Shown: positions 1 to 64,000 of the stretch, one piece after another | How positions within the stretch are numbered: position 1 is the first letter of the stretch | Layout: every line of letters begins with the position of its first letter | Made by a program: the position numbers and the translations under genes | The notes under the pieces: model-generated | Seen by the model: only the letters and a program-made list of their open reading frames with translations | What the model was told of the DNA's origin: nothing | Databases searched by the model: none | Assembly (NCBI GenBank): GCA_003010405.1 | Contig: PJLO01000003.1 | Span: forward strand, 1-64,000 | Direction of reading: 5' to 3' | Source: Acidobacteriota bacterium | GTDB taxonomy: Bacteria; Acidobacteriota; Terriglobia; Terriglobales; Acidobacteriaceae | DNA: 64,000 bases

Positions 1-127
1 CGGGGGAGCGGGGCCTCTTCCGCTACGCTCCAGAGTCCTGCTCCCCCGCAAATCCCCGTTCCATCGCTGACCCTACTGGCTCACTTTTACTCCGCCCTAC
101 TGGCCTACTTTTACTCCGCCCTTGACA
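1..127. mobile_element. Right end of an IS21-like insertion sequence (partial)
   Basis: The first 50 bases hold a GC-rich inverted stretch (GGGGGAG near 3, CTCCCCC near 42), as often found just after istB. Two direct repeats follow, and the segment stops at TTGACA (122-127). Multiple terminal repeats and a TGACA-type end are usual for IS21-family elements. No transposase is inside the window, so the family call rests on end architecture alone. If right, the element lies mostly left of the window and marks an insertion point within island A. Confidence 0.4.
71..118. repeat. Two tandem 24-bp repeats, probable transposase-binding sites
   Basis: Units at 71-94 and 95-118 both begin CCCTACTGGC and end TTTTACTCCG. 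They differ at two adjacent bases (22 of 24 identical). They lie immediately inside the TTGACA end, where IS21-type elements carry their terminal repeats. Confidence 0.6.
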
Positions 128-192
128 ATCCGTTCGATTCATCTCTTTTTTCTCTCGGTTCTGATATATGGGAGCCCATCTTCGAGACGAAT

Positions 193-633
193 TTGTCATT
201 GTCGGTTAGAAGTTGTGCTTTTTTGCTTCTGCTTGGGTCGCAAAATCCGTCAGGCAGACCATTCAATCTCGTTTCGAAGACGTTCGAGGTCGTTCATCGG
301 GCTGCTGACCAAGAGCAGCTTGATTCAGGAACTTGGTTTATTTTGAGAGACCATCTTCCAACACTCGGATATTGGAGCGATTGGGACATTTGCGAACGTC
401 TTCGCCGTTTGTTAGTAGACAAATACGTCGCGTTTGGCTGGCCTGTCAGCTCTCTGTTGCTCACACTTCAGAACCCAGTCACGCTAGACCGAACCCTGCG
501 TTATATAGCAACTGAGAGGCACCTTCGCGCATTTGGAAGGCAGTTGATATCGGAAGCAAATGCAGGCTGTCTGCCTTTGACGGATACTCAGACCGGAGTT
601 CTATCGAAGTATGAGTGGAGATTCCGGGGATAG
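193..633 (+). CDS. Hypothetical protein, possibly 5'-truncated
   Basis: I do not recognise this 146-residue reading frame. From about residue 25 it has soluble-protein composition, with a Trp/Leu/Arg-rich centre (SDWDICERLRRLL, YVAFGWPVSSLLL) and no membrane segment or known motif. The first 20 residues look unnatural and no good ribosome site precedes the ATG, so the true gene may have lost its 5' end at the IS-like terminus that stops at 127. No partner gene is close. It could be a remnant or a chance frame. Confidence 0.35.
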   Translation: MSLSVRSCAFLLLLGSQNPSGRPFNLVSKTFEVVHRAADQEQLDSGTWFILRDHLPTLGYWSDWDICERLRRLLVDKYVAFGWPVSSLLLTLQNPVTLDRTLRYIATERHLRAFGRQLISEANAGCLPLTDTQTGVLSKYEWRFRG

Positions 634-1176
634 GACAATCTGTTCGCCTCTTCTGCAATTCTCTAACAACCTGTTACGACACGAGCGGAGGCACGCGACG
701 GGCCGCATACGCTGTCTTCCGCTCTTCGCCACTTCCATTTGTCGTTCAAGAACGTACTCAGAATACGCTTTGGCTACAAATAATCAACAGCTTACAATCA
801 CAGCGCCAGCCGTCCATGCGTAGTAGACGCGCCGTTCGCGAAAAGGTAGCGAACGCCAACGGGCTCTCCTGTTTGTTCGGTACGTGGTCAAGCATAAGCA
901 ATGTGATGACGGGCATCGAGCGAATTCATTCGATTCACACGATTCAGAACTAGCGGCTGTAAGGCATGTATCCCTACGGCATGATTTCGCCGCTGCCTGT
1001 CCATCAGTTGCTCACCGAGTATAGGAGGATTCTCCTTATCAAGGCTTCGAGTTCACGGGCCGTTCCCGCTCAGGGGCAACCGTTGTCATGCTGACCGGAA
1101 TGATACGGGAGGCACACATCATTGCCAAGCAGAACAGAGTAGACGGGCTGCCCCGAATGCCCTACGATTCTCGAGC
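634..1176. other. Intergenic stretch without a supported gene
   Basis: Overlapping frames of 70 and 112 residues occur at 611-823 and 615-953, but they have poor composition and no ribosome site. I see no RNA gene, terminator or repeat. It is probably decayed island DNA. Confidence 0.5.
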
Positions 1177-1785
1177 ATGCCCCAAATCGACCAAGCATCA
1201 TATGAGGCCGTCCAGCCGGAACTGACATCCGGCGAGTCCATCCTGTGGGCGGCTCAGCCGAACACCTCTGGCATCTTCCATCGCGAAGACCTCTATCTTG
1301 TTCCGTTTAGCTTGCTCTGGGGTGGATTCGCTATCTTCTGGGAAGCTGGGGTGACTGGATTCTGGGGCTCTTCCAGAGCGCACCCAGCGCCAGCCTTCTT
1401 CGTGCTTTGGGGCATTCCGTTCGTAGTCATCGGCCAGTACATGATCTGGGGGAGGTTTATCGTTGCCGCGTGGAAGAAGCGCAGAACGTTCTATGCGCTG
1501 ACGAACCGCCGAGCAGTTGTGGTTCAGGATGGGTGGAGTCGGAAAACAGCATCCGCGTATCTCGACACGCTCCCGACTCTGATAAAGGAAGGTGGCTCAC
1601 ACGGAATCGGCACTCTGCGCTTTACCCCGGCGGAGTCTATGTGGTCGGGTAGGCGCAACAACTGGGGAGTCTGGGATGGCATGAGCATTGGCGGTATGCC
1701 AGTGTTTCGAGATATCGAGAATGTGGACTCGATCTACCGCCTCGTATCCGAGCAAAGAGAAAGGCTCCGAAACCCTACGACATAA
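1177..1785 (+). CDS. Membrane protein with a bacterial PH-like domain
   Basis: The 202-residue protein opens with a soluble stretch containing ELTSGESILWAAQPN, a phrase typical of bacterial PH-domain membrane proteins. Two hydrophobic segments follow (about residues 43-60 and 70-92), then YALTNRRAVVV, the usual first strand of a bPH domain. The rest is a soluble beta-rich region. Such proteins sit in the inner membrane; their biochemical role is mostly unknown. No SNF2, kinase or other partner is adjacent. The family-level call is good; function is not inferred. Confidence 0.7.
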   Translation: MPQIDQASYEAVQPELTSGESILWAAQPNTSGIFHREDLYLVPFSLLWGGFAIFWEAGVTGFWGSSRAHPAPAFFVLWGIPFVVIGQYMIWGRFIVAAWKKRRTFYALTNRRAVVVQDGWSRKTASAYLDTLPTLIKEGGSHGIGTLRFTPAESMWSGRRNNWGVWDGMSIGGMPVFRDIENVDSIYRLVSEQRERLRNPTT

Positions 1786-1971
1786 AGAGCAAGGAGTCAG
1801 CTTGAAACGAATTGCATTCATTCCTGTCCTTCTGTGCTGCGCCGTGCTCAACCGCGAGTGTCCGCTCGTGCGTATCGACCACGAGGAGATTCTGTGCAAT
1901 TGGCGCATCAAGGTTGTGGAACAGGTCAGGCCGTCGTTCCTCAAAATAACGGTGCAAGTCATTCAAACATC

Positions 1972-2334
1972 ATGCGAAACATAAGTGGACTCAAAATCGA
2001 AGACCTCGTTGTGGGCACGGGAGTGGAGGCCGTTAAGGGCAGCACAGTTTCGGTACACATCGTTTGCAAGTTGAACCGAGGCGATGTAGTGCGCAGTTCC
2101 TACGAAGACGGGAAACCAGATACATTTTGCATAGGCCGCAGGGATGTTATCGCCGGATTAGAGAAAGGTATTATCGGCATGTGTGTCGGCGGCAAGCGGC
2201 GACTGCAAGTTAGCCCACATCTGGCATACCATGATATCGGTGCGACGGGGATTCCTCCGAATGCGGTGCTCATCTTTGAGGTTGAACTCATTGATGTGGA
2301 CACGGGTAGCGTTTTGAGTGCTCCTGAAAGGTGA
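1972..2334 (+). CDS. FKBP-type peptidyl-prolyl cis-trans isomerase
   Basis: This is a single-domain FKBP of 120 residues that would catalyse prolyl cis-trans isomerisation in protein folding. It shows the family order: LVVGTGVEAVKGSTVSVHI near the start, then FCIGRRDVIAGLEKGIIGM, GGKRRLQVSPHLAYHD and IPPNAVLIFEVELIDV at the end. It has no signal peptide, so a cytosolic role is likely. The frame extends upstream to 1834, but those residues do not resemble the family, so I place the start at the ATG at 1972 just before ISGLKIED. It is cargo within island A. Confidence 0.85.
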   Translation: MRNISGLKIEDLVVGTGVEAVKGSTVSVHIVCKLNRGDVVRSSYEDGKPDTFCIGRRDVIAGLEKGIIGMCVGGKRRLQVSPHLAYHDIGATGIPPNAVLIFEVELIDVDTGSVLSAPER

Positions 2335-2713
2335 ATCGTCACATCTGCTATGGCGTTATCTTCCTGTTCGTGTTGCGCAGAAGGACATCTCCGGGGTTGG
2401 AGAGAAGCTGTTATTGGCCATTTCTTGTCGGAGGCATACAGCGACTCGCGTCGGCGAAGAGCGCAAAACATCGCACTGCTCCTATGCCGTCCAAACTTAC
2501 GGAAATGTAGAACGAGTTCAGCTATTACGGTGCCCACTAACGCCGCAAGAGCGAGGTAACGTGTACGACAAGGAGAGCATTGAACGACTAGTCGCGAAGG
2601 TGAGGTCGGCAGCTGGAACCAACCCGTGCATCATCGAAATTGCCGAGCACTTCGCCGGGTATTTCGACGAGCTAGGAATAACGGTCAAGGGGATAGCCCA
2701 GAGGGGAATCTTG

Positions 2714-3481
2714 ATGAGAAGACTTTGGACGGCACTGTTTCTGGTGTGTTTCAGCGTTCTTGCAATCTGTCTAGCGTCAGCTACCGGTAGATGTACTCCG
2801 CCTGTGCCCCGCACGATTGGCCCGTTCGGTGCGATGGACACGCCCCCGGAGCCAGTTGGAGTCACCGATGCCATCCGGAAACAGCTTCCCGGCAGCACTG
2901 TCGTGAGAGAAGTGATCCAGACACACCTAGCACCTTCCGGGGAGCAAGTCATCCTGTTCGATTCCGGCGACGGCGGAGATGAGTCTAACCCAAGGGTGTC
3001 AGTGTTGAGCAACAATGCGGTGAAAGCGACGTTTGAAATCGGTAGCCTTGTCGAGTACGGGAAATACGGCGTCTACATAACAGCTTGCGAATTCGACTTG
3101 AGCCCAACCCAAAAGGCCCTCGCCGCCGCGTACATCACCTCCGGGGACGGTTCTGGCTCCGCTTTTGTGATTTTTGCATGGGAGGATGGCAAGTATCAGG
3201 CCGTCTTCAAGCGAACCGTAGGACAAGGGAGGATTGTTTTCGGAACCTCAGGGATGAAGATCTGGGAGGCTACGTTTGGAAAGTATGCATCGCGTCCTGA
3301 TTCGCCGAAGTTCGAATGCATTTGGTGCAGGCACCGCTACAAGGTCACTGCCTATGAGTGGCGAGACGGCGAGTACGTTGAAGGCGGCTCAAAGCTGACG
3401 ACCACAATGTTTGATCCCGGAGACATCTCCGGTACCCCGTTCGTTATCGAGAAACCTAAAAGCAACCTCGTCAAACCGTGA
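2714..3481 (+). CDS. Secreted hypothetical protein
   Basis: With the ATG at 2714 the protein has 255 residues and begins with a clear signal peptide (MRRLWTALFLVCFSVLAICL). The mature part is beta-rich, with GSTVVREVIQTHLAPSGEQV, a DSGDGGDES stretch and a late CIWCRH pair. I do not recognise the family. The frame is open to 2318, and a GTG at 2560 would add 51 residues that also look partly protein-like. I prefer 2714 because the signal peptide would otherwise be buried. The protein is probably exported. Confidence 0.6.
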   Translation: MRRLWTALFLVCFSVLAICLASATGRCTPPVPRTIGPFGAMDTPPEPVGVTDAIRKQLPGSTVVREVIQTHLAPSGEQVILFDSGDGGDESNPRVSVLSNNAVKATFEIGSLVEYGKYGVYITACEFDLSPTQKALAAAYITSGDGSGSAFVIFAWEDGKYQAVFKRTVGQGRIVFGTSGMKIWEATFGKYASRPDSPKFECIWCRHRYKVTAYEWRDGEYVEGGSKLTTTMFDPGDISGTPFVIEKPKSNLVKP

Positions 3482-3588
3482 TCTCGGGTGGTTTATAAGG
3501 TCTCCGCCGCACCCCCGGCGAACATTGGCTTTTTCGACCCGAATTCCGAAGCTCTTGAGGTGGTGCACAGACTACAGTCATTGAGACG

Positions 3589-4440
3589 CTAATCCGAAAT
3601 CCACGCTGCAGGAATTAATTTATCCCCAGATGAGCGCCAATCCCTTACTTTCTCGACAACATTTTCGAGTCCAGTCCAAGTAGTTTCGTCAGCGTGCTCC
3701 AGCACAATTATCTGGAGATCGAGAGGTGTGCGAGTTCTAACACGCACAAGTAAATCAAACATTCTGTGCGTTTTGGCGAGATCACTTGATCGGTCTCGCA
3801 CTGGCTTTCCCAGACCACTCGATTGTGTGGAGACCTCAACAGTCTCACGGAACGTATCACTCGGGAAAAAAACTTGGCTGGGCTGGTCTATGACAATAAA
3901 GTTCGGCACGGGATTTTCCTGACCGCGTTTTGCAAAGTACTCGTGGAGTGCTAGAAGAGCAGCTAAATGGTACCCCATCCAATTGGCACCGCTTCCAATC
4001 TCCCACAAGAACTCACCATGCCGGTTCTCGGACGCATTAAGCGGACAAAAAAGAACATTAAGCTCCCTCGTGTCAATTGTTGGTACGAGATCGGTGTGAC
4101 CTAATCCGAGAAACTCTGCATGTTCCTGCATTAACTCACCGATAACCCGGACAGGGTCATCCGATGTGATTCGCTGACGGTACAAATCCAGTTGTTCGCG
4201 CAACTCTTTCACCTGCTGCACGAGCCGTTTATGTTGCTCCGATAGGCCACCGCTGTCTTCGACTTCCTTGATTGCCTTAAGAGCCTGTCGCACTTCTCCT
4301 ACGAAGCCAAAGACATCCTCAAGCCGCTGTCCCGCCGACACGCCGACTTGGGGTCGGGAATCAATTTCGAGTTCTTGTCGTATGCGGCGGGTCGCAAACA
4401 GTCGCTGCTCCAAAAACCGGATCGACTCCTCCAGTTCCAA
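3589..4440 (-). pseudogene. C-terminal part of a DUF3732 (SMC-like) protein, missing its ATP-binding half
   Basis: The frame encodes the end of a DUF3732 protein: a coiled-coil region (about residues 1-110), then IGSGANWMGYHLAALLALHEYF and PNFIVIDQPSQVFFP, the ABC-signature-like and Walker B-like segments of that family. Full-length relatives have roughly twice this length and begin with a Walker A domain, which is absent here. The frame opens at a TGA just upstream of about 4460, inside the end of the neighbouring gene, and only a TTG at 4440 offers a start. DUF3732 proteins are known as the SMC-like component of some ABC-3C conflict systems. I infer a deletion that removed the N-terminus. 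Confidence 0.6.
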
Positions 4441-5188
4441 AGTTTCCTTGTCTAGCCGCCATCAAGGTATGGTCAACGCAGAACGTCCTTAAAACAGGCG
4501 CGACATCTGAAATGATGAGAATCTCTGGTTTGTCGGGACTAACCCCCTCGGGAAGAAAACGCATCCAGACAGTGTGTCCCGTATCAACCGTGAACTCCGC
4601 AAAACGACGCCCGAGCATTTCCCACTCGTTTTCGTCGCTTTCGTCCTCTGGTGCCTTTGTATCCCCGTCGATCCCCGCTGCAATAAGTTCCTCTTCTATG
4701 GGTTTCTGATAACAAGCTTGGGCACGGGCATTGAGCATCGATTTCATCGCACTGTATCTGTCTTCAGTATCTTTTACGATTCCGGGGTAGTTACTGTAAT
4801 CGCCTTCTGCTTCACGACTCTCGCGCAAATGACGGTCAAAGCGGAATGCGTGTGCGCGAAGTAAAGGCATCAGCTCTTCGTATGTTGCCTCATAATGCCG
4901 TCGAGCTTCCGGGCAAATACTTTCTTCGTTCTGAAGTTTGGCGGACAGCACACCTGTCTCGTTCAGGAATTGACCTAATAGCTTTTTTGCTCTTTCAATT
5001 TCGCATTCTAGCCCATCCTCAGCTTGTTCCCAGTCCCGCTCTCGCTTCTTGTTGTAGAACTTCACCCCGGCAACGACAAAGCCGATGGCCTCGAAGCCCC
5101 AGAGAATAATGACCACCGTGTCATAGCTGAGGGCCATGGGGTCTTTTGCGGCTAGAAGCCATGCGAAAAGAGCGGCAACTAACCCCAT
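4361..5188 (-). CDS. Membrane-anchored coiled-coil protein of the peptide operon
   Basis: The 275-residue product has two N-terminal membrane segments (about residues 2-15 and 22-42, ending VVAGVKFYNKKRERD). A charged helical region (ECEIERAKKLLGQFLNETGV) and an acidic linker (APEDESDENEWEM) follow. No enzyme motif is visible. Its ATG overlaps the stop of the preceding 24-residue peptide (TGATG), so the two are probably translationally coupled. The last 40 or so residues overlap the DUF3732 fragment in another frame and look unnatural, so the original C-terminus may have been lost at the same junction. Family not recognised; transport or immunity for the operon's peptides is possible but unproven. 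Confidence 0.6.
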   Translation of the reverse strand: MGLVAALFAWLLAAKDPMALSYDTVVIILWGFEAIGFVVAGVKFYNKKRERDWEQAEDGLECEIERAKKLLGQFLNETGVLSAKLQNEESICPEARRHYEATYEELMPLLRAHAFRFDRHLRESREAEGDYSNYPGIVKDTEDRYSAMKSMLNARAQACYQKPIEEELIAAGIDGDTKAPEDESDENEWEMLGRRFAEFTVDTGHTVWMRFLPEGVSPDKPEILIISDVAPVLRTFCVDHTLMAARQGNFGTGGVDPVFGAATVCDPPHTTRTRN

Positions 5189-5262
5189 CACGCCACAGAT
5201 AACGTATCCGGGGCAAGAAACAAGAGCACGACGAGCAGGATAATGAATATGATAATGGCCAC
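5188..5262 (-). CDS. 24-residue single-span membrane peptide
   Basis: A GTG at 5262 is preceded by a strong ribosome site (GAGGAGAAGCAAGTG). The frame encodes a 24-residue peptide that is almost entirely Ile/Leu/Val/Phe for the first 16 residues and ends APDTLSVA. This is one membrane helix. Its TGA overlaps the ATG of the downstream membrane protein, and it starts 10 bases after the stop of the upstream small peptide. The ribosome site and coupling are the main reasons to believe it. It could be a small membrane subunit or a leader frame controlling the next gene. Confidence 0.6.
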   Translation of the reverse strand: MAIIIFIILLVVLLFLAPDTLSVA

Positions 5263-5272
5263 TTGCTTCTCC

Positions 5273-5460
5273 TCACAGTACCAGTGTGCCGTAATAAATA
5301 TTGTTGGTTCTGACTGCCATCCCGTTTAGAAATGCAACCTGCGCCTGTTGCTGAGCACAGAGAAACCCTTTCGCAGAGCCATTCGGAGTTGCACCGTAGC
5401 CAGTTGGCTCGGTTGCTGGGTTGCAAATACAGGCGACAGCAGCATGCCACTGTCGCCCAT
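5273..5460 (-). CDS. Small Cys peptide B, apparently frameshifted near its start
   Basis: An ATG at 5460 sits 8 bases after GAGGA, which overlaps the stop of peptide A. In that frame only a 44-residue, Arg-rich product is read. One extra G in the GGG run at 5456-5458 would instead give a 62-residue peptide reading MGRQWHAAVACICNPATEP, with a Gly/Asn/Ala-rich centre, a third Cys in GFLCAQQQ, and an end NNIYYGTLVL that stops inside the ribosome site of the next gene. That frame has no start of its own. I infer a shift, natural or a sequencing error. It could be a second substrate of the radical SAM enzyme: its ACICNP resembles ACNCP of peptide A. Confidence 0.5.
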
Positions 5461-5471
5461 CGGAGTTATCC

Positions 5472-5573
5472 TCAGCCTGCGCGGTAGTTAATGCCGCACG
5501 CAGATTGGGTCGATTTTGGGCAGTTACACGCGGTATTCAGCGTGTAGTGCTTAGCTTTGACAGTCAGCTTCAT
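5472..5573 (-). CDS. 33-residue Cys-containing peptide A, candidate precursor of the radical SAM enzyme
   Basis: The ATG at 5573 follows an excellent ribosome site (AAAGGAGAAAGCTGTA) that lies within the end of the radical SAM gene. The peptide begins MKLTVKAKHYTLNT, a basic leader-like part, and ends ACNCPKSTQSACGINYRAG, with Cys at about 16, 18 and 26. It overlaps the radical SAM gene by 23 bases, so the two are co-expressed. Short Cys-rich peptides next to SPASM enzymes are commonly modified substrates (sactipeptides, ranthipeptides). I know no family with this sequence. The precursor role is inference from position, size and Cys content. Confidence 0.6.
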   Translation of the reverse strand: MKLTVKAKHYTLNTACNCPKSTQSACGINYRAG

Positions 5574-7041
5574 TACAGCTTTCTCCTTTCCTGCCTGCCT
5601 GCTCACGTTGGGTATTCGCCCAAACGTGTGCCAGCGTGCAGGCATAATCCGTTGGTTTGCAAAAGTCGCCATGTTCGGCGTGCCATGCGCCCGGACACCG
5701 ACTGCAATAAGCGAAATCCGGACACTCACCGCATTGCGGAATGTCGCATAGCCGTATGGCTCCAAATTCAGCGAAGAACTTCGAGGATCGCCAGATTTCC
5801 GAAAGACTGTTCTGAGGCCATCTACCAAGAGGCACATTCATCCCGATGCACGGACGAATTGTTCCGTCAGGAGAAATGCAGAGTCCCGCAGCACCTGCTC
5901 CACACAGACTTGCTTCCGGCGAAGGACGTGTGAGCGTAAACAGAGCCTCATCCCCGGCGTACAGCTTGTAATATTGCGAAGCGAAAATCTCCTTTAACAG
6001 CGTTATGTCCTCAACTCTCTGGGAAACCGGAGAGAGACCGCCGTCGTTCTTGGCCGTAATGCTGAGATCGAACTGATATTCGCAGTCCAGCTCTCGCGCC
6101 AATCGTTCGATGTCGCGCCAGTAGGGAGCTGTTGAGCGCAACAAGGGGCTCTTCAGGATTACCGGGATTCCTGCGGAGCGCAGGGCTTGAATCGAGCGAA
6201 CGGAACTCGCAAATGACCCTTTGCTTCTTGTGACCGCATCGTGTAGTTCTGAGTTCGCAGCGTAAATGCTGCACCCGACAGAGCGAGGATGAAGGTCGGC
6301 GACTGCACGAAGGATATCGTCGTTGAGCAGTGTGAGATTGCTTGTGATGCTCGTGACGAAGCCGTATGCCTTAACGATGCTCAAAATATCGAGGATGTCT
6401 CGGCGGACAAACAACTCCCCGCCCGTCAACTGGAGCAGGAGCCCACCCAAGCTTGAGAATTCTCCGAGCAGCAACTCAATTTGCTTCGTAGAGAGTTCAC
6501 TGAGATGAGTGTCGGAAGGCAGGTAGCAGTGGACGCAGCGTTCGTTACAGCGATATGTCAGCTCAAGAACCAAGCTGTAGAGTATGTGGTGGTCGGCCAT
6601 GAACTGGCCGATTTCAAGCTCCGGGTTCTCGGTCGGGTCTGCCCCCTGTTTAACAGAAATCACTTTCGCTGTGACTGCATCGCGCCGGATATGGTATCCG
6701 TTCTGCCCGATAAGCTGTGCCTTTTCCAATTCTTCTAAGAAGTTGGTCAGTGCGTCACGAGCCTCGGTTTCGCGATTCTCAAACGTGCCGTGTTGTCGAA
6801 TGTATTCAAGAGCTGCATCGCAATCTCCTTGAGCCGTGTAAATGCGCCACCAGACCTCGGCTGAATCGCCCTCGAAGAAAAGAACTGATTGACTCGGCGT
6901 GTGGTACGCAACGGAGACTGTTTCTCCATCAGGAATTGAGTACTTCCGGGTAACGACGCCACTGGAAATGTTTGCAACCGGAAGTGACCGTAATTGCTCG
7001 CCAGCGGACTGCAAATAAGCCTGTTCGTTGTTCTTCAACAC
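5551..7041 (-). CDS. Radical SAM/SPASM peptide-modifying enzyme
   Basis: The 496-residue enzyme has a PqqD-like or peptide-recognition region at about residues 20-110, then a radical SAM core with CNERCVHC (Cys 165, 169, 172) for the 4Fe-4S cluster and TGGELF (about 206-211) for SAM binding. A SPASM domain follows, with Cys at about 380, 388, 398, 432, 437, 440, 446, 449, 461 and 468 for auxiliary clusters. This is the architecture of PqqE-like and sactionine-type maturases, which form Cys or backbone crosslinks in small peptides. The GTG at 7041 has AAAGGCAGG upstream. Two small Cys peptides follow directly, and an XRE regulator is divergent. The class is secure; the product is unknown. Confidence 0.9.
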   Translation of the reverse strand: MLKNNEQAYLQSAGEQLRSLPVANISSGVVTRKYSIPDGETVSVAYHTPSQSVLFFEGDSAEVWWRIYTAQGDCDAALEYIRQHGTFENRETEARDALTNFLEELEKAQLIGQNGYHIRRDAVTAKVISVKQGADPTENPELEIGQFMADHHILYSLVLELTYRCNERCVHCYLPSDTHLSELSTKQIELLLGEFSSLGGLLLQLTGGELFVRRDILDILSIVKAYGFVTSITSNLTLLNDDILRAVADLHPRSVGCSIYAANSELHDAVTRSKGSFASSVRSIQALRSAGIPVILKSPLLRSTAPYWRDIERLARELDCEYQFDLSITAKNDGGLSPVSQRVEDITLLKEIFASQYYKLYAGDEALFTLTRPSPEASLCGAGAAGLCISPDGTIRPCIGMNVPLGRWPQNSLSEIWRSSKFFAEFGAIRLCDIPQCGECPDFAYCSRCPGAWHAEHGDFCKPTDYACTLAHVWANTQREQAGRKGESCNEADCQS

Positions 7042-7140
7042 GACCTGCCTTTCAAAAATGAGCGCACGAAATGAGGCGATTGGATAGACCAGCTAATCTG
7101 CTCGTGGTGAAAATGCACGTACAACTCTACAAATCAAAGC
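7042..7140. promoter_or_regulatory. Divergent promoter region between the radical SAM operon and the XRE regulator
   Basis: About 100 bases separate the GTG starts of the two divergent genes. AT-rich stretches occur on both sides (TTTCAAAAAT near 7053; CTACAAATCAAAG near 7127), but I cannot fix -35/-10 pairs or an operator palindrome. Control of the operon by the adjacent regulator is inferred from arrangement. Confidence 0.4.
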
Positions 7141-7419
7141 GTGGCAAATCAAGCAGAATTCTTCCTCGCTCTTGGAATCAAAGTGCGCGAGCTTCGCCGA
7201 AAGTGCGGCTACTCGCAAGAGGACATGATTTCTTTCGGGTTCTCTGCTCGCCACTGGCAGCAAATCGAGGCCGGTCGCCCCATTACTGTCTCGACCCTGC
7301 TACGCATTTGCGAGGTGTTCGAAATAACAATGTCAAAGTTGGTTCGTGGTCTGGACAAGGGAATTTACGAGCAGCTCGATGTCCATCTGGCACCGCGTCG
7401 GCGGAGACGCCGCACCTAG
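7141..7419 (+). CDS. XRE-family helix-turn-helix regulator
   Basis: The 92-residue protein is essentially one XRE (lambda Cro/CI type) domain: LGIKVRELRRKCGYSQEDM, then the recognition helix region FSARHWQQIEAGRPITVS, and TLLRICEVFEITMSKLV. A basic tail (RRRRRR) ends the protein. The start is a GTG. It is transcribed away from the radical SAM operon and probably regulates it, itself, or both. The size suits a small DNA-binding repressor without a ligand domain. Confidence 0.85.
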   Translation: MANQAEFFLALGIKVRELRRKCGYSQEDMISFGFSARHWQQIEAGRPITVSTLLRICEVFEITMSKLVRGLDKGIYEQLDVHLAPRRRRRRT

Positions 7420-7428
7420 AATCTGGCC

Positions 7429-7600
7429 TCAATCCTCCAGTTTGAAGAACTCGTTTAGCTCGGCCGCAAGCGACTCTGAGAACAACAACATAGGGCAGTG
7501 CGGATTGATGCATTGTGAATTTCTCCAGACCATTTCATTGACCTGAGCCGGGGCGATACCCATTTCGTCGGCTATTTTTAAACACAATACCGTTCTTCAT
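7429..7600 (-). CDS. Small Cys protein interrupted by one extra base in an A5 run
   Basis: An ATG at 7600 follows GGGGGGAG. The frame reads MKNGIVFK and then hits stops, but removing one T from the T5 run at 7575-7579 (plus strand) gives 56 residues: MKNGIVFKIADEMGIAPAQV, then a middle with NSQCINPHCPMLLF, ending LNEFFKLED. The restored peptide looks natural. It is convergent with the XRE gene. CINPHC loosely recalls the Cys motifs of peptides A and B, but the rest is unrelated. The shift may be real decay or a homopolymer error. Function unknown. Confidence 0.45.
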
Positions 7601-7616
7601 TTGCTCCCCCCTTAGG

Positions 7617-8149
7617 CTATGCACAAAGGTTTGGCGGGATTCTGTTCTGGCACAAAATCGCGGGTTTTACCAGTTCTCGCTGCTGTGCCTCGCGGACGAA
7701 CCGAACTACCGACGCCCTTGAAACTCCATACTTCTTCGCTACATTCGTCAGGCTCATTCCGGCGAGACGGTCGGCCACAAGCGCATAGTGGTCAATATCC
7801 AGCGGCTGGCGACCTAGAGGCAGACCCTCCATCTTCCTGCGTCTCATACCGGCCTTGATGCGCTCCACAATCATGCTGCGTTCGAGTTCACTGATTGCCC
7901 CGAGAACCGTCAGGAACATCCTGCCCATCGCGCCCGTGGTATCGATGTTTTCGCGCTTCGACACGAACTCAATGCCGAGGTCGTCAAGCTCATCGATGAC
8001 CGTTAGGAAATGCTTAGTGGAGCGAGCAATCCGGTCGAAAGCTGCTATGAGCACAACTGAAAACTTGCGCCGACGTGCATCCTTCAGCATGGCGTCCAGA
8101 CCCGGACGACGGGCTTTCGTGCCGGAAATAATATCTGTGTAGCCAACCC
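7617..8149 (-). pseudogene. Serine recombinase (resolvase/invertase) lacking its catalytic N-terminus
   Basis: The frame shows the middle and end of a small serine recombinase: GYTDIISGTKARRPGLDAML, VVLIAAFDRIARS, GIEFVSKRENIDTTGAMGRM and SELERSMIVERIKAGMRRRK, then a C-terminal helix-turn-helix (LTNVAKKYGVSRASVVRFV). Intact members start about 50-60 residues earlier with YARVST, which contains the nucleophilic Ser. Here a TGA stops the frame at about 8150 and that part is missing. The gene is therefore inactive, and marks a break in island A. Confidence 0.8.
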
Positions 8150-8275
8150 TTCGCCCACTCTGGGCTCAATACACTCGGAAGACATTCAACGCTCCTTTGG
8201 CACGATTTGGGCCACCACTGAGGTGCACAGTTTTTTAGGTGAGAGGTCGCTCCAGTAACACTGGTTGCGCTCGCC

Positions 8276-9031
8276 TCATGGTTTAGCGGGAAGAAAGACG
8301 TCCGCGACGAATTGGAACTGCACGGGAAGTTTGAGTTCACCATGCATGGCCGAGACTGCTTTTCGCCACTCATGCTCCGATGTTCGACGGTAAGGGTCAT
8401 CGGTGAAGTAAATATTCACCAGATATGCCGGAACATTGACGACAGCACGCAAGAAAAACAAATGAGCAAGGCGATTGGCGTATTGGTACAAGCATTGCGT
8501 TTGGTTCTCAAACCCCGTCCAAATCGCGGAATCCGGCACACCAAACCAAGATTTTGCCTTGTTCAGGGAATTGCGAATTAAGGCCACAGAGTGCCCGGCA
8601 GCCCTAGTATCGCCTCCATAGCATTCGGCTATGTGACTCTTCGCCTCCACCAGAATGCAGCCTCGATTCTGCCCGGACTCGAAACGACCAAGTGCATCCC
8701 AGCACGGGCCGCCTCTTGGCCAAAATTGCGCTAGCTCCCGCGAATACTCCGATAGTCCGAGGACTCGGAGGAAGTCGTCGTCGCGGTACTCGGTGTACCT
8801 TTCTGGTGCCAATGGCGATACCCAGTGAATCGCAGCGCGTTGGGGGAAACAATTCCCGACTGCATGAGCAACCGCATGGTTTAGCACGTCAGGGAAGTCG
8901 TTTACGTACGTTTGAATCTGCCGCTGGCTCCCCGCGTACGCACGTCCATTTGCATCAACACGCGAGCGTCTTTTTAGGCAAGGCGAGTTGCTCTCGGGAC
9001 TTTTTTGCACGAGGAAGTTATTGCCTCCCAA
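8276..9031 (-). CDS. Hypothetical protein with a nuclease-like core
   Basis: I do not know this 251-residue protein by name. Its centre reads PCWDALGRFESGQNRGCILVEAKSH, which fits the D-...-ExK pattern of PD-(D/E)XK nucleases, preceded by LAQFWPRGGP. The C-terminal part (KSWFGVPDSAIWTG...YQYANRLAHLFFL) looks like a conserved helical region. The start is uncertain: a TTG at 9031 or a GTG at 9010. It is divergent from another nuclease-like gene at 9134. A defence or repair role is possible, but only the motif supports it. Confidence 0.6.
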   Translation of the reverse strand: MGGNNFLVQKSPESNSPCLKRRSRVDANGRAYAGSQRQIQTYVNDFPDVLNHAVAHAVGNCFPQRAAIHWVSPLAPERYTEYRDDDFLRVLGLSEYSRELAQFWPRGGPCWDALGRFESGQNRGCILVEAKSHIAECYGGDTRAAGHSVALIRNSLNKAKSWFGVPDSAIWTGFENQTQCLYQYANRLAHLFFLRAVVNVPAYLVNIYFTDDPYRRTSEHEWRKAVSAMHGELKLPVQFQFVADVFLPAKP

Positions 9032-9133
9032 CCAGAGGACCGGATTTTAGTGAAATTTTGTGAAGCGTACAAGAGAATTGACGAGATAGTATTCGGGAAG
9101 TAGGGTTGCTGAACGTAAAGCCCGGAGTCAACG

Positions 9134-9922
9134 GTGTCTGCTATTTTTCACCAAGTCGATAATCTCATTGACCGCAGCTTGGGTATCACTCACATCGGCT
9201 CCTCAGTGCCCCACTACAGGCATAAGTCCTCTGCTCTTGGCTTGGCTAGAAAGCCACCACTCTTCTGTGCTCAAGACCTCTTCCAAGCGATACTTGAGCA
9301 GCTTCAACAGAACTGGAAAGACGGGCAACTCGCATCTCCAAGAAAAGCGTCTGGTGAGAACTGGCGCTGGGAGAAGAAGCTGTATATCTCACCTAATAAT
9401 AAGAGTGTGGAGAAGCGGTGCGAAAAAGCAATCGCGGCGACATGTGGCATGGAGTGGGTCAATCAGGTGCCGACCGCTTCCGGATTGGTCAACGGGTCGA
9501 ATGAGAAGCATTGCAATATTGACTTGGTTCACCGAATCTCGCCAATTGAATACGAATTCATCGAATTGAAGTATGCTGACGGCACACCGCTTTCCGCTGC
9601 ATTCGAGGTGCTCAAGTACGGCCTACTATATGTGTTTTCAAGGAAGTTCCACTCTGCACTTGGATACTCCCTCGCCTCAAAGCCGATGCTCGCTGCCAAG
9701 ACTGTGAGACTACGAGTGCTGGCACCTGCGAGCTATTACAGCGGATTTCAAATGAGCTGGCTACAATCTGAATTCAATGCTGGTCTGACGCACGTGACCT
9801 CGAGCGAGTTCGAAATGGATTTTCAATTCGAAACGATGCAATGGCCACTAAACGGAGACTGCCTCGCCGCAGTCGCGAGTCGGACTTCGGTTTGGCCTTG
9901 GGCCGCCCGTTTGAGCCAGTGA
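9134..9922 (+). CDS. Hypothetical protein with a PD-(D/E)XK-like motif
   Basis: The 262-residue protein carries NIDLVHRISPIEYEFIELKY at about residues 136-155. This fits the acidic residue followed by a beta-strand E-x-K seen in PD-(D/E)XK proteins. A helical stretch (AAFEVLKYGLLYVFSRKF) follows, as in that fold. No DNA-binding domain or membrane segment is visible. It is divergent from the nuclease-like gene at 8276-9031, with about 100 bases between. The two are not similar enough to be duplicates. Nuclease activity is inference. Confidence 0.55.
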   Translation: MSAIFHQVDNLIDRSLGITHIGSSVPHYRHKSSALGLARKPPLFCAQDLFQAILEQLQQNWKDGQLASPRKASGENWRWEKKLYISPNNKSVEKRCEKAIAATCGMEWVNQVPTASGLVNGSNEKHCNIDLVHRISPIEYEFIELKYADGTPLSAAFEVLKYGLLYVFSRKFHSALGYSLASKPMLAAKTVRLRVLAPASYYSGFQMSWLQSEFNAGLTHVTSSEFEMDFQFETMQWPLNGDCLAAVASRTSVWPWAARLSQ

Positions 9923-10342
9923 ATCATTGCTGCACACCTGAGGAAGTTTAGCGCGGGTTAGAGTGTAGGCGAAGCAAATCGAATAAGGGGTTCGCACGAT
10001 GCAATAGTGACCACTTGGCTCGAATGCTGCCGACCGTCATCGCTTCCGCTGAATCACTCACGACGCTACTGTTCGGCATTCTCGAACACCTCATCAATCA
10101 CAAGCACCAGCTCTTTGGTCGCCACAGATTGCATTGTGTGCCGCACCACTGGTGCAATTCCAGCAGCCCCGCATAAATTACTAGCTTTCGATCTCTGTAC
10201 CCACCAGTGGTCTATCTGGGAAATGTCGTCCTAAGTGTGGGCTATGCGAGATCGTATGCCTACCGATACGGCGGGTGGCATACGGATGGCAAAATTGCGG
10301 CTAGAATTTGGTCTGGAACTCGCTTGAATATATGAGGATGAA
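9923..10342. other. Intergenic stretch without a supported gene
   Basis: Only short frames with poor composition occur here (for example 10007-10234). I found no ribosome site tied to a natural-looking peptide, no RNA gene and no clear hairpin. Confidence 0.5.
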
Positions 10343-10567
10343 CTACTGCAGGTTTTCTACTATACTGCCGGGTCGTTGAATGAATAGAAGGTTGTCTGAC
10401 CCGCTGGAAGTGGGCGCGTGCTTGTCCTGAACATGTGTGTGAAGGTCTGCAGTAGAACACGCCTCATATTCGCAAGCGGGGCACGCCAGTCCTTCGATGA
10501 CGCGGATGGAGCGACATTGGGACGACTGTTTGTTGGACTTGGACGGAAAAGAGATGAGGTCAGCCAT
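10343..10567 (-). CDS. Small protein with one C2H2 zinc-finger motif
   Basis: The 74-residue product contains CPACEYEACSTADLHTHVQD followed by KH: Cys-x2-Cys-x12-His-x4-His, the spacing of a classical C2H2 finger, at about residues 30-51. The N-terminus is polar and basic (FPSKSNKQSSQCRSIRV); the C-terminus is plain. Bacterial fingers of the Ros/MucR type usually have a shorter Cys-to-His spacing. GGGAG lies close to the ATG. A DNA- or protein-binding role in island A is likely but not shown. An overlapping 84-residue frame looks less natural. Confidence 0.55.
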   Translation of the reverse strand: MADLISFPSKSNKQSSQCRSIRVIEGLACPACEYEACSTADLHTHVQDKHAPTSSGSDNLLFIQRPGSIVENLQ

Positions 10568-10669
10568 ACTCCCAAAGTAACATTGAATTCCCAGCCAGCA
10601 ATGAAAACAATCACTCAGTTTTGAATGCTCTTCACTGCCGCTGATGATCGATTAGCAAGCGCCACGATG

Positions 10670-12264
10670 TCACAGGGTCGCCACGACCCGAACCGGGTGA
10701 TGAATATCACCGATACGAGTAGCTGACTCCTCATCCGGGTCAACAACCGCGAGGCCATGTACGTCGCCACGATGAAATTTGAAATTGGCTAATCCCGATT
10801 CAGCGATAAGACGAACAAGAAAGGCGTATACACTCGCCCATCCCTGTCTACCAGCCTCGCACCTAACACCCGGCACATTTCCTCGCCAGTTAGCGGACGG
10901 TCACGAGGAATATCAGCATATTCGTCTGGTATCTCCTCGATGTTCATATCAATCTCCACGAAATCTACATTCGTCCCAATGCATTCGTTCTCCTCAATGG
11001 GAAAACGATAAAGTTTCCGGTCCGGGTCGCACGCATCACGGAAATGACGCCATGTCCGTTTGTAGGGGCGTCCGTCATCACCGATAACGCACTGGCATGA
11101 CTCGCGAAGGTCGTTGAAGCCAATGACGCCATCTCTGAGGCTGACCTGAATGGTATCCTCACCCGGTTGACTGCTGTGCTCCTCTTCCCAAGGGCATGAA
11201 TACAGGTTCCAGAGGCCGTCTCCGGCACAATCAAACCCAGCGATTTTGCCAGCCTCCGAGTATGCTTCGAGGGCTTTCTCCATCATCCAATCTTCGACTC
11301 GGGCATCGCCAATCTCGATGAGTTTTCGCTTACGTTCCTCACGCGCGGGAACTTGTTCAGCGACCTTCATCAAGGATTCTAGGCTTGTGGGCTCCACAGG
11401 CTTGGGCGTGGTGATGACGCCTGACTTCCAGTAAGGGGTATCCGTTTGTATCCCTTTTCTGTTGTAGCTGCCGTAAAACCTCGTCATACGGTTAGCATCT
11501 TTGAGCACGTCAATTTTGCACACACCCGGAACACTGAACGTTTGCTTGAGGTACAACTGCACGCGCTCGACCAGAAGCTCGTTTTCTTCAGTAAGGGCGA
11601 GATTGGGAAGGCGATAGATAAGGTGCCAGCCATTGCCAGACGTAGACACGATAGGGTCGGCGAAGCCAACGCTGTGGAGGTACGCGATGATGCGGTCGCG
11701 AACTTCGGCGGACGCTAGTTTTTCAGCTTCGGTTGCCACATCCCCGTACTGCTGATGCACCTTGTTGATTGCCTTTTGTCGTGCATTGATCATGGCTTGC
11801 GTTGCGTTTGCTGGAAGCTTAGGTATTTTGGCGACCTCGACATCGACGCGCTTTACTGTATCAATGTCCACCAGCAGATTATGGCGGCAGAGGACGCTAT
11901 CTCCTTTTAGGCTTTCGCCTTTTTCAAGGCAATTAGTGACAGCGACCTTCGCGGGGTCTGCCGGATTGGTGCAGATGTAGGTAAACTCGACGTCGTCATC
12001 ATCAATCTCATTTACTATCAGCGCCAGCTTTTTAAAGTTATCGAAGTTTCCGGAGAGCACTATCCCGTCGGACTTCGATTTCATTCGGACGCACACAACA
12101 TGTTCGTTCTCTGTAAATAAGAGCTTGAGATTTCGATAGAGTTCTCGTGCTCTCTGAGATGCCGCGTTCACGGCTGGAACACGACTACCTTGGAGTCTTT
12201 TGGATGGTTCGCAGTCGCCCGGCACAAAGCCTGACGCCGCGACATTTGGATGGATGTCGCTCAT
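10670..12264 (-). CDS. AEP-type primase/replication protein, frameshifted near its end
   Basis: The long frame carries marks of an archaeo-eukaryotic-type primase: LLVDIDTVKR (the DxD metal site), STSGNGWHLIYRLP (the sGxGxH segment) and KIDVLKDANRMTRFYGSYNR. It would prime or replicate the island after excision. The frame as read ends at 10789, but from about 10840 another frame (GWASVYAFLVRLIAESGLAN to the stop at 10670) reads naturally. One extra G in the GGG run at 10837-10839 (CCC on the plus strand) joins them into RDGASVYAFLVRL. I chose the ATG at 12264 (AGGTACAGGAAATG); 12297 is an alternative. Confidence 0.75.
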
Positions 12265-12369
12265 TTCCTGTACCTTTTTCTTAGTTTCCCTTTTCATTCC
12301 CGTTGAGCCACCTCTTCTACTTTGGAAAAGGGCGGGGAAGCCGGAAATGAGAGCCTCCCCCTTTTAAAC

Positions 12370-12413
12370 CCGGCGCGGCCACGCCGGAAGCGCGTACTGG
12401 GTTCGTACGCGCT
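12370..12413. other. Two adjacent perfect hairpins upstream of the primase gene
   Basis: CCGGCG/CGCCGG pairs at 12370-12375 and 12382-12387 with a 6-base loop. One base later, AGCGCGTAC/GTACGCGCT pairs at 12389-12397 and 12405-12413 with a 7-base loop. Both arms are perfect. Neither has a T-run on either strand, so a plain terminator is not a good fit. They lie between the stop at 12483 and the primase start, where an attenuator, a processing site or a replication structure is possible. Confidence 0.6.
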
Positions 12414-12482
12414 CACCTAAGAAAGCCGTAGTTTGGAAATCTTTGCGGCGCTACACAAAAAAGATTTCTTTTACTGCTGCAG

Positions 12483-13052
12483 CTAAAACATCGCGACCGC
12501 ATCGCTCAGGTCTGCGACCCACCTCTCCCAGAGACTGCCAAACGGCAATCCACGCTCGTACTCGACGCGAAAAGGCACGAAGATATCCACTGGCATCCAA
12601 TGAAATGTCTGCTGAAGAACATCTCCGGCGAGGATGACCGTCTTGTCGTTGTACTTCAACCCATCCCCGTAGCTATCGACCAGAAATAAAACACGCGGAA
12701 ACTCGTTCGAGACCTCGTACAGGTGAATGTCCACGCTCTCGGCATACAACGAGTTGACAAACCTCCGTGCCGAGCCAGCTTTGTGAGACAGAAAGCAATC
12801 CTGCACGGGCCGGAAGTCGAGTAGCGAATACAGGCGTGCGGACGTCTCGTTGCGGTTCTTGCGATACTCGTTAGCGTATGAACGAATTAGTTTTTCGGAA
12901 GGTTCCGTGAGGCGCGCAGCAACGAGGTTCATTTCTTTTTCCTCCGTGGCCAGCACATCGACGACGTAAGTATCAACTTGGTTTGCCAGACGTTTTTCTC
13001 GCAAGGAGCTGGTTGCAAGCACGTCCAGTGAATAATCAATCGTGTTAGTCAT
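12483..13052 (-). CDS. Hypothetical protein upstream of the primase
   Basis: The 189-residue protein starts at the ATG at 13052 after AAAAGGAAAAAT; the longer frame to 13100 lacks a good site. It is acidic and soluble, with a helical first half (AARLTEPSEKLIRSYANEYR) and a beta-rich end (PRVLFLVDSYGDGLKYNDKT, HWMPVDIFVPFRVEYERGLP). I do not recognise the family. It is probably in one transcript with the gene at 13190-14089 and the primase, as part of island A's replication or stability module. Confidence 0.6.
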   Translation of the reverse strand: MTNTIDYSLDVLATSSLREKRLANQVDTYVVDVLATEEKEMNLVAARLTEPSEKLIRSYANEYRKNRNETSARLYSLLDFRPVQDCFLSHKAGSARRFVNSLYAESVDIHLYEVSNEFPRVLFLVDSYGDGLKYNDKTVILAGDVLQQTFHWMPVDIFVPFRVEYERGLPFGSLWERWVADLSDAVAMF

Positions 13053-13189
13053 ATTTTTCCTTTTAGGGGGAGCGCTGATAGTTTGTAATTCGCTGCCCAT
13101 CCTGCCTAGAAGGTAATCCCAAGTTTTTGTTTGAAAAACGGATCAAGTCTGGATTTTGGAACGGGAGTTGAACTGGTTTGTCGAGGAGG

Positions 13190-14089
13190 CTACTTAGTCA
13201 AGAAGTACTGATGGAGAGCGTCCAGCTTTGATTTCATTTCGTTATACAGTCGGGGATGTTCCGCTCTGAACGTTGCGAGTTTGCGGTTCAGATCAGAGGG
13301 TGCCCACGATTCTCCAGTGCACGTGTTGGCCACTTCCGCCAGCACATTTCCGGGTGCGATGATGCTGCTTCGTGCGCGTAAATCACCGCTCGCCCTGCGC
13401 GATTCTTTAAGTACCCCTTTGACTTTCGAGCTACGGAGCTTCTTTGACCTTGCATATTGGGATACATACAGGGTGAGATATAAGAGTCCCTTGGACTTTA
13501 GGAGCGTGGTCTCCATCGGCGCAGTGTATGCACCAGCCAATTCCACAATCCACGTCAGGGAATTTTCAAGGAGGGCGAGAGCGTCCTCAGAATGCTCCAG
13601 TTTGGTCATTAACCCCGCCGGAACCGGGAATCCTCCGGTGTCAGCCACCAGCAACAGTTCACGCTGGTAGCGCTGGATCAGTTTTCGAGTAGCTTTCGCG
13701 TTATTGACTACGGCTTCCATGTCCTCGCGGGTTGCGAGTTTTTGTTCATGTCGGTGAAGAGCGTTGTCCTCTCCTTGTGCTCTTTTGTCAGGGACTGACT
13801 TCCAGCCTCCCCCGGAGCGAATCCTTTCCGCTTCGGGGCTCAGTTGAGCGATGCAAAAGTAGATGACCCGGCGTTGGCACCCTGCCGCCACTAGTCGGTC
13901 GACAAGACTCTCGGTTTTGCGTCGGCTATTCCGGACAAATTCTGGGAGCTGATCCGGGGCGGAGCACTCCTCCTTCCATACGCCATTCTCTTCCCAACAT
14001 TCAATCCAGTCGTCGTGGAGACCAAGACGCTCGGCGAGCAGCTCCTCGCTAATTCTCTTGCGATTGGTTTTCTTTCCTTGGGTCGCCAT
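13190..14089 (-). CDS. Hypothetical island protein
   Basis: The 299-residue protein begins MATQGKKTNRKRISEELLAE and is mostly helical and charged. A Lys/Arg-rich segment (SKKLRSSKVKGVLKESRRAS) near residue 220 suggests nucleic-acid contact. No catalytic motif is visible. It lies 137 bases upstream of the 12483-13052 gene on the same strand, and its 5' end faces the integrase region. Clean composition over its full length supports it as real. Function unknown. Confidence 0.6.
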   Translation of the reverse strand: MATQGKKTNRKRISEELLAERLGLHDDWIECWEENGVWKEECSAPDQLPEFVRNSRRKTESLVDRLVAAGCQRRVIYFCIAQLSPEAERIRSGGGWKSVPDKRAQGEDNALHRHEQKLATREDMEAVVNNAKATRKLIQRYQRELLLVADTGGFPVPAGLMTKLEHSEDALALLENSLTWIVELAGAYTAPMETTLLKSKGLLYLTLYVSQYARSKKLRSSKVKGVLKESRRASGDLRARSSIIAPGNVLAEVANTCTGESWAPSDLNRKLATFRAEHPRLYNEMKSKLDALHQYFLTK

Positions 14090-14298
14090 ACCAGAGACCC
14101 CATTGTAGCTGCTGTCTTTGGCTCTGAATCAAGTCCCGCTCAGCAATCGGGAGTTGTTGTATTTTTCGGACTGCCGCCAGCACTGATTATGGGGGCATGA
14201 AGCTCGGGCACAAATCGGATGCAAACACTCTCAAGGAGCATGGTATCGTTGTGCCCGAGACGAGCCCCGGTTATCCGCTGAAAGGAGACATTGAGCGG

Positions 14299-15428
14299 AT
14301 GGCCCGAAGGCGATACCAAAGCCCGAAACCGTTTCGGGAGGGCAACTGGTGGTGGATCAATCCTTGGCAGGACGTGATCTTGGAAGGATTGCAGCCGAAA
14401 TGCTTCGTCCCATGAATCAGGGACTGGAGACAGTTGGTTCAGCCATGTTGTTTGGTGCTTACGTCGAAGGCACTTATCGTTCAGCCGTGATGCCGTTACT
14501 GGCATCCACGACCAGAAGCAACTACAACCATAATCTTAATCGGTACCTGCTACCTATTTTTGGTGATGTTCCATTGCGAGAACTAAGCACATTGACGCTG
14601 CAGAAATATTTCAGCAGCTTAAACGCCAGCCATGCTTCCGCAAGCAAAATCAAGGATGTCTTTGCCAGCGTTCTTAGCAGTGCAGTCCGGTTCGGGATTA
14701 TTTTGAAGAATCCACTTGGCGGTGTACAACTGCCGCCGCCTCGTACAGGCAGGAAAACGAAGGCTACGATCACCCCTGAGCAGTTTAATCAGCTTGTTGA
14801 TAGCATCGCGGAGCCTTACAGCACGATGGTGTATGTTTGCGTTCTGGCGGGACTCAGAGTGAGTGAGCTAATTGGTTTGAAATGGGAGGATGTTCATCAG
14901 GATGCGTTGACGATTGATGAACGCTTCTGCCGCGGCGACTGGGGGTGCCCGAAGACAAACGCCAGCGGTGCAACAATAGGAGTTGATGAAAGCGTGATAG
15001 AGCGGATTCGCCAACTCAAGGGAAAGAAGACGACCATCAACTGGGGAGGGAAGGGAGCCAAGAAGACGTTTGATCTTGTCCCGTCTGATGCACCCGGTGA
15101 TCTCGTCTTTCAGTCCCTGCGGAAGGGCGCACCGATGTCCGACCACAACATACTCACCCGACACATTAAGCCCGTCGGGCGTAAATTGGGGATCGAGTAC
15201 GTAAATTGGCAGGTGCTACGTAGGTCCTATGCTACGTGGCTGGTGCAAGCAGGCGCTGATCCGAAAGCGGTTCAGGGCCTAATGCGCCACTCTCGTATCG
15301 GCACCACGATGGATATCTATGCGCAGTTCGTGCCCGAATCGCAACGACGTGCGGTTGGGCAGCTAATGCAGATGATCACCCAATGCCTCGCCGCAGCAAA
15401 GAAAACCAAAAGCGCAGCGGTGAACTGA
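14299..15428 (+). pseudogene. Tyrosine integrase of island A, disrupted near its N-terminus
   Basis: The N-terminus starts at the ATG at 14299 (MARRRYQSPKPFREGNWWWI) with AAAGGAG upstream, but that frame stops at 14415. The rest continues in another frame from about 14380 (GRIAAEMLRPMNQGLE) through a core-binding domain and a catalytic domain with LAGLRVSELIGLKWED (Arg), LRRSYATWLVQAGADP (second Arg) and HSRIGTTMDIYAQF (His and Tyr). From related proteins I expect a linker of about 20 residues at the junction, so a small deletion plus frameshift is likely. The catalytic half is intact, but the arm-binding part is uncoupled. It lies 66 bases from the 45-bp att repeat. Confidence 0.75.
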
Positions 15429-15494
15429 CAATTTGAATTGGAACGAACCGGAACGTGATTGAGTTTGGGATGGATTGTAAGCTGTTGATTTGTT

Positions 15495-15539
15495 TGGTGG
15501 AGCTAGTCGGGCTCGAACCGACGACCTCATCGTTGCGAA
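15495..15539. repeat. 45-bp copy of the tRNA-Ala 3' half (att site between islands)
   Basis: The 45 bases are identical to 33166-33210, running from the CCA end of the tRNA to just past its anticodon. The match stops sharply at both sides: the next base is T here and C in the tRNA. This is what integration into a tRNA 3' end leaves behind. It forms the right end of island A and the left end of island B. Confidence 0.9.
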
Positions 15540-16282
15540 TTCAACCAGCGAAGCGAGACACAGCGACACAGAAGAAGACCGAATGACATGGAAGGGCAGT
15601 GTTTATGCGGCTCCGGAGTATATTTGCTGCCCTTCACTTGTTACCGAGCGACATGCTCTGAGATGGCCAGATACCGGCATGGATGCCGGGGTTACGACAC
15701 AAACAACGACACAAAACGTGGCGACACAGACCGCGCAGCTTTTAAGGTATCCCCAATTCTCTCGCGCCGAGCCCAGCCCCGCTCCTGCCGGGTTGCGGCT
15801 AATTCGTTATTGTTGACTCCTCATACATGGCGGGGCAGAAAAACCCTCTATAAGCAAAAACTGCTATAAGCACCCACTTCCTCTGCTGGCCTCAGATGGG
15901 CTGGCTGAAGACTTAGGCATCCCGTGGGGTGGGCACGGTATTTCTGGGTTTGGATCATCCCTATCTCTTCTTGCCGATCAGAAAAGTCCTCAGAAAATCA
16001 AAAAAATCAATTAACCCGCTTGGGTTAAAAGGGGTCCGCGGCGTCGATTCCAGCCGTTTTGAGTATTATCCAGCGTTCACCACCAGCGGAAAGCGGGAGC
16101 AAAATTGGTACTTTGGGAACGCCGAGGAAGTGGGGCGACCGGAGGGGGTGGTACTTTTAGCGCCGAAAGTCTTAATATTGGGAGCTGATTTTTTTCGTTT
16201 TGAAGATGTTGGCGGAATTCCCTCTTTGTCAGCCTGTAAGGGATGGGGAGGTCCATATAGCGGTCTGTGACTTGCAACAAAG
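15540..16282. other. Left end of island B, no supported gene
   Basis: Frames of 93-113 residues exist, but their composition is poor. At 15688-15716, 27 of 29 bases match 33094-33122, the 3' end of integrase B; in one frame it reads GYDTNNDTK against GYDTKSDTK. The rest holds short AT-rich and GC-rich stretches and probably the promoter of the helicase operon starting at 16283, but I cannot place it. Confidence 0.5.
15564..15728. repeat. Four CGACACA motifs near the left end of island B
   Basis: Copies start at 15564, 15695, 15707 and 15722. The pair at 15695/15707 has the same 12-base step as the pair at 33101/33113 near the right end. Repeats of this kind beside a core site could be arm-type integrase-binding sites. 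A remnant of integrase coding sequence is the alternative. Confidence 0.4.
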
Positions 16283-19174
16283 ATGAGATTGACGCCCTAC
16301 CATGCACGGTATTTTGCCCACGAACTGACGCGTCGGTCCAGTTCGGCCTCTATTGATAGCCTCACTTCCGCTTTGGCTGATGCCCAAGTTGATCTCAATC
16401 CTCACCAAGTAGAAGCGGCACTCTTTGCCTTCCGATCACCTCTTTCTCGGGGGGCCATTCTGGCGGACGAAGTTGGCCTTGGGAAGACAATTGAGGCCGG
16501 AATTTTGCTTTCGCAGCGCTGGGCTGAGCGCCAACGTCGTTTACTTGTCATCTGTCCGGCCAACCTGCGTAAGCAATGGGGACAGGAACTCGCGGACAAG
16601 TTCTTCTTGCCTACAGCCATCCTGGAGTCGAAGACCTTCAATGAGGAACTCAAGCGCGGCAACCTAAACCCCTTTGACCAGCCGAGGATCATCCTCTGCT
16701 CGTTTCAATTCGCCAGAACGAAAGACGCTTACATCCGACAGACTCCTTGGAATCTTGTAGTCATCGACGAAGCTCACCGTCTTCGCAACGTTTACAAGTC
16801 AAGCAACAAGATCGCAAACGCCATCAAAGTGGCAATTGCCGAACGACCAAAAACGCTACTTACAGCGACACCCCTGCAGAATTCATTGCTGGAGCTTTTC
16901 GGGCTGGTCAGCTTTATTGACGAGTACACCTTCGGGGATCTGAGGAGTTTCCGTAGTCAGTTTTCGCGGATGAGTTCGCCGGAGGACTACCGAGCGCTCC
17001 GAGAGCGTATCCGGCCAATTTGCCAGCGCACTCTTCGTAGGCAGGTGCTCCCATATATCAGCTACACCAACCGTCACGCGCTTGTGCAGGAGTTTATTCC
17101 CAGCGATGACGAGCAAAAGTTGTACACCCTCGTATCGGAATACCTGCAATCTCCACGGCTCTACGCTCTTCCGGCCAGTCAACGCCAGTTGATGACGCTT
17201 ATTTTGAGGAAGCTGCTGGCATCTTCGACCTACGCCATTTCCGATACATTGCTCGGGCTAGCCGATAAACTCGAATCTATCGAGAAAACACAAACTGCTC
17301 TCGACACGCCTCCGCCTGAAAGTCTGGGAGACAATTTTGAATCACTTCCAGAGATCGAAGATGAATGGTTGGAAGACGAACCCGACGAGGATGCTCCACA
17401 AGCGGGGACTGCACAACAGCTATCTCCCGAACAACTGGTCGAGCTTCGCGCCGAGAAAGAGACACTGCGTGAATTCCATGAACTCGCCAAGAGCATCCAG
17501 AAGAATTCCAAGGGCGAAGTTCTGTTAAGCGCTCTCCGAAAAGGATTCGAGGCTGCTGGTCAAGCCGCCTCCGCACGCCAGAACGGAGCATTGCAACAGA
17601 AGGCCATTATCTTTACCGAGTCCCGGCGGACACAGGAATACCTGCTCCGGCTTCTCGAAGGATCGGAGCTTTCGGGAAAGATCGTTCTTTTTAATGGCAC
17701 AAACAGCGATCCGAAGAGCAATGAGATCTACCGCAATTGGTTGAAGCGGTATCAAGGAACGGATCGCGTTACTGGCTCGCCAACGGCCGACAAACGCGCC
17801 GCCCTTGTGGAGTATTTTCGTGACGAAGCCAGCATCATGATCGCCACCGAGGCTGCGGCGGAGGGCATCAACCTTCAGTTCTGTAATCTGGTTGTCAACT
17901 ACGATATGCCGTGGAACCCGCAGCGTATCGAGCAGCGGATTGGACGCTGCCACCGTTATGGTCAGAAGTATGACGTTGTAGTTGTCAATTTCTTGAACCG
18001 AGCCAACGCAGCAGATGTTCGCATATACCAGATTCTTGCTCAGAAGTTCCAGCTCTTCGATGGAGTCTTTGGCGCGTCCGATGAGGTGCTCGGCTCAATT
18101 CAGTCGGGAGTGGACTTTGAGAAACGTATTGTTTCGATCTACCAGCAATGCCGCACTCCCGAACAGATTGAATTCGAATTCGACGCCCTGCAAAAGGAAC
18201 TGGAATCGGAAGTCTCTCAAGCACGCTCCATCGCACAGGAGCAGTTGCTTAACAACTTTGACCAAGAGGTCATCGAGAAGGTTCGCGTCGAGGCTAGCAA
18301 TTCCCGCAACCGCTTCGAGGAAATGCTCTGGAAGACGACCTTCTTCTATCTCCAGCCATATGCTCGATTCGACGATGCAGACCATAGCTTCCACCTAGAA
18401 CGGAACCCGTTTCCCGAGGAAGTCATTCATCCGGGGCCGTACCGAATGGGCCGCAACATCGAAGACGCGAACATCTATCGTGCCGGCCACCCTCTGGCGC
18501 AGCGCGTGCTTGAATGCTGCCTTCACCTGGATACGCCGTCGGTTGAACTCCGCTTCCAGCTCAGCAAGAGCGGCAAGCGCCTCTCCATCCTGGAACCATA
18601 TCTCGGGCATTCCGGTTGGCTGGTCTGCTCCAAGTTCACGGTTGAATCCTTCGAGCCCGAGGAGCACATCCTCTTCGCCGGGGTTCTTGACAGCGGCGAC
18701 CCGCTCGACCCGGTCGCCTGTTTGCGGCTCTTCGACCTTTCCGCCGACGTGAGCCAGCCGGTGCTGCCCGTGTCCGTCCACGCGCTTGACGAGCAACTTG
18801 ACGAGCGCCGGGCACGGGTTCTCGAAGAGATCGGTCTACGCAACAACAGTTGGCTCGATCAGGAGACGGCTAAGCTCGACCGCTGGAGCGAAGACCTCAA
18901 ATTCGGTCTCGAACAGGAGATCAAGGATCTCGACCAGCAGATTCGTGAAGCAAAGCGTGCCTCTGCCGCTGCCGCTACGCTCGAAGACAAACTCGTTCAG
19001 CAGCGTGCGCTGAAGGCGCTCCAATCCACCCGCAATCAAAGGCGGAAAGACCTCTTCGTTGCACAAGACCAAGTCGAGGACAAGCGTGACGCTCTTATCG
19101 CCGACATCGAGGCACGCATGGCCAAGGAACAAAAAGAAGAATTGCTTTTCCACATTCGCTGGAGCCTGACATGA
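16283..19174 (+). CDS. SNF2/RapA-like DEAD-box helicase, first gene of the operon
   Basis: The 963-residue protein has a superfamily 2 motor. Motif I is ADEVGLGKTIEAGI (about 61-74), motif II VVIDEAHRLRN (DEAH near 161), motif III LLTATPLQN, and motif VI INYDMPWNPQRIEQRIGRCH-like (NPQRIEQRIGRCHRYGQ). The C-terminal third is helical and highly charged, and may bind partners. SNF2/RapA motors translocate on duplex DNA without necessarily unwinding it. Its stop overlaps the next gene by 4 bases (ATGA). In this setting it likely moves along or remodels target DNA for the operon's nuclease proteins. DrmD of DISARM is a comparable motor, but the other DISARM genes are absent. Confidence 0.9.
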   Translation: MRLTPYHARYFAHELTRRSSSASIDSLTSALADAQVDLNPHQVEAALFAFRSPLSRGAILADEVGLGKTIEAGILLSQRWAERQRRLLVICPANLRKQWGQELADKFFLPTAILESKTFNEELKRGNLNPFDQPRIILCSFQFARTKDAYIRQTPWNLVVIDEAHRLRNVYKSSNKIANAIKVAIAERPKTLLTATPLQNSLLELFGLVSFIDEYTFGDLRSFRSQFSRMSSPEDYRALRERIRPICQRTLRRQVLPYISYTNRHALVQEFIPSDDEQKLYTLVSEYLQSPRLYALPASQRQLMTLILRKLLASSTYAISDTLLGLADKLESIEKTQTALDTPPPESLGDNFESLPEIEDEWLEDEPDEDAPQAGTAQQLSPEQLVELRAEKETLREFHELAKSIQKNSKGEVLLSALRKGFEAAGQAASARQNGALQQKAIIFTESRRTQEYLLRLLEGSELSGKIVLFNGTNSDPKSNEIYRNWLKRYQGTDRVTGSPTADKRAALVEYFRDEASIMIATEAAAEGINLQFCNLVVNYDMPWNPQRIEQRIGRCHRYGQKYDVVVVNFLNRANAADVRIYQILAQKFQLFDGVFGASDEVLGSIQSGVDFEKRIVSIYQQCRTPEQIEFEFDALQKELESEVSQARSIAQEQLLNNFDQEVIEKVRVEASNSRNRFEEMLWKTTFFYLQPYARFDDADHSFHLERNPFPEEVIHPGPYRMGRNIEDANIYRAGHPLAQRVLECCLHLDTPSVELRFQLSKSGKRLSILEPYLGHSGWLVCSKFTVESFEPEEHILFAGVLDSGDPLDPVACLRLFDLSADVSQPVLPVSVHALDEQLDERRARVLEEIGLRNNSWLDQETAKLDRWSEDLKFGLEQEIKDLDQQIREAKRASAAAATLEDKLVQQRALKALQSTRNQRRKDLFVAQDQVEDKRDALIADIEARMAKEQKEELLFHIRWSLT

Positions 19175-20472
19175 GCACATTTACGGAACCTACGATCATC
19201 TGCCCGAAATGCAAGGCCGAAATTCCTCTCACAGAATCACTCGCGGCTCCTCTGCTTGAGGCAACGCGCAAACAGTACGAGGGGAAACTGTCTCAGAAAG
19301 ACAAGGAGATCGAGCAGCGCGAAGAAGTCCTCCGCGAGCAAGAGAAGAAGGTCGCTGAGGCCAAGCGGAAGCTCGACCAGCAGATCGCCGAGCAGGTTGC
19401 CGAGCAAGTGAAAACCGAGCAAGCGCGGATTGTTGCGGAGGAAGCAAAGAAGGCCAAGCTCGCCAGCGCGTCCGAGATCGAGGCGAAGAACCGCGAAGTC
19501 GAAGGGCTCAAGGAAGTTCTCACTGAGAACAACCGCAAACTAGCCGAAGCTCAAAAAGCGCAGGCTGACGCTCTCAAAAAGCAGCGCGAGTTTGAGGATG
19601 CCAAGCGTGAACTTGATCTGACCGTTGAAAAGAGAGTTAAGGACAACCTCACCGAAGTACGCACCCAGGCCAAGAAGGAAGCCGAAGAAAACGAGCGGCT
19701 CAAAGTTGCAGAACGAGATCAGAAGATCGCATCCATGCAGCGCACGATTGAAGAGCTGCAAAGGAAGGCTGAACAGGGTTCACAGCAAACCCAAGGCGAA
19801 GTTCAGGAACTTGCGCTGGAGAACTTGCTTCGTGCGAAGTTTCCTTACGACACAATTGAGCCTGTTCCCAAAGGAGAGTTCGGGGGCGACACCATTCAAC
19901 GGGTGGTCAGTCCGGGAGGAGTGATGGCCGGAACGATTCTCTGGGAATCGAAGCGCACAAAGAACTGGAGCAATGGTTGGCTTGCCAAGCTACGCGACGA
20001 CCAGAGGGCGGCACAGGCCGAAATCTCTGTGCTCGTTTCTCAGGCGCTTCCCGACGGAGTTGAAACCTTCGAGTTCATCGAGGGAGTCTGGGTTACTCAC
20101 CCGCGCGCCATTGCGCCTATTGCAATGATGTTGCGCAACACGCTGATCGAAGTAAACAACGCCAGAATCATCAATGAAGGCCAGCAAACGAAAGCGGAGA
20201 TGATCTATCACTACCTCACCGGACCGCGCTTTCGGCAGCGTGTTGAAGCCATTGTAGAGGCGTTCTCGTCCATGCAGGATGACCTCGATAAGGAACGCAA
20301 AGTCATCACGAAGCAGTGGGCCAAACGGCAGGAGCAGATTGATCGCGTAATGGGATCAACAGTCGGGATGTACGGAGATTTACAAGGTATAGCTGGAAAG
20401 TCCATTCAGGAAATTGAGGGGCTGGAGTTGCGCGCCCTTGGCGCAGGGGCGTCAGGATCGGAGACACTGTGA
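19171..20472 (+). CDS. DUF2130 coiled-coil protein, nuclease-like C-terminal domain
   Basis: Of 433 residues, the first 20 hold one CPKC pair (IICPKCKAEIPL), residues about 30-210 form a long charged coiled coil, and the rest is the DUF2130 domain. In that domain FPYDTIEPVPKGEFGGDTIQ and GTILWESKRTKNWSNGWLAK give a GD...ExK pattern compatible with a PD-(D/E)XK nuclease. The fold call is my inference. The gene overlaps its neighbours at both ends (ATGA at 19171; GTGA at 20469), which indicates strict co-translation. It probably works with the helicase before it or the zinc-hook ATPase after it. Confidence 0.85.
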   Translation: MSTFTEPTIICPKCKAEIPLTESLAAPLLEATRKQYEGKLSQKDKEIEQREEVLREQEKKVAEAKRKLDQQIAEQVAEQVKTEQARIVAEEAKKAKLASASEIEAKNREVEGLKEVLTENNRKLAEAQKAQADALKKQREFEDAKRELDLTVEKRVKDNLTEVRTQAKKEAEENERLKVAERDQKIASMQRTIEELQRKAEQGSQQTQGEVQELALENLLRAKFPYDTIEPVPKGEFGGDTIQRVVSPGGVMAGTILWESKRTKNWSNGWLAKLRDDQRAAQAEISVLVSQALPDGVETFEFIEGVWVTHPRAIAPIAMMLRNTLIEVNNARIINEGQQTKAEMIYHYLTGPRFRQRVEAIVEAFSSMQDDLDKERKVITKQWAKRQEQIDRVMGSTVGMYGDLQGIAGKSIQEIEGLELRALGAGASGSETL

Positions 20473-23108
20473 CCGCTAGCGGGATAAGTCCGCAGAAATC
20501 GTCACCTCTTCACGAGATTCTTCAGTGGTCGTCATTACGTCCTGAGTGGCAGAGTGATGCTTTGCGGCGCATCATCGAGAAGGGCAATCTTGACGCAAAT
20601 GATATAGATGAACTTGAGCGCATCTCAAGGGCCAAGGTGCAGAACGCGGCAATCAAGCCGACACCGATTGTAGCCAAACCACTGACTAAGGCGCACCTCC
20701 CCTCGGGGCCCGGAGCTTCGGTCGCTGTATCCCTGCTCTCTTTGAATGACTTGAAGAATGTCAGTCGCCTTCCTGACGGCGTTAGTCTCCCGCTCGGAGT
20801 CGGAGACGGTTTAGTCGTTATTTACGGAGGAAACGGCGCGGGTAAATCGAGCTATGCAAAAGTAATTAAGAAGATGTGCAGGGCTCGGGGAGCTAGCCCA
20901 GAAATCAAGTCAAATGCTTTTGCATCGGTGGTGAGTGCTCCATCTATCACTGCGAACGTATCTTTCCGAGTCGGAACAACTCCTGCGCAGTACGCATGGA
21001 GTAATGGGACTCCTGCTGATCCCCGGCTCGCAAGTGTTTTCGTATTCGATGCCGCTTGTGCCCATCACTATTTAAGCACAGATAGCGAAGCGTCATTCAC
21101 GCCTTACGGACTAGACGTCCTTCCGAAACTCTCGAAGATCTGTGACATCTTGAGCGAGAGACTGGGAAAAGCAATCGACAACTGGAATGGACAAATAAAC
21201 GGCGCGAAGGCCAACTGGAAGTATGATGCTGCAACAAAGGTCGGTCAATTGATTCAGCGCTTGAACAAGGCCACAAAGTCCAGTGATGTATCTGCGCTGG
21301 CCACGCTCACCCCGACCGAGTTGCAACGGCTGACTACTCTGAAGGACGCGCTCAAGTCAGACCCGGCGATGAAGGCAAAACAAACAAGAGCTGCCAAAAC
21401 TCGTGTGGAGACCATTCTTCAGCGCTTGACTAAGACATACAACGCTTTGTCGGACGTTGAGATCAAGAAGGCGCAGGACCGGTTGGCAAGCGCAAATGAA
21501 ACGGCACTGGCTGCGCAGAACTTTGCCGCAGGTCAGTTCGACACAACCTTCTTGCAAGGAACGGGCTCGGAACTCTGGCGTCAACTTTGGGAGGCCGCCC
21601 GCGAATACTCTGTGACCGAAGCCTTCCCAACTGAGGAATTTCCTCCAACCTCCCAGGATGCCCGGTGCGTGCTTTGCCAGCAGCCCCTCCTCGACGATTC
21701 TAGGAGCCGATTCAATAGATTCGATGAGTTCTGCAAAGATAAGAGCCTAGAGCTTTCGGCTGCGTCAGAAGCAGCGCTTGCTCAAGTAATCACAGCATAC
21801 AAAGCGTTAGCGGACTTGAAGCCTGAATTACAAAAGATCGAGGCAGATATTTCGATTCTTTCAGAAGACGAGGTCGTAAGCGTCAAGAATGCTGTAGATA
21901 GTGCAGACAAGACGCTGCATCAACTTACTAAAAGCCTCAGCTCGCGACTGTGGCAGTCACCTGCAGAGCTCTTGCCCTCACCCGAGCATATTCTCCAATC
22001 TGCTATTCAGACCTTGGAGCACAAGGCCGCGACAGAAGAGTCGGCGAACGATCCCGCGCGGAGAACGTTACTTGAGAATGAGCTTAAAGAATTAGAAGCA
22101 AGGGCGTGGCTTTCTGGGGTACATGCTGACGTTTTGAAGCAGATCGAATGCTACAAGATCGTGGCAGAGCTTGAAGAATGCAAAAAAGACTTTAATACGT
22201 CGGCTATCACGACCAAAAGCGGAGAGCTAAGTAAGGTATTCGTCACCGTTGCTTATAAGCAACGCTTCGAGCAGGAAACCAAAAAACTTGCGCTCAATAC
22301 ACTCAGTGTTGTCCTTGAGGACATAAAGGGCAAGAAAGGTGTCACTCAGTTCGGCATACGCTTGGTGAATGCATCGAGTAGCAAGGTAGCTGAAATTGCA
22401 AGTGAGGGTGAACATCGCTGCGTAGCGCTGGCGGCCTTTTTGGCGGAACTCTCTCAAGCTTCGCATCAGTCGGCTTTGGTATTTGATGACCCTGTTTCAT
22501 CACTCGATCACTGGCATCGCCAAAAGATCGCAGAACGTCTCGTAGAAGAATCGGCAAACCGTCAGGTCATTGTCTTTACGCATGAAGTTATCTTCCTTAA
22601 TGACCTAATATCGCTTGCAGAAAAAGCGGGGCAGAATCCGCACATTTTGACCCTCGAATGGGATAAGGGAGCGCCCGGAAAATATCTGCAGGATGTCCCT
22701 TGGGATCACAAGAGGCCACTGGACTGTCTGAATGCACTTGACCACGACCAAGCTACAATTGCCTCGCAGTGGAATCCACAACCTAACGCTGCAAATATCG
22801 CTGCGATGCGAGATGCCTATTCTCGGTTCCGCTCGACACTGGAAAGAATTGTTGAGGCCGAGCTTCTCGATGGAATCGTTGAGCGATTTCAGTCCGAGGT
22901 GAAAGCCGGGCGCGTGAAGTATCTAGCCGGAGTAACACTGCACGAAATCGACGAGACAAAAAGACTTCTTCAGAAATGTCACAATTTGACAAACGCTCAT
23001 GCCCCTTCCAGCGTAGCGATTCCTGTGCCGGATGAACTGAAACAGGATCTTGCAGATGCGCGGCAATTAATCACCACAATCAAAGCCCGGAAGAAGACAA
23101 TCAAGTAG
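20469..23108 (+). CDS. AAA_13-type (PrrC/RloC/Rad50-like) ATPase with a zinc hook
   Basis: The 879-residue protein has a Walker A site YGGNGAGKSSYAK (about 118-130), a long coiled coil broken by CVLC (about residues 400-403) as in the Rad50 and RloC zinc hook, and a C-terminal Walker B/D-loop LVFDDPVSSLDHW (about 668-680) followed by VIVFTHEVIFL. This is the layout of the AAA_13 family, which includes the anticodon nuclease partners PrrC and RloC. I cannot identify the PrrC catalytic Arg-Glu-His set with certainty, so a DNA-end or damage sensor is equally possible. The start is a GTG overlapping the previous stop. It is 18 bases from the methyltransferase gene. Confidence 0.85.
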   Translation: MTASGISPQKSSPLHEILQWSSLRPEWQSDALRRIIEKGNLDANDIDELERISRAKVQNAAIKPTPIVAKPLTKAHLPSGPGASVAVSLLSLNDLKNVSRLPDGVSLPLGVGDGLVVIYGGNGAGKSSYAKVIKKMCRARGASPEIKSNAFASVVSAPSITANVSFRVGTTPAQYAWSNGTPADPRLASVFVFDAACAHHYLSTDSEASFTPYGLDVLPKLSKICDILSERLGKAIDNWNGQINGAKANWKYDAATKVGQLIQRLNKATKSSDVSALATLTPTELQRLTTLKDALKSDPAMKAKQTRAAKTRVETILQRLTKTYNALSDVEIKKAQDRLASANETALAAQNFAAGQFDTTFLQGTGSELWRQLWEAAREYSVTEAFPTEEFPPTSQDARCVLCQQPLLDDSRSRFNRFDEFCKDKSLELSAASEAALAQVITAYKALADLKPELQKIEADISILSEDEVVSVKNAVDSADKTLHQLTKSLSSRLWQSPAELLPSPEHILQSAIQTLEHKAATEESANDPARRTLLENELKELEARAWLSGVHADVLKQIECYKIVAELEECKKDFNTSAITTKSGELSKVFVTVAYKQRFEQETKKLALNTLSVVLEDIKGKKGVTQFGIRLVNASSSKVAEIASEGEHRCVALAAFLAELSQASHQSALVFDDPVSSLDHWHRQKIAERLVEESANRQVIVFTHEVIFLNDLISLAEKAGQNPHILTLEWDKGAPGKYLQDVPWDHKRPLDCLNALDHDQATIASQWNPQPNAANIAAMRDAYSRFRSTLERIVEAELLDGIVERFQSEVKAGRVKYLAGVTLHEIDETKRLLQKCHNLTNAHAPSSVAIPVPDELKQDLADARQLITTIKARKKTIK

Positions 23109-23126
23109 AGACAGGGTGGGGCAATA

Positions 23127-24839
23127 GTGAACAACAAAAAGCAGAAACTGGAACTGACGTGGATTGGCAAGGAGAACCGGCCGAAGCTGGAGCCGCGCAT
23201 CTTGCTGGAGGACCCGGAGAAGAGCTATCACGCGAAGCAGCGCGTGACGAAGAACGACATCTTCGACAACCGGCTGATCTTCGGCGACAACCTGCTCGCG
23301 CTTAAGGCGCTGGAGCAGGAGTTCACAGGCAAGGTGAAGTGCGTCTTTATCGATCCACCCTACAACACGGGTTCTGCTTTCACTCATTACGATGACGGAG
23401 TTGAACACTCCATCTGGCTTTCGTTGATGCGAGATCGACTGGAGTTGATTCGTCGTCTGCTCTCGAAAGAAGGATCTTTGTGGATCACGATCGATGACAA
23501 TGAGGCCCACTACTTGAAGGTGCAGTGTGACGAAATCTTTGGGCGCTCGAATTTCGTCACATCCTTCGCTTGGGAAAAGGATCAGGCTCGTCACAATGAC
23601 GCATTGATTTCAAGCGCACACGACCACATTCTGCTTTACGTTCGGGACTTCGATACATGGAGAGGCGTGCGGAATTTGCAGCCTCGTGAGACGAAGGGTG
23701 ATGGTCGATATAAGAACCCTGATGATGATCCGAGAGGAGAGTGGCTGCAAGGAGCCTGCAGTACCGCAAAAAGTGGAAGTGACAAGAACCGGTTTCCTGT
23801 CAAGCTACCATCAGGGCGAACAGTTGTGCCCCCTGCTGGAAACTACTGGCGATTCTCCGAGGAAACGCTTCGCATTGCGAGAGAGGAAAACCGTGTCTAT
23901 TTCGGTAAAGACGGTGATCGCCTGCCGATAATTAAGACCTATTTGACGGACGTTCAGGGAGGGTTTGTTCCAAAGACTTGGTGGCCAGCAGACGAGGTCG
24001 GCTCGAATCAGTCAGCGAGACGCGATCATTTGCGAAAATTGCTGCCGGACGTTGAGCCATTTGCAACGCCGAAACCGGAAGCCTTGATTGAGAGGATCGT
24101 TTGGATTGCCACAAACCCTGGTGATTTAGTACTCGACTCTTTTGCTGGTTCCGGCACGACTGGAGCCGTTGCTCAAAAGATGGGTCGCCGCTGGATCATG
24201 GTCGAACTCGGCGAGCACTGCCACACGCACATCGTTCCACGCTTGAAAAAGGTCATCGACGGAGAAGATGAGGGCGGCATCACCAAGGCAGTTGATTGGA
24301 AGGGCGGCGGCGGCTTCCGCTATTACCGGCTTGCTCCCTCGCTTCTGGCGGAGGACAGCTTCGGCAACCTCGTCATCAACAAGCAGTACAACGCCGCCAT
24401 GCTGGCCGAGGCCATGTGCAAGATGATGGGATTTGCTTACGAGCCGGGAGAATTCTACTGGCAGCAGGGCCACTCGACTGCGAGCGACTTTATCTACGTC
24501 ACCACGCAGACGCTCACGCGCGACCACTTGGCCGCACTCAGCGAGGAAGTCAACAAGAAGCGCTCGTTATTGATTTGCTGCTCGGCCTTTCGCGGCAAGG
24601 CGGATGCCTTCCCGAACCTCACGATCAAAAAGATTCCTTCGGCCGTACTGCACAAGTGCGAGTGGGGCCACGACGATTACAGCCTGAACGTTGCTAATCT
24701 GCCGCAGGCTCCGGAACTCGCTTCCGCATTGGTGGCCAATGAGCCAACCCTGGAACCTAAGCACGCGAGAAAGAGGCGAACACGGCCGGACGACATGCCA
24801 AGCCTCTTTGAAAATAACGGCGACGGAGGTGCAGAATGA
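23127..24839 (+). CDS. Type III-like DNA adenine methyltransferase (Mod)
   Basis: The 570-residue enzyme has the amino-methyltransferase motifs in beta-class order: DPPYNTG (motif IV, residue 75 onwards), then FAGSGTTGAVAQKMGRRWIM (motif I, about 338). The target-recognition region lies between. It starts from a GTG. Beta-class order and pairing with Res identify a Mod subunit, which methylates adenine at its site and supplies sequence recognition to Mod-Res. The C-terminal 150 residues extend past the motifs. Its stop overlaps the res start (ATGA), the usual type III coupling. Recognition sequence unknown. Confidence 0.92.
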   Translation: MNNKKQKLELTWIGKENRPKLEPRILLEDPEKSYHAKQRVTKNDIFDNRLIFGDNLLALKALEQEFTGKVKCVFIDPPYNTGSAFTHYDDGVEHSIWLSLMRDRLELIRRLLSKEGSLWITIDDNEAHYLKVQCDEIFGRSNFVTSFAWEKDQARHNDALISSAHDHILLYVRDFDTWRGVRNLQPRETKGDGRYKNPDDDPRGEWLQGACSTAKSGSDKNRFPVKLPSGRTVVPPAGNYWRFSEETLRIAREENRVYFGKDGDRLPIIKTYLTDVQGGFVPKTWWPADEVGSNQSARRDHLRKLLPDVEPFATPKPEALIERIVWIATNPGDLVLDSFAGSGTTGAVAQKMGRRWIMVELGEHCHTHIVPRLKKVIDGEDEGGITKAVDWKGGGGFRYYRLAPSLLAEDSFGNLVINKQYNAAMLAEAMCKMMGFAYEPGEFYWQQGHSTASDFIYVTTQTLTRDHLAALSEEVNKKRSLLICCSAFRGKADAFPNLTIKKIPSAVLHKCEWGHDDYSLNVANLPQAPELASALVANEPTLEPKHARKRRTRPDDMPSLFENNGDGGAE

Positions 24840-27520
24840 GCGCGGATAGCAAACAGCAACTTTGGGCCGTATCAAACCGCTTGAGCCTTCGTGCGCCGCA
24901 GCGTGAGTCGCTGGAGATTCTCGACAGAGTCTGCGACCTGCTTCCGCTGACCAAAGAAACCGACACGGCGCAGGCATTGGAAGCGATCCGCTCGGCGTTT
25001 CCTTCGGTCGCGGATTTTGAGCGCGATTTCCCGTCGCTGTGCTTTGCCCTTGCGACGGGAGTGGGCAAGACGCGCTTGATGGGGGCGTTTATCGCCTATC
25101 TGAATCAGGCATGGGGTATCCGGCACTTCTTCGTGTTGGCTCCGAACCTGACCATCTACAACAAGTTGATCGCGGACTTTACGCCCGGCACGCCGAAGTA
25201 TGTATTCCAGGGACTGTCGGATTTCACAATCGAGCCTCCAGAGATCATCACTGGCGACAACTACGAGAGCGGGCGCGGAATTCGCTCGGCAGATCTGTTT
25301 GGCGAAACCGGCGTTCACATCAACATCTTCAACATTTCGAAGATCAATGCCGAAGTCCGAGGCGACAAGGAGCCGCGCATCAAGCGCCTCCGGGAATACA
25401 TCGGCGAAAGCTATTTCGAATACCTCTCAAAGCTAGACGACTTGGTTCTGCTGATGGACGAGTCGCACCGATATCGCGGCAAGGCTGGGATGCGCGCCAT
25501 CAACGAGCTGAGGCCGATCCTCGGACTGGAGGTTACGGCTACGCCGCAGATCGAGAACGGCGCAAACCGGACGACGGACTTTAAGAACGTGATTTACAGC
25601 TATCCACTGGCTTCTGCTCTGCGTGATGGTTTTGTGAAAGAGCCCTCCGTGGCTACCCGCGAGAACTTCCGCGCAGAGAACTACGATGAAGGCGCACTTG
25701 AAACACTGAAACTTCAGGATGGCATCCGTGTCCACGAGCACGCCAAAGTGCAGCTCGATATTTACGCCCGCAATTCAGGCAGGCCGGTCGTCAAGCCCTT
25801 CATGCTCGTAGTCGCCAAAGATACGAATCATGCAAATGATCTGCACAAGAAGATCGAGGCGGATGATTTTTTTGAAGGCCGATACAAAGGGCACGTCATT
25901 ACGGTTCACTCGAACCAAAGTGGCGAGGAAAAGGACGAAACGGTTCAGCAGTTGCTAAGCGTGGAAGATCCGGCCAATCCGACCGAGATCGTCATCCACG
26001 TGAACATGCTGAAAGAGGGCTGGGATGTCACCAACCTTTACACGATTGTTCCGCTGCGCACCGCGAACTCGAAAACACTCGTCGAGCAGTCCATTGGACG
26101 CGGCCTGCGACTGCCGTATGGAAAGCGAACCGGCGTGGCGGATGTGGACCGGCTGACGATTGTGTCGCACGACCGATTCCAAGAGATCGTGGATCACGCC
26201 AACGATCCGAACTCGATTATCCGCACTGGTGTTGTGATTGGCCGCGAGATTCCCGACACGCCAACGCTGGCCGTGACGATTGTTCCAACGATTCAGTCTA
26301 TCCTCGGCATTGCGCCGCAAACTATCTCTAGTGGAGCAGGGACGGCAGCCGCTCCGGCGCGCGAGCCCCTGTTCACGACAGAAACGCAGCGCAAGGTTGC
26401 AGAGGCTACGCTTCAGGTGATCCACCGTGATTTTGAAGGACTTCGCCGCTCTGCGGATTTAACCGATCCTGCGACTCAGCAGAAATTGGTTGCGAAAGTC
26501 ATGGAAGAGATTCGCCCTGTACAGCCTGAATTGGCCGGAATTGGCGAGCAAATCGACGTTCAGGCAATTGTCGATAAAACAACCGCTGCCTATGTCGAAA
26601 ACACCATTGACATTCCGCTTATCACTGTTGTTCCGTCCGGTGATGTAACGGTCGGCTACAAGGACTTCGATCTGGACTGCAGCAGCGTGCACTATCCTCC
26701 AGTTGCCAAAGACTTACTGATCCAGCGATTAACGGATAACCAGCGTTTTCGTATCGTAAGCGGTGACGGTGTGGTGCAGGAGCCGCGATTGGAGAACTAC
26801 ATCGTCCGTGGACTGATCGATATGGATGACATCAGCTACGACGATCATGCGCAATTGCTCTACAAGCTCGCTGGGCAACTCGTTCGACATATTCAATCGT
26901 ACTTGTCGAACGAAGAGGATGTTCGCAATGTTCTGCAATATCACCAAAGCGAACTCGTCCGTCTGGTTCATACGCAGATGAATCAGCATTATGTCGAAAA
27001 GGCAACGGAATATCAGGTGACGGTCGCCAGAGGATTCCAGCGGCTCAGTTCGAGCAGCGCGGAAGTCGAACTCGGAAAAGGGGCATGGAGCTTTAGGCAG
27101 CCGGTGGAAGACAAGCTCTATATCCGCAGCCTGGTCTTTACCGGATTCTCGAAGTGTCTGTATCCGGCAGTGAAATTCGATTCCGACCCGGAAAGGCGTT
27201 TCGCAACAATTCTTGAAGATGATAACGATGTGCTGAAATGGCTGAAGCCGTCGAAGGACCTGCTCCGGATTCAATACGCCGAGGAAGACAACTACAATCC
27301 GGACTTCATAGTTGAGACGAAGGACAGCCGTTTTCTATGCGAGATTAAGAGGGCCAGTGACGTTGAAACTTCGAATGTCCAAAAGAAAGCACAGGCTGCT
27401 ACGCGATGGTGTGAGCGAGCATCGATTGTGAGCGATAAGCCATGGCGCTATGTGCTCGTTCCACACGACACGTTACAAATTAATCGAACGTTCCGAAGTC
27501 TCGTAGAGCAATTTCGATGA
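24836..27520 (+). CDS. Type III-like restriction subunit (Res): helicase plus nuclease
   Basis: The 894-residue protein has an SF2 motor: FALATGVGKTRLMGAFI (motif I, about 70-86), LLMDESHRYRG (DESH near 207) and LEVTATPQ (motif III). Motif VI is VEQSIGRGLRLPYGKR. At the C-terminus NPDFIVETKDSRFLCEIKRA (about 820-840) is a good PD-(D/E)XK nuclease site. All needed residues are visible, so the protein looks active. In type III systems Res hydrolyses ATP and cuts near unmethylated head-to-head sites with Mod. It is the last gene of the operon, which spans 11.2 kb with gaps no longer than 18 bases. Confidence 0.92.
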   Translation: MSADSKQQLWAVSNRLSLRAPQRESLEILDRVCDLLPLTKETDTAQALEAIRSAFPSVADFERDFPSLCFALATGVGKTRLMGAFIAYLNQAWGIRHFFVLAPNLTIYNKLIADFTPGTPKYVFQGLSDFTIEPPEIITGDNYESGRGIRSADLFGETGVHINIFNISKINAEVRGDKEPRIKRLREYIGESYFEYLSKLDDLVLLMDESHRYRGKAGMRAINELRPILGLEVTATPQIENGANRTTDFKNVIYSYPLASALRDGFVKEPSVATRENFRAENYDEGALETLKLQDGIRVHEHAKVQLDIYARNSGRPVVKPFMLVVAKDTNHANDLHKKIEADDFFEGRYKGHVITVHSNQSGEEKDETVQQLLSVEDPANPTEIVIHVNMLKEGWDVTNLYTIVPLRTANSKTLVEQSIGRGLRLPYGKRTGVADVDRLTIVSHDRFQEIVDHANDPNSIIRTGVVIGREIPDTPTLAVTIVPTIQSILGIAPQTISSGAGTAAAPAREPLFTTETQRKVAEATLQVIHRDFEGLRRSADLTDPATQQKLVAKVMEEIRPVQPELAGIGEQIDVQAIVDKTTAAYVENTIDIPLITVVPSGDVTVGYKDFDLDCSSVHYPPVAKDLLIQRLTDNQRFRIVSGDGVVQEPRLENYIVRGLIDMDDISYDDHAQLLYKLAGQLVRHIQSYLSNEEDVRNVLQYHQSELVRLVHTQMNQHYVEKATEYQVTVARGFQRLSSSSAEVELGKGAWSFRQPVEDKLYIRSLVFTGFSKCLYPAVKFDSDPERRFATILEDDNDVLKWLKPSKDLLRIQYAEEDNYNPDFIVETKDSRFLCEIKRASDVETSNVQKKAQAATRWCERASIVSDKPWRYVLVPHDTLQINRTFRSLVEQFR

Positions 27521-27684
27521 GGCACCATGTAAGGTACCGGGGAAAACAGTGACGGCTCTTCTGTTCTTTCGTGGGAGGCTCGGGAGCCAGCGTCCACTTG
27601 TTGGACTCCCCCCTGTTCCCGCTGCTCGTAGCATAGTCATCGACATGTGTGAATCTTTTCGGCAAACCGCAGTAAAATGCAGCC
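27521..27684. other. Gap after the restriction operon
   Basis: There is no gene. AAGGTACCGGGG lies near 27531, but I see no convincing terminator stem with a T-run. Confidence 0.4.
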
Positions 27685-28098
27685 ATGAGCATCGAGTCAC
27701 TTCGCAAATATCGCGGCAGGAATCCCAACGGCTACTTCGAGGACCTGCCCGCTGACGTGCGCTTCCGCGCCCGCCGCTGGCTTGCCGAGCTGCTGGAACG
27801 CAGGAAGCGGCAGGGCAAGCCCACCCCACAGTGGACCTTCGCCATCCTCGTAGGGCAGGCCAAGCGCCTAGCCTCGCAATCCAAGGAGGAGCGCAGCGCC
27901 TGGGGCCGCTCCATGCTGGCTAAGCGCGGCGGCTACGCAGTGCAGCAACGCTACCGCATAGAGGGAAAGCATCCTGCGGCAAAGGCTACCAAGGGCCCCT
28001 TAGCAAAGCAGCCAGCCAGGCAAGGGGCTGCACAGCCATGCATAGCAAGCAGCCAGCGCCAACCCAGCGTCTTCTTCAACCTACCCATAGGCTTCTAG
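27685..28098 (+). CDS. Basic hypothetical island protein
   Basis: The 137-residue protein is strongly basic. The first 90 residues (YRGRNPNGYFEDLPADVRFR, RRWLAELLERRKRQGKP, RLASQSKEERSAWGRSMLAK) are well formed, while the tail is low-complexity Ala/Lys/Gln. It may bind nucleic acid. I have no family name. It stands alone after the restriction operon and is convergent with the secreted protein at 28104. Confidence 0.6.
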   Translation: MSIESLRKYRGRNPNGYFEDLPADVRFRARRWLAELLERRKRQGKPTPQWTFAILVGQAKRLASQSKEERSAWGRSMLAKRGGYAVQQRYRIEGKHPAAKATKGPLAKQPARQGAAQPCIASSQRQPSVFFNLPIGF

Positions 28099-28103
28099 CA
28101 GCG

Positions 28104-28511
28104 TCAATTCGCGTGGGACAGGGCGCGCCATTTGAGTAGGCGCTTGATAATCTCCTTAGCAACGGCATTTGTGGCCCCCTCGTCCGTTACGCGATGCTTT
28201 CGTTCAAACTTGAATATCTCTTTTCCCGCAGCGTCGAACACATCGGCCCCAGCAACGCTGAAATTCTTACCGCTACCGCCCATATGTTGCCCGGTGGCGA
28301 AGACAATCCTATAGTCATAGTCCTTCTCTACAGCCTCGAATTGCAGCCCGTTATCTTCACCGTGCGATTGCAGCTTGCCCAGGAGCATTACTTTGTCGAG
28401 TTCGGTAGCCTCGATCTTGACCTTGAGCACGGTGCTGGAGGACTTGCCCAGCGTGAAGCTGCTCAACATCAAAACAGCACACAGCAGCACGACAATTCGT
28501 CTAAGCTTCAC
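28104..28511 (-). CDS. Small secreted hypothetical protein
   Basis: The start is the GTG at 28511 with GGAGAAAACACG upstream; the frame to 28595 adds unlikely residues. The 135-residue product begins with a signal peptide (KLRRIVVLLCAVLMLSSFTL) and continues as a small alpha/beta domain (VLKVKIEATELDKVMLLGKL, DYRIVFATGQHMGGSGKNFS, EIFKFERKHRVTDEGATNAV). It is probably periplasmic. Similar small lysine-rich secreted proteins are common in Acidobacteriota, but I cannot assign a role. Confidence 0.65.
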   Translation of the reverse strand: MKLRRIVVLLCAVLMLSSFTLGKSSSTVLKVKIEATELDKVMLLGKLQSHGEDNGLQFEAVEKDYDYRIVFATGQHMGGSGKNFSVAGADVFDAAGKEIFKFERKHRVTDEGATNAVAKEIIKRLLKWRALSHAN

Positions 28512-28603
28512 CGTGTTTTCTCCTTTGACATCAAATCCGCTCATGGTATCACCTGAGAGCCCTGAGCCCTGAGCCCTAGCGGAACAGCGGCTCATGCGCC
28601 CTT

Positions 28604-28819
28604 TTAGCTGCTACTGTTGGCAACAGGGCAGGTAATCATCAAGCGGACAGCTAGTTCGCGCCATTCGGTATAGCCGCCGCAGTCGAATGCATTCTTGTTC
28701 GTTACCTTACGGCCCTCGAAGTGCAAATACTCATGGAGAAGCAAGGCTTTCGCTGGCAACTTAACGGGAGTACTGTAAGTGTGCGACACCCGGTCTGATT
28801 CCCAAGGGATGAACCGCAT
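28604..28819 (-). CDS. Short HExxH protein, possibly a metallopeptidase remnant
   Basis: The 71-residue frame contains ALLLHEYLHFEGRK, a zinc-peptidase-type HEYLH, then NAFDCGGYTEWRELAVRLMI. It is shorter than known catalytic metallopeptidases, and the frame is open for only nine more codons upstream. It may be a fragment of a larger enzyme or a small true protein. No third zinc ligand can be named. Confidence 0.4.
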   Translation of the reverse strand: MRFIPWESDRVSHTYSTPVKLPAKALLLHEYLHFEGRKVTNKNAFDCGGYTEWRELAVRLMITCPVANSSS

Positions 28820-29148
28820 GAACTGGTCAGAGCCACAACATAGCTAATAGTGCGAGAAGCGCAACCGCAAAAGTTAGCCTGCTCATGTCTCGAACCTCGT
28901 TCAAGACGTTCATAAGAACGCAAACCTAGAAGCGGCGTTGTAGGGCAGCGATCACGCAAACTAAGCAGGTTGCTTTGCTCCTTGGTGTAGTCGCTGAGGA
29001 GTGGTGTAGTAAACGTAGTGGGCCAAAGCGGGGATGGGCGGGCCTTTGGGCTTCTTTCCGGCCTTCGTCTATCGCTACCTCCCTTATCCCCAATTGGCTA
29101 CTACAGCTACTACAGAAGGAAGGATTAACAATCTAGAGCGCGCTTCGT
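28820..29148. other. Intergenic stretch without a supported gene
   Basis: Short frames only. It contains a weak direct repeat (GTGTAGT near 28985 and 29004) and a CTACTACAGCTACTACAG stretch near 29098. No hairpin terminator is evident. Confidence 0.4.
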
Positions 29149-30312
29149 TCACTGCGCGTAGCGAGCTAGAACCTCTTTCAGGAAAGCGCGTTTTATGACG
29201 TAGCAGAGTCGCGGTCCACGGTCCGTTCGGTGGCTTTTTTGGGGAAAACCGTAGTGGCGCAGGGCTTCGGAGATTTCAAGTTCAATGAATACTGGCTTCG
29301 TCCCGTTTGGCACTGCGAGACGCTCGGCGAGAACACTCGGCTGCTCAATAAGCTCTTCCCCCTCCATGATCGCGAGAAGATCTTTGAGAATTTTGATGTG
29401 TGGAGCGTAGTTGTTCTTCTCTTGGCGGGCAGCGGCAATCGCCTCGCTGAAATCCAATCGGGCACGCTCTCGCATTTCGGGGTTGTCCTTATACGCGATC
29501 TCCAGAACAACGGCTAACGGTTCCGATACGTCAATCGTCCTGTCCCTGAAATCCTTCAAATAGGGCAATTCTGCTTCGTTCATGGACTCGTAAAGTTCGG
29601 CCACCGCTGCCCGGTGCGTCTTAACCCACTGCTCAATTTCTTTTTTCAAATCCGCCGCTTCGCTCACGAAACGCCGTCCCCGAATCTTTTCACGTTGCTC
29701 TTCTTTGGTCTGGCGAACCATCTCGACAAAGAAGGTCCGGTCCTGCGTTGTGTCACTCAGGATGTCGCGACCGATGCCCGCAATGGCACGGGGAGCATAA
29801 ACCGGCCACTTGCGCACCGTGACTGCTCCTGACCGCTCTTGTTCACATCGGGATGTCTGGCCGTCCTTTTGGAAACCGGCATTGAGAATATTCTTGAGCA
29901 CACCGATGTCAACCCAACCGTCGCATTCATCCAGTAACTGTGTGTGTCCTTTGGCCGTGCGAAAAAGTACTGCTGCCGTTGGAGCACAGTCAATGCCCGC
30001 CGATTCGTATACCAGCTTGTCGAGAACCTCTAATAGCCGCGTTTTCCCAGAACCCTTTTCGGGTGAATGGATAAACAAATAGCCCATGTACTGGAACTCC
30101 CCGTGCAAGTATGTGGCTATGATCCAGAGCGCAACCAGGAGGTACATAGACTGCGTTCTGAGAAATACGAATCGCTTTACGAAAGCTATAATGCGGTCCA
30201 AAATCGCTGGACTTGCGGCCACGACAGGAGGAGTAGTTCCGGTCGTAGCGTGTTGTTCTACCTCATTGGCGGGCATGGAACGTTGCTGACTTAATACTGT
30301 TTGCGTGCTCAT
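29149..30312 (-). CDS. DUF3631-type ATPase of the island
   Basis: The ATG at 30312 follows GAAGGAAACCAT, giving 387 residues. A hydrophobic, FLRTQSMYLLVALWIIATYL-containing region precedes the Walker A site SPEKGSGKTRLLEVL, then LLDECDGW (Walker B-like) and GRDILSDTTQDRTFFVEMVR. The C-terminal domain is helical. DUF3631 proteins are helicase-like ATPases encoded next to integrases in mobile elements, and probably serve replication of the excised form. The start overlaps the stop of the excisionase-like gene by 4 bases (30309-30312), so the two are co-translated. Confidence 0.8.
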   Translation of the reverse strand: MSTQTVLSQQRSMPANEVEQHATTGTTPPVVAASPAILDRIIAFVKRFVFLRTQSMYLLVALWIIATYLHGEFQYMGYLFIHSPEKGSGKTRLLEVLDKLVYESAGIDCAPTAAVLFRTAKGHTQLLDECDGWVDIGVLKNILNAGFQKDGQTSRCEQERSGAVTVRKWPVYAPRAIAGIGRDILSDTTQDRTFFVEMVRQTKEEQREKIRGRRFVSEAADLKKEIEQWVKTHRAAVAELYESMNEAELPYLKDFRDRTIDVSEPLAVVLEIAYKDNPEMRERARLDFSEAIAAARQEKNNYAPHIKILKDLLAIMEGEELIEQPSVLAERLAVPNGTKPVFIELEISEALRHYGFPQKSHRTDRGPRLCYVIKRAFLKEVLARYAQ

Positions 30313-30512
30313 ATGGTTTCCTTCGCAGGCTTGGGCCGTGGCAGTGCGCATGTCTTTCGCGCAAGAAGCCATGCTTCTAGATCATCCTCGGCAACCTTAA
30401 CGAACCTTCCCACATGGATGACCGGGATCGTCTTCTTCGAAACTTGCTTACGCCAGAACGAAAGGGTCATCCCTGTACGTTCTGCGGCTTGTTGGAGATT
30501 CAAAAGTTTCAT
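30309..30512 (-). CDS. Excisionase-like MerR-type helix-turn-helix protein
   Basis: The 67-residue protein has the layout of the excisionase/AlpA group: MKLLNLQQAAERTGMTLSFW (winged-helix start), RKQVSKKTIPVIHVGRFVKV and AEDDLEAWLLARK. I chose the ATG at 30512; the frame extends six residues further. It overlaps the DUF3631 gene. It likely bends DNA at the att region to favour excision, and may also regulate the DUF3631 gene. Confidence 0.8.
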   Translation of the reverse strand: MKLLNLQQAAERTGMTLSFWRKQVSKKTIPVIHVGRFVKVAEDDLEAWLLARKTCALPRPKPAKETI

Positions 30513-30683
30513 CGGTGCACTTGACCTCAAGTGTCAATATGTGCCATTGCTGCCATTTTGTCTGGAAATGGAAAGTTATTTTAGAGGAAAGCGCACTGAC
30601 CATGGCAGACCAGGCACATCGGTAGCACTTACCTTTGAGGAAAGGTAAGCGGTGGAAACTGAGGAAGCTGAAAAAAACGATTG

Positions 30684-31418
30684 TCAGAGGCGCGTACGCT
30701 TGTCCTTGCTGATCAGGGTGTGGATTCGGCCACGATACTTGGGGTTCCGGTAGGCGGCAGCCCAGGTCTCGACATCGTCCCACTTCTCCGGCAAGGGGAC
30801 GCCCTCTTGATCGAACACAGCGCAAAGGTGTGCTGCATTGAGGTCGCGGTGGCATTGTACTAATGCTCTTCTTCTTGCAACGTCCGGCTGCGGTCTACAT
30901 GCGGGGCGTCGTTGAGGTTTCTGTAAACCGGGCTGGGCGGTGTCGGGCAGTAAATTGCGGCGCACTATTTCCAACCTAAGTTTGTGTTCAATGCTGCGGA
31001 GCACGCCTAAACGAGTACTCACTGCCTGGTCTTCAATCCAGTTCACTCCACTCAGACCAGCCGACACACCCGCTCGGGGTGAAGCTCCCTCCAAAAACTC
31101 AAGGTGAGACTTCGTTTCTTGAAACCGCTGTTTTAGCTCTGAATCGTTTAGTGCTGCCAAGTGGTCTGGAGCCAGGAGAAGGAGAAGGTGCGACGGCGCG
31201 GCTGGAATATCCAGACGGGATACCTGATTCTCAAAGTGCTTCCCAGCAGCATCGAGCAATTCAGGATCATCGGCATCAATACGACGCTCGACCTCTTTCC
31301 GCAAGTCTCTTACCTGTTTACGCCAGTCGGCCGTCCGCTCTTCGGGCCGCGTTGTGTGTAGCTCATCCCATCGTGTGAGCAACTGTTCAGCAGTCAATCC
31401 CCTGGCTGGATTCGACAT
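30684..31418 (-). CDS. Hypothetical island protein
   Basis: The 244-residue protein starts at the ATG at 31418 (MSNPARGLTAEQLLTRWDEL). Its first half is helical and charged; the end, VPLPEKWDDVETWAAAYRNP, is followed by KYRGRIHTLISKDK. Two Cys lie near residues 171 and 186, without a paired motif. It is on the same strand as the excisionase-like gene, about 170 bases upstream. I do not recognise the family. It may be part of the element's maintenance module. Confidence 0.6.
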   Translation of the reverse strand: MSNPARGLTAEQLLTRWDELHTTRPEERTADWRKQVRDLRKEVERRIDADDPELLDAAGKHFENQVSRLDIPAAPSHLLLLLAPDHLAALNDSELKQRFQETKSHLEFLEGASPRAGVSAGLSGVNWIEDQAVSTRLGVLRSIEHKLRLEIVRRNLLPDTAQPGLQKPQRRPACRPQPDVARRRALVQCHRDLNAAHLCAVFDQEGVPLPEKWDDVETWAAAYRNPKYRGRIHTLISKDKRTRL

Positions 31419-31572
31419 ACACCTCCCACGTGGCAACCCCGGTTGCCGAGAGTCGGCAGTCGGTCCGGGATGCGTCCGCCTTTTCGGGAGCTATCCTAGC
31501 CAATTGCGGGCCAATTCTACTTCTACCGCGACCGGCAAGCCAACATAAAAAAGAGAAACCTTACGTTAGGTT

Positions 31573-31767
31573 ATGTCATCTAAAAACTATATGGAGAAGC
31601 AACCGCCCGAAGACGCCCGAAGCGCCGCAAGCCTTCTGGGCAAGCGCAGCGCCGAAGCGCGGGCCAGAAAGTGGGGCAAGCAGGAATTCAAGCGCCGGAT
31701 GCGCGAGTGGGGCAAGCTGGGCGGGCGTCCGAAGGGAAGCGGAAAGAAGAAAGATGGTGAAGAATGA
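31573..31767 (+). CDS. Small basic protein upstream of integrase B
   Basis: The 64-residue protein is Lys/Arg/Gly-rich (ASLLGKRSAEARARKWGKQE, REWGKLGGRPKGSGKKKDGE) and resembles the short basic, Gly-rich proteins often found next to genes of mobile elements. It lies 134 bases before the integrase on the same strand. It could bind DNA; no fold is assigned. Confidence 0.55.
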   Translation: MSSKNYMEKQPPEDARSAASLLGKRSAEARARKWGKQEFKRRMREWGKLGGRPKGSGKKKDGEE

Positions 31768-31901
31768 GCGTCTATCAGCATGGTGGCAATACTGGCACAA
31801 GTCCAAATGGACGGTGAAACCTGCGGACGGAGGCAGCGAAGATTCCTAAGTCGGCGCGCACGTTCAGCACGAGGGAAAACGCGCCAGAAGGGAGAGCAAA
31901 G

Positions 31902-33230
31902 ATGGCCCTCACAAAACGAGGTAAGACGTGGCACACGCAGTTCTTTATCGACGGGCAGCGCTTCCGGCAATCGCTGGAGACGACCGACTGGCGGGAGGCG
32001 CAGTCGAAGGAGAAGGACTTGATCGCGGCGGCGAAGGCAGGGAAGATTGGGCCGGTGCGGGCGGGGATTGCGAGGCTGACCTTCCGCGACGCTGCAAAGC
32101 AATACCTTGAAGACCGGAAGCCGAGGCTGGCGGCGCTGAGTGTGCGGACGGAGCAGGAGCGGGCCAAGCAGGTGAACAAGGCGTTCGGGGATGTGCCGGT
32201 GCATCGCATCACCGTGGCCGCTGTGGCGGAATACATCCGCAAGCGCAAGGCGGCGAACATTGCCAACGCGACAGTGAACCGGGAACTGGACCTGATCCGG
32301 GGAGTGCTCAAGAAAGCGAAGCGCTGGTATCTGTTTGCCGATGAGATCAAGCCGCTACCGCTGCACCAGAGCATAGGGCGGGCGCTCGGACTGGATGAGA
32401 AGGCGCGGCTGCTCAAGGTGGCGGCTAGCCGTCCGGAGTGGCAGAACGCCTACTATGCGGCGCTGCTGGCCCTGAATACCACGGTGCGCGGCTGCGAGTT
32501 GAAGGGGCTGCGCTGGCGGGATATAGACCTGATCGACAAATCCATCACCGTGCGCCGCAGCAAGACCGAAGCGGGGCTGCGGGTGATTCCGCTGAACTCT
32601 GATGCCTACGCGGTCCTGTTGGCGCTTTACAGCCGCGCCAAGGCGCTTGCGAGTGGACGTCCAGAAGACAACGGCGAAGTGAAGCCAGAACACTACATCT
32701 TTGCGGCCTGCGAGTCGGGCCATGTTGACCCCGCTCGGCCACAGGGAGGCTGGCGCACGGCATGGCGCACCCTGACGCGGGCCGTGTCCTGCCCGAAATG
32801 CGGGCTGCTACAGAATCCGACTGAAGGGAAGTGTGCAGGCCAGGAATGCGATGCGGTCCTGAAGGACGTGAAAAGCCCGTTGGCGGGGCTGCGCTTCCAC
32901 GACCTCCGGCACCATGCCATCACCGAGCTTGCCGAGTCACAGACCAGCGACAGCACGATCATGAGCATTGCCGGGCACGTCTCGGCCAAGATGCTGGCGC
33001 ACTACTCCCATGTCCGCATCGAGGCGAAGCGCAAGGCACTGGACGCGCTATCGACGGGACGGCTCAAGATGGAAGATTTCAGGGATGGTGGCGGGGGTTA
33101 CGACACAAAAAGCGACACAAAATCAATGGAAGCGACTAAGGATGGCCTGCAAGTTATTGATTATATGGTGGAGCTAGTCGGGCTCGAACCGACGACCTCA
33201 TCGTTGCGAACGATGCGCTCTCCCAGCTGA
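31902..33230 (+). CDS. Tyrosine integrase of island B, with a zinc-ribbon-like insert
   Basis: The 442-residue enzyme begins with an AP2-like arm-binding region (TKRGKTWHTQFFIDGQRFRQ), then a helical core-binding domain and a catalytic domain. The visible catalytic set is Arg in TTVRGCELKGLRWRD (about 195), HDLRHH (His 333, Arg 336), AGHVSAKM and Tyr in HYSHV (about 368). Between the Lys-containing strand and HxxR it carries CPKC and CAGQEC (Cys 297, 300, 311, 316), a zinc-ribbon pattern. The last 22 codons lie antisense in the tRNA gene (VELVGLEPTTSSLR). It integrates at the tRNA-Ala 3' end and is apparently intact. Confidence 0.92.
   Translation: MALTKRGKTWHTQFFIDGQRFRQSLETTDWREAQSKEKDLIAAAKAGKIGPVRAGIARLTFRDAAKQYLEDRKPRLAALSVRTEQERAKQVNKAFGDVPVHRITVAAVAEYIRKRKAANIANATVNRELDLIRGVLKKAKRWYLFADEIKPLPLHQSIGRALGLDEKARLLKVAASRPEWQNAYYAALLALNTTVRGCELKGLRWRDIDLIDKSITVRRSKTEAGLRVIPLNSDAYAVLLALYSRAKALASGRPEDNGEVKPEHYIFAACESGHVDPARPQGGWRTAWRTLTRAVSCPKCGLLQNPTEGKCAGQECDAVLKDVKSPLAGLRFHDLRHHAITELAESQTSDSTIMSIAGHVSAKMLAHYSHVRIEAKRKALDALSTGRLKMEDFRDGGGGYDTKSDTKSMEATKDGLQVIDYMVELVGLEPTTSSLRTMRSPS
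33101..33119. repeat. Paired CGACACA motifs near the right end of island B
   Basis: Copies at 33101-33107 and 33113-33119 are 12 bases apart, as at the left end. They also encode the DTKSDTK part of the integrase C-terminus, so coding constraint is an alternative explanation. Confidence 0.4.
33166..33210. repeat. 45-bp att repeat inside the tRNA-Ala gene
   Basis: It is identical to 15495-15539. It covers the tRNA 3' half including the CCA and reaches two bases beyond the anticodon. It is the junction restored by island B's own end. Confidence 0.9.
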
Positions 33231-33241
33231 GCTATAGCCCC
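33166..33241 (-). tRNA. tRNA-Ala (anticodon CGC)
   Basis: A complete 76-nt cloverleaf with encoded CCA can be folded: acceptor GGGGCTA with TAGCTCC, D stem GCTC/GAGC, anticodon stem CATCG/CGATG with loop TTCGCAA, and T arm GTCGG TTCGAGC CCGAC. The anticodon CGC is at 33206-33208 on the minus strand. It is the integration target of both islands and overlaps the integrase B 3' end. Confidence 0.97.
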
Positions 33242-33340
33242 ACAAACCTGGGTGTTTCGTTCCTTTACTCCGCAATAATATCAGCCGCTCGCGGATTCGC
33301 CAAGAGCGCTGAAATCGCGAGCCAGTGCAAAACTCACATT

Positions 33341-34900
33341 CTATTCGAATCGGACCGACTCGCACCTCAGAATCGAGTGTTTCCGAAAGTTCGCATCATC
33401 CCTGTTCGGAAAGTCACTGCGATAGTGGCTGCCGCGACTCTCCAGCCGCGCCAGCGCCGAGCGTGCAATTGCCAATCCGCTCTCGGCAATGTTGCGAGCC
33501 TCGGCCCGTTGCCGGCTGGTCGGCGCCGGTAGCAAGGCAGAAATCTTTTTAAGCCGTTCCACAGCCTCGCAGAGTCGTTCGGCATCGCGCACAATTCCCA
33601 CGTTGCTCCACATCAACTGTTGCGTTTCAGACCGCAGCGCTTCGTCATCGCCGTCGCCGTAGACAAGTGCGCTTGATCTCGTGCTGGCGCTGTCTATTTT
33701 TTCTGGCCCAATTTCCTCGACCATGGCCCGCGCGGCGCGTGCGCCAAAAACCAGTCCCTCAAGCAGGGAATTGCTCGCCAGACGATTGCCTCCGTGAACT
33801 CCCGTGCAGGCAGCCTCGCCCGCTGCGTAGAGCCCCGGCAGCGAAGTGCGCGCGTTTAAGTCCGTCCTCACGCCGCCCATTATGTAGTGCGCTGCAGGAC
33901 GAATCGGGATCAAGTCCCGCGTGATGTCCAGCCCGTGTTGCTGCAAGGTCTTGTAAATGCGCGGGAAGCGCACTTTGAGGTTTTCCGCTTTTAAATGGGT
34001 GACATCGAGATACACCATCGGCTCGGCCGCAGTGCTGATCTCCAACTCGCGATGGATCGCTCTGGCCACTACGTCTCTCGAAGCCAGTTCGGCCAATTCG
34101 TGGTAGTTCGGCATAAAACGCTCTCGCGCGCTGTTGCGCAGGTATGCGCCTTCACCGCGCAGCGCTTCGGAGAGCAAGAAGCGCGGAGCGTTCTCGACGT
34201 ACAGAGCCGTTGGGTGAAACTGCAGAAATTCCATGTCGCTCAGCTCTGCACCCGCGCGCAGAGCCATCGCCGGGCCGTCCGCCGTTGCTACTTCGGGATT
34301 CGTCGTGTTGGCGAAGACCATACCCGCGCCGCCAGTTGCCAGCAGCACCGCTCGCGCCGTCACGGTTTCAATCCGTCCGTCGTCATACAGAATCTCAACC
34401 CCAACCACGCGTCCATCCTGCAACAGCAGGTCGCGGGCAAAGCCGAAGTCGCTGAAGTGAATACCACCGAGATCTCTGGCGTACTGAGTAAGAGTCCGCC
34501 CAATCTCTCGTCCCGTCGAGTCCCCGTCGGCATGGAGCACACGATTTCGCGAGTGTGCTCCCTCTCGGGTGAATGCGAGTTTCCCCGCGTCATCACGGTC
34601 GAAACGCGCTCCCCAATCAAGCAGTTCCAATACCCGCTGTGGCCCCTCGGTCACCAGAATGCGGGCCACATCTTCGTCCACCAATCCGGCTCCAGCCGCG
34701 AGGGTGTCGCGCAGGTGAATCTCCGGCGAGTCGTCCGGACTCAGCGCAACCGCAATACCGCCTTGCGCATACTGTGTGTTCGACTCGGAGAGCTCGCGCT
34801 TGGCCAGGCAGAGCACCGAACCATGCTGGTTCAGTCCAATTGCAGCCCTCAGTCCGGCGACACCAGCTCCAATAACAATGAAATCGTACGAAAAATTCAT
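33341..34900 (-). CDS. nadB: L-aspartate oxidase
   Basis: The 519-residue flavoenzyme oxidises aspartate to iminoaspartate, the first step of de novo NAD synthesis. The FAD-binding start YDFIVIGAGVAGLRAAIGL, the QYAQGGIAVAL segment, HSRNRVLHADGDSTG and the late AAHYIMGGVRTDLNARTSLP and GLYAAGEAACTGVHGGNRLA are all typical. Length is normal and no signal peptide is present. It is the first core gene after the tRNA and is divergent from aroB. The other end of the pathway, NAD synthetase, is at 59733. Confidence 0.95.
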   Translation of the reverse strand: MNFSYDFIVIGAGVAGLRAAIGLNQHGSVLCLAKRELSESNTQYAQGGIAVALSPDDSPEIHLRDTLAAGAGLVDEDVARILVTEGPQRVLELLDWGARFDRDDAGKLAFTREGAHSRNRVLHADGDSTGREIGRTLTQYARDLGGIHFSDFGFARDLLLQDGRVVGVEILYDDGRIETVTARAVLLATGGAGMVFANTTNPEVATADGPAMALRAGAELSDMEFLQFHPTALYVENAPRFLLSEALRGEGAYLRNSARERFMPNYHELAELASRDVVARAIHRELEISTAAEPMVYLDVTHLKAENLKVRFPRIYKTLQQHGLDITRDLIPIRPAAHYIMGGVRTDLNARTSLPGLYAAGEAACTGVHGGNRLASNSLLEGLVFGARAARAMVEEIGPEKIDSASTRSSALVYGDGDDEALRSETQQLMWSNVGIVRDAERLCEAVERLKKISALLPAPTSRQRAEARNIAESGLAIARSALARLESRGSHYRSDFPNRDDANFRKHSILRCESVRFE

Positions 34901-35006
34901 GAGAGTAATTCATCGTAGCACCTGCAAACGCCATACTTGCAAGCTTTGCGCGTTCAGCCAGTATTCACTGCTCCGCAATCTGGTCAGCTGTTAAGATGTT
35001 GAAGTC

Positions 35007-36104
35007 TTGATTTCTATACAGGTTAAAACCCGAACCAAGTTCTACTCCGTTCTCATCGAGCAGGAAATCTTGCGCTCGGCGGCCACTTACATCCGCGATG
35101 CTGTGCCCGATGCCAAGCATTTTGTGGTGGTTACGTCCGCCCCCATCCGTAAACACTGGGGCAAGATGCTGCTGGATTCTTTTAGCTCTGATGAAGCCAA
35201 GGTGGACGTCATCGAAATGCCCGACGGTGAGCGGTACAAAACCATGGCAACTGTCGAGAGCCTCTCAAATCAGCTCGTCAAGCTTCAAGCCGATCGCAAA
35301 GCCGTGCTTATCGCTTTGGGAGGCGGAGTAGTCGGCGATGTTACCGGCTTTCTCGCCAGCATTTACATGCGCGGAATCCGCTTCGTGCAGATTCCGACCA
35401 CATATCTCGCTCAGGTGGATTCGTCCGTAGGCGGCAAGACTGGAGTAAACCTCAAGGCTGGCAAGAACCTCGTTGGCGCCTTCAAGCAGCCCGAACTTGT
35501 CCTCGTGGACCCGCAAGTGCTCGATACGTTGCCCGAACGCGAATATCGCTCAGGTCTGTATGAGTCGCTCAAAGCGGGTGTCATCCAGAATGCTCGAATT
35601 TTTGAGTTCATGGAGCAGAATCGCACTGAGGTACTGGCCCGGCATCCAGCTTCCCTTGAGTGGTTGATAGCTGAGTCGGTGCGCGTCAAGGCAGATGTAG
35701 TTGGGCAGGACGAAGAAGAGCATGGCCTGCGCAAAATTCTCAATTTTGGACACACAATAGGTCACGCCCTTGAAGCTGAAACGACTTACAAGACATTTCT
35801 TCACGGAGAGGCCGTAGCCTGGGGTATGGTAGCGGCGGCAATGATCGCCGCAGGTATGCACAAGACCTCGCTTACGATTGCAGAACGAATCATCAGCCTG
35901 GTACTGGCCTATGCAGGGCTACCGCAGGTTTCTTCGCGCCCAAAGGCAATTTTCCGCCGCCTCGCCAGTGACAAGAAAACTCTTGGCGGCAAAGTGCATT
36001 TCATCCTCCCGTGCGATATCGGTCAGGTGGTAATTGCAACGGATGTTCCTGAAAAAGCCGTGCTTCACGCAATGGAGGAGTTGCGCAGTCTCTCAAAGAG
36101 ATAG
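35007..36104 (+). CDS. aroB: 3-dehydroquinate synthase
   Basis: This 365-residue enzyme converts DAHP to 3-dehydroquinate in the shikimate pathway. The NAD- and metal-binding features are clear: GGGVVGDVTGFLASIYMRG, QIPTTYLAQVDSSVGGKTGV, KNLVGAFKQPELVLVD, the zinc ligand Glu in AESVRVKADVVGQDE, and the His sites in FGHTIGHALE and FLHGEAVAWGM. A TTG start at 35007 gives a natural N-terminus (ISIQVKTRTKFYSVLIEQEI). It is followed 23 bases later by the quinone methyltransferase gene, linking chorismate supply to menaquinone. Confidence 0.95.
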   Translation: MISIQVKTRTKFYSVLIEQEILRSAATYIRDAVPDAKHFVVVTSAPIRKHWGKMLLDSFSSDEAKVDVIEMPDGERYKTMATVESLSNQLVKLQADRKAVLIALGGGVVGDVTGFLASIYMRGIRFVQIPTTYLAQVDSSVGGKTGVNLKAGKNLVGAFKQPELVLVDPQVLDTLPEREYRSGLYESLKAGVIQNARIFEFMEQNRTEVLARHPASLEWLIAESVRVKADVVGQDEEEHGLRKILNFGHTIGHALEAETTYKTFLHGEAVAWGMVAAAMIAAGMHKTSLTIAERIISLVLAYAGLPQVSSRPKAIFRRLASDKKTLGGKVHFILPCDIGQVVIATDVPEKAVLHAMEELRSLSKR

Positions 36105-36127
36105 GCAACCTGTAGTTTCAGAATGGA

Positions 36128-36913
36128 ATGATCAAAATGGACGAAAGAGAACAGGTGCCTGACAGCGACAATCCATCGGGCTCAAGTGGCGCTCGCGTCG
36201 AAGCCGCGCAGGACCAAATCGCCGCCTCGAAAGCCGTGCGCCAGATGTTCTCAAACATCGCGCCCCGCTATGACCTGCTCAATCATGTGCTTTCGCTCAA
36301 TGTTGATCGCTACTGGTGGTGGCGCACTGCGCGGCGCTTCCGGAGCATCCTCCGGCGCTCTGATGCCTCCGTACTCGACCTTTGCTGCGGAACCGGTGAC
36401 ATGACTCTTGCGCTCTTTCGCCAGGCTGGTTCCGGGGGTGCCTGCATCGTAGGCGCGGATTTTGCACACCCCATGCTCTGCCGTGCGGCCCGGAAAAGTG
36501 CCGGTCTTCCGCTGCATTGGGTCGAGGCCGATGCTCTGGAGATGCCGTTCGCCGATGCTCGTTTCGACCTTGTCACTTCCGCCTTTGGCTTTCGCAATCT
36601 GGCAAATTATGATGCGGGCCTTCGCGAAATCCGTCGCGTTCTCACCGCCGGAGGCGAGGTGGCCATCCTCGATTTCGGTGAACCCAAAGGATTGCTCGGT
36701 AAGATCTATCGTTATTACTTTCGATGTGTTTTGCCTGCCATCGGCACCGTGCTGTCGGGAGTCAAAGGGCCGTATGCTTACCTGCCCGCCAGCGTGGCGC
36801 GTTTTCCGCAACCGCAGGAAATGCTGTCCCGCATGAAAACCGCCGGTTTTGGTGAGGTGAATTACACGCCTTATACCTTCGGCATTTCCGGCGTGTACTG
36901 GGGTAAGAAGTAG
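36128..36913 (+). CDS. menG: Demethylmenaquinone methyltransferase (UbiE/MenG family)
   Basis: The 261-residue SAM methyltransferase has the family signatures FSNIAPRYDLLNHVLSLNVD, VLDLCCGTGDMTLAL (SAM motif I), TSAFGFRNLANYDAGLREIR and an end near YTFGISGVYWGKK. It performs the last C-methylation of menaquinone (or ubiquinone). Because Acidobacteriota use menaquinone, MenG is the likelier role; that is inference. A 35-residue polar extension precedes the domain. It is in one operon with aroB. Confidence 0.9.
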   Translation: MIKMDEREQVPDSDNPSGSSGARVEAAQDQIAASKAVRQMFSNIAPRYDLLNHVLSLNVDRYWWWRTARRFRSILRRSDASVLDLCCGTGDMTLALFRQAGSGGACIVGADFAHPMLCRAARKSAGLPLHWVEADALEMPFADARFDLVTSAFGFRNLANYDAGLREIRRVLTAGGEVAILDFGEPKGLLGKIYRYYFRCVLPAIGTVLSGVKGPYAYLPASVARFPQPQEMLSRMKTAGFGEVNYTPYTFGISGVYWGKK

Positions 36914-36973
36914 CGGAGGACATCTTGTGAACTGGCGCAGCTCAATTTGCCAGAGTTGACCGCGCTGCTTGCG

Positions 36974-38056
36974 TCAGTTTCCGCAGGCGGCCTCAGCCGC
37001 CTCTGTTTTTGCAAAGCTGTCCCGCAGCGCTGCTTCCGTCGAGTACTGGATCACCTTCTCGTAATCGCTTCCCAATAGCTCCCGAAGCTTCTGCGTGCTT
37101 GTCGTCTGGGACCCTGTCAGGTAAGAAAGCGCGTCCGGCGGCACCGACAAGACTCCTCGATTGCACAGCATAGTGGTTATTTTCGTGCACACCCATTTCG
37201 AGGGCAACTGCCTGATGCGCATCTGCGCGATCTCTGCGCATTGCGAAATGCTGAGGGGAGAGCCCGATCCTGCCACGTTCAGCGTCAAAAGTTCGCTCTC
37301 ATCGGGTGCGGTCCTGCGCAGCAGCCACGTAATCAGCCGTGCCATGTCGTCCACATGCAAAAACTGAACCAGTTTTTGCGGAGACCACTCTCCGGCCGGT
37401 AAATACGAAAGCAGGGGCTTCTGCCTGCTCCTCGTTTTCTTCTCCATGTTTCCGATTGCGAGGGCGTGTCCGCGAATGGCGTTCAGCAGATAACTTTCAA
37501 CTGTTGCACCGGCGTACGTTGGCGACCGCAGCAGATACGTGTTGCACTTGCCCATGCTGCCAGCTCGCATCCGCACTACTCCATCCGTCTCTGTCTTGTG
37601 ATTCGCCTGCTTCAGCGGTCGAGCACTAAGGGGAGTGTCTTCGTTCGTCGTCTGATTGGTTTCTGCCCCATACACCGCGACGCTGCTCGGATAAATGAAT
37701 TTTCGAACATTTCCGCCGTTCCGGTTTACCTCTGAAATTGCTTCCATCACCCTGGCTGTACCTGCAACGTTGATTTGCCAAATATGCTCGCGGTCGATCA
37801 CGGCAGTGCGAAGCGGCTCAGTCACAAACGCCAGATGAACTACTGCTTCTGCATTGGTCTCCCGCAGCACCTGCACCAACTTGACGCATGAGCTTTCGCG
37901 ACCGAGGTCAAGCGGGTACAATTCGATGTCAGGTCGTCCCGGAACTAGGGATAAATCAACACCTATGATCCGATACTCAGACAAGCGCGGCAGTAATCGC
38001 ACGCCCAGATTTCCGGAGATTCCTGTTATGAGAATTGTGGGCCGCGAGTCGTTCAA
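36974..38056 (-). CDS. NAD-dependent epimerase/dehydratase (extended SDR)
   Basis: The 360-residue protein has the Rossmann start TILITGISGNLGVRLLPRL, an acidic residue after the second strand (GVDLSL), the central FIYPSSVAVYG with Ser, and a YxxxK-like region altered to PLKQANHKTETD, so the catalytic Tyr is not obvious. It belongs to the nucleoside-sugar epimerase group; substrate unknown. It is convergent with menG and divergent from the CDF transporter. The family is clear, but activity is not certain. Confidence 0.75.
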   Translation of the reverse strand: MNDSRPTILITGISGNLGVRLLPRLSEYRIIGVDLSLVPGRPDIELYPLDLGRESSCVKLVQVLRETNAEAVVHLAFVTEPLRTAVIDREHIWQINVAGTARVMEAISEVNRNGGNVRKFIYPSSVAVYGAETNQTTNEDTPLSARPLKQANHKTETDGVVRMRAGSMGKCNTYLLRSPTYAGATVESYLLNAIRGHALAIGNMEKKTRSRQKPLLSYLPAGEWSPQKLVQFLHVDDMARLITWLLRRTAPDESELLTLNVAGSGSPLSISQCAEIAQMRIRQLPSKWVCTKITTMLCNRGVLSVPPDALSYLTGSQTTSTQKLRELLGSDYEKVIQYSTEAALRDSFAKTEAAEAACGN

Positions 38057-38222
38057 TGCTGAGCCTCGATCCTAGCTGCGGTATCGGAAGGCGAGGTTGA
38101 GTCCACGAGACCTTCTCGGAAGGCAGCAGTTTTCAACCCTGATCCTAGCACAAGCAACTCGCCCGGATTGAAAAGCATCCTCGCCCTTGGCACCGTTGTT
38201 CGGTCCAAGATAATCTCAGTAT

Positions 38223-39647
38223 ATGGTCAGCGCGACGATCGATTCCGAAGTTATGCGTGCGGAGAAGCAGCAGGTTGCACGCAACAGCGTTACGGTCGCC
38301 GTCATCATCACGGTTTTCAAGTTTCTTGTCGGATTTCTTAGCGGCAGCCTTGGCATTATCTCGGAAGCACTGCACTCCTCGCTCGATCTCGTTGCCGCAA
38401 TCGTGACCATGGTTTCCGTGCGCGTCAGCGACTTGCCTGCTGATGCTCATCATCAATACGGCCACGGCAAGGTCGAGAATTTTTCGGCGTTTATTGAAAC
38501 AGGTCTGTTGCTCATCACCTGTGCGTGGATTATCTGGGAAGCAATTCACCGCCTGTTTTTCCGCAGCGTGGAGATCGAACCAAGCCTCTGGGCGGTGCTG
38601 GTCATGAGTATTTCCATCGTGCTTGATTTCTGGCGTTCGCGAGCGCTCCAGCACGTTGCAGATAAGTATTCCAGCCAGGCATTGCATGCCGATGCTTTGC
38701 ACTTTGCTACTGATATCTGGTCCAGTGCGGTCGTCTTAATGGGTCTCGGCTTTGTTTGGGCCGGCCGCCATTACCAGATTCCGTGGCTCGCCAAGGCCGA
38801 CCCTATTTCCGCTCTTGGTGTCGCGGGAATCATCATATCGGTCAGTTGGCGCCTCGCACGCCAGACGCTAGATGCCTTGCTTGATGCCGCACCCAGTGGG
38901 GTTCGCAATGACATTATTGCTCAGGTCGGCAGCGTTCCTGGGGTGCTGGGAGTCGATCGTGTTCGGATTCGCAAAGCCGGAAGCCGTTACTTTGCCGATA
39001 TCGCGGTGGGCCTGGCCCGCAATGCGACCTTCCAGGCATCGGATGCTGTTGTCTCGGAAGTTCGCCAGCGTATTCATAACCTACTGGGCGACGCCGATGT
39101 ACTGGTTAATGCTATTCCGTACGTACTAAAGTCCGAAAATACCTTCGATCGAATCCGCGCCGCGGCCCTGCGCAATAATCTAACTGTGCATGACGTCAGC
39201 GTGCAGGATCTCGAAGGCCACATTCATGTCGAGTTGCACGTCGAACTTGACGAAAAGATGTCGCTCATCGCCGCTCATGATCGCGTTACCGCGCTTGAGG
39301 CTGACATCCGGGCGCACACTCCTGAGATCGCCTCGATTCTCACTCACATTGAGAGTGAGCCAGCCACGATTGAGACCAGTGATGCAATCATGCGGGATGA
39401 GGGACTGGAGGAAAAGCTCAAGGCCATCGGAGAAAACCTTCCCGATGTGGTGGATGTTCACGAGATCATCTTGAAGCGCGTGCGCGGTCGCACGTTTCTC
39501 TCTTGCCATGTGACCATGCGGGACGATCTTCTGCTTTCGCGTGTGCATGACGTGCAGACCGAACTGGAGACAAGGTTTAAGCTGGTGGCGCCGGAACTGT
39601 TTCGCGTGTTGATTCATCCGGAACCGCAGACCGATAACCGGCGTTGA
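38223..39647 (+). CDS. Cation diffusion facilitator (CDF) transporter with a long C-terminal region
   Basis: The 474-residue protein has six expected membrane segments between about residues 20 and 220, with the metal-site phrases SEALHSSLDLVAAIVTMVSV, DAHHQYGHGKVENFSA and HADALHFATDIWSSAVV. It probably exports Zn, Fe, Mn or a related divalent ion by proton antiport at the inner membrane. The cytoplasmic end is longer than usual and holds two successive ferredoxin-like dimerisation-type regions: PGVLGVDRVRIRKAG with SRYFADIAVG, and a later LPDVVDVHEIILKR with TFLSCHVTM. Ion specificity cannot be read from the sequence. Confidence 0.9.
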   Translation: MVSATIDSEVMRAEKQQVARNSVTVAVIITVFKFLVGFLSGSLGIISEALHSSLDLVAAIVTMVSVRVSDLPADAHHQYGHGKVENFSAFIETGLLLITCAWIIWEAIHRLFFRSVEIEPSLWAVLVMSISIVLDFWRSRALQHVADKYSSQALHADALHFATDIWSSAVVLMGLGFVWAGRHYQIPWLAKADPISALGVAGIIISVSWRLARQTLDALLDAAPSGVRNDIIAQVGSVPGVLGVDRVRIRKAGSRYFADIAVGLARNATFQASDAVVSEVRQRIHNLLGDADVLVNAIPYVLKSENTFDRIRAAALRNNLTVHDVSVQDLEGHIHVELHVELDEKMSLIAAHDRVTALEADIRAHTPEIASILTHIESEPATIETSDAIMRDEGLEEKLKAIGENLPDVVDVHEIILKRVRGRTFLSCHVTMRDDLLLSRVHDVQTELETRFKLVAPELFRVLIHPEPQTDNRR

Positions 39648-39732
39648 TTTCCAGCGCAACTTGGATTGGCTATGATCGTTTTGTCAAGGCCACCGTTTTC
39701 AGGTCACATTCCGGATCGCTTCCCTTTGCTTC

Positions 39733-40683
39733 CTACGCTCTCTGTAACGAATTGCGTATCTGAAAGTATCTTTGCGCGTGTTCGACATCTATTCGAATCT
39801 GTTCTTTCAGCGCTTCTGTACTGGGAAACTTTTTTTCCGCGCGCAGACGATGCAGAAAGCTCAGCCGGATCGGGGTGTCGTTTGACAAAGCGATTGGATG
39901 AAAATTCAATATGTAGCTTTCAATTGCAAACGAGTCCTCTCCAAATGTCGGACGATTGCCGACGTTTGTAACTGACTCGAAGCTCTCGCTGTTGATCGTC
40001 ATCTCCGTCACGTAGACCCCATGAGATGGCGTCAACTCGTCGTAGCGGGCCAAGTTAACCGTGGGAACAGTGTACTTGGAGCCATATCCTCGTCCACGCC
40101 CGGGGTTGGAATCAATACTGAATGGACGTCCCAGTAAATGCCGTGCTGTTTCAACATTGCCCCCCAGTACCGCAGCGCGAACGTGGCTGCTTGAAACCGT
40201 CAATCCGCCCCGCATCAGCGGCTTGTGTGCCACGACGGTGAAACCGAGCTTATGTCCAAACTCGCGCAATCTATCCATGTCGCCTTCCGCCTTGTGTCCA
40301 AAGCGAAAGTTAAATCCCTCGTGCACCTCGACAGCGTGCAACTTGTTGTACAGAATTTCCTCCGCAAATTCGAATGCCGGCATCAGAGAGAGATCGCGCG
40401 TGAAATTAAGTACCACCACAGCATCCAGTTCCAACTCGCGCAGCAGTTTCAGCTTCGTCTGAAGCGGAGTAATCAGCGGGGGACCACCGTGCGGACGGAG
40501 AATTCTGGTCGGATGCGGATCGAATGTCACTAATACGGCGCGCGCTGCCAATTCCTTGGCGCGCCTGCAAACGGAATTTATCAAGTTCTGGTGAGCGCAG
40601 TGGATGCCGTCGTAGTTGCCGACGGTAACCACTGTTGGCCCGAAATTCTCGGGAATATCTTCGAGGGAATCAAATACCTGCAA
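39733..40683 (-). CDS. ribF: Bifunctional riboflavin kinase/FMN adenylyltransferase
   Basis: The 316-residue enzyme makes FMN and then FAD from riboflavin. The N-terminal adenylyltransferase has VVTVGNYDGIHCAHQNLI (a nucleotidylyltransferase-type site; Tyr and Cys replace the more usual Phe and Gly) and TFDPHPTRILRP. The C-terminal kinase has GRGRGYGSKYTVPTVNL and SHGVYVTEM. Length is standard. It lies 2 bases after the MBL hydrolase gene in a same-strand group with DUF1844 and YgfZ. Confidence 0.93.
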   Translation of the reverse strand: MQVFDSLEDIPENFGPTVVTVGNYDGIHCAHQNLINSVCRRAKELAARAVLVTFDPHPTRILRPHGGPPLITPLQTKLKLLRELELDAVVVLNFTRDLSLMPAFEFAEEILYNKLHAVEVHEGFNFRFGHKAEGDMDRLREFGHKLGFTVVAHKPLMRGGLTVSSSHVRAAVLGGNVETARHLLGRPFSIDSNPGRGRGYGSKYTVPTVNLARYDELTPSHGVYVTEMTINSESFESVTNVGNRPTFGEDSFAIESYILNFHPIALSNDTPIRLSFLHRLRAEKKFPSTEALKEQIRIDVEHAQRYFQIRNSLQRA

Positions 40684-40685
40684 AC

Positions 40686-41474
40686 TCAGCTCTCCAGGTC
40701 AATTTCGATACGCAAGCCGTCGTAAGCCAGTCGGACACCTGATGGCAGTGTCTTGTTGGTCGCTTCGTGTGGCAGATGATGGCTGATGTGCGTAAAGTAA
40801 GTCTGCGTCGCTCCAATGCGCGCCGCAATTTTTAATGAGTTAGCAACCGTCGAATGAGTCGGATGCGGTTCATGCCGCAGTGCGTCAAGAAACAAGACGT
40901 CCACGCCCTGCAGCATCTCAATCGAGCTATCCGGCACCGTGCTGAAGTCCGTTAGATACGCGAATCTTCCGATTCGATAACCGACAATTTCAGAGTCGCC
41001 GTGCATGACCGGGACCGGCTTAACCTTCACTCCCAGCAACTCGAAGGGAGCAGTGAATTCGCGCACTTCAACTTTTGCAAGCCCGCCGTATTTGTAATTA
41101 TCGTCAAAAATGTACTTAAAAATCGATTGCAGAATCTGTGCTGTATCCGGCCTTGCATAGAGCGGAATGCGCAATCCGCCTGTTAACGCCGGATATGTCA
41201 GCGGACGCAAGTCGTCGAGCCCCAAAATGTGGTCGGCGTGGCCGTGTGTAAACAGCACTGCGTCCAGCCTTTTGATGTGTTCGCGCACGGCCTGTTCGCG
41301 GAAATCCGGCCCGCAGTCAATCAGAATTCGATGCTCATCCCACTCGATCATCACCGAAGGCCGGGTGCGCCGGTCGTGGGGATCGTTCGAGTGACAAACA
41401 GCGCAATCGCAGCCGATTGTGGGCACGCCCATTGAGGTAGCGCTGCCCAGTACGGTTACCGTTCCCCTCATCAC
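40686..41474 (-). CDS. PhnP-like metallo-beta-lactamase-fold phosphodiesterase
   Basis: This 262-residue protein has the MBL zinc motif FTHGHADHILGLDDLRPL, an N-terminal GSATSMGVPTIGCDCAVCHS whose Cys cluster matches PhnP-type enzymes, and further ligands in VMHGDSEIVGYRIG, LTDFSTVPDSS and the final HISHHLPHE. PhnP hydrolyses cyclic phosphodiesters; no phosphonate genes are near, so the substrate here is open. Its start overlaps the end of the DUF1844 gene. Housekeeping conservation in this order is plausible in the phylum. Confidence 0.85.
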   Translation of the reverse strand: MMRGTVTVLGSATSMGVPTIGCDCAVCHSNDPHDRRTRPSVMIEWDEHRILIDCGPDFREQAVREHIKRLDAVLFTHGHADHILGLDDLRPLTYPALTGGLRIPLYARPDTAQILQSIFKYIFDDNYKYGGLAKVEVREFTAPFELLGVKVKPVPVMHGDSEIVGYRIGRFAYLTDFSTVPDSSIEMLQGVDVLFLDALRHEPHPTHSTVANSLKIAARIGATQTYFTHISHHLPHEATNKTLPSGVRLAYDGLRIEIDLES

Positions 41475-42013
41475 TTCTGCGGAGCCCCCGGTGTGCCAGT
41501 AGTTTTCTGTTTGGCAATCAGGTTTACGATTTCCATGTACGACATCCGAAGCTGAAACAGCATGTTGCTCAGGACGGATTTCTCATGGTCGGTTAAATTT
41601 CCTTTGGTTTTCTCTTCGAGTATGGAAACCAGGTCGATCATCTGGCGTAATCCCACAATATCGACTCGCCTTTCCTTCCCGCCTTCCATTGCCCCTGCAT
41701 AGAGCATTGCGGTCTGTGCCAGCAGGTCCAGCAGATGAACGAACTCCATTTTCTCACCGCCAAACACCCCGCGCTCCTTTTCGGCGTTGTATCCGGTTTC
41801 GGGAGGCGGCGTCTGAGTAGAAGCTCCGGAGGGCTCTTTCTCTGGAGTGGGTTCTGGCTCCGGTTTGGCCGCAACCGGCTCTGATGGGGCAGTCTTGCTC
41901 TGTTCTGCGGCGGGGGGCGCTGGTTCCGCCACTGAATCGGGGCGGGGCTCTCCATCCACGCTGAACTTGCGGCGATCCGTCACTACAAAGTCGGACTTCT
42001 TCTCTTTTTCCAT
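41471..42013 (-). CDS. DUF1844 protein
   Basis: Starting at the ATG at 42013 (AAAGGGTGAA upstream), the 180-residue protein has an N-terminal Pro/Glu/Ala-rich low-complexity part and a conserved helical C-terminus (FVHLLDLLAQTAMLYAGAME, DIVGLRQMIDLVSILEEKTK, FQLRMSYMEIVNLI) that defines DUF1844. The function is unknown; it is probably cytosolic. Gene order ygfZ, DUF1844, MBL, ribF on one strand suggests one transcript. Confidence 0.85.
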   Translation of the reverse strand: MEKEKKSDFVVTDRRKFSVDGEPRPDSVAEPAPPAAEQSKTAPSEPVAAKPEPEPTPEKEPSGASTQTPPPETGYNAEKERGVFGGEKMEFVHLLDLLAQTAMLYAGAMEGGKERRVDIVGLRQMIDLVSILEEKTKGNLTDHEKSVLSNMLFQLRMSYMEIVNLIAKQKTTGTPGAPQK

Positions 42014-42045
42014 TTCACCCTTTCTACGGCAGCACAAATGAATTC

Positions 42046-43101
42046 TTAAAATTGAATAGGAAGCGGTGTAATTGTTGCCGGGCTTCCGCCTGCATAAAGC
42101 TGTTCATCCTTCGGTATGGCCTCGCGCCTCAGGTACCCCAGTGCAATGCTTCGCGAAACTCCGTCCACGACAATATTGGCACTGCTTGTAACTTCGCCGA
42201 TCTCTTGTTCTCCCGCCAGCACCTTGCTTCCGCGCTCGGGAGCTTTGCCTTCGACGATTAACCCGGAAAACTGCCGGTGCACGTGTCCGCGGGAATGAAT
42301 TCGCTCTACAATCTCCTGCCCAATGTAGCAACCCTTTGCGTGATGCAGCGCATACGCCTGTCCAGTCCCCTGCGGAAGCTCACGCTCACCTGTATCGATG
42401 CCTATGCGCGGCAGTCCCAGCAGTATCCGCTGCCACTCCAGAGCCTGCGCTCCGACGGCCTGCCCGCCCGCTGCTATCAGCGCGTTCCAGAATGTCTCCA
42501 CGTTCTCCGCCGCCATCCAGAGTTCGTGCCAGTTCCTGACTTCAATCGGGTCGCGCACCAGCGAGAAACCCATTCCTTTCCAGCTTCCATCCAGCACCTG
42601 CCCCGGCGCTGTCTGCCCGGGGTTCAACCCTGCGCTTCTCAGTACTTCCTCCGCCCGTGGTCCAGCAACGCCGATCGACGTGAGCTTGCCGCTGATGTCG
42701 CCGATCTCCACGTCGTCCATGATGATGTATTGTTCAAGAAATTCGCGAATTGACGCGATCTGCCCGACCTCGCTCTCCAGGATGTAAAACTCCCCTCGCT
42801 GGAAAGCCAGTAGATCGTTTTGGATGCGGCCCTGCGCGTTCAATATGAAATTGTAATTCCCAGAATCTTGAGCGAGATCGCGGGTGTTATTGCTGACCAG
42901 TCCATTTAGCCAGCGCACCCGGTCTTCGCCGCTTACCACCAGTTTTCCACGCCAGCCCAGGTCGAAAACTCCGCACCCGTGCCGCAGAGCGTTCAGTTCT
43001 TCACCTGGCGAATTGAAGCGCAGTACGGTCTCAGCGCCCGCATATTCACCGGTCACTGCCTGCAAGCCGAACTTTCGTCCAAGGGTATTCATCGAAGTCA
43101 T
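42046..43101 (-). CDS. ygfZ: YgfZ/GcvT-like folate-binding protein
   Basis: The protein has the YgfZ mark KGCYIGQEIVERIHSRGH near residue 255 and the aminomethyltransferase fold (LNALRHGCGVFDLGWRGKLV, GEDRVRWLNGLVSNNTRDLA). YgfZ proteins use tetrahydrofolate and support iron-sulfur cluster assembly or repair. The glycine-cleavage enzyme GcvT lacks this Cys motif, so YgfZ is preferred. I chose the ATG at 43101 (MTSMNTLGRKFGLQ); the frame extends to 43125. It is the first gene of the ribF group. Confidence 0.88.
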   Translation of the reverse strand: MTSMNTLGRKFGLQAVTGEYAGAETVLRFNSPGEELNALRHGCGVFDLGWRGKLVVSGEDRVRWLNGLVSNNTRDLAQDSGNYNFILNAQGRIQNDLLAFQRGEFYILESEVGQIASIREFLEQYIIMDDVEIGDISGKLTSIGVAGPRAEEVLRSAGLNPGQTAPGQVLDGSWKGMGFSLVRDPIEVRNWHELWMAAENVETFWNALIAAGGQAVGAQALEWQRILLGLPRIGIDTGERELPQGTGQAYALHHAKGCYIGQEIVERIHSRGHVHRQFSGLIVEGKAPERGSKVLAGEQEIGEVTSSANIVVDGVSRSIALGYLRREAIPKDEQLYAGGSPATITPLPIQF

Positions 43102-43245
43102 AATCGAAAATGCCTTCCGAAGCACCGATTATAGCGAACCTCCATGCTTCGTGGCGCAGGCTCGGCGAATCCAGCGTATGCGGGATTACGGAAACTTCTC
43201 GCAATGTTAATCTTGGCAATATAGTCCGCTCTACAAAGGATTTAG

Positions 43246-44598
43246 ATGAAACGCTTCTGCAAATTGTTCTGGCTAATCCCGCTGGTTTTCGCGCTGGTCT
43301 TCCCAGTTTCTGCACAACAGGAGCAAGAAGCCACCGCCGAGCATCATGTCACTAAGGCCGAGGCCAAAGAACTTTTCCGTTCCGTCGACGAGATTCTCAA
43401 GTTTGCCAGCGAGCACACCGGGCTTCCCATACGTCACTCCGTTAAAAAGAAGCTGGCCAGCCGCGAGGAGGTCGCAAAGTACATTGCGGCCCGATTGAAG
43501 GAACAAAGAAACAGAGAGCGCTTTGATCATTCCGAAGTTACGCTTAAGAAGCTCGGACTTATTCCTCGCGACTTTAATCTCCGCCCGTACTTGCTCGGCC
43601 TCTACAAAGAGCAGGTCGAAGGGTGGTATGACTCGCACAATAAAACCGTTTATCTGCTTGACTGGGTGGCTCCCGAACTTCAAAAACCCGTTATGGCCCA
43701 CGAACTCGTCCACGCCTTACAGGACCAAAACTTTGATCTCGAAAAATGGATGAATGTTCGCAAGGATTCGACGGATGAAACCGAGCAAATGGCGCTGGAC
43801 GAGCAGCGCCTGGCACGCCAGGCTGTTGTTGAAGGTCAGGCGATGATTGCCCTCTTTGACTATCAGCTCGCCCCAATCGGAAAAACCGTCGAGAGCGCTC
43901 CGGAACTCGTCGATTCGATGAAGTCCGCCATGATCGACGAAGGGGCCACGCCCCTGTACGCCAAGGCCCCTCTCTACCTGCGCGAGGCCATGCTCTTTCC
44001 ATACACCTATGGCATGGATTTTGTTCGCGCGGTGCTCGCAAAGCGTGGCAAGCAGGCCGCGTTCGCGGGAATTTTCGAGCACCCGCCGGTCGACACACGT
44101 CAAATCATGGAGCCTGCCACCTACATATCAGGCGAGCCCCAGCCCGAGATCAAGTTCGTAGCTCTCGATAAAGTTCTCGGCCCTGACTGGCGACGCGACG
44201 ATTTCTCCGGCATCGGCGAGATCGACCTCCGTGTAATTCTCCAGCAGTGGGGCGGCCCGGAACCCGCGAAAAAACTGACGCATGCCTGGCGCGGTGGCTA
44301 TTACATGACCCTGAGTAACGAGAAAACGCCAAAGAACGCACCGGTCTCGCTGGCATTGGTGCTGACTCTCGCATCGCCATCTGCGGCGAATGATTTTGCT
44401 CAGATCTACGGATCTGCTCTGTCGCAACGTTACAAGTCAGTCAAGCCCGCAAGCTCCCCGCGAGAGTGGAATACAGAGGAAGGTACGATGCGCCTTTATA
44501 TCAACGGCTCCAACGCTATTGCGCTCGAGTCTTTTGCTGCGGAGGACGCAGCAAAACTCCACGATGCCATTGTCATGAGCCTTGCAAAGCCTGATTAA
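43246..44598 (+). CDS. Secreted HExxH metallopeptidase-like protein
   Basis: The 450-residue protein begins with a signal peptide (FCKLFWLIPLVFALVFPVSA) and contains VMAHELVHALQDQNFDLEKW near residue 150, an HExxH zinc site, then a following Glu-rich helix (DEQRLARQAVVEGQAMIALF) that could supply the third ligand. Such proteins are common in Acidobacteriota and have no settled role. The region after residue 300 has another alpha/beta domain. It is monocistronic, with AAAGGATTTAG before the ATG. Confidence 0.8.
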   Translation: MKRFCKLFWLIPLVFALVFPVSAQQEQEATAEHHVTKAEAKELFRSVDEILKFASEHTGLPIRHSVKKKLASREEVAKYIAARLKEQRNRERFDHSEVTLKKLGLIPRDFNLRPYLLGLYKEQVEGWYDSHNKTVYLLDWVAPELQKPVMAHELVHALQDQNFDLEKWMNVRKDSTDETEQMALDEQRLARQAVVEGQAMIALFDYQLAPIGKTVESAPELVDSMKSAMIDEGATPLYAKAPLYLREAMLFPYTYGMDFVRAVLAKRGKQAAFAGIFEHPPVDTRQIMEPATYISGEPQPEIKFVALDKVLGPDWRRDDFSGIGEIDLRVILQQWGGPEPAKKLTHAWRGGYYMTLSNEKTPKNAPVSLALVLTLASPSAANDFAQIYGSALSQRYKSVKPASSPREWNTEEGTMRLYINGSNAIALESFAAEDAAKLHDAIVMSLAKPD

Positions 44599-44786
44599 GG
44601 TTTCGCTCGCGCGCTGAAAACAAAACGGGTGCCCATGTTCGCGCCGCGTTTTTTTGCGGCGATAACCCGGGATCAAAGAGCTTCTCAAAATTGTCTTGCT
44701 CTTGTTCTCAACCCATTACTGCGCCCTCGCCTTAGCCTCCGGTATAATCAGCTTTTCCGGTTAATCTTTTTCAGCAGGAGATTGCA

Positions 44787-45665
44787 TTGGCACAGGCAGA
44801 GATAGGCATTATCGGCGGTAGCGGCCTTTATTCCATGAAGGGTCTGACCGACATTCGCGAAGTCAAGCTAGAAACTCCCTTTGGAGCCCCCTCGGACCCC
44901 TACGTCCTTGGAAACCTTGCTGGACGCAAGGTTGCATTCCTCGCACGCCACGGACGCGGCCATCGTATTCTTCCTACCGAACTGAACTTCCGTGCCAATA
45001 TTCACGGTTTCAAACAGCTGGGCGTCGAGCGCATCCTTTCCGTTTCAGCCGTAGGGTCGCTTAAGGAAGAACATAAGCCGACGGACTTTGTCGTTCCTGA
45101 CCAGTTTTATGACCGTACGAAGCAGCGCGTTTCAACCTTCTTCGGAGAGGGCGTTGTTGCCCACATTGCTTTCGGTGATCCCATCTGCCCCGAACTTTCA
45201 GCTATCGTCTCAAAAGCCGGAACAGCGGCTGGCGTGGTCACGAAAAAAGGCGGCACTTACGTCTGCATGGAGGGTCCTCAGTTCTCCACCAAGGCCGAGA
45301 GCAACGCGTATCGCGGCATGGGCTTTGACATCATTGGCATGACCAACCTTCAGGAAGCCAAACTGGCTCGCGAAGCCGAGATCTGCTACGTCACCATCGC
45401 CATGGTCACCGACTATGATTGCTGGCATCCCGGTCATGACAGCGTAACTGTCGAGCAGGTCGTCGCCGTCCTCAACCGCAATGCGGAGAACGCCGCCAAT
45501 GTCGTGCGCGAGGCCGTAACCGCGCTCCCCGCTGGGCGTTCTTGCAAGTGTGGACAAGCTCTGGCCACTGCCGTCATGACTGCGCCTGAGGCGATTCCTC
45601 CTGCAACTCTCGCAAAATTGGACTTACTCCTGGGCAAGTACTTCAAGCCAAAGGTAGGTGCATAG
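44787..45665 (+). CDS. mtnP: S-methyl-5'-thioadenosine phosphorylase
   Basis: The 292-residue enzyme cleaves MTA with phosphate to adenine and methylthioribose 1-phosphate. [63 protein letters not shown] and [20 protein letters not shown] are typical. TTG at 44787 with AGCAGGAGA upstream is the likely start. Its end is 1 base from the PfkB kinase ATG, so the two work in one salvage unit. Confidence 0.95.
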
Positions 45666-45666
45666 C

Positions 45667-46575
45667 ATGTCCATCCTCGTAGTTGGTTCCGTTGCATTCG
45701 ACACGCTGAAAACCCCTTATGGTGAGCGCAAAAAGATTCTCGGCGGCGCCGCGACTTATTTCTCTCTGTCTGCCAGCTACTTCGCGAAGGTTCGGGTCGT
45801 CGGCGTTGTGGGAGACGATTTCACCCCTGAGCACGAAGCCGTTCTCACCCGACGCGGCATTGATATCCGTGGTCTCGAACACGCTTCCGGCAAAACCTTC
45901 CACTGGGGCGGCGAGTATGGCGAAAACCTCAGCGAAGCTAAAACCCACTTTACCGACCTCAACGTCTTCGAGAACTTTACTCCCAAGATTCCGACCGCTT
46001 ACGACGACAGCAGATTTCTGTTTCTCGCCAACATTCAGCCTGAATTGCAGCTTGACGTGCGCCGCAAAATGCCGCGCGTTGCGCTCGTTGGCGGCGACAC
46101 CATGAATCTCTGGATTAACATCAAGCGCTCCGAGCTTTTGGAGACATTGAAGGAGGTCGATATCCTCCTCATCAATGATGGCGAAGCTAAGCTCCTCGCT
46201 TCCGAGCACAGCCTCGTCCTTGCGGCCAGAAAAATTCTCACTATGGGGCCGAAGTCTTTGGTCATCAAGCATGGCGAATACGGCGCCACTATCTTTTTCA
46301 ATGACGGTTCGCACCCGTTCCGCGCTCCCGCTCTACCGATAGCGGAGGTTCACGACCCCACTGGCGCAGGTGACACGTTCGCCGGAGGTTTCATGGGCTA
46401 CTTAGCGTCTCAGCCCGAAATCACGCCCGCCGTTCTCAAACAGGCCATGTTCTACGGAGGCGTCATGGGATCGTTTACCGTCGAGCGCTTTGGTCCTGAA
46501 CGGCTTATGTCACTTACGCGTGAAGAGATAGATGAGCGTTTTAATTTTTTCCGTACGCTCACTCATCTGGACTAA
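45667..46575 (+). CDS. PfkB-family carbohydrate/nucleoside kinase
   Basis: The 302-residue kinase has the PfkB ends: SILVVGSVAFDTLKTPYGER with ILGGAATYFSLSA near the start, and EVHDPTGAGDTFAGGFMGYL (catalytic Asp) near the end. The substrate could be adenosine, ribose or a methylthio-sugar; coupling to mtnP favours a purine or MTA-salvage substrate, but that is inference. I place the start at the ATG at 45667 rather than the GTG at 45658. Two bases separate its stop from the following glycosyltransferase-like gene. Confidence 0.88.
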   Translation: MSILVVGSVAFDTLKTPYGERKKILGGAATYFSLSASYFAKVRVVGVVGDDFTPEHEAVLTRRGIDIRGLEHASGKTFHWGGEYGENLSEAKTHFTDLNVFENFTPKIPTAYDDSRFLFLANIQPELQLDVRRKMPRVALVGGDTMNLWINIKRSELLETLKEVDILLINDGEAKLLASEHSLVLAARKILTMGPKSLVIKHGEYGATIFFNDGSHPFRAPALPIAEVHDPTGAGDTFAGGFMGYLASQPEITPAVLKQAMFYGGVMGSFTVERFGPERLMSLTREEIDERFNFFRTLTHLD

Positions 46576-46577
46576 CC

Positions 46578-48284
46578 GTGTCTGTTTCGAGCGGGACTGC
46601 ATTGACCGTCCAACGCGACGGTATGAGGGAAGAACAGCGTGGACACCGAGGCGAATACCTCCTCGTGTCCACGCTTGCTTTTCTGCTCTCGGTTGTAGCT
46701 TTCGTCTGGTTCTACGAGCGTGGAGACATTCTCCTCTACGGCGATGCTGTCGCACATCTCAACATCGCTCGTCGAATTACTGACGCGCGAAATGCCGGAT
46801 GGGATCAGCTTGGAACCGTCTGGCTTCCTCTGCCGCACCTGCTGGTAGCGCCATTCGTCGTGAATGACACGCTCTGGCGTACGGGCATTGGCGGGTCCAT
46901 TCCGTCGATGCTGGCGTACGTCCTCGGGGTCACCGGAATCTTCCGCCTTGTTCGTACCCGCGCATCGTTGGCCTCTGCCTCTCTGGCTGCCGCGCTTTAC
47001 GCCTTCAATCCGTCGATGCTCTACATGCAATCGACGGCAATGACTGAGTCCATCTTCCTCGCCGCTGTCATTTGGACTGTGGTCTATTTTGACGATTTTC
47101 TGCGAGGCCTCTTCGCGCCCTCTAAAAGCGCAATTTCATCCATCCCCGCATGGAAGGCCATCGAGCGCTGCGCCCTCTGCCTGGCGGCTGCTATCTTCAC
47201 CCGTTACGATGGCTGGATCATCGCATTTATCGTGGGCATCTGCGCAGTGGCAGCCGCAGCGCACTGGTTCTTTCGGCACTCCGCGCAGCACGAGCGCAGA
47301 CGTCTGTTGCGCTCAATGTCATCTTTTCTGCTGCTGCTCGCGCTCTGTCCCACTCTCTGGCTGGCGCACAACTACAAAAGCACAGGACATCCCCTCGACT
47401 GGTTCAACGGCCCTTACTCAGCCAAGGCCATTGAAAAGCGCACCTCACACCCAGACGACCCGCCGTATCCCGGAAAAAACAGCATGGTCGTTGCCGCAGA
47501 ATATTTTCTGAAAGCAGCGTGCATGAACACCGGCGAAGGCTCGCGGGAGAAATGGCTGATCCTTTTGGCCGCAGCGGGAGTAATCGTAGCCGTGTGCAAC
47601 CTGCGCCGCTTCGCCGCCATGTTCCTGCTCTGGATACCGCTGCCGTTCTATGCCTATTCCGTGGCCTACGGCAGCGTTCCCATTTTTGTTCCCGAATGGT
47701 GGCCATTTTCCTACTACAACGTGCGGTACGGCCTTGAGCTTCTGCCTGCGATAGCGGTTTTTGCCGCGATTATTCCCTGGGCCGTTTCGCGCCTGCGCCG
47801 CCGTGGCCTCACCGTTGCGGCAACCACCGTCCTTTTCGTTATCGCTTTCTTGGCCTTCAGTTCCTCTGCCTGGTGCTTCTCCAAGCGCTCGCAGAACCGC
47901 AACTTAGCCCGCAAGGCGATGATTCCCATCTGTTATCGCGAAGCCTGGGTGAATAGCCGTAGCCGCATCCAACTTGAAAACCAGCTGGCGAAGGCACTCT
48001 CGATGATCCCCGAGAATGCCACCGTGCTCATGTATACCAGCGAGTATGTAGGGGCCCTTCAGAAGGCGGGCATTCATCTCGATCGGGTCATCTCCGAATG
48101 CACGTACTACGCCTGGGATTCCGCCCGCAGCGCGCCTTTTGCCGGAGCCGATTACATTGTGACCGTCCAAGGAGATCCCGTAGCCGAGGCCGTGCGCATC
48201 AATCCCCGCGGCCTCACCAAGCTGATCATCATTCACTCCCAGGACAAGCCTCCGGTGACTATTTACAGCGGCTCTCGTCCATAA
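46578..48284 (+). CDS. ArnT/PMT-like membrane glycosyltransferase
   Basis: This 568-residue protein has about ten membrane segments. The first external loop reads LLYGDAVAHLNIARRITDAR, with the conserved acidic residue of GT-C enzymes, then WLPLPHLLVAPFVVNDTLW. A soluble C-terminal part follows (MIPENATVLMYTSEYVGALQ). GT-C enzymes use polyprenyl-linked sugars at the outer face of the inner membrane. The acceptor is unknown. It starts with GTG 2 bases after the kinase gene. Its 3' end overlaps the convergent gene at 48259 by 26 bases. Confidence 0.8.
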   Translation: MSVSSGTALTVQRDGMREEQRGHRGEYLLVSTLAFLLSVVAFVWFYERGDILLYGDAVAHLNIARRITDARNAGWDQLGTVWLPLPHLLVAPFVVNDTLWRTGIGGSIPSMLAYVLGVTGIFRLVRTRASLASASLAAALYAFNPSMLYMQSTAMTESIFLAAVIWTVVYFDDFLRGLFAPSKSAISSIPAWKAIERCALCLAAAIFTRYDGWIIAFIVGICAVAAAAHWFFRHSAQHERRRLLRSMSSFLLLLALCPTLWLAHNYKSTGHPLDWFNGPYSAKAIEKRTSHPDDPPYPGKNSMVVAAEYFLKAACMNTGEGSREKWLILLAAAGVIVAVCNLRRFAAMFLLWIPLPFYAYSVAYGSVPIFVPEWWPFSYYNVRYGLELLPAIAVFAAIIPWAVSRLRRRGLTVAATTVLFVIAFLAFSSSAWCFSKRSQNRNLARKAMIPICYREAWVNSRSRIQLENQLAKALSMIPENATVLMYTSEYVGALQKAGIHLDRVISECTYYAWDSARSAPFAGADYIVTVQGDPVAEAVRINPRGLTKLIIIHSQDKPPVTIYSGSRP

Positions 48285-49297
48285 TTCGCGTTGAAGGCGG
48301 GCTGAAGAGCAGGACCGCAACCGAGGCGCTCAGTAGCGGCCCTGCGATGCTGAACAAAGCCCTGCCAAGAGTTCCCGGCGCTCCGCCATACCATAAATGC
48401 ATGGCCATCGCGGTTACTGCAGTAGCGGCCGTTGCCCATCGCCAATTTCGAGAGAAAACGTTCAGCTTGGGAATCGAGAGGGGCAGAAGCCAGACGAATA
48501 TATACCAGAGCTGCCGATCGGCTAGTGAGGATAGAAAGTCGGTAAAGTAATCGAAATTCTGGTGAAATTGCGCTCCGAAGGCCAGTGGTGATTGGAGGAC
48601 GTGTGCAAGTTGCCAGTGCAGCACAACCAGCGAAGTCAGTGTCGCCACCCAAGCAGAAATTGTGCAAATGCCGAAATACACCGGCCGGGCGAACTTGCCT
48701 CTGGACAACAGCCACCACGACAACGTGAACACGATCAGGAAAGGCGCATAGGACTCCTTCGCGAGCGCGCCCAGTACGCCACACACCGGAAGAACCCAGA
48801 ACTGCTCCTCCAGAACCGCCCAAACCGCTAACATAAGGAAGCAGCCCTCACCGGCATCGACAAGCCCGGCAAGCCGCAAATTCGGAACAGCATAATTTAC
48901 CATGTAAATAAAAGCCGAACCTAAAGCAATACTATAACTTCCGAGCTGCCGCCAAACTACAAGCACTAGCAAGGTTGCGGTTAAGGCTGTAAAAAAACGA
49001 GTCCGAGATCAGGAGACCAAACATTACCGGATCCCAGCTTCCGACCCGGCCCTTCGCCAGCCAATAGAACGGCTTTGCGACATAGGGAACAAGCACACGC
49101 ATTCCCATGTGGTCCGTGATATCAGTCGCTGCTGGTCCTGTGACTAATTGAGCATAACTTTCGACATCGGCCAGAGCAGGGGTGGTCCGCCAGCTTGCGC
49201 GATTGAGAATCTGATATCCAAGCCCGCAGCAGACGAGAAAAAAGAATGCGAGTAGCAGCATAGCCCTCGTGTTTGAAAATCGGGGAGTTAGCTGCAT
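48259..49297 (-). CDS. Multi-span membrane protein, split by a T7 homopolymer
   Basis: Two frames make one protein. The first, 49297 to about 49000, begins MQLTPRFSNTRAMLLLAFFF and ends at DPVMFGLLISDSFF. Removing one base from the A7 run at 48991-48997 (plus strand) continues it as TALTATLLVLVVWRQLGS down to 48259, with six or so more membrane segments. The joined product of about 345 residues resembles a small GT-C-like integral membrane protein (ITDHMGMRVLVPYVAKPFYW). Family not certain. The shift may be a sequencing error or a slippage-prone site. Confidence 0.65.
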
Positions 49298-49316
49298 TTG
49301 CTCTCCTTTGGCAGCC

Positions 49317-50612
49317 CTATACTCCCACCCGCTTTGGCAGAATCGTACCGATTCGTTTCATCTGCGCTCCCACTCCCCGCAGTTTTTCTTCGATCCGCTC
49401 GTATCCCCGGTCAATGTGATAGACGCGGTCGATAATCGTCTCGTCCTGCGCAACCAGCGCGGCCAGCACCAGTGAAGCCGATGCGCGCAGATCGCTTGCC
49501 TGCACCGCTGCCGCGCTCAGCGGGGTCCGGCCCCGCACAATCGCGCGCCGTCCCTCTACCTTGATATTTGCGCCCATGCGGCACAATTCCTGCGCGTGCA
49601 TGAAGCGGTTCTCGAAAATGTTTTCGGTGACAATCGAGGTCCCCTCCGCCTGGGTCGCCAGCGCCATATATTGCGCCTGCACGTCGGTCGGGAATCCCGG
49701 ATACTCTTCGGTCGTGATATCGGAGGCCTTCAATGGCCCTGCATCCCCCATTACCCGCACGCAGTCCTCGCCCACCCTGACCTTCACGCCGACTTCTTCC
49801 AGTTTATTGAACAGGGAAGTGAGATGCTTTGGGTCGCACTCGGTCAGCATCAGATCGCCGCCCGTCAGCGCCCCTGCCAGAATGAACGTCGCCGCCTCGA
49901 TTCTGTCGGGAATAATCCTGTGACGTGCCCCGTGCAATTTCTCCACACCTTCGATCTGGATCGTAGAAGTCCCCGCGCCCGTAATGTGTGCTCCCATCTT
50001 GACCAGCAGCCTCGCCAGATCCACCACCTCGGGTTCGCGTGCGCAATTTTCCAGCACCGTCTCGCCCTCGGCCAGTACCGCCGCCATCAAAATGTCTTCC
50101 GTACCCGTGACCGTGATTTTGTCAAAAGCGTAGTGTGCGCCCTTCAGCTTCTTTGCCCGCGCCTCAATGTATCCATGAGCGTTGACGATTGTCGCCCCGA
50201 GTTTTTCCAGCCCTTTGATATGCAGATCTATCGGACGCGCTCCAATCGCGCATCCCCCAGGGATAGATACTCGCGCATAACCCACGCGCGCCACCAGCGG
50301 TCCCAGCACAAGCGAAGATGCACGCATCGTCTTCACCAGTTCATAGCTCGCCTCCGGATTGGCGCTCAGGTTCGCAGCACAGATCGTCGTCCGATGGTGT
50401 GCCCGTCCATATCCCAGTTCCACCTCGGCGCCCATCGCTGCCAGCAGCTTCCGCTCGGTTTCAATGTCGCGCACCTGCGGAATGTTGTCGAGAATTACGG
50501 GTTCATCGGTGAGCAGAGCCGCCGCCATTGCCGGTAGCGCGGCGTTTTTCGCGCCGCTGATTCGTATCGTACCCAACAGCGGATTGCCGCCGCGAATTAC
50601 AAATTTGTCCAT
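49317..50612 (-). CDS. murA: UDP-N-acetylglucosamine 1-carboxyvinyltransferase
   Basis: The 431-residue enzyme performs the first committed step of peptidoglycan synthesis. [20 protein letters not shown] at the N-terminus, [34 protein letters not shown] with the catalytic Cys that fosfomycin attacks, and the [20 protein letters not shown] region are typical. Length is normal. It is read on the minus strand, and 15-20 bases separate its end from the membrane protein start at 49297. Confidence 0.96.
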
Positions 50613-50729
50613 TAAACCAATCCCAAGAAGGAACTACATAGGATTCAGAGCTGCACCCTTTTGATCATTCTAAATGCACTTTTTAATCGAATGCGGTGAT
50701 TGCCGCTCAAGTAAGGTGAATTCTTCAAC

Positions 50730-51863
50730 TCACTCGCCCTCCAGTGCTTTCACAATCGCGTCGTGCACCTTGGGACGCACTTCTCTGATGCCCTGATTTC
50801 TGGAACTCGGCCACGTGCGGTTGGTCAGCAATGTAATCGAGAGCTTTCGTTCCGGATCGCACCACAGCGACGTTCCGGTGAAGCCTAAATGTCCGAACGA
50901 CCTCTCCGATAACCGCGATCCTGACTGTGAAGGTGCTGAAGGCGTATCCCATCCCAATGCCCGCGAACTCCCCGGTGGTTCCAACTGCCGGGTTGTGAAT
51001 AGCCGTACCGTCTCAGACCGGAAAACAGGCGAACCGCCCTCCAACATGCACTGCGCAAAGCGCGAGATCGATAGCGCATCACCGAACAGACCAGCGTGTC
51101 CCGCAACCCCGCCCATCGCACTCGCGTTTTCGTCGTTTACTTCACCCTGCACAATGCGTCGGCGATAAGCTGTATCGACGCAGGTCGGAGGAATGTCTTT
51201 ACATCCAGGTTGTTGCACCGTAAATCTCAAGTTGAGCATGAGAGGACGAAACACCTCGCGCTCACAAAACACATCCAGCCGTTCGCCTGCAATCCGCTCC
51301 AACAACTCGCCCAGCAGAATGAATCCGATATCGCTGTACTCCGCGTGCGTCATTGGAGCCCGCTCCAGAGGAACCCGCATCGCGGCCTCTATCAGCGCCG
51401 CCCGGCCATTCGCCTCCAAATAGAACTTGCGATGTGCCGGAAGGCCGGCAGAATGCGCCAGCAGCATCCGCACGGTTACCGCCTCCCGCCAGGCTTTTTG
51501 CGGGAGCTTCGCGTTGGAAAACTCGGTCAGAAGCTCTGCGACCTTGCTGTCGAGTGAAAGTTTTCCTCGTTCATACAGCAGCATCGCCATTGAGGTCGTT
51601 GCCACTGCCTTAGTCAGCGATGCCAGATCCCACATGGTTTCCGGAGTTACGCTGGGCGACTCCACCTCGTACGTGAAATGCCCGAACCCGCGGCAGGCCA
51701 GCAACTTGTCGTCCAGTGTCACCGCAAGCGCTGCCCCCGGAAAAATTCTTCGACAGATAGCCTCTTCCAACAGGGCAAATGCAGCGGCAAAACGCTCTCC
51801 CTGTTCTCCCGTCGCATCCACCGCATTACCTTTTATATTTTGGCCTTCTAACTTATTCTTCAT
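50730..51863 (-). CDS. Serine hydrolase of the beta-lactamase/class C PBP family
   Basis: The 377-residue protein has the SxxK site in MWDLASLTKAVATTSMAML (near residue 86), a Y-S-D second motif in HAEYSDIGFILLGELLERIA, and HLGFTGTSLWCDPERKLSIT near the end, the HxGFTG phrase common to these hydrolases. No signal peptide is evident, so a cytoplasmic or unusual location is possible. Its activity (esterase, peptidase or lactamase) cannot be read. It overlaps nothing, but lies 3 bases after the isochorismatase gene. Confidence 0.85.
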   Translation of the reverse strand: MKNKLEGQNIKGNAVDATGEQGERFAAAFALLEEAICRRIFPGAALAVTLDDKLLACRGFGHFTYEVESPSVTPETMWDLASLTKAVATTSMAMLLYERGKLSLDSKVAELLTEFSNAKLPQKAWREAVTVRMLLAHSAGLPAHRKFYLEANGRAALIEAAMRVPLERAPMTHAEYSDIGFILLGELLERIAGERLDVFCEREVFRPLMLNLRFTVQQPGCKDIPPTCVDTAYRRRIVQGEVNDENASAMGGVAGHAGLFGDALSISRFAQCMLEGGSPVFRSETVRLFTTRQLEPPGSSRALGWDTPSAPSQSGSRLSERSFGHLGFTGTSLWCDPERKLSITLLTNRTWPSSRNQGIREVRPKVHDAIVKALEGE

Positions 51864-51866
51864 GTG

Positions 51867-52475
51867 TCACTTTATGTATTGCGCCATTTCCTTAAACGCC
51901 GCTGTGCCGCCCCGTTGCAGCAGCTCAAAAACCATCATCTCGGTCGAAGAGATTACGCAGCCTGCATCTTTCATCCGCTCCAGTCCTGCCCGCAGGTTCC
52001 ACTCAGTTCGCGAACTCACGGCGTCGGAAGCCACATGCACCATGTATCCGCTCTCCAGTGCCCCGAGCGCCGTCTGTGTCACGCAAACATGGCTCTCAAT
52101 CCCGCAAAGCAGCAGCGTAGTCCGACGGCCAGGCAGTTCGCGCAGTTCATTGCAAAACGCCTCGTTTGCCAGGCAGCCAAATTCCAGCTTCTCGGTCGGT
52201 TTTACTCCTGGCAGTAACTCCGCAATCTCCGGTACTGTCGCGCCTAGCCCCCGCGTGTATTGCGCGCTCAGCAGCACGGGAATGTTCAAGACGGTGGCGA
52301 GCCGGATCAGCATTCGGCAATTTCGTACCAGTTCCGGGCGATTCAGCATTGCTGGCAGGAGCTTTTCTTGCACATCGATTACGACGAGCGCGCACTGCTC
52401 GGCACTCAGCCTGCGCCGTGCAATCGGGTCTTCCACCAGAGCGGCCATTCCGGGAAGGGAAGATGGATTCATCAC
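51867..52475 (-). CDS. Isochorismatase-family hydrolase
   Basis: The 202-residue protein has the Asp-Lys-Cys triad settings: LVVIDVQEKLLPAM (Asp), the middle Lys region ELLPGVKPTEKLEFGCLAN, and LLLCGIESHVCVTQTALGAL (Cys). The family cleaves isochorismate or amides such as nicotinamide; substrates vary widely, so none is assigned. It is cotranscribed with the serine hydrolase (3-base gap). The gene is divergent from the beta-propeller gene to the right. Confidence 0.88.
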   Translation of the reverse strand: MMNPSSLPGMAALVEDPIARRRLSAEQCALVVIDVQEKLLPAMLNRPELVRNCRMLIRLATVLNIPVLLSAQYTRGLGATVPEIAELLPGVKPTEKLEFGCLANEAFCNELRELPGRRTTLLLCGIESHVCVTQTALGALESGYMVHVASDAVSSRTEWNLRAGLERMKDAGCVISSTEMMVFELLQRGGTAAFKEMAQYIK

Positions 52476-52597
52476 GAGATCCTTTCTAATACAGCTTGAA
52501 GTTAAGGACCACTAATTCTATACAGCCTTTTTTCCGCCGTGAGCCAAGAATATCTTGTTGGGCAGCAGTCCTGAGCTGCCGCGCATCTCACTGTGAC

Positions 52598-53599
52598 GTG
52601 AGGACGCCACTTTTAGCACACCTGTCTCGCTGGGCCGCTTCCATTTTCTTAACCGCGCCTCTTCTTCTTGCCGCCGCCGTTGCGCCTGCGCTGAAGCAAG
52701 TGGCGGTTCTGGATATTCCGGGCCGTCCTGGGTTTGACGAAATCGCTCTCGCCCATGGAATGATCCTGGTCTCACACGGAGGTGCCGGGACGGTCGATCT
52801 TTTCGATACCCAGAAGCGCCGCGTCGTGGGTCATATTCGAGACATGTCTTCGCCGCGCGGTGTAGCCGTTGATGAAGCAGCGCATCTGGTTTACATTGCC
52901 AACTCCGGAGCTCGCAACATAGTGGTTGTCTCTTCCACGGACTGGAAGGTCGTGCGGACCATTCCAGTCGAATCCTCTCCGGACGCGCTTTTTCTCGTTC
53001 CCTCCGAGCGCCTCCTCTACATGACTTTTCCGAACTCCCAGTCTGTAAAGGTTCTCGACCTGAATGCGGACGAACTGCCATCCCACGCCACACGACAGGT
53101 CAGCTTCGATGGCCGCCCCTTCGCTTTTGCCTATGATCCATCGCACCGCCACCTATTTCTTACCCTGCAGGATCGTCGCAGCGTCTTCGTCCTCGACCTT
53201 GCGCTGAAGACGATTGGCCGCTTCGACCTCAATGCCTCTGAACCGACCGGCATTGTTTTCAGCCCGCGCCATGACCGCCTCTATGTGGCCGTCCGCTATG
53301 CCATTCTCGCCCTTGATCCCGCCACCGGCCGGGAGCTAGCTCGCTCTGCCGTCGCGGGAGGCATCGATCAGATTCTCCTGGACGATCCATCTGATTCGCT
53401 TCTCGGAGTTGCCCACGGCTCTGTCTTCGTTGTTCCAGTCGGTGCCACTCTTGGTGCCGCCAGCGAGTTGCCGGTAGACGTCAAAGGCCACACTCTTGCC
53501 TACGACTCCGCCACCGGGTTCCTGTATCTGCCGGGAGGCCGCGAGGGCCGCTCCAAGCTCCTGATCCTAAAACTTCTCTCTCAACAATCCTCACCCTGA
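52598..53599 (+). CDS. Secreted YncE-like beta-propeller protein
   Basis: The protein contains repeated propeller blades with phrases such as ISHGGAGTVDLFDTQKR-type strands (LVSHGGAGTVDLFDTQKRRV), HLVYIANSGARNIVVVSS, RLLYMTFPNSQSVKVLDL and RLYVAVRYAILALDPATG. GTG at 52598 would give a signal peptide (RWAASIFLTAPLLLAAAVA); the frame is open from 52496, so the start is uncertain. Such YVTN/YncE-like proteins are periplasmic or outside the cell, with ligand unknown. It precedes the GHMP kinase by 34 bases. Confidence 0.75.
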   Translation: MRTPLLAHLSRWAASIFLTAPLLLAAAVAPALKQVAVLDIPGRPGFDEIALAHGMILVSHGGAGTVDLFDTQKRRVVGHIRDMSSPRGVAVDEAAHLVYIANSGARNIVVVSSTDWKVVRTIPVESSPDALFLVPSERLLYMTFPNSQSVKVLDLNADELPSHATRQVSFDGRPFAFAYDPSHRHLFLTLQDRRSVFVLDLALKTIGRFDLNASEPTGIVFSPRHDRLYVAVRYAILALDPATGRELARSAVAGGIDQILLDDPSDSLLGVAHGSVFVVPVGATLGAASELPVDVKGHTLAYDSATGFLYLPGGREGRSKLLILKLLSQQSSP

Positions 53600-53633
53600 T
53601 TCAAACTCCCGGCTGCATGATACAAATGTCATC

Positions 53634-54725
53634 ATGCCTCGAAAGTCTTCCACGCACACCGGGGGTGTAGTTTCGCGCGCTGCCTGCCGTGTCGACCTCG
53701 CCGGCGGCACAATGGATATGTGGCCGCTCTACCTCTTCCATCCTGGCGCGGTAGTTGTCAACATTGCTGTCAACGTCCTGACCACCTGCCGTATCTTCCC
53801 CACGGCGAACGGAAGCGTCGAGCTTGTCTCGCTCGACACGGGGCTTACCGACAGCTACCCGAGTATGGAAGCTCTGCGCTCGGCCAAAAACTACAATCAC
53901 GCGCTGGCGGCCTATCTCGTCAGATTCTTCTATTCCAGCTCCGAGCCGTCCTCCGGCTTTCATATTGAGACTCATTCCGAATCCCCAGCCGGCGCCGGAA
54001 TCTCCGGGTCCTCGGCGCTTATGATCGCTACGGCGTCTGCACTGGCGCGCTTTACCGGACGGAAGCTCTCCCGCGAGCAGATTCGGGAAATTGTGCAGAA
54101 CGTCGAAGCTCAGCTCATCCGTGTCCCTACTGGCTGTCAGGATTACTATCCCGCGCTCTACGGCGGTGTCAGCTCCGTGCACCTGAATGTAGATGGCATT
54201 CATCGTCAGGAGATCCCCTGCGATGCTGATGAGATTGATAGGCGCTTTGTCCTCGCCTACACTGGGGCTCCGCGCCAGAGCGGAATCAATAACTGGGAGG
54301 TGTTCAAGCGCCACATTGACGGTGACCGCCGCATATTTCGCAATTTCGAGCGAATCGGCGAAATCGCTCGCGCCATGCATACCGCCGTTGCTTCCGCGGA
54401 CTGGGATGAAACCGGTCGGCTCCTGCGCGATGAATGGAAACTGCGTCGCACCAACGCGCCCGCCATCGCCACGCCGTTCATTGACCGCCTTATCGCCATC
54501 TCCCGCAAGAACGGTGCTCTCGGAGCCAAGGTCTGCGGCGCTGGAGGTGGTGGCTGTGTTCTCTTCATGACAGAACCTGAGGCGCGTCAGCGCGTGGAGC
54601 AAAAGCTGGCCGCTGCCGGAGCCCAGTTGCTTCCGTTCAGTGTCGCCCGCCATGGCGTGACCGTGGGTGCGCTCAAAGCTGTCAGATCCGAGGCTCAGGC
54701 AAAGGGAGCGAGCAATCGCGTTTGA
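53634..54725 (+). CDS. GHMP-family sugar kinase
   Basis: The 363-residue kinase has an N-terminal RAACRVDLAGGTMDMWPLYL (substrate-binding, galactokinase/heptose-kinase-like), the phosphate loop SPAGAGISGSSALMIATASA, and a late GALGAKVCGAGGGGCVLFMT. It would phosphorylate a sugar such as a heptose 7-phosphate or galactose-like compound. No clear heptose pathway partners are adjacent, so I leave the substrate open. It is 3 bases from the CPBP gene start. Confidence 0.85.
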   Translation: MPRKSSTHTGGVVSRAACRVDLAGGTMDMWPLYLFHPGAVVVNIAVNVLTTCRIFPTANGSVELVSLDTGLTDSYPSMEALRSAKNYNHALAAYLVRFFYSSSEPSSGFHIETHSESPAGAGISGSSALMIATASALARFTGRKLSREQIREIVQNVEAQLIRVPTGCQDYYPALYGGVSSVHLNVDGIHRQEIPCDADEIDRRFVLAYTGAPRQSGINNWEVFKRHIDGDRRIFRNFERIGEIARAMHTAVASADWDETGRLLRDEWKLRRTNAPAIATPFIDRLIAISRKNGALGAKVCGAGGGGCVLFMTEPEARQRVEQKLAAAGAQLLPFSVARHGVTVGALKAVRSEAQAKGASNRV

Positions 54726-54729
54726 TTCA

Positions 54730-55650
54730 ATGATCGAATCTCATCAATTCGGACAGTCCAGTGCAGGGAAGCAGTTTTCCGCACCTACTCCGCTTCCTCC
54801 ATTGGTCCGCTTTGTCATCGCCGCAGTGTGGACTATTGCTGTTTTCCTGGGCAGCGGCATTGTCTACGGAATCTTTCCGCCAAGCAGTCTTCTCCCAGGC
54901 GTCCTTTTCCGGCTCATCGCGTGTGTCCTCACCGCCGCTGGATTTGCCTTTTTTCTTCGCGTTCTCGACTACAATTCGGATCCGCTAAGTTTCGCCCTGG
55001 GGCTGCCGTTTGACGTCACTGCCCGTCGCCAGTGGGCCACTGGTCTTGTTCTAGGAGCCCTGCTCATGAGCGCAGACGTGATTTTTATCGCCTGCTTCGG
55101 ATCATTGCGCCTTCACTTCCACCTCACCGGTCAAGTGTTCTTGCGTGCTCTGGCCGTAGGGGTGCTCCTGCTCTTCGGAGCCCTAATGGAAGAGCTTTCT
55201 TTCCGCGGCTATCCTTTCCAGAAGCTCACCGAAGCATTCGGAGCTTTTTGGGCGGTTTTTGCCTTATCCGCCCTCTTCGGGGCCGTCCACCTCTGGAACC
55301 CCGATTCCCAAGGGTTTCTGAGCTGGGGTTTTTTCAATACGCTTGGGGTCGGACTCCTCTTCGCTATAGCGCGAATCCGCACCGGTTCACTCTGGTTTTC
55401 TTTTGGACTCCACTTCAGTTGGAATTTCTTTCAGGGCGTCGTCTTCGGCCTTCCCGTCAGCGGCATGCAGGAATTCAATACACTCGTTGTCGGCAGCACT
55501 CGGGGTCCACTGGCCCTCACCGGGGGTGCCTACGGCCCAGAGGCAAGCGCCACCTGCACGATAATCTTGGTCATCGCTCTCCCTCTGCTCTGGCGTTTGA
55601 TTTCGGCTCGAAATATTCAACACCGTCCTCCCAGAACAATCGGCATCTAA
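54730..55650 (+). CDS. CPBP-family intramembrane protease
   Basis: Starting at the ATG at 54730, the 306-residue protein has about eight membrane segments and the CPBP motifs: EELSFRGYPFQKL (Glu-Glu-x-x-x-Arg), FGAVHLWNP (His) and FSFGLHFSWNFFQG (His, Asn). The family (type II CAAX-like) cleaves within membranes, and in bacteria often affects peptides or bacteriocin immunity. Target unknown. The frame runs upstream to 54667 over the end of the kinase gene, but the later ATG is natural. Confidence 0.88.
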   Translation: MIESHQFGQSSAGKQFSAPTPLPPLVRFVIAAVWTIAVFLGSGIVYGIFPPSSLLPGVLFRLIACVLTAAGFAFFLRVLDYNSDPLSFALGLPFDVTARRQWATGLVLGALLMSADVIFIACFGSLRLHFHLTGQVFLRALAVGVLLLFGALMEELSFRGYPFQKLTEAFGAFWAVFALSALFGAVHLWNPDSQGFLSWGFFNTLGVGLLFAIARIRTGSLWFSFGLHFSWNFFQGVVFGLPVSGMQEFNTLVVGSTRGPLALTGGAYGPEASATCTIILVIALPLLWRLISARNIQHRPPRTIGI

Positions 55651-55762
55651 TCTCGTGTTTGTGCGAACCTTTTCGGTGCCAGAATGCGGCGCAATCTGGA
55701 TCGCAAAGACGGTTCCTCCGACCTGTTGCAAGGGCAGTGAGAACCTGGAACAGACACAACTT

Positions 55763-56788
55763 ATGCAGCTCAGAATCTCAGGTCAAATTCGGCGTCCTGC
55801 CTACAATTCAGCTTGCCTGCTCCTTGCATTGATTCTGTTTCCGGTGCTCGCCGTCGCGGGCGAACCTAAGCTCTCCGGTACCCAGCGCCAGCAGGTTATT
55901 CGCGTTTTTCTTGCTGAGCATCCGTTCGTAAGCCGTGCCATTCCTCGGGGCAAAGCAGGAGTCCGCATCGAAGGCAACAAGATCACTCCAACTAGCGAAA
56001 AATCAGAGCAATTGATCGCGCAATACGGGATCGTTGCTAAACCCGGCCAGCGCGTGGTTGTCACTGCCGTGCGTTTCACTCAGGAGGGTATTGTCTTTGA
56101 AATTAACGGAGGCCCAAACAAACACAAGAAGTGGACGGATCGCATCAGCTTAGGCGGACCTCTCACCATTCCCCCGGCAACCACGTCAGGCAATCAGCCC
56201 GGCAGTGACCCCGACCGCAGCCCAAGCGGTTCTTTTGTTTTCTTCGCAATCAATAAAGAAGAAGTTGCCTCTCTAACAACCGACCGCATTAAAGACCTGC
56301 TTGCTCCCGTCCTGGATTTCCAATCCAAAAACACAGCGGAGGCCTATCAGAAGACTCTTCCGCCCCGGCTCGCCGATGCCGTAAAGAATCATTGTGCTCT
56401 TGTTGGCATGAACAAGGACATGGTAATCGCTGCCTTGGGCCGTCCGCCGAGACGCGTCCGTGAAACGAATGAAGGGCAGTATTACGAAGAGTGGATCTAT
56501 GGCACCCCACCCAAGGTCGTCCAGTTCATACGCTTTGTTGGTGACAAAGTCATTCGCATTGAGAACATGAAAGTAAGTGGAGAAAAGGAGGTTCGCACTC
56601 AGGATGAAGTTGGTGGCCTCATCCAGCCCCTGGATGTTCCCGCCGATAAACAGAAGCGTTCCGATGTTAGTAAACGTGCTCCCACGCTGCTCCGCCCTAA
56701 CGAAAAACGGGACTCGGCGACCGATACCGTTCCCCTCGCTAACCAATCGCCGGATTATCGGCTGCCATCACCCTCCTCTTCGCAATGA
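55763..56788 (+). CDS. Secreted protein with a BamE/SmpA-like C-terminal domain
   Basis: The ATG at 55763 begins a 341-residue protein with a signal peptide (YNSACLLLALILFPVLAVAG). The central part has an unusual motif, VVVTAVRFTQEGIVFEINGG, and a Pro/Ser linker. Residues about 210-280 read GMNKDMVIAALGRPPRRVRE with YYEEWIYGTPP and FVGDKVIRIENM, similar in pattern to SmpA/BamE-like lipoprotein domains. A role at the envelope is likely; a specific BAM role is not claimed. Confidence 0.7.
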   Translation: MQLRISGQIRRPAYNSACLLLALILFPVLAVAGEPKLSGTQRQQVIRVFLAEHPFVSRAIPRGKAGVRIEGNKITPTSEKSEQLIAQYGIVAKPGQRVVVTAVRFTQEGIVFEINGGPNKHKKWTDRISLGGPLTIPPATTSGNQPGSDPDRSPSGSFVFFAINKEEVASLTTDRIKDLLAPVLDFQSKNTAEAYQKTLPPRLADAVKNHCALVGMNKDMVIAALGRPPRRVRETNEGQYYEEWIYGTPPKVVQFIRFVGDKVIRIENMKVSGEKEVRTQDEVGGLIQPLDVPADKQKRSDVSKRAPTLLRPNEKRDSATDTVPLANQSPDYRLPSPSSSQ

Positions 56789-56934
56789 ATTCGTAGCGCG
56801 TCCGTCGTGTTGGAAATTACCCACAATGAGACAGAAAATGCCAATCCGGTAACACAATAGTCAAGAACGTGCTACTCTCGGTGATACGCATAACGAAACC
56901 GTGTTACCAGGCAGAGTTCAGTCAAGGGGGTAGT

Positions 56935-58986
56935 GTGAACGTCGCACGGAGCTTTTTGCTTTTCTTTCTGTTTTTTGGGGGGGGGTGCTGCGTCTTTGCG
57001 CAGGAGACAGACATCACGAAAGCAGCCGCGCAGCAGCAGGCGAAACTCCCACGCGTATATACCGAGGTTGTGGTCACCGACACGAAGATAGAGCAACCGG
57101 AAGCCAACGTCACTCAAAAGGTCAACATCATTGAAGCCTATGAGATTGAGCAGAGCGTCAGCAGCAACCGCAATCTGGCTGAGCTTCTGCAGTATCAGCC
57201 CGGTATTTCCGTTACGGCTCTATCGCGCAATGACGCCAACTGGGGCTCCTATGGTGGACTCGGCCCGAAGTACAACAGCTATCTCCTCGACGGTCTGCCA
57301 ATCGATTCTTTCGTCGACACGATGAGCATAGATGCGTGGGCAATCAACCGTATCGAGAGCTTTCAAGGCCCGGCTTCCGTGCTCTATTCGAACTACCTCA
57401 GCGCGGACTTCTCCGGAACTCAAGCCCCCTTGGCCGGAATCACAAACCTCATCTTGAAGGATCGTATTGAAGCTCCCGCGACACACATTGCGATTGGCGG
57501 CGGTTCGTGGAACACCTTCAATGGGCGTTTATATCACCAGGACCGCAAGGGCAACCTCAACTACTTTTTCGGTGCCAGCTACGAACAATCGGACTACACC
57601 AACTACGGCACGCCGAATTCGTGGCTGGGGATGCTGGACGATCCCATGTACAAGAAGGTCAAGGTTTACGGCAAGGCGACCTACTTCCTTGGACGCCCTG
57701 ACCATCGTATTTCGGTGTTCTATCAGCACACGTTGCACGACGGCTTTACCGGTCGTCCCAACCGCGACTACGGACATAACTACGACACACTGAATGCCAG
57801 CTACAGCAACCAGTTAACGGACAATCTCAACCTTCAACTTAAGACAGGTCTTCGCAACTACGACCGCCGTTGGGGCGATGACAACTATCCCACGAACCTC
57901 GCTCTGGTGGATCATTCCGGCGTAAAACAGCGGATCGTCCCCACCGACTTGACCCTGAGCCTCAAGCATCTCGGCGAAAGCGTTCTCACCTTCGGAACCG
58001 ACGCACAGTTTGCAACCTACAAAACGTACACTCAGGGCAACACGGCCCGGGATTATACCAGCGATACTTATTCCCACACGAACGGCCTATTTGTGCAGGA
58101 AAAGTTCGTCTGGAGGAAATTGGTTCTTCGTGCAGGCGCTCGCTACAACCACATGGCGGACCACTACGACCTCATCAGTGGAGCCGTGCCGGGCACCCCC
58201 GAAAAGTCATGGGATAAGGGATTGTGGAGTGCGGGCGCGCGCTACAACTTCAGCAAACGGCTCTCGATTTACGGTAACGCCGGGAGCAGCTACATTTCTC
58301 CAGCGGCCAAGGCAGTCGGCGGTACGCTTCTCACTTCCGACTTGGGCGTGACTGGAAGAAATGGACAGTTGCCGAATCCAAATCTGAAGCCCGAGAGCGG
58401 TATTGGTTCCGACTTTGGCATCGAGTACGGCTTTGCCAGGCAAGGCACCATCGGAGTGCGGGGCTTCTATAACACGATCAGCGATGCAATCGTAGACAAT
58501 GTCATCAGCAACAATCCTTCGCAGACACAGTCGGTGAACGCCGGCGATGCCCGCTCCTATGGTGTGGAGATCGTTTACTCGCAGAACATCACCGAGCGTG
58601 TGCGTGCGTTTGCAAACTACACACGTACCGTTTCCAGGATCAACAATCCCCTGGATGCAGACCAGAACGGCTCCGCGATTACATTTGTTCCCGACTTCAT
58701 TGCCAATGCCGGAGTCGATGTCTCGGTTCCGGGAGGCTGGAAGTTCTCACCCTACGTTCATGGCGTCGGCCAGTACTATGACAGCACTTCGAAGAGTGGA
58801 CGGTCCGTATTCGGCCCGTATGGCATTGTCAATCTGAAGGTCGAGAAGGCGTTGCGTCAGACGGAAAAATCCTCCACCGTGTTTTTTGCCGATCTCAATA
58901 ACATCGGTAACCGGAAATACGCTATGCCGTGGCAGTTCCGCGACCCTGGTTTTAACGTTCTGGGCGGCCTCGACTTCCGCTTCTAG
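56935..58986 (+). CDS. TonB-dependent outer-membrane receptor
   Basis: The 683-residue receptor starts at the GTG at 56935 (CAAGGGGGTA upstream) with a signal peptide (ARSFLLFFLFFGGGCCVFAQ). The plug has TEVVVTDTKIEQPEANVTQK, then SNRNLAELLQYQPGISVTAL and SYLLDGLPIDSFVDTMSIDA. Many paired beta strands follow, ending in Phe (LGGLDFRF), as expected for a beta barrel. It would import an iron chelate, cobalamin or other ligand with TonB energy; the ligand is unknown. A T6-G10 homopolymer lies in the leader region near 56970. Confidence 0.9.
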   Translation: MNVARSFLLFFLFFGGGCCVFAQETDITKAAAQQQAKLPRVYTEVVVTDTKIEQPEANVTQKVNIIEAYEIEQSVSSNRNLAELLQYQPGISVTALSRNDANWGSYGGLGPKYNSYLLDGLPIDSFVDTMSIDAWAINRIESFQGPASVLYSNYLSADFSGTQAPLAGITNLILKDRIEAPATHIAIGGGSWNTFNGRLYHQDRKGNLNYFFGASYEQSDYTNYGTPNSWLGMLDDPMYKKVKVYGKATYFLGRPDHRISVFYQHTLHDGFTGRPNRDYGHNYDTLNASYSNQLTDNLNLQLKTGLRNYDRRWGDDNYPTNLALVDHSGVKQRIVPTDLTLSLKHLGESVLTFGTDAQFATYKTYTQGNTARDYTSDTYSHTNGLFVQEKFVWRKLVLRAGARYNHMADHYDLISGAVPGTPEKSWDKGLWSAGARYNFSKRLSIYGNAGSSYISPAAKAVGGTLLTSDLGVTGRNGQLPNPNLKPESGIGSDFGIEYGFARQGTIGVRGFYNTISDAIVDNVISNNPSQTQSVNAGDARSYGVEIVYSQNITERVRAFANYTRTVSRINNPLDADQNGSAITFVPDFIANAGVDVSVPGGWKFSPYVHGVGQYYDSTSKSGRSVFGPYGIVNLKVEKALRQTEKSSTVFFADLNNIGNRKYAMPWQFRDPGFNVLGGLDFRF

Positions 58987-58993
58987 GATTGAA

Positions 58994-59572
58994 ATGCTTA
59001 GGAAATTCAGTGCAATCGTGCTGACGATAATGGTGCTGGCTGGCTCTCTTGCGGCCAGCACCCGCGTTGTTTTGGAATTGTTTCTCGTCTCTCCTTCCGT
59101 CAATCAGTCCGTTCGTTACGGTCGCCGAACAGCAAACCTTACCAATAAGTCTGGCGATCCCGATACTGTCGCTCGACAGCTTCTGACGGGGGTGTGTGCG
59201 CATTCAATTCTCCACTCGACCAGTTGGCGTTGGGAAAGGAACGGAACGCTTGTCCTGACCTATCTCGCCTATTCGGAAGACTCACACTGTACTGACGCGG
59301 AGCCACAAGAGATTTCGATGTCGGCTCTTCTGCCGCCGCAATCAACCAACCCGGAAAAACCTCGTCCTGCGGAAATTCGCGAGCAGGATGTACTTGCTCA
59401 TGGACTTCGCCACCTCACTTTTCTGATGCGCTACTCGCCCGATGACCGCATCCGAAAGGCTGTCTCTCCCGCCGGTCTGCAGTTCTTTCAGGCGCTTTGC
59501 GGGCAATTGGCGGGGAGATATGACACCGCAAAAGAATTCGCTGACTGCACGAGCACACTGGGAATCAAATAA
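58994..59572 (+). CDS. Secreted hypothetical protein after the TonB receptor
   Basis: The ATG at 58994, 7 bases after the receptor stop, gives a 192-residue protein with a signal peptide (LRKFSAIVLTIMVLAGSLAA). The mature part (LFLVSPSVNQSVRYGRRTAN, DAEPQEISMSALLPPQ, HGLRHLTFLMRYSPDDRIRK) matches no family I know. Position suggests it is co-expressed with the receptor, perhaps as a periplasmic partner. The longer frame from 58886 overlaps the receptor and is not used. Confidence 0.65.
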   Translation: MLRKFSAIVLTIMVLAGSLAASTRVVLELFLVSPSVNQSVRYGRRTANLTNKSGDPDTVARQLLTGVCAHSILHSTSWRWERNGTLVLTYLAYSEDSHCTDAEPQEISMSALLPPQSTNPEKPRPAEIREQDVLAHGLRHLTFLMRYSPDDRIRKAVSPAGLQFFQALCGQLAGRYDTAKEFADCTSTLGIK

Positions 59573-59732
59573 ACCCACAATAACGAAACAGCAGCAGGCT
59601 GTCCTGCATTCTGGCAATGAATATTTTGCGCGTGGACAATGACTTGAGCCAGGCACAAGGCAGTCTTAGTCCGGCTTCCTATTGTTGTAGCAAGCTTTGT
59701 TCCCGAACCCTCGGCGCTTTACACTGTTTCTT

Positions 59733-61373
59733 GTGAAGATCGCACTTGCTCAGATCAACCCCACTGTCGGTGACTTCACCGGCAATGCCGCCACGTTCCG
59801 TCGGTTCGCGCGTGACGCCCGCACGCGCGGTGCCGACCTTGTCGTATTTCCGGAGCTTTCAGTTTGCGGCTATCCTCCGCGTGACCTTGTCGAGGTTCCT
59901 GCCTTCCTGGCTCGGTCGCGCCAGGTGCTCGAAGAGCTCGCAGCCGAGTTTCCCGATATCGCCATCATCGCCGGATTCCCGTCGCGTGCGGCCGTCGAGA
60001 CCGGCAAGTCCGTCATGAACTCCGCCGCGCTCCTGCGCAACGGTCGCATCGACTTCGTCCAGTCCAAGCGGCTGCTGCCCACCTACGATGTCTTCGACGA
60101 GATGCGCAACTTCGCGCCTGCCCCTTCGCAGCAGCTTGTGACGGTCTGCGGAGAATGCCTCGCCCTCACCATCTGCGAGGACGCATGGAATGACAAAGCC
60201 TTCTGGAGCCGCCGTCTCTACGGTTCCGATCCAGTCGAAGAACTGGTCCGCGCCGGAGCCGAGATCGTCTTAAATATCTCAGCGTCGCCCTTCAACGTTG
60301 GCAAGCGAGGACTTCGCCAGGCCATGCTCGCTAGCATCGCCACCCAGCATCGTGTCCCGGTAGTCCTGGTCAATCAGGTGGGAGGCAATGACAGCCTGGT
60401 CTTTGACGGTTCCAGCCTGGCTCTCAGCCCCCAGGGAGACGTTATTGCCCAAGCCCGCTCATTCGAAGAAGATCTGATTCTCGTCGACACCGCGACCCTG
60501 ACCGGAGACATGCACGAGCAAGTTCCAGAGCTGGAGGCAAGTGCTTATGAAGCTCTAGTTCTCGGAACCCGCGATTATGTCAGAAAATGCGGATTTCAGA
60601 AGGTCGTTGTTGGACTCAGCGGTGGCATCGATTCTGCTCTCACTGCGGTCATCGCGGTTGACGCGCTCGGCGCTGAAAATGTAATCGGGGTCTCCATGCC
60701 CAGCCAATACTCTTCGGAGGGCAGCATCACCGATGCGTGGGAGTTGGCCGCGAATCTTGGCATCTGCTTCGAAGTCGTTGCCATACGCGAAATCTTTGAA
60801 TCCTACCGCCGCGCTCTCTCCGGGATCTTCAAAGGTCTCCCTGAGGACGTTACCGAAGAGAATCTTCAGGCCCGCACACGTGGAGCGCTGCTGATGGCGG
60901 TGGCCAATAAGTTCTCCGCACTCGTCCTCACCACTGGCAACAAAAGCGAATTGGGCGTAGGCTACTGCACGCTCTACGGAGATATGGTAGGCGGACTCGC
61001 CGTCATCTCCGATGTGCCTAAGACTCTCGTTTATCGCATTGCCCACTATGTAAATTCGCGCCGCCCTGTAATTCCCGAGGCTTCCATCACCAAGCCGCCT
61101 TCGGCCGAACTGCGCCCCGGACAGAAAGATAGTGATTCGCTTCCGCCTTACGATGTTCTCGACCGCATTCTTGAGGAGTACGTAGGTAATCTGAAATCTG
61201 CCTCGGAGATTGCCGAATTGACAGGTTTCGATGACGAGGTAATCCGCTTTGTAATCCGTCTCATAGACCGCAGCGAATACAAACGGCAGCAGGCTGCTCC
61301 CGGCATCAGAATTTCGACTAAGGCTTTCGGTGTAGGCCGCCGCTTTCCTATTGCGGCACGTCATCAGATTTAG
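59733..61373 (+). CDS. nadE: Glutamine-dependent NAD+ synthetase
   Basis: The 546-residue enzyme amidates NaAD to NAD using glutamine. The N-terminal nitrilase-like half has PELSVCGYPPRDL (Glu), QSKRLLPTYDVFDE (Lys) and LALTICEDAWND (Cys); the C-terminal half has VVGLSGGIDSALTAVIAVD (ATP-binding) and TTGNKSELGVGYCTLYGDMV. Both halves are complete. GTG at 59733 gives the normal start KIALAQINPTVGD. Together with nadB at 33341 it shows that both ends of NAD synthesis lie in this window. Confidence 0.96.
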   Translation: MKIALAQINPTVGDFTGNAATFRRFARDARTRGADLVVFPELSVCGYPPRDLVEVPAFLARSRQVLEELAAEFPDIAIIAGFPSRAAVETGKSVMNSAALLRNGRIDFVQSKRLLPTYDVFDEMRNFAPAPSQQLVTVCGECLALTICEDAWNDKAFWSRRLYGSDPVEELVRAGAEIVLNISASPFNVGKRGLRQAMLASIATQHRVPVVLVNQVGGNDSLVFDGSSLALSPQGDVIAQARSFEEDLILVDTATLTGDMHEQVPELEASAYEALVLGTRDYVRKCGFQKVVVGLSGGIDSALTAVIAVDALGAENVIGVSMPSQYSSEGSITDAWELAANLGICFEVVAIREIFESYRRALSGIFKGLPEDVTEENLQARTRGALLMAVANKFSALVLTTGNKSELGVGYCTLYGDMVGGLAVISDVPKTLVYRIAHYVNSRRPVIPEASITKPPSAELRPGQKDSDSLPPYDVLDRILEEYVGNLKSASEIAELTGFDDEVIRFVIRLIDRSEYKRQQAAPGIRISTKAFGVGRRFPIAARHQI

Positions 61374-61423
61374 TAAAAACTTCCAATACTCACAAGGACA
61401 GGCCCATTCAAAGGATGATCTCA

Positions 61424-62527
61424 ATGCGCAACTTGCTTAAGTGTTCCGCCGTGCTGCTTCTTTCTATTCCGCTCTTCGCGCAGGCCGCCAAGAAGCCTGT
61501 TTCCAAGGCAGTAAGTGCTGCAAAGCCTGCTTCCAAAACAGCAACTACCGTGAAGCCTGATTCTAAAGCAGCAGCTACCGCCGAAACGGCAAGTGCTTCA
61601 AAGCCTGCTCCCAAACCAGCAACTCCCGCCGAAGCAGCAACTTCCACCAAGCCTGCTTCCGGTGCTCCCACCAAGGCCTTGGTGGACCAGTTTTTCAAAC
61701 GGACCTTCGGTTATGACCCTAATTTTCAGGTCCGCGTCCTCGACATCACCCAGTCTTCCATTCCCGACCTGTATGAGGCTACGGTGCGCTTCATTACCCC
61801 TGATGCTCAGCAGACTGTTCACTGGTACATTTCAAAAGATCAGAAGCACGCCATATTTGGCGACATGTTCCCGTTTGGTACGGACCCCTTTGAGCAACCG
61901 CGCACCGAGCTAGCCAAGTCAGCCTTCGGTCCTACAAAAGGACCTGCCGATTCCAAGCTGGTGATCGTTGAATTTGCCGATCTCGAGTGCCCCGCCTGCA
62001 AAACTGTGCAGCCCATGGTAGAAAAGCTGCGCACCGATTTTCCGCAGGCGCGTTTCGTATTCCAGAGCTATCCGTTGGTCCGAATCCATCCCTGGTCCGT
62101 GCGTTCTGCGTCCTTTCTGGACTGCATAGCCCGCACCAATCAGAATCAGGCGTTCACCTTCATGGAATCCATCTTCGCCCATCAAAAAGAAATCGACGCC
62201 GCTGTCCGCAACACCGATGCAGAGGAAAAGGCCACAATCGATGAAACGATCCTAACCGAGCGCATGCGCCACTATACGGAAGCTGCGGGAGCCAATCCTG
62301 CCAAAATCCAAGCCTGTGCCGATTCTCCTGAGACCGCCGAGCGAATTAAACGCGGCCAAGCGCTTGCCAAGTCACTGAATGTAATCGGCACTCCCGCTAT
62401 CTTCGTCAACGGACGTCCGCTCGGAATTGACCCAGCCCAATACGACTCTTTGAAAATGATCGTAGCCTTTGAAGCCGAGCATGTTGGGTTGGGAAGTAAA
62501 GACAGTGAAGAACCGAAGAAGAAGTAG
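61424..62527 (+). CDS. Secreted DsbA-like thioredoxin-fold protein with a repeat-rich linker
   Basis: The ATG at 61424 (AAAGGATGATCTCA upstream) starts a 367-residue protein: signal peptide (LLKCSAVLLLSIPLFAQAA), a Lys/Ala/Pro-rich linker of about 60 residues with recurring KPxSK units, an alpha/beta domain, then a DsbA-like thioredoxin domain with VIVEFADLECPACKTVQPMV (CPAC active site) and the cis-Pro loop VIGTPAIFVNGRPLG. It would act on periplasmic protein thiols. The linker may span or bind peptidoglycan. It follows nadE by 50 bases. Confidence 0.85.
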   Translation: MRNLLKCSAVLLLSIPLFAQAAKKPVSKAVSAAKPASKTATTVKPDSKAAATAETASASKPAPKPATPAEAATSTKPASGAPTKALVDQFFKRTFGYDPNFQVRVLDITQSSIPDLYEATVRFITPDAQQTVHWYISKDQKHAIFGDMFPFGTDPFEQPRTELAKSAFGPTKGPADSKLVIVEFADLECPACKTVQPMVEKLRTDFPQARFVFQSYPLVRIHPWSVRSASFLDCIARTNQNQAFTFMESIFAHQKEIDAAVRNTDAEEKATIDETILTERMRHYTEAAGANPAKIQACADSPETAERIKRGQALAKSLNVIGTPAIFVNGRPLGIDPAQYDSLKMIVAFEAEHVGLGSKDSEEPKKK

Positions 62528-62554
62528 AGATAATTTGACGTGTACCAGATACCG

Positions 62555-62578
62555 CTCAAGCCCTATCCGGGGCTTGAG
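62555..62578. terminator. Hairpin between convergent genes, possible two-way terminator
   Basis: CTCAAGCCC (62555-62563) pairs perfectly with GGGCTTGAG (62570-62578) around a 6-base loop. It sits between the DsbA-like stop (62527) and the secretin stop (62595). There is no T-run on the plus side, so efficient intrinsic termination is uncertain. Confidence 0.5.
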
Positions 62579-62594
62579 TGGGTGACTCTCGCTC

Positions 62595-64000
62595 TCACTT
62601 GGGAACATTCGTAGGAACGCGAATGTAAGAGCCAGCGGTCGTCCGACCAGAGGAAAGGTGCGGCGTCATTACAACCAGCAACTCGGTAAGGTTATTCTGG
62701 GGCGACTCATAGGAGAACGCTCTGCCCAGCCCGGGTATCATCGCCAGGCCTGGAATTCCACTGATGCTGGCCAGTTCCCCCCTGTTTATGAATCCGGCTA
62801 TTACCACGGATTCGCCCGAGTCCGTACTGATCGTGCCCTTTATTTCGCGGCTGTTAATTATCGGAAGCCCGTTCACCGTCGTAGTTCCCAGCGACCGCAC
62901 AGTAAGCTCGTAATCCAGGCTGATCAATTTTCCATGTACCTGTGGAGTAGCTTTTAAAACCAACCCAAGATCCTCGTACGAAAACTGAGGCGAAGGGATC
63001 GACGCAGTGATTCCCGTCGACATTCCCAGCGCTGAGAGCAAGGAGCTGTTGGCGGTGGCTGCCGAAAAAATCTCGCTTACGATCGGGTAACGTTGACCCA
63101 CTTTCATCGTCGCCGCTTTTCCGTGCCCCGCCCTCAGCAGGGCCTGGCCCATGCTCCGAACTTGCGATTCGTTTCTTGAAAATCTTAGTGCTGTGGCTGG
63201 CAACGTAATTCCGGTCAGCGTTATTCCGCCGCCAAACGTCACAAACGGCTGTGTCAGTACGCTCGATGACAACCCTGATGTCGAAGTCGATGAAGCCAGC
63301 AGCGCTGCAAGAACCGTCGTCGCATTCACCGTCTGTCCGCTCGCAGCCAGTGCTGCTGCAATCTCTTGGAAAGAGGAGCTGCTTACCAGGTTCCGTACCT
63401 CCGTGTACACGTTGAAAACCGAGAACTGATCCGGAGCGGAAATTCCGAGTTCTTTCGTTAAGGTAGTCGATATGTTAAACACCTTCACGTCCAACATTAC
63501 AGAAGGCCTGTCATCCTGCAGGTAATCCAGGAAATTGGCTATAGCGTCGAGCGTCGCCTGCGGGGCTCGTATCACAATTGATCCCTGCGCCGGGTTCTGC
63601 GAAATAAACCGCAGGTCGAACAAAATGCGCAACGAAGTTGTAAGTTCGGTCAGTTCCTGGGTCGTGGTTCCGCCAACGGCATAGAACGTACGCAGGCTCA
63701 TTTGAGTCAGTTCGCGCCGGTTCTCTTCCGTGTCGTTTGCCAACAGCACCTGCCGCTCGCTCAATGGAATGATCAAGACCTTGCAAATCCTCGCCAGAAT
63801 CTGCGAGCCCGTCTCCCAGTTCACATCATCCAGTTTGACCCGCACATTCCGCGGCATCAGCCCTTGATCCGTAACGGTCGAAATCCCGAACTGTCGCGCG
63901 AATTGCTCCAGCAGTTGAGTGGAATTCCCGCGGAATTCGATGCTGCGTACTCCAGCCTCAGGTTTCAGCCGGGTTTCGCCCATTTCAGCCCGCAATTTAC
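62595..64000 (-). CDS. Secretin (GspD/PilQ type), 5' end beyond the window
   Basis: About 466 residues are visible, with no start inside the window. A short N-terminal domain region (VRSIEFRGNSTQLLEQFARQ, MPRNVRVKLDDVNW) and N-type repeats (IVIRAPQATLDAIANFLDYL) precede the secretin homology: VMLDVKVFNISTTLTKELGI, a Ser-rich variable insert, then ATMKVGQRYPIVSEIFSA, NSREIKGTISTDSGESVVIA, ISGIPGLAMIPGLGRAFSYE and ELLVVMTPHLS. It forms an outer-membrane channel for type II secretion or type IV pili. The visible part cannot tell which. Confidence 0.9.
   Translation of the reverse strand, partial: KLRAEMGETRLKPEAGVRSIEFRGNSTQLLEQFARQFGISTVTDQGLMPRNVRVKLDDVNWETGSQILARICKVLIIPLSERQVLLANDTEENRRELTQMSLRTFYAVGGTTTQELTELTTSLRILFDLRFISQNPAQGSIVIRAPQATLDAIANFLDYLQDDRPSVMLDVKVFNISTTLTKELGISAPDQFSVFNVYTEVRNLVSSSSFQEIAAALAASGQTVNATTVLAALLASSTSTSGLSSSVLTQPFVTFGGGITLTGITLPATALRFSRNESQVRSMGQALLRAGHGKAATMKVGQRYPIVSEIFSAATANSSLLSALGMSTGITASIPSPQFSYEDLGLVLKATPQVHGKLISLDYELTVRSLGTTTVNGLPIINSREIKGTISTDSGESVVIAGFINRGELASISGIPGLAMIPGLGRAFSYESPQNNLTELLVVMTPHLSSGRTTAGSYIRVPTNVPK

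Follow-up and report, generated by a model that had tools for sequence, protein, structure and literature searches.

A probable RiPP precursor peptide beside an RRE-fused radical-SAM/SPASM maturase in an acidobacterial genome

Introduction

Does the 33-codon open frame at the end of a radical-SAM gene encode a peptide, and if so, is this peptide what the adjoining enzyme works on? We studied this question for a stretch of 64,000 nucleotides from an Acidobacteriota genome (the window). The original prediction, made from this DNA alone, had proposed a precursor peptide with a basic, leader-like part, cysteines at residues 16, 18 and 26, and a strong ribosome site located within the last part of the maturase gene. 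An open frame of 33 codons carries no weight by itself, its conservation does. Genes that short are easily overlooked; the window peptide and the six others tried are all without a matching NCBIfam model. A respective enzyme-substrate pair would be of manageable size and, with natural variants from five phyla, would lend itself to a test of the bond made by a branch of radical-SAM enzymes with fused RRE that is still uncharacterised.

Peptide gene

The predicted 33-residue peptide is indeed encoded, with the minus strand, which the prediction had left open, as its coding strand. The frame extends from an ATG (5573-5571) to a stop codon that ends at 5472 and yields the sequence MKLTVKAKHYTLNTACNCPKSTQSACGINYRAG. 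The peptide is laid out as a leader (about residues 1-15, including Tyr10) and a core (about residues 16-33), which comprises C16, C18, S/T22 and C26-G-I-N-Y30-R31, i.e., it ends with the tail CGINYRAG. The peptide gene and the radical-SAM gene overlap by 23 nt, and the ribosome site anticipated within the maturase gene end is present there (AAAGGAG, 5589-5583). A purine-rich ribosome site precedes the peptide start in all 12 loci that carry the peptide, where the other loci show AGGAGG or a close variant. The coordinates of all features are listed in Table 1.

The window also contains a 24-residue hydrophobic open frame with a GTG start and a GGAG site (5262-5188, minus strand), located in the interval that separates the peptide gene from the following gene.

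Table 1. Coordinates of the peptide gene, its maturase and the adjacent regulator candidate within the window.
Feature	Position	Strand	Basis or remark
Putative precursor peptide gene, 33 aa	5472..5573	minus	same peptide beside maturase in 12 loci; purifying selection
Shine-Dalgarno site AAAGGAG, inside maturase gene	5583..5589	minus	9 nt to peptide ATG
Radical-SAM/SPASM maturase with fused N-terminal RRE, 496 aa	5551..7041	minus	
RRE domain, residues 20-112	6706..6984	minus	predicted fold vs. TbiB1; Pfam PqqD in relatives
Radical-SAM core, residues 160-295	6157..6564	minus	C-x3-C-x2-C at 165-172
SPASM domain, residues 380-441	5719..5904	minus	
Small XRE/Cro-type HTH gene, probable regulator	7141..7419	plus	divergent from maturase

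Occurrence among relatives

Maturase relatives were collected by an alignment scan of 84,980 species genomes, and the best 80 of 479 relatives were examined as loci. Three close maturases are found among these 80, i.e., L056 (63% identity; Verrucomicrobia subdivision 3), L057 (50%; Nitrosomonadales) and L058 (46%; Calditrichaeota), and in each of them the same small gene follows the maturase (the L056 peptide is MKLKMKAKRYVLNAACGCTKNSQGMCGITYRNG). A motif scan of the relative loci and the window added five loci from Bacillota metagenome-assembled genomes (L059, L063, L067, L075, L077), and the peptide of L127 was recognised in a list of small Cys-containing frames. For an independent test, we used peptide profiles only (A2 from nine peptides, A4 from ten). 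These identified G1067 (E 8e-13) and G1156 (E 8e-14). In both, the peptide adjoins a maturase from this family, with 29% and 65% identity to the window maturase, respectively.

In total, 12 loci including the window carry the peptide, with 11 distinct sequences. Besides the window's Acidobacteriota, the hosts are Verrucomicrobiota, Pseudomonadota, Calditrichota and Bacillota. That is, the check suggested along with the prediction (the same frame beyond homologous radical-SAM genes, with Cys kept) was passed in 12 loci from five phyla. The named relatives with the peptide are all either uncultured or known as metagenome-assembled genomes. Binning errors could therefore misplace an individual host, while the overall pattern would stand.

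The gap between the maturase stop and the peptide is -23 to +41 nt in 11/12 loci. In L058, the gap is larger (+289 nt) as the result of a tandem duplication: positions 3540-3846 of this locus hold the precursor region twice, and the first copy is truncated, i.e., it retains the leader and the first Cys before it stops early.

The peptide family is rare. With a profile threshold of E < 1e-10, matches are found in 1/295 genomes around G531, 3/297 around G535, 2/146 around G528, 1/150 around G529 and 1/236 around G534. Around the window, the count is 1/150, i.e., the window's own peptide. Except for G1067 and G1156, all hits below this threshold are previously known loci. Since chance hits of the profile reach up to about E 1e-5, hits with E values from 1e-5 to 5e-3 were excluded from the count; a second G1156 hit (E 1.3e-5) lies antisense inside a protein gene and was rejected. 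The search of plasmids for the peptide gave no match. L061 was also left out of the 12 loci, given its C-x7-C-G-I without Tyr-Arg. The respective frame of L061 starts about 19 nt before the radical-SAM stop and encodes a variant peptide that ends with AGCGKTGTSSCGIRDKNG; its maturase is placed outside both peptide clades of the tree described below.

Conservation of the peptide

The 11 distinct peptides share the core C-x3-[S/T]-x3-C-G-[I/V]-x-Y-R. Using window numbering, Cys18, Cys26, Gly27, Ile/Val28 and Arg31 are present in 11/11, and the C-x7-C spacing is fixed throughout. Tyr30 (His in L127), Ser/Thr22 (Phe in L067) and Lys/Arg20 (Gln once) are each found in 10/11, while Gly33 is found in 8 of the 10 peptides that are long enough to reach this position. 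The number of cysteines per peptide ranges from two to four. With regard to the predicted cysteines, all three are present in the window peptide and two of them are invariant, whereas Cys16 is kept in only 8/11. The basic leader-like part holds for the window peptide and its nearest kin but not beyond, i.e., leader basicity is not conserved across the 11 peptides. What is kept instead is Tyr10, found with fixed spacing in 10/11.

We also evaluated whether the window peptide can be recovered from the six-frame translation of the 64 kb window by profiles from which it was excluded. This is the case for the profile of the three non-Bacillota members (E 1.2e-15), that of the six Bacillota members (E 6.6e-9), and that of all nine others then known (E 2.4e-13). 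The next-best window matches of these profiles are at E 0.014 or weaker.

The peptide is under purifying selection. When window and L056 are compared, 20/33 residues are identical (best of 100,000 shuffles: 12), and the respective codons show a pS of 0.81 and a pN of 0.28. The codons of the L063 and L077 peptides differ by 6 synonymous and 0 nonsynonymous changes.

Domains and structure of the maturase

The maturase is single in its genome, where the other four matches score at most 60 bits (vs. 1145). Pfam reports both Radical_SAM and SPASM for 9/9 maturases tried and PqqD for 3/9. The model of the whole protein has a mean pLDDT of 77, and its best structural match is the thioether maturase CteB (Z 24.6, rmsd 3.5, 314 aligned, 18% identity). 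SuiB (Z 23.2, rmsd 4.5, 378 aligned) and SkfB (Z 23.3, rmsd 5.5, 345 aligned) also match, with alignments that include the N-terminal domain. Here, Z values that differ by 1 or less were treated as tied.

Most full-length structure matches covered residues 133-472, and we therefore modelled the N-terminal domain separately. Folded alone, it reaches a pLDDT of 95, and its model is closest to lasso-peptide RREs that were solved leader-bound, i.e., TbiB1 matches with Z 12.1 and rmsd 1.8 over 82 residues. The match of this domain to CteB is weak (Z 5.2-5.6). A viperin-like label given to the maturase by PADLOC (46 bits) was set aside, since it reflects the shared radical-SAM core. The maturase search of phages gave no match, and viral contigs hold only distant radical-SAM proteins (24-27% identity).

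Maturase tree and gain of the cassette

The tree was computed for 46 maturases, namely the 12 with the peptide and 34 chosen from 73 without it. The peptide-linked maturases form two supported groups (5/5 with support 100/100 and 7/7 with support 98/84), neither of which contains a peptide-less maturase. The two clades are not sisters, such that the peptide label requires two changes on the tree. Within its clade, the window maturase clusters with L184 and L056 (98/97), which both belong to one order of Verrucomicrobiota.

Maturases with 30-35% identity are found in 26/150 related genomes of the window's family (the window's own included). They were considered as a guide to the precursor and rejected, as they represent another group with other peptides. 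A maturase match on a Photobacterium plasmid (29%) was likewise discarded; it is located outside both peptide clades. Given that no other peptide match is found among the window's relatives and that integrase and resolvase genes are located near the cassette in the window, the cassette was likely gained horizontally.

Neighbouring genes

A small XRE-type HTH gene is divergent from the maturase in the window as well as in L059, L063, L075, L077 and L127. L174 has an XRE-type HTH one gene further away, and L067/L177 a weak HTH match 1.2 kb upstream. An HTH profile trained on the window, L075, L127 and L174 matches 3/8 untrained peptide loci (two of them near-identical) and 1/73 peptide-less loci; BLAST finds no similarity between the window HTH and the Bacillota HTHs. 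Whether a divergent XRE-type repressor controls the cassette in several hosts is a question to which we give about even chances.

For region 5200-7600, the promoter scan found no sigma-70-like site. The region shows six terminator-like sites (vs. 2.6 expected), none of which is convincingly placed. Pfam was run on 20 neighbours, including 10 window proteins, and identified neither an exporter nor a leader peptidase. GT9 glycosyltransferase genes adjoin the cassette in two phyla (L184, 3938-5152; L058, 945-2054), i.e., glycosylation of the product is conceivable. At 3589-4440 (minus strand), the window encodes a DUF3732 protein for which the PADLOC match covers only the C-terminal part of Lamassu LmuB (profile 381-608 of 611); it is probably a fragment.

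Proposed function and alternatives

We consider it quite probable that the peptide is a RiPP precursor and that the gene ahead of it encodes the respective maturase. The locus shows the general features of RiPP systems, i.e., a short peptide gene that is linked to an enzyme across taxa, and a maturase with RRE, radical-SAM and SPASM domains. The precursor reading of the original prediction is thereby strengthened by linkage and conservation across the 12 loci, and on the same sequence-based grounds we infer that the peptide is, with high likelihood, the substrate of the adjoining enzyme.

According to the proposed mechanism, the leader would dock on the fused RRE with Tyr10 as its anchor. Subsequently, the radical-SAM centre with the SPASM clusters would modify the core C16-x-C18-x3-[S/T]22-x3-C26-G-[I/V]-x-Y30-R31. 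Lasso RREs bind leaders via a YxxP motif (PMC13381572, PMC10368454). By analogy, Tyr10 may act in place of this motif, though the resemblance concerns the Tyr of the anchor only: it is kept and the RRE fold is lasso-like, but Pro is found at position 13 in 0/11 peptides. As neighbours that could export the product or remove the leader were not recognised, other genes of the cell would have to provide these functions, or the product would act intracellularly.

The likeliest product would contain thioether cross-links at Cys, of the kind found in ranthipeptides or sactipeptides. The core consists of two C-x3-X units, i.e., C18-x3-[S/T]22 and C26-x3-[Y/H]30, and PapB joins Cys to Asp/Glu within Cys-X3-Asp/Glu motifs (PMC9413430). 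Thioethers are our first guess because the spacing agrees with the PapB linkage. On the other hand, residues 22 and 30 are S/T (or Phe) and Tyr (or His) rather than Asp/Glu, and thioethers leave the strong conservation of G27, I/V28 and R31 unexplained. Overall, thioether chemistry on the core may hold or fail with similar probability.

The peptide could also be a precursor in whose tail C-G-[I/V]-x-Y-R the enzyme forms a carbon-carbon bond (Ile28-Tyr30 or Tyr30-Arg31), with the cysteines being free, in a disulfide or metal-bound. This would account for a tail in which G27, I/V28 and R31 are found in 11/11 and Tyr30 in 10/11 peptides, and it can draw on the MftA C-terminus IDGMCGVY (PMC11162802) as well as on the Arg-Tyr crosslink of the RRR system and the Val-Tyr link made by MftC in mycofactocin (PMC9062424). 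We find such a tail bond doubtful, as Cys18 and Cys26 are no less invariant than the tail, the Tyr is not C-terminal as it is in MftA, one member replaces Tyr30 by His, and the mycofactocin maturase model (MftC) scores only 79.7 of the 265 bits of its cut-off. Unlikely, too, is a new RiPP class that derives from a minimal mobile cassette of an XRE repressor, an RRE-radical-SAM-SPASM enzyme and a 33-40 residue peptide. Here, the radical enzyme would rebuild the invariant C-G-[I/V]-x-Y-R tail in addition to the cysteines and thereby form an undescribed type of cross-link. Instead of being exported as a bacteriocin, the product would perhaps serve inside the cell as a small cofactor or signal.

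In our view, it is very unlikely that the peptide is not a substrate and instead serves the enzyme as a small partner that has a metal-binding or regulatory role. Its cysteines and the fact that no peptidase or exporter was recognised beside its gene would fit such a partner, but the predicted leader-binding RRE fold of the maturase speaks against it, as does the peptide itself, which varies in its N-terminal part and is conserved in its C-terminal core, as is usual for RiPP precursors. Finally, the 33-residue frame would be a chance reading if the true gene were a longer one in the +1 frame that was broken by an indel. Although this frame is open for 87 codons (5536-5273) with a protein-like translation, we regard this as extremely improbable: it has no usual start codon until its last 15 codons, its codon score is -0.008 (maturase: +0.112; peptide: +0.073), and no relative is found in L056-L135 or plasmids. 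The 150 related genomes provide only weak scattered matches outside the window's own genome (E of at least 0.003), and 8-residue patterns of the frame have no match in the genome and viral contigs. A frameshift between both frames was rejected, since the 99-residue construct (first 14 residues of frame 0 followed by the +1 frame) has no relatives and frame 0 is conserved.

Comparison with known systems

Ranthipeptides (PapA/PapB, CteA/CteB) resemble the precursor-maturase pair considered here in the radical SAM/SPASM maturase beside a short Cys peptide and in the C-x3-X spacing. They differ by their six motifs (vs. two invariant Cys here), by Asp/Glu in place of S/T and Tyr, and with regard to the C-G-I-x-Y-R tail. 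Sactipeptides (SkfA/SkfB, AlbA) have the enzyme architecture in common, but the window maturase scores far under the respective cut-offs (AlbA 72.9 of 850, SkfB 46.5 of 300), and sactipeptide core sequences differ from the core of the window peptide. For streptide (SuiA/SuiB), the likeness is that SuiB is the top Foldseek match of the maturase over almost its full length. Streptide chemistry is a Lys-Trp link, which is not possible for the window peptide since it is without Trp.

Mycofactocin (MftA/MftC) shares Cys-Gly-aliphatic followed by Tyr close to the C-terminus. In contrast to the MftA ending, the tail CGINYRAG continues after Tyr with Arg and further residues, and the RRE is fused to the maturase. 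The two- and three-gene radical-SAM pathways of Kostenko et al. 2022 (PMC9062424) are similarly minimal enzyme-peptide cassettes, but the Aro-X-X-Asn, Asp-Cys, H(Y)NR and TVGG motifs named for them do not match. The same holds for the three-residue cyclophane motif (Aro-X-Asn type), whose third residue is not kept: position 32, two residues after Tyr30, is T, A, V, N, S, M or Q. An unnamed cluster of the earlier network surveys of this enzyme subfamily (PMC9062424) may include the window system. A Bacillota RiPP family with lasso-like leaders (2026, PMC13381572) is a different system, and its text does not mention radical SAM.

Pfam gives a single match for the window peptide, which does not reach the cut-off. 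One search of the main text of open-access literature found CGINYR, CGITYR and CGISYR in no paper.

Other small peptides were observed near related radical-SAM genes. L055 (3486-3602, plus strand) and L135 (about 179 nt before the radical-SAM gene) encode the conserved peptide CRPNSKPSGRPCNPPxPxGR; the hosts are a Photobacterium plasmid and an Oscillospiraceae metagenome-assembled genome, and both enzymes cluster in the tree. Bacteroidales peptides with PTGSYAAGCP or PSGSYAAGCP and more Cys are found in L106, L109 and L125, at most about 550 nt from related radical-SAM genes. Finally, L006/L065, L064, L104, L112 and L122 show peptides with [FY]ETxALACxK and later Cys near an acidobacterial/Rokubacterial maturase group.
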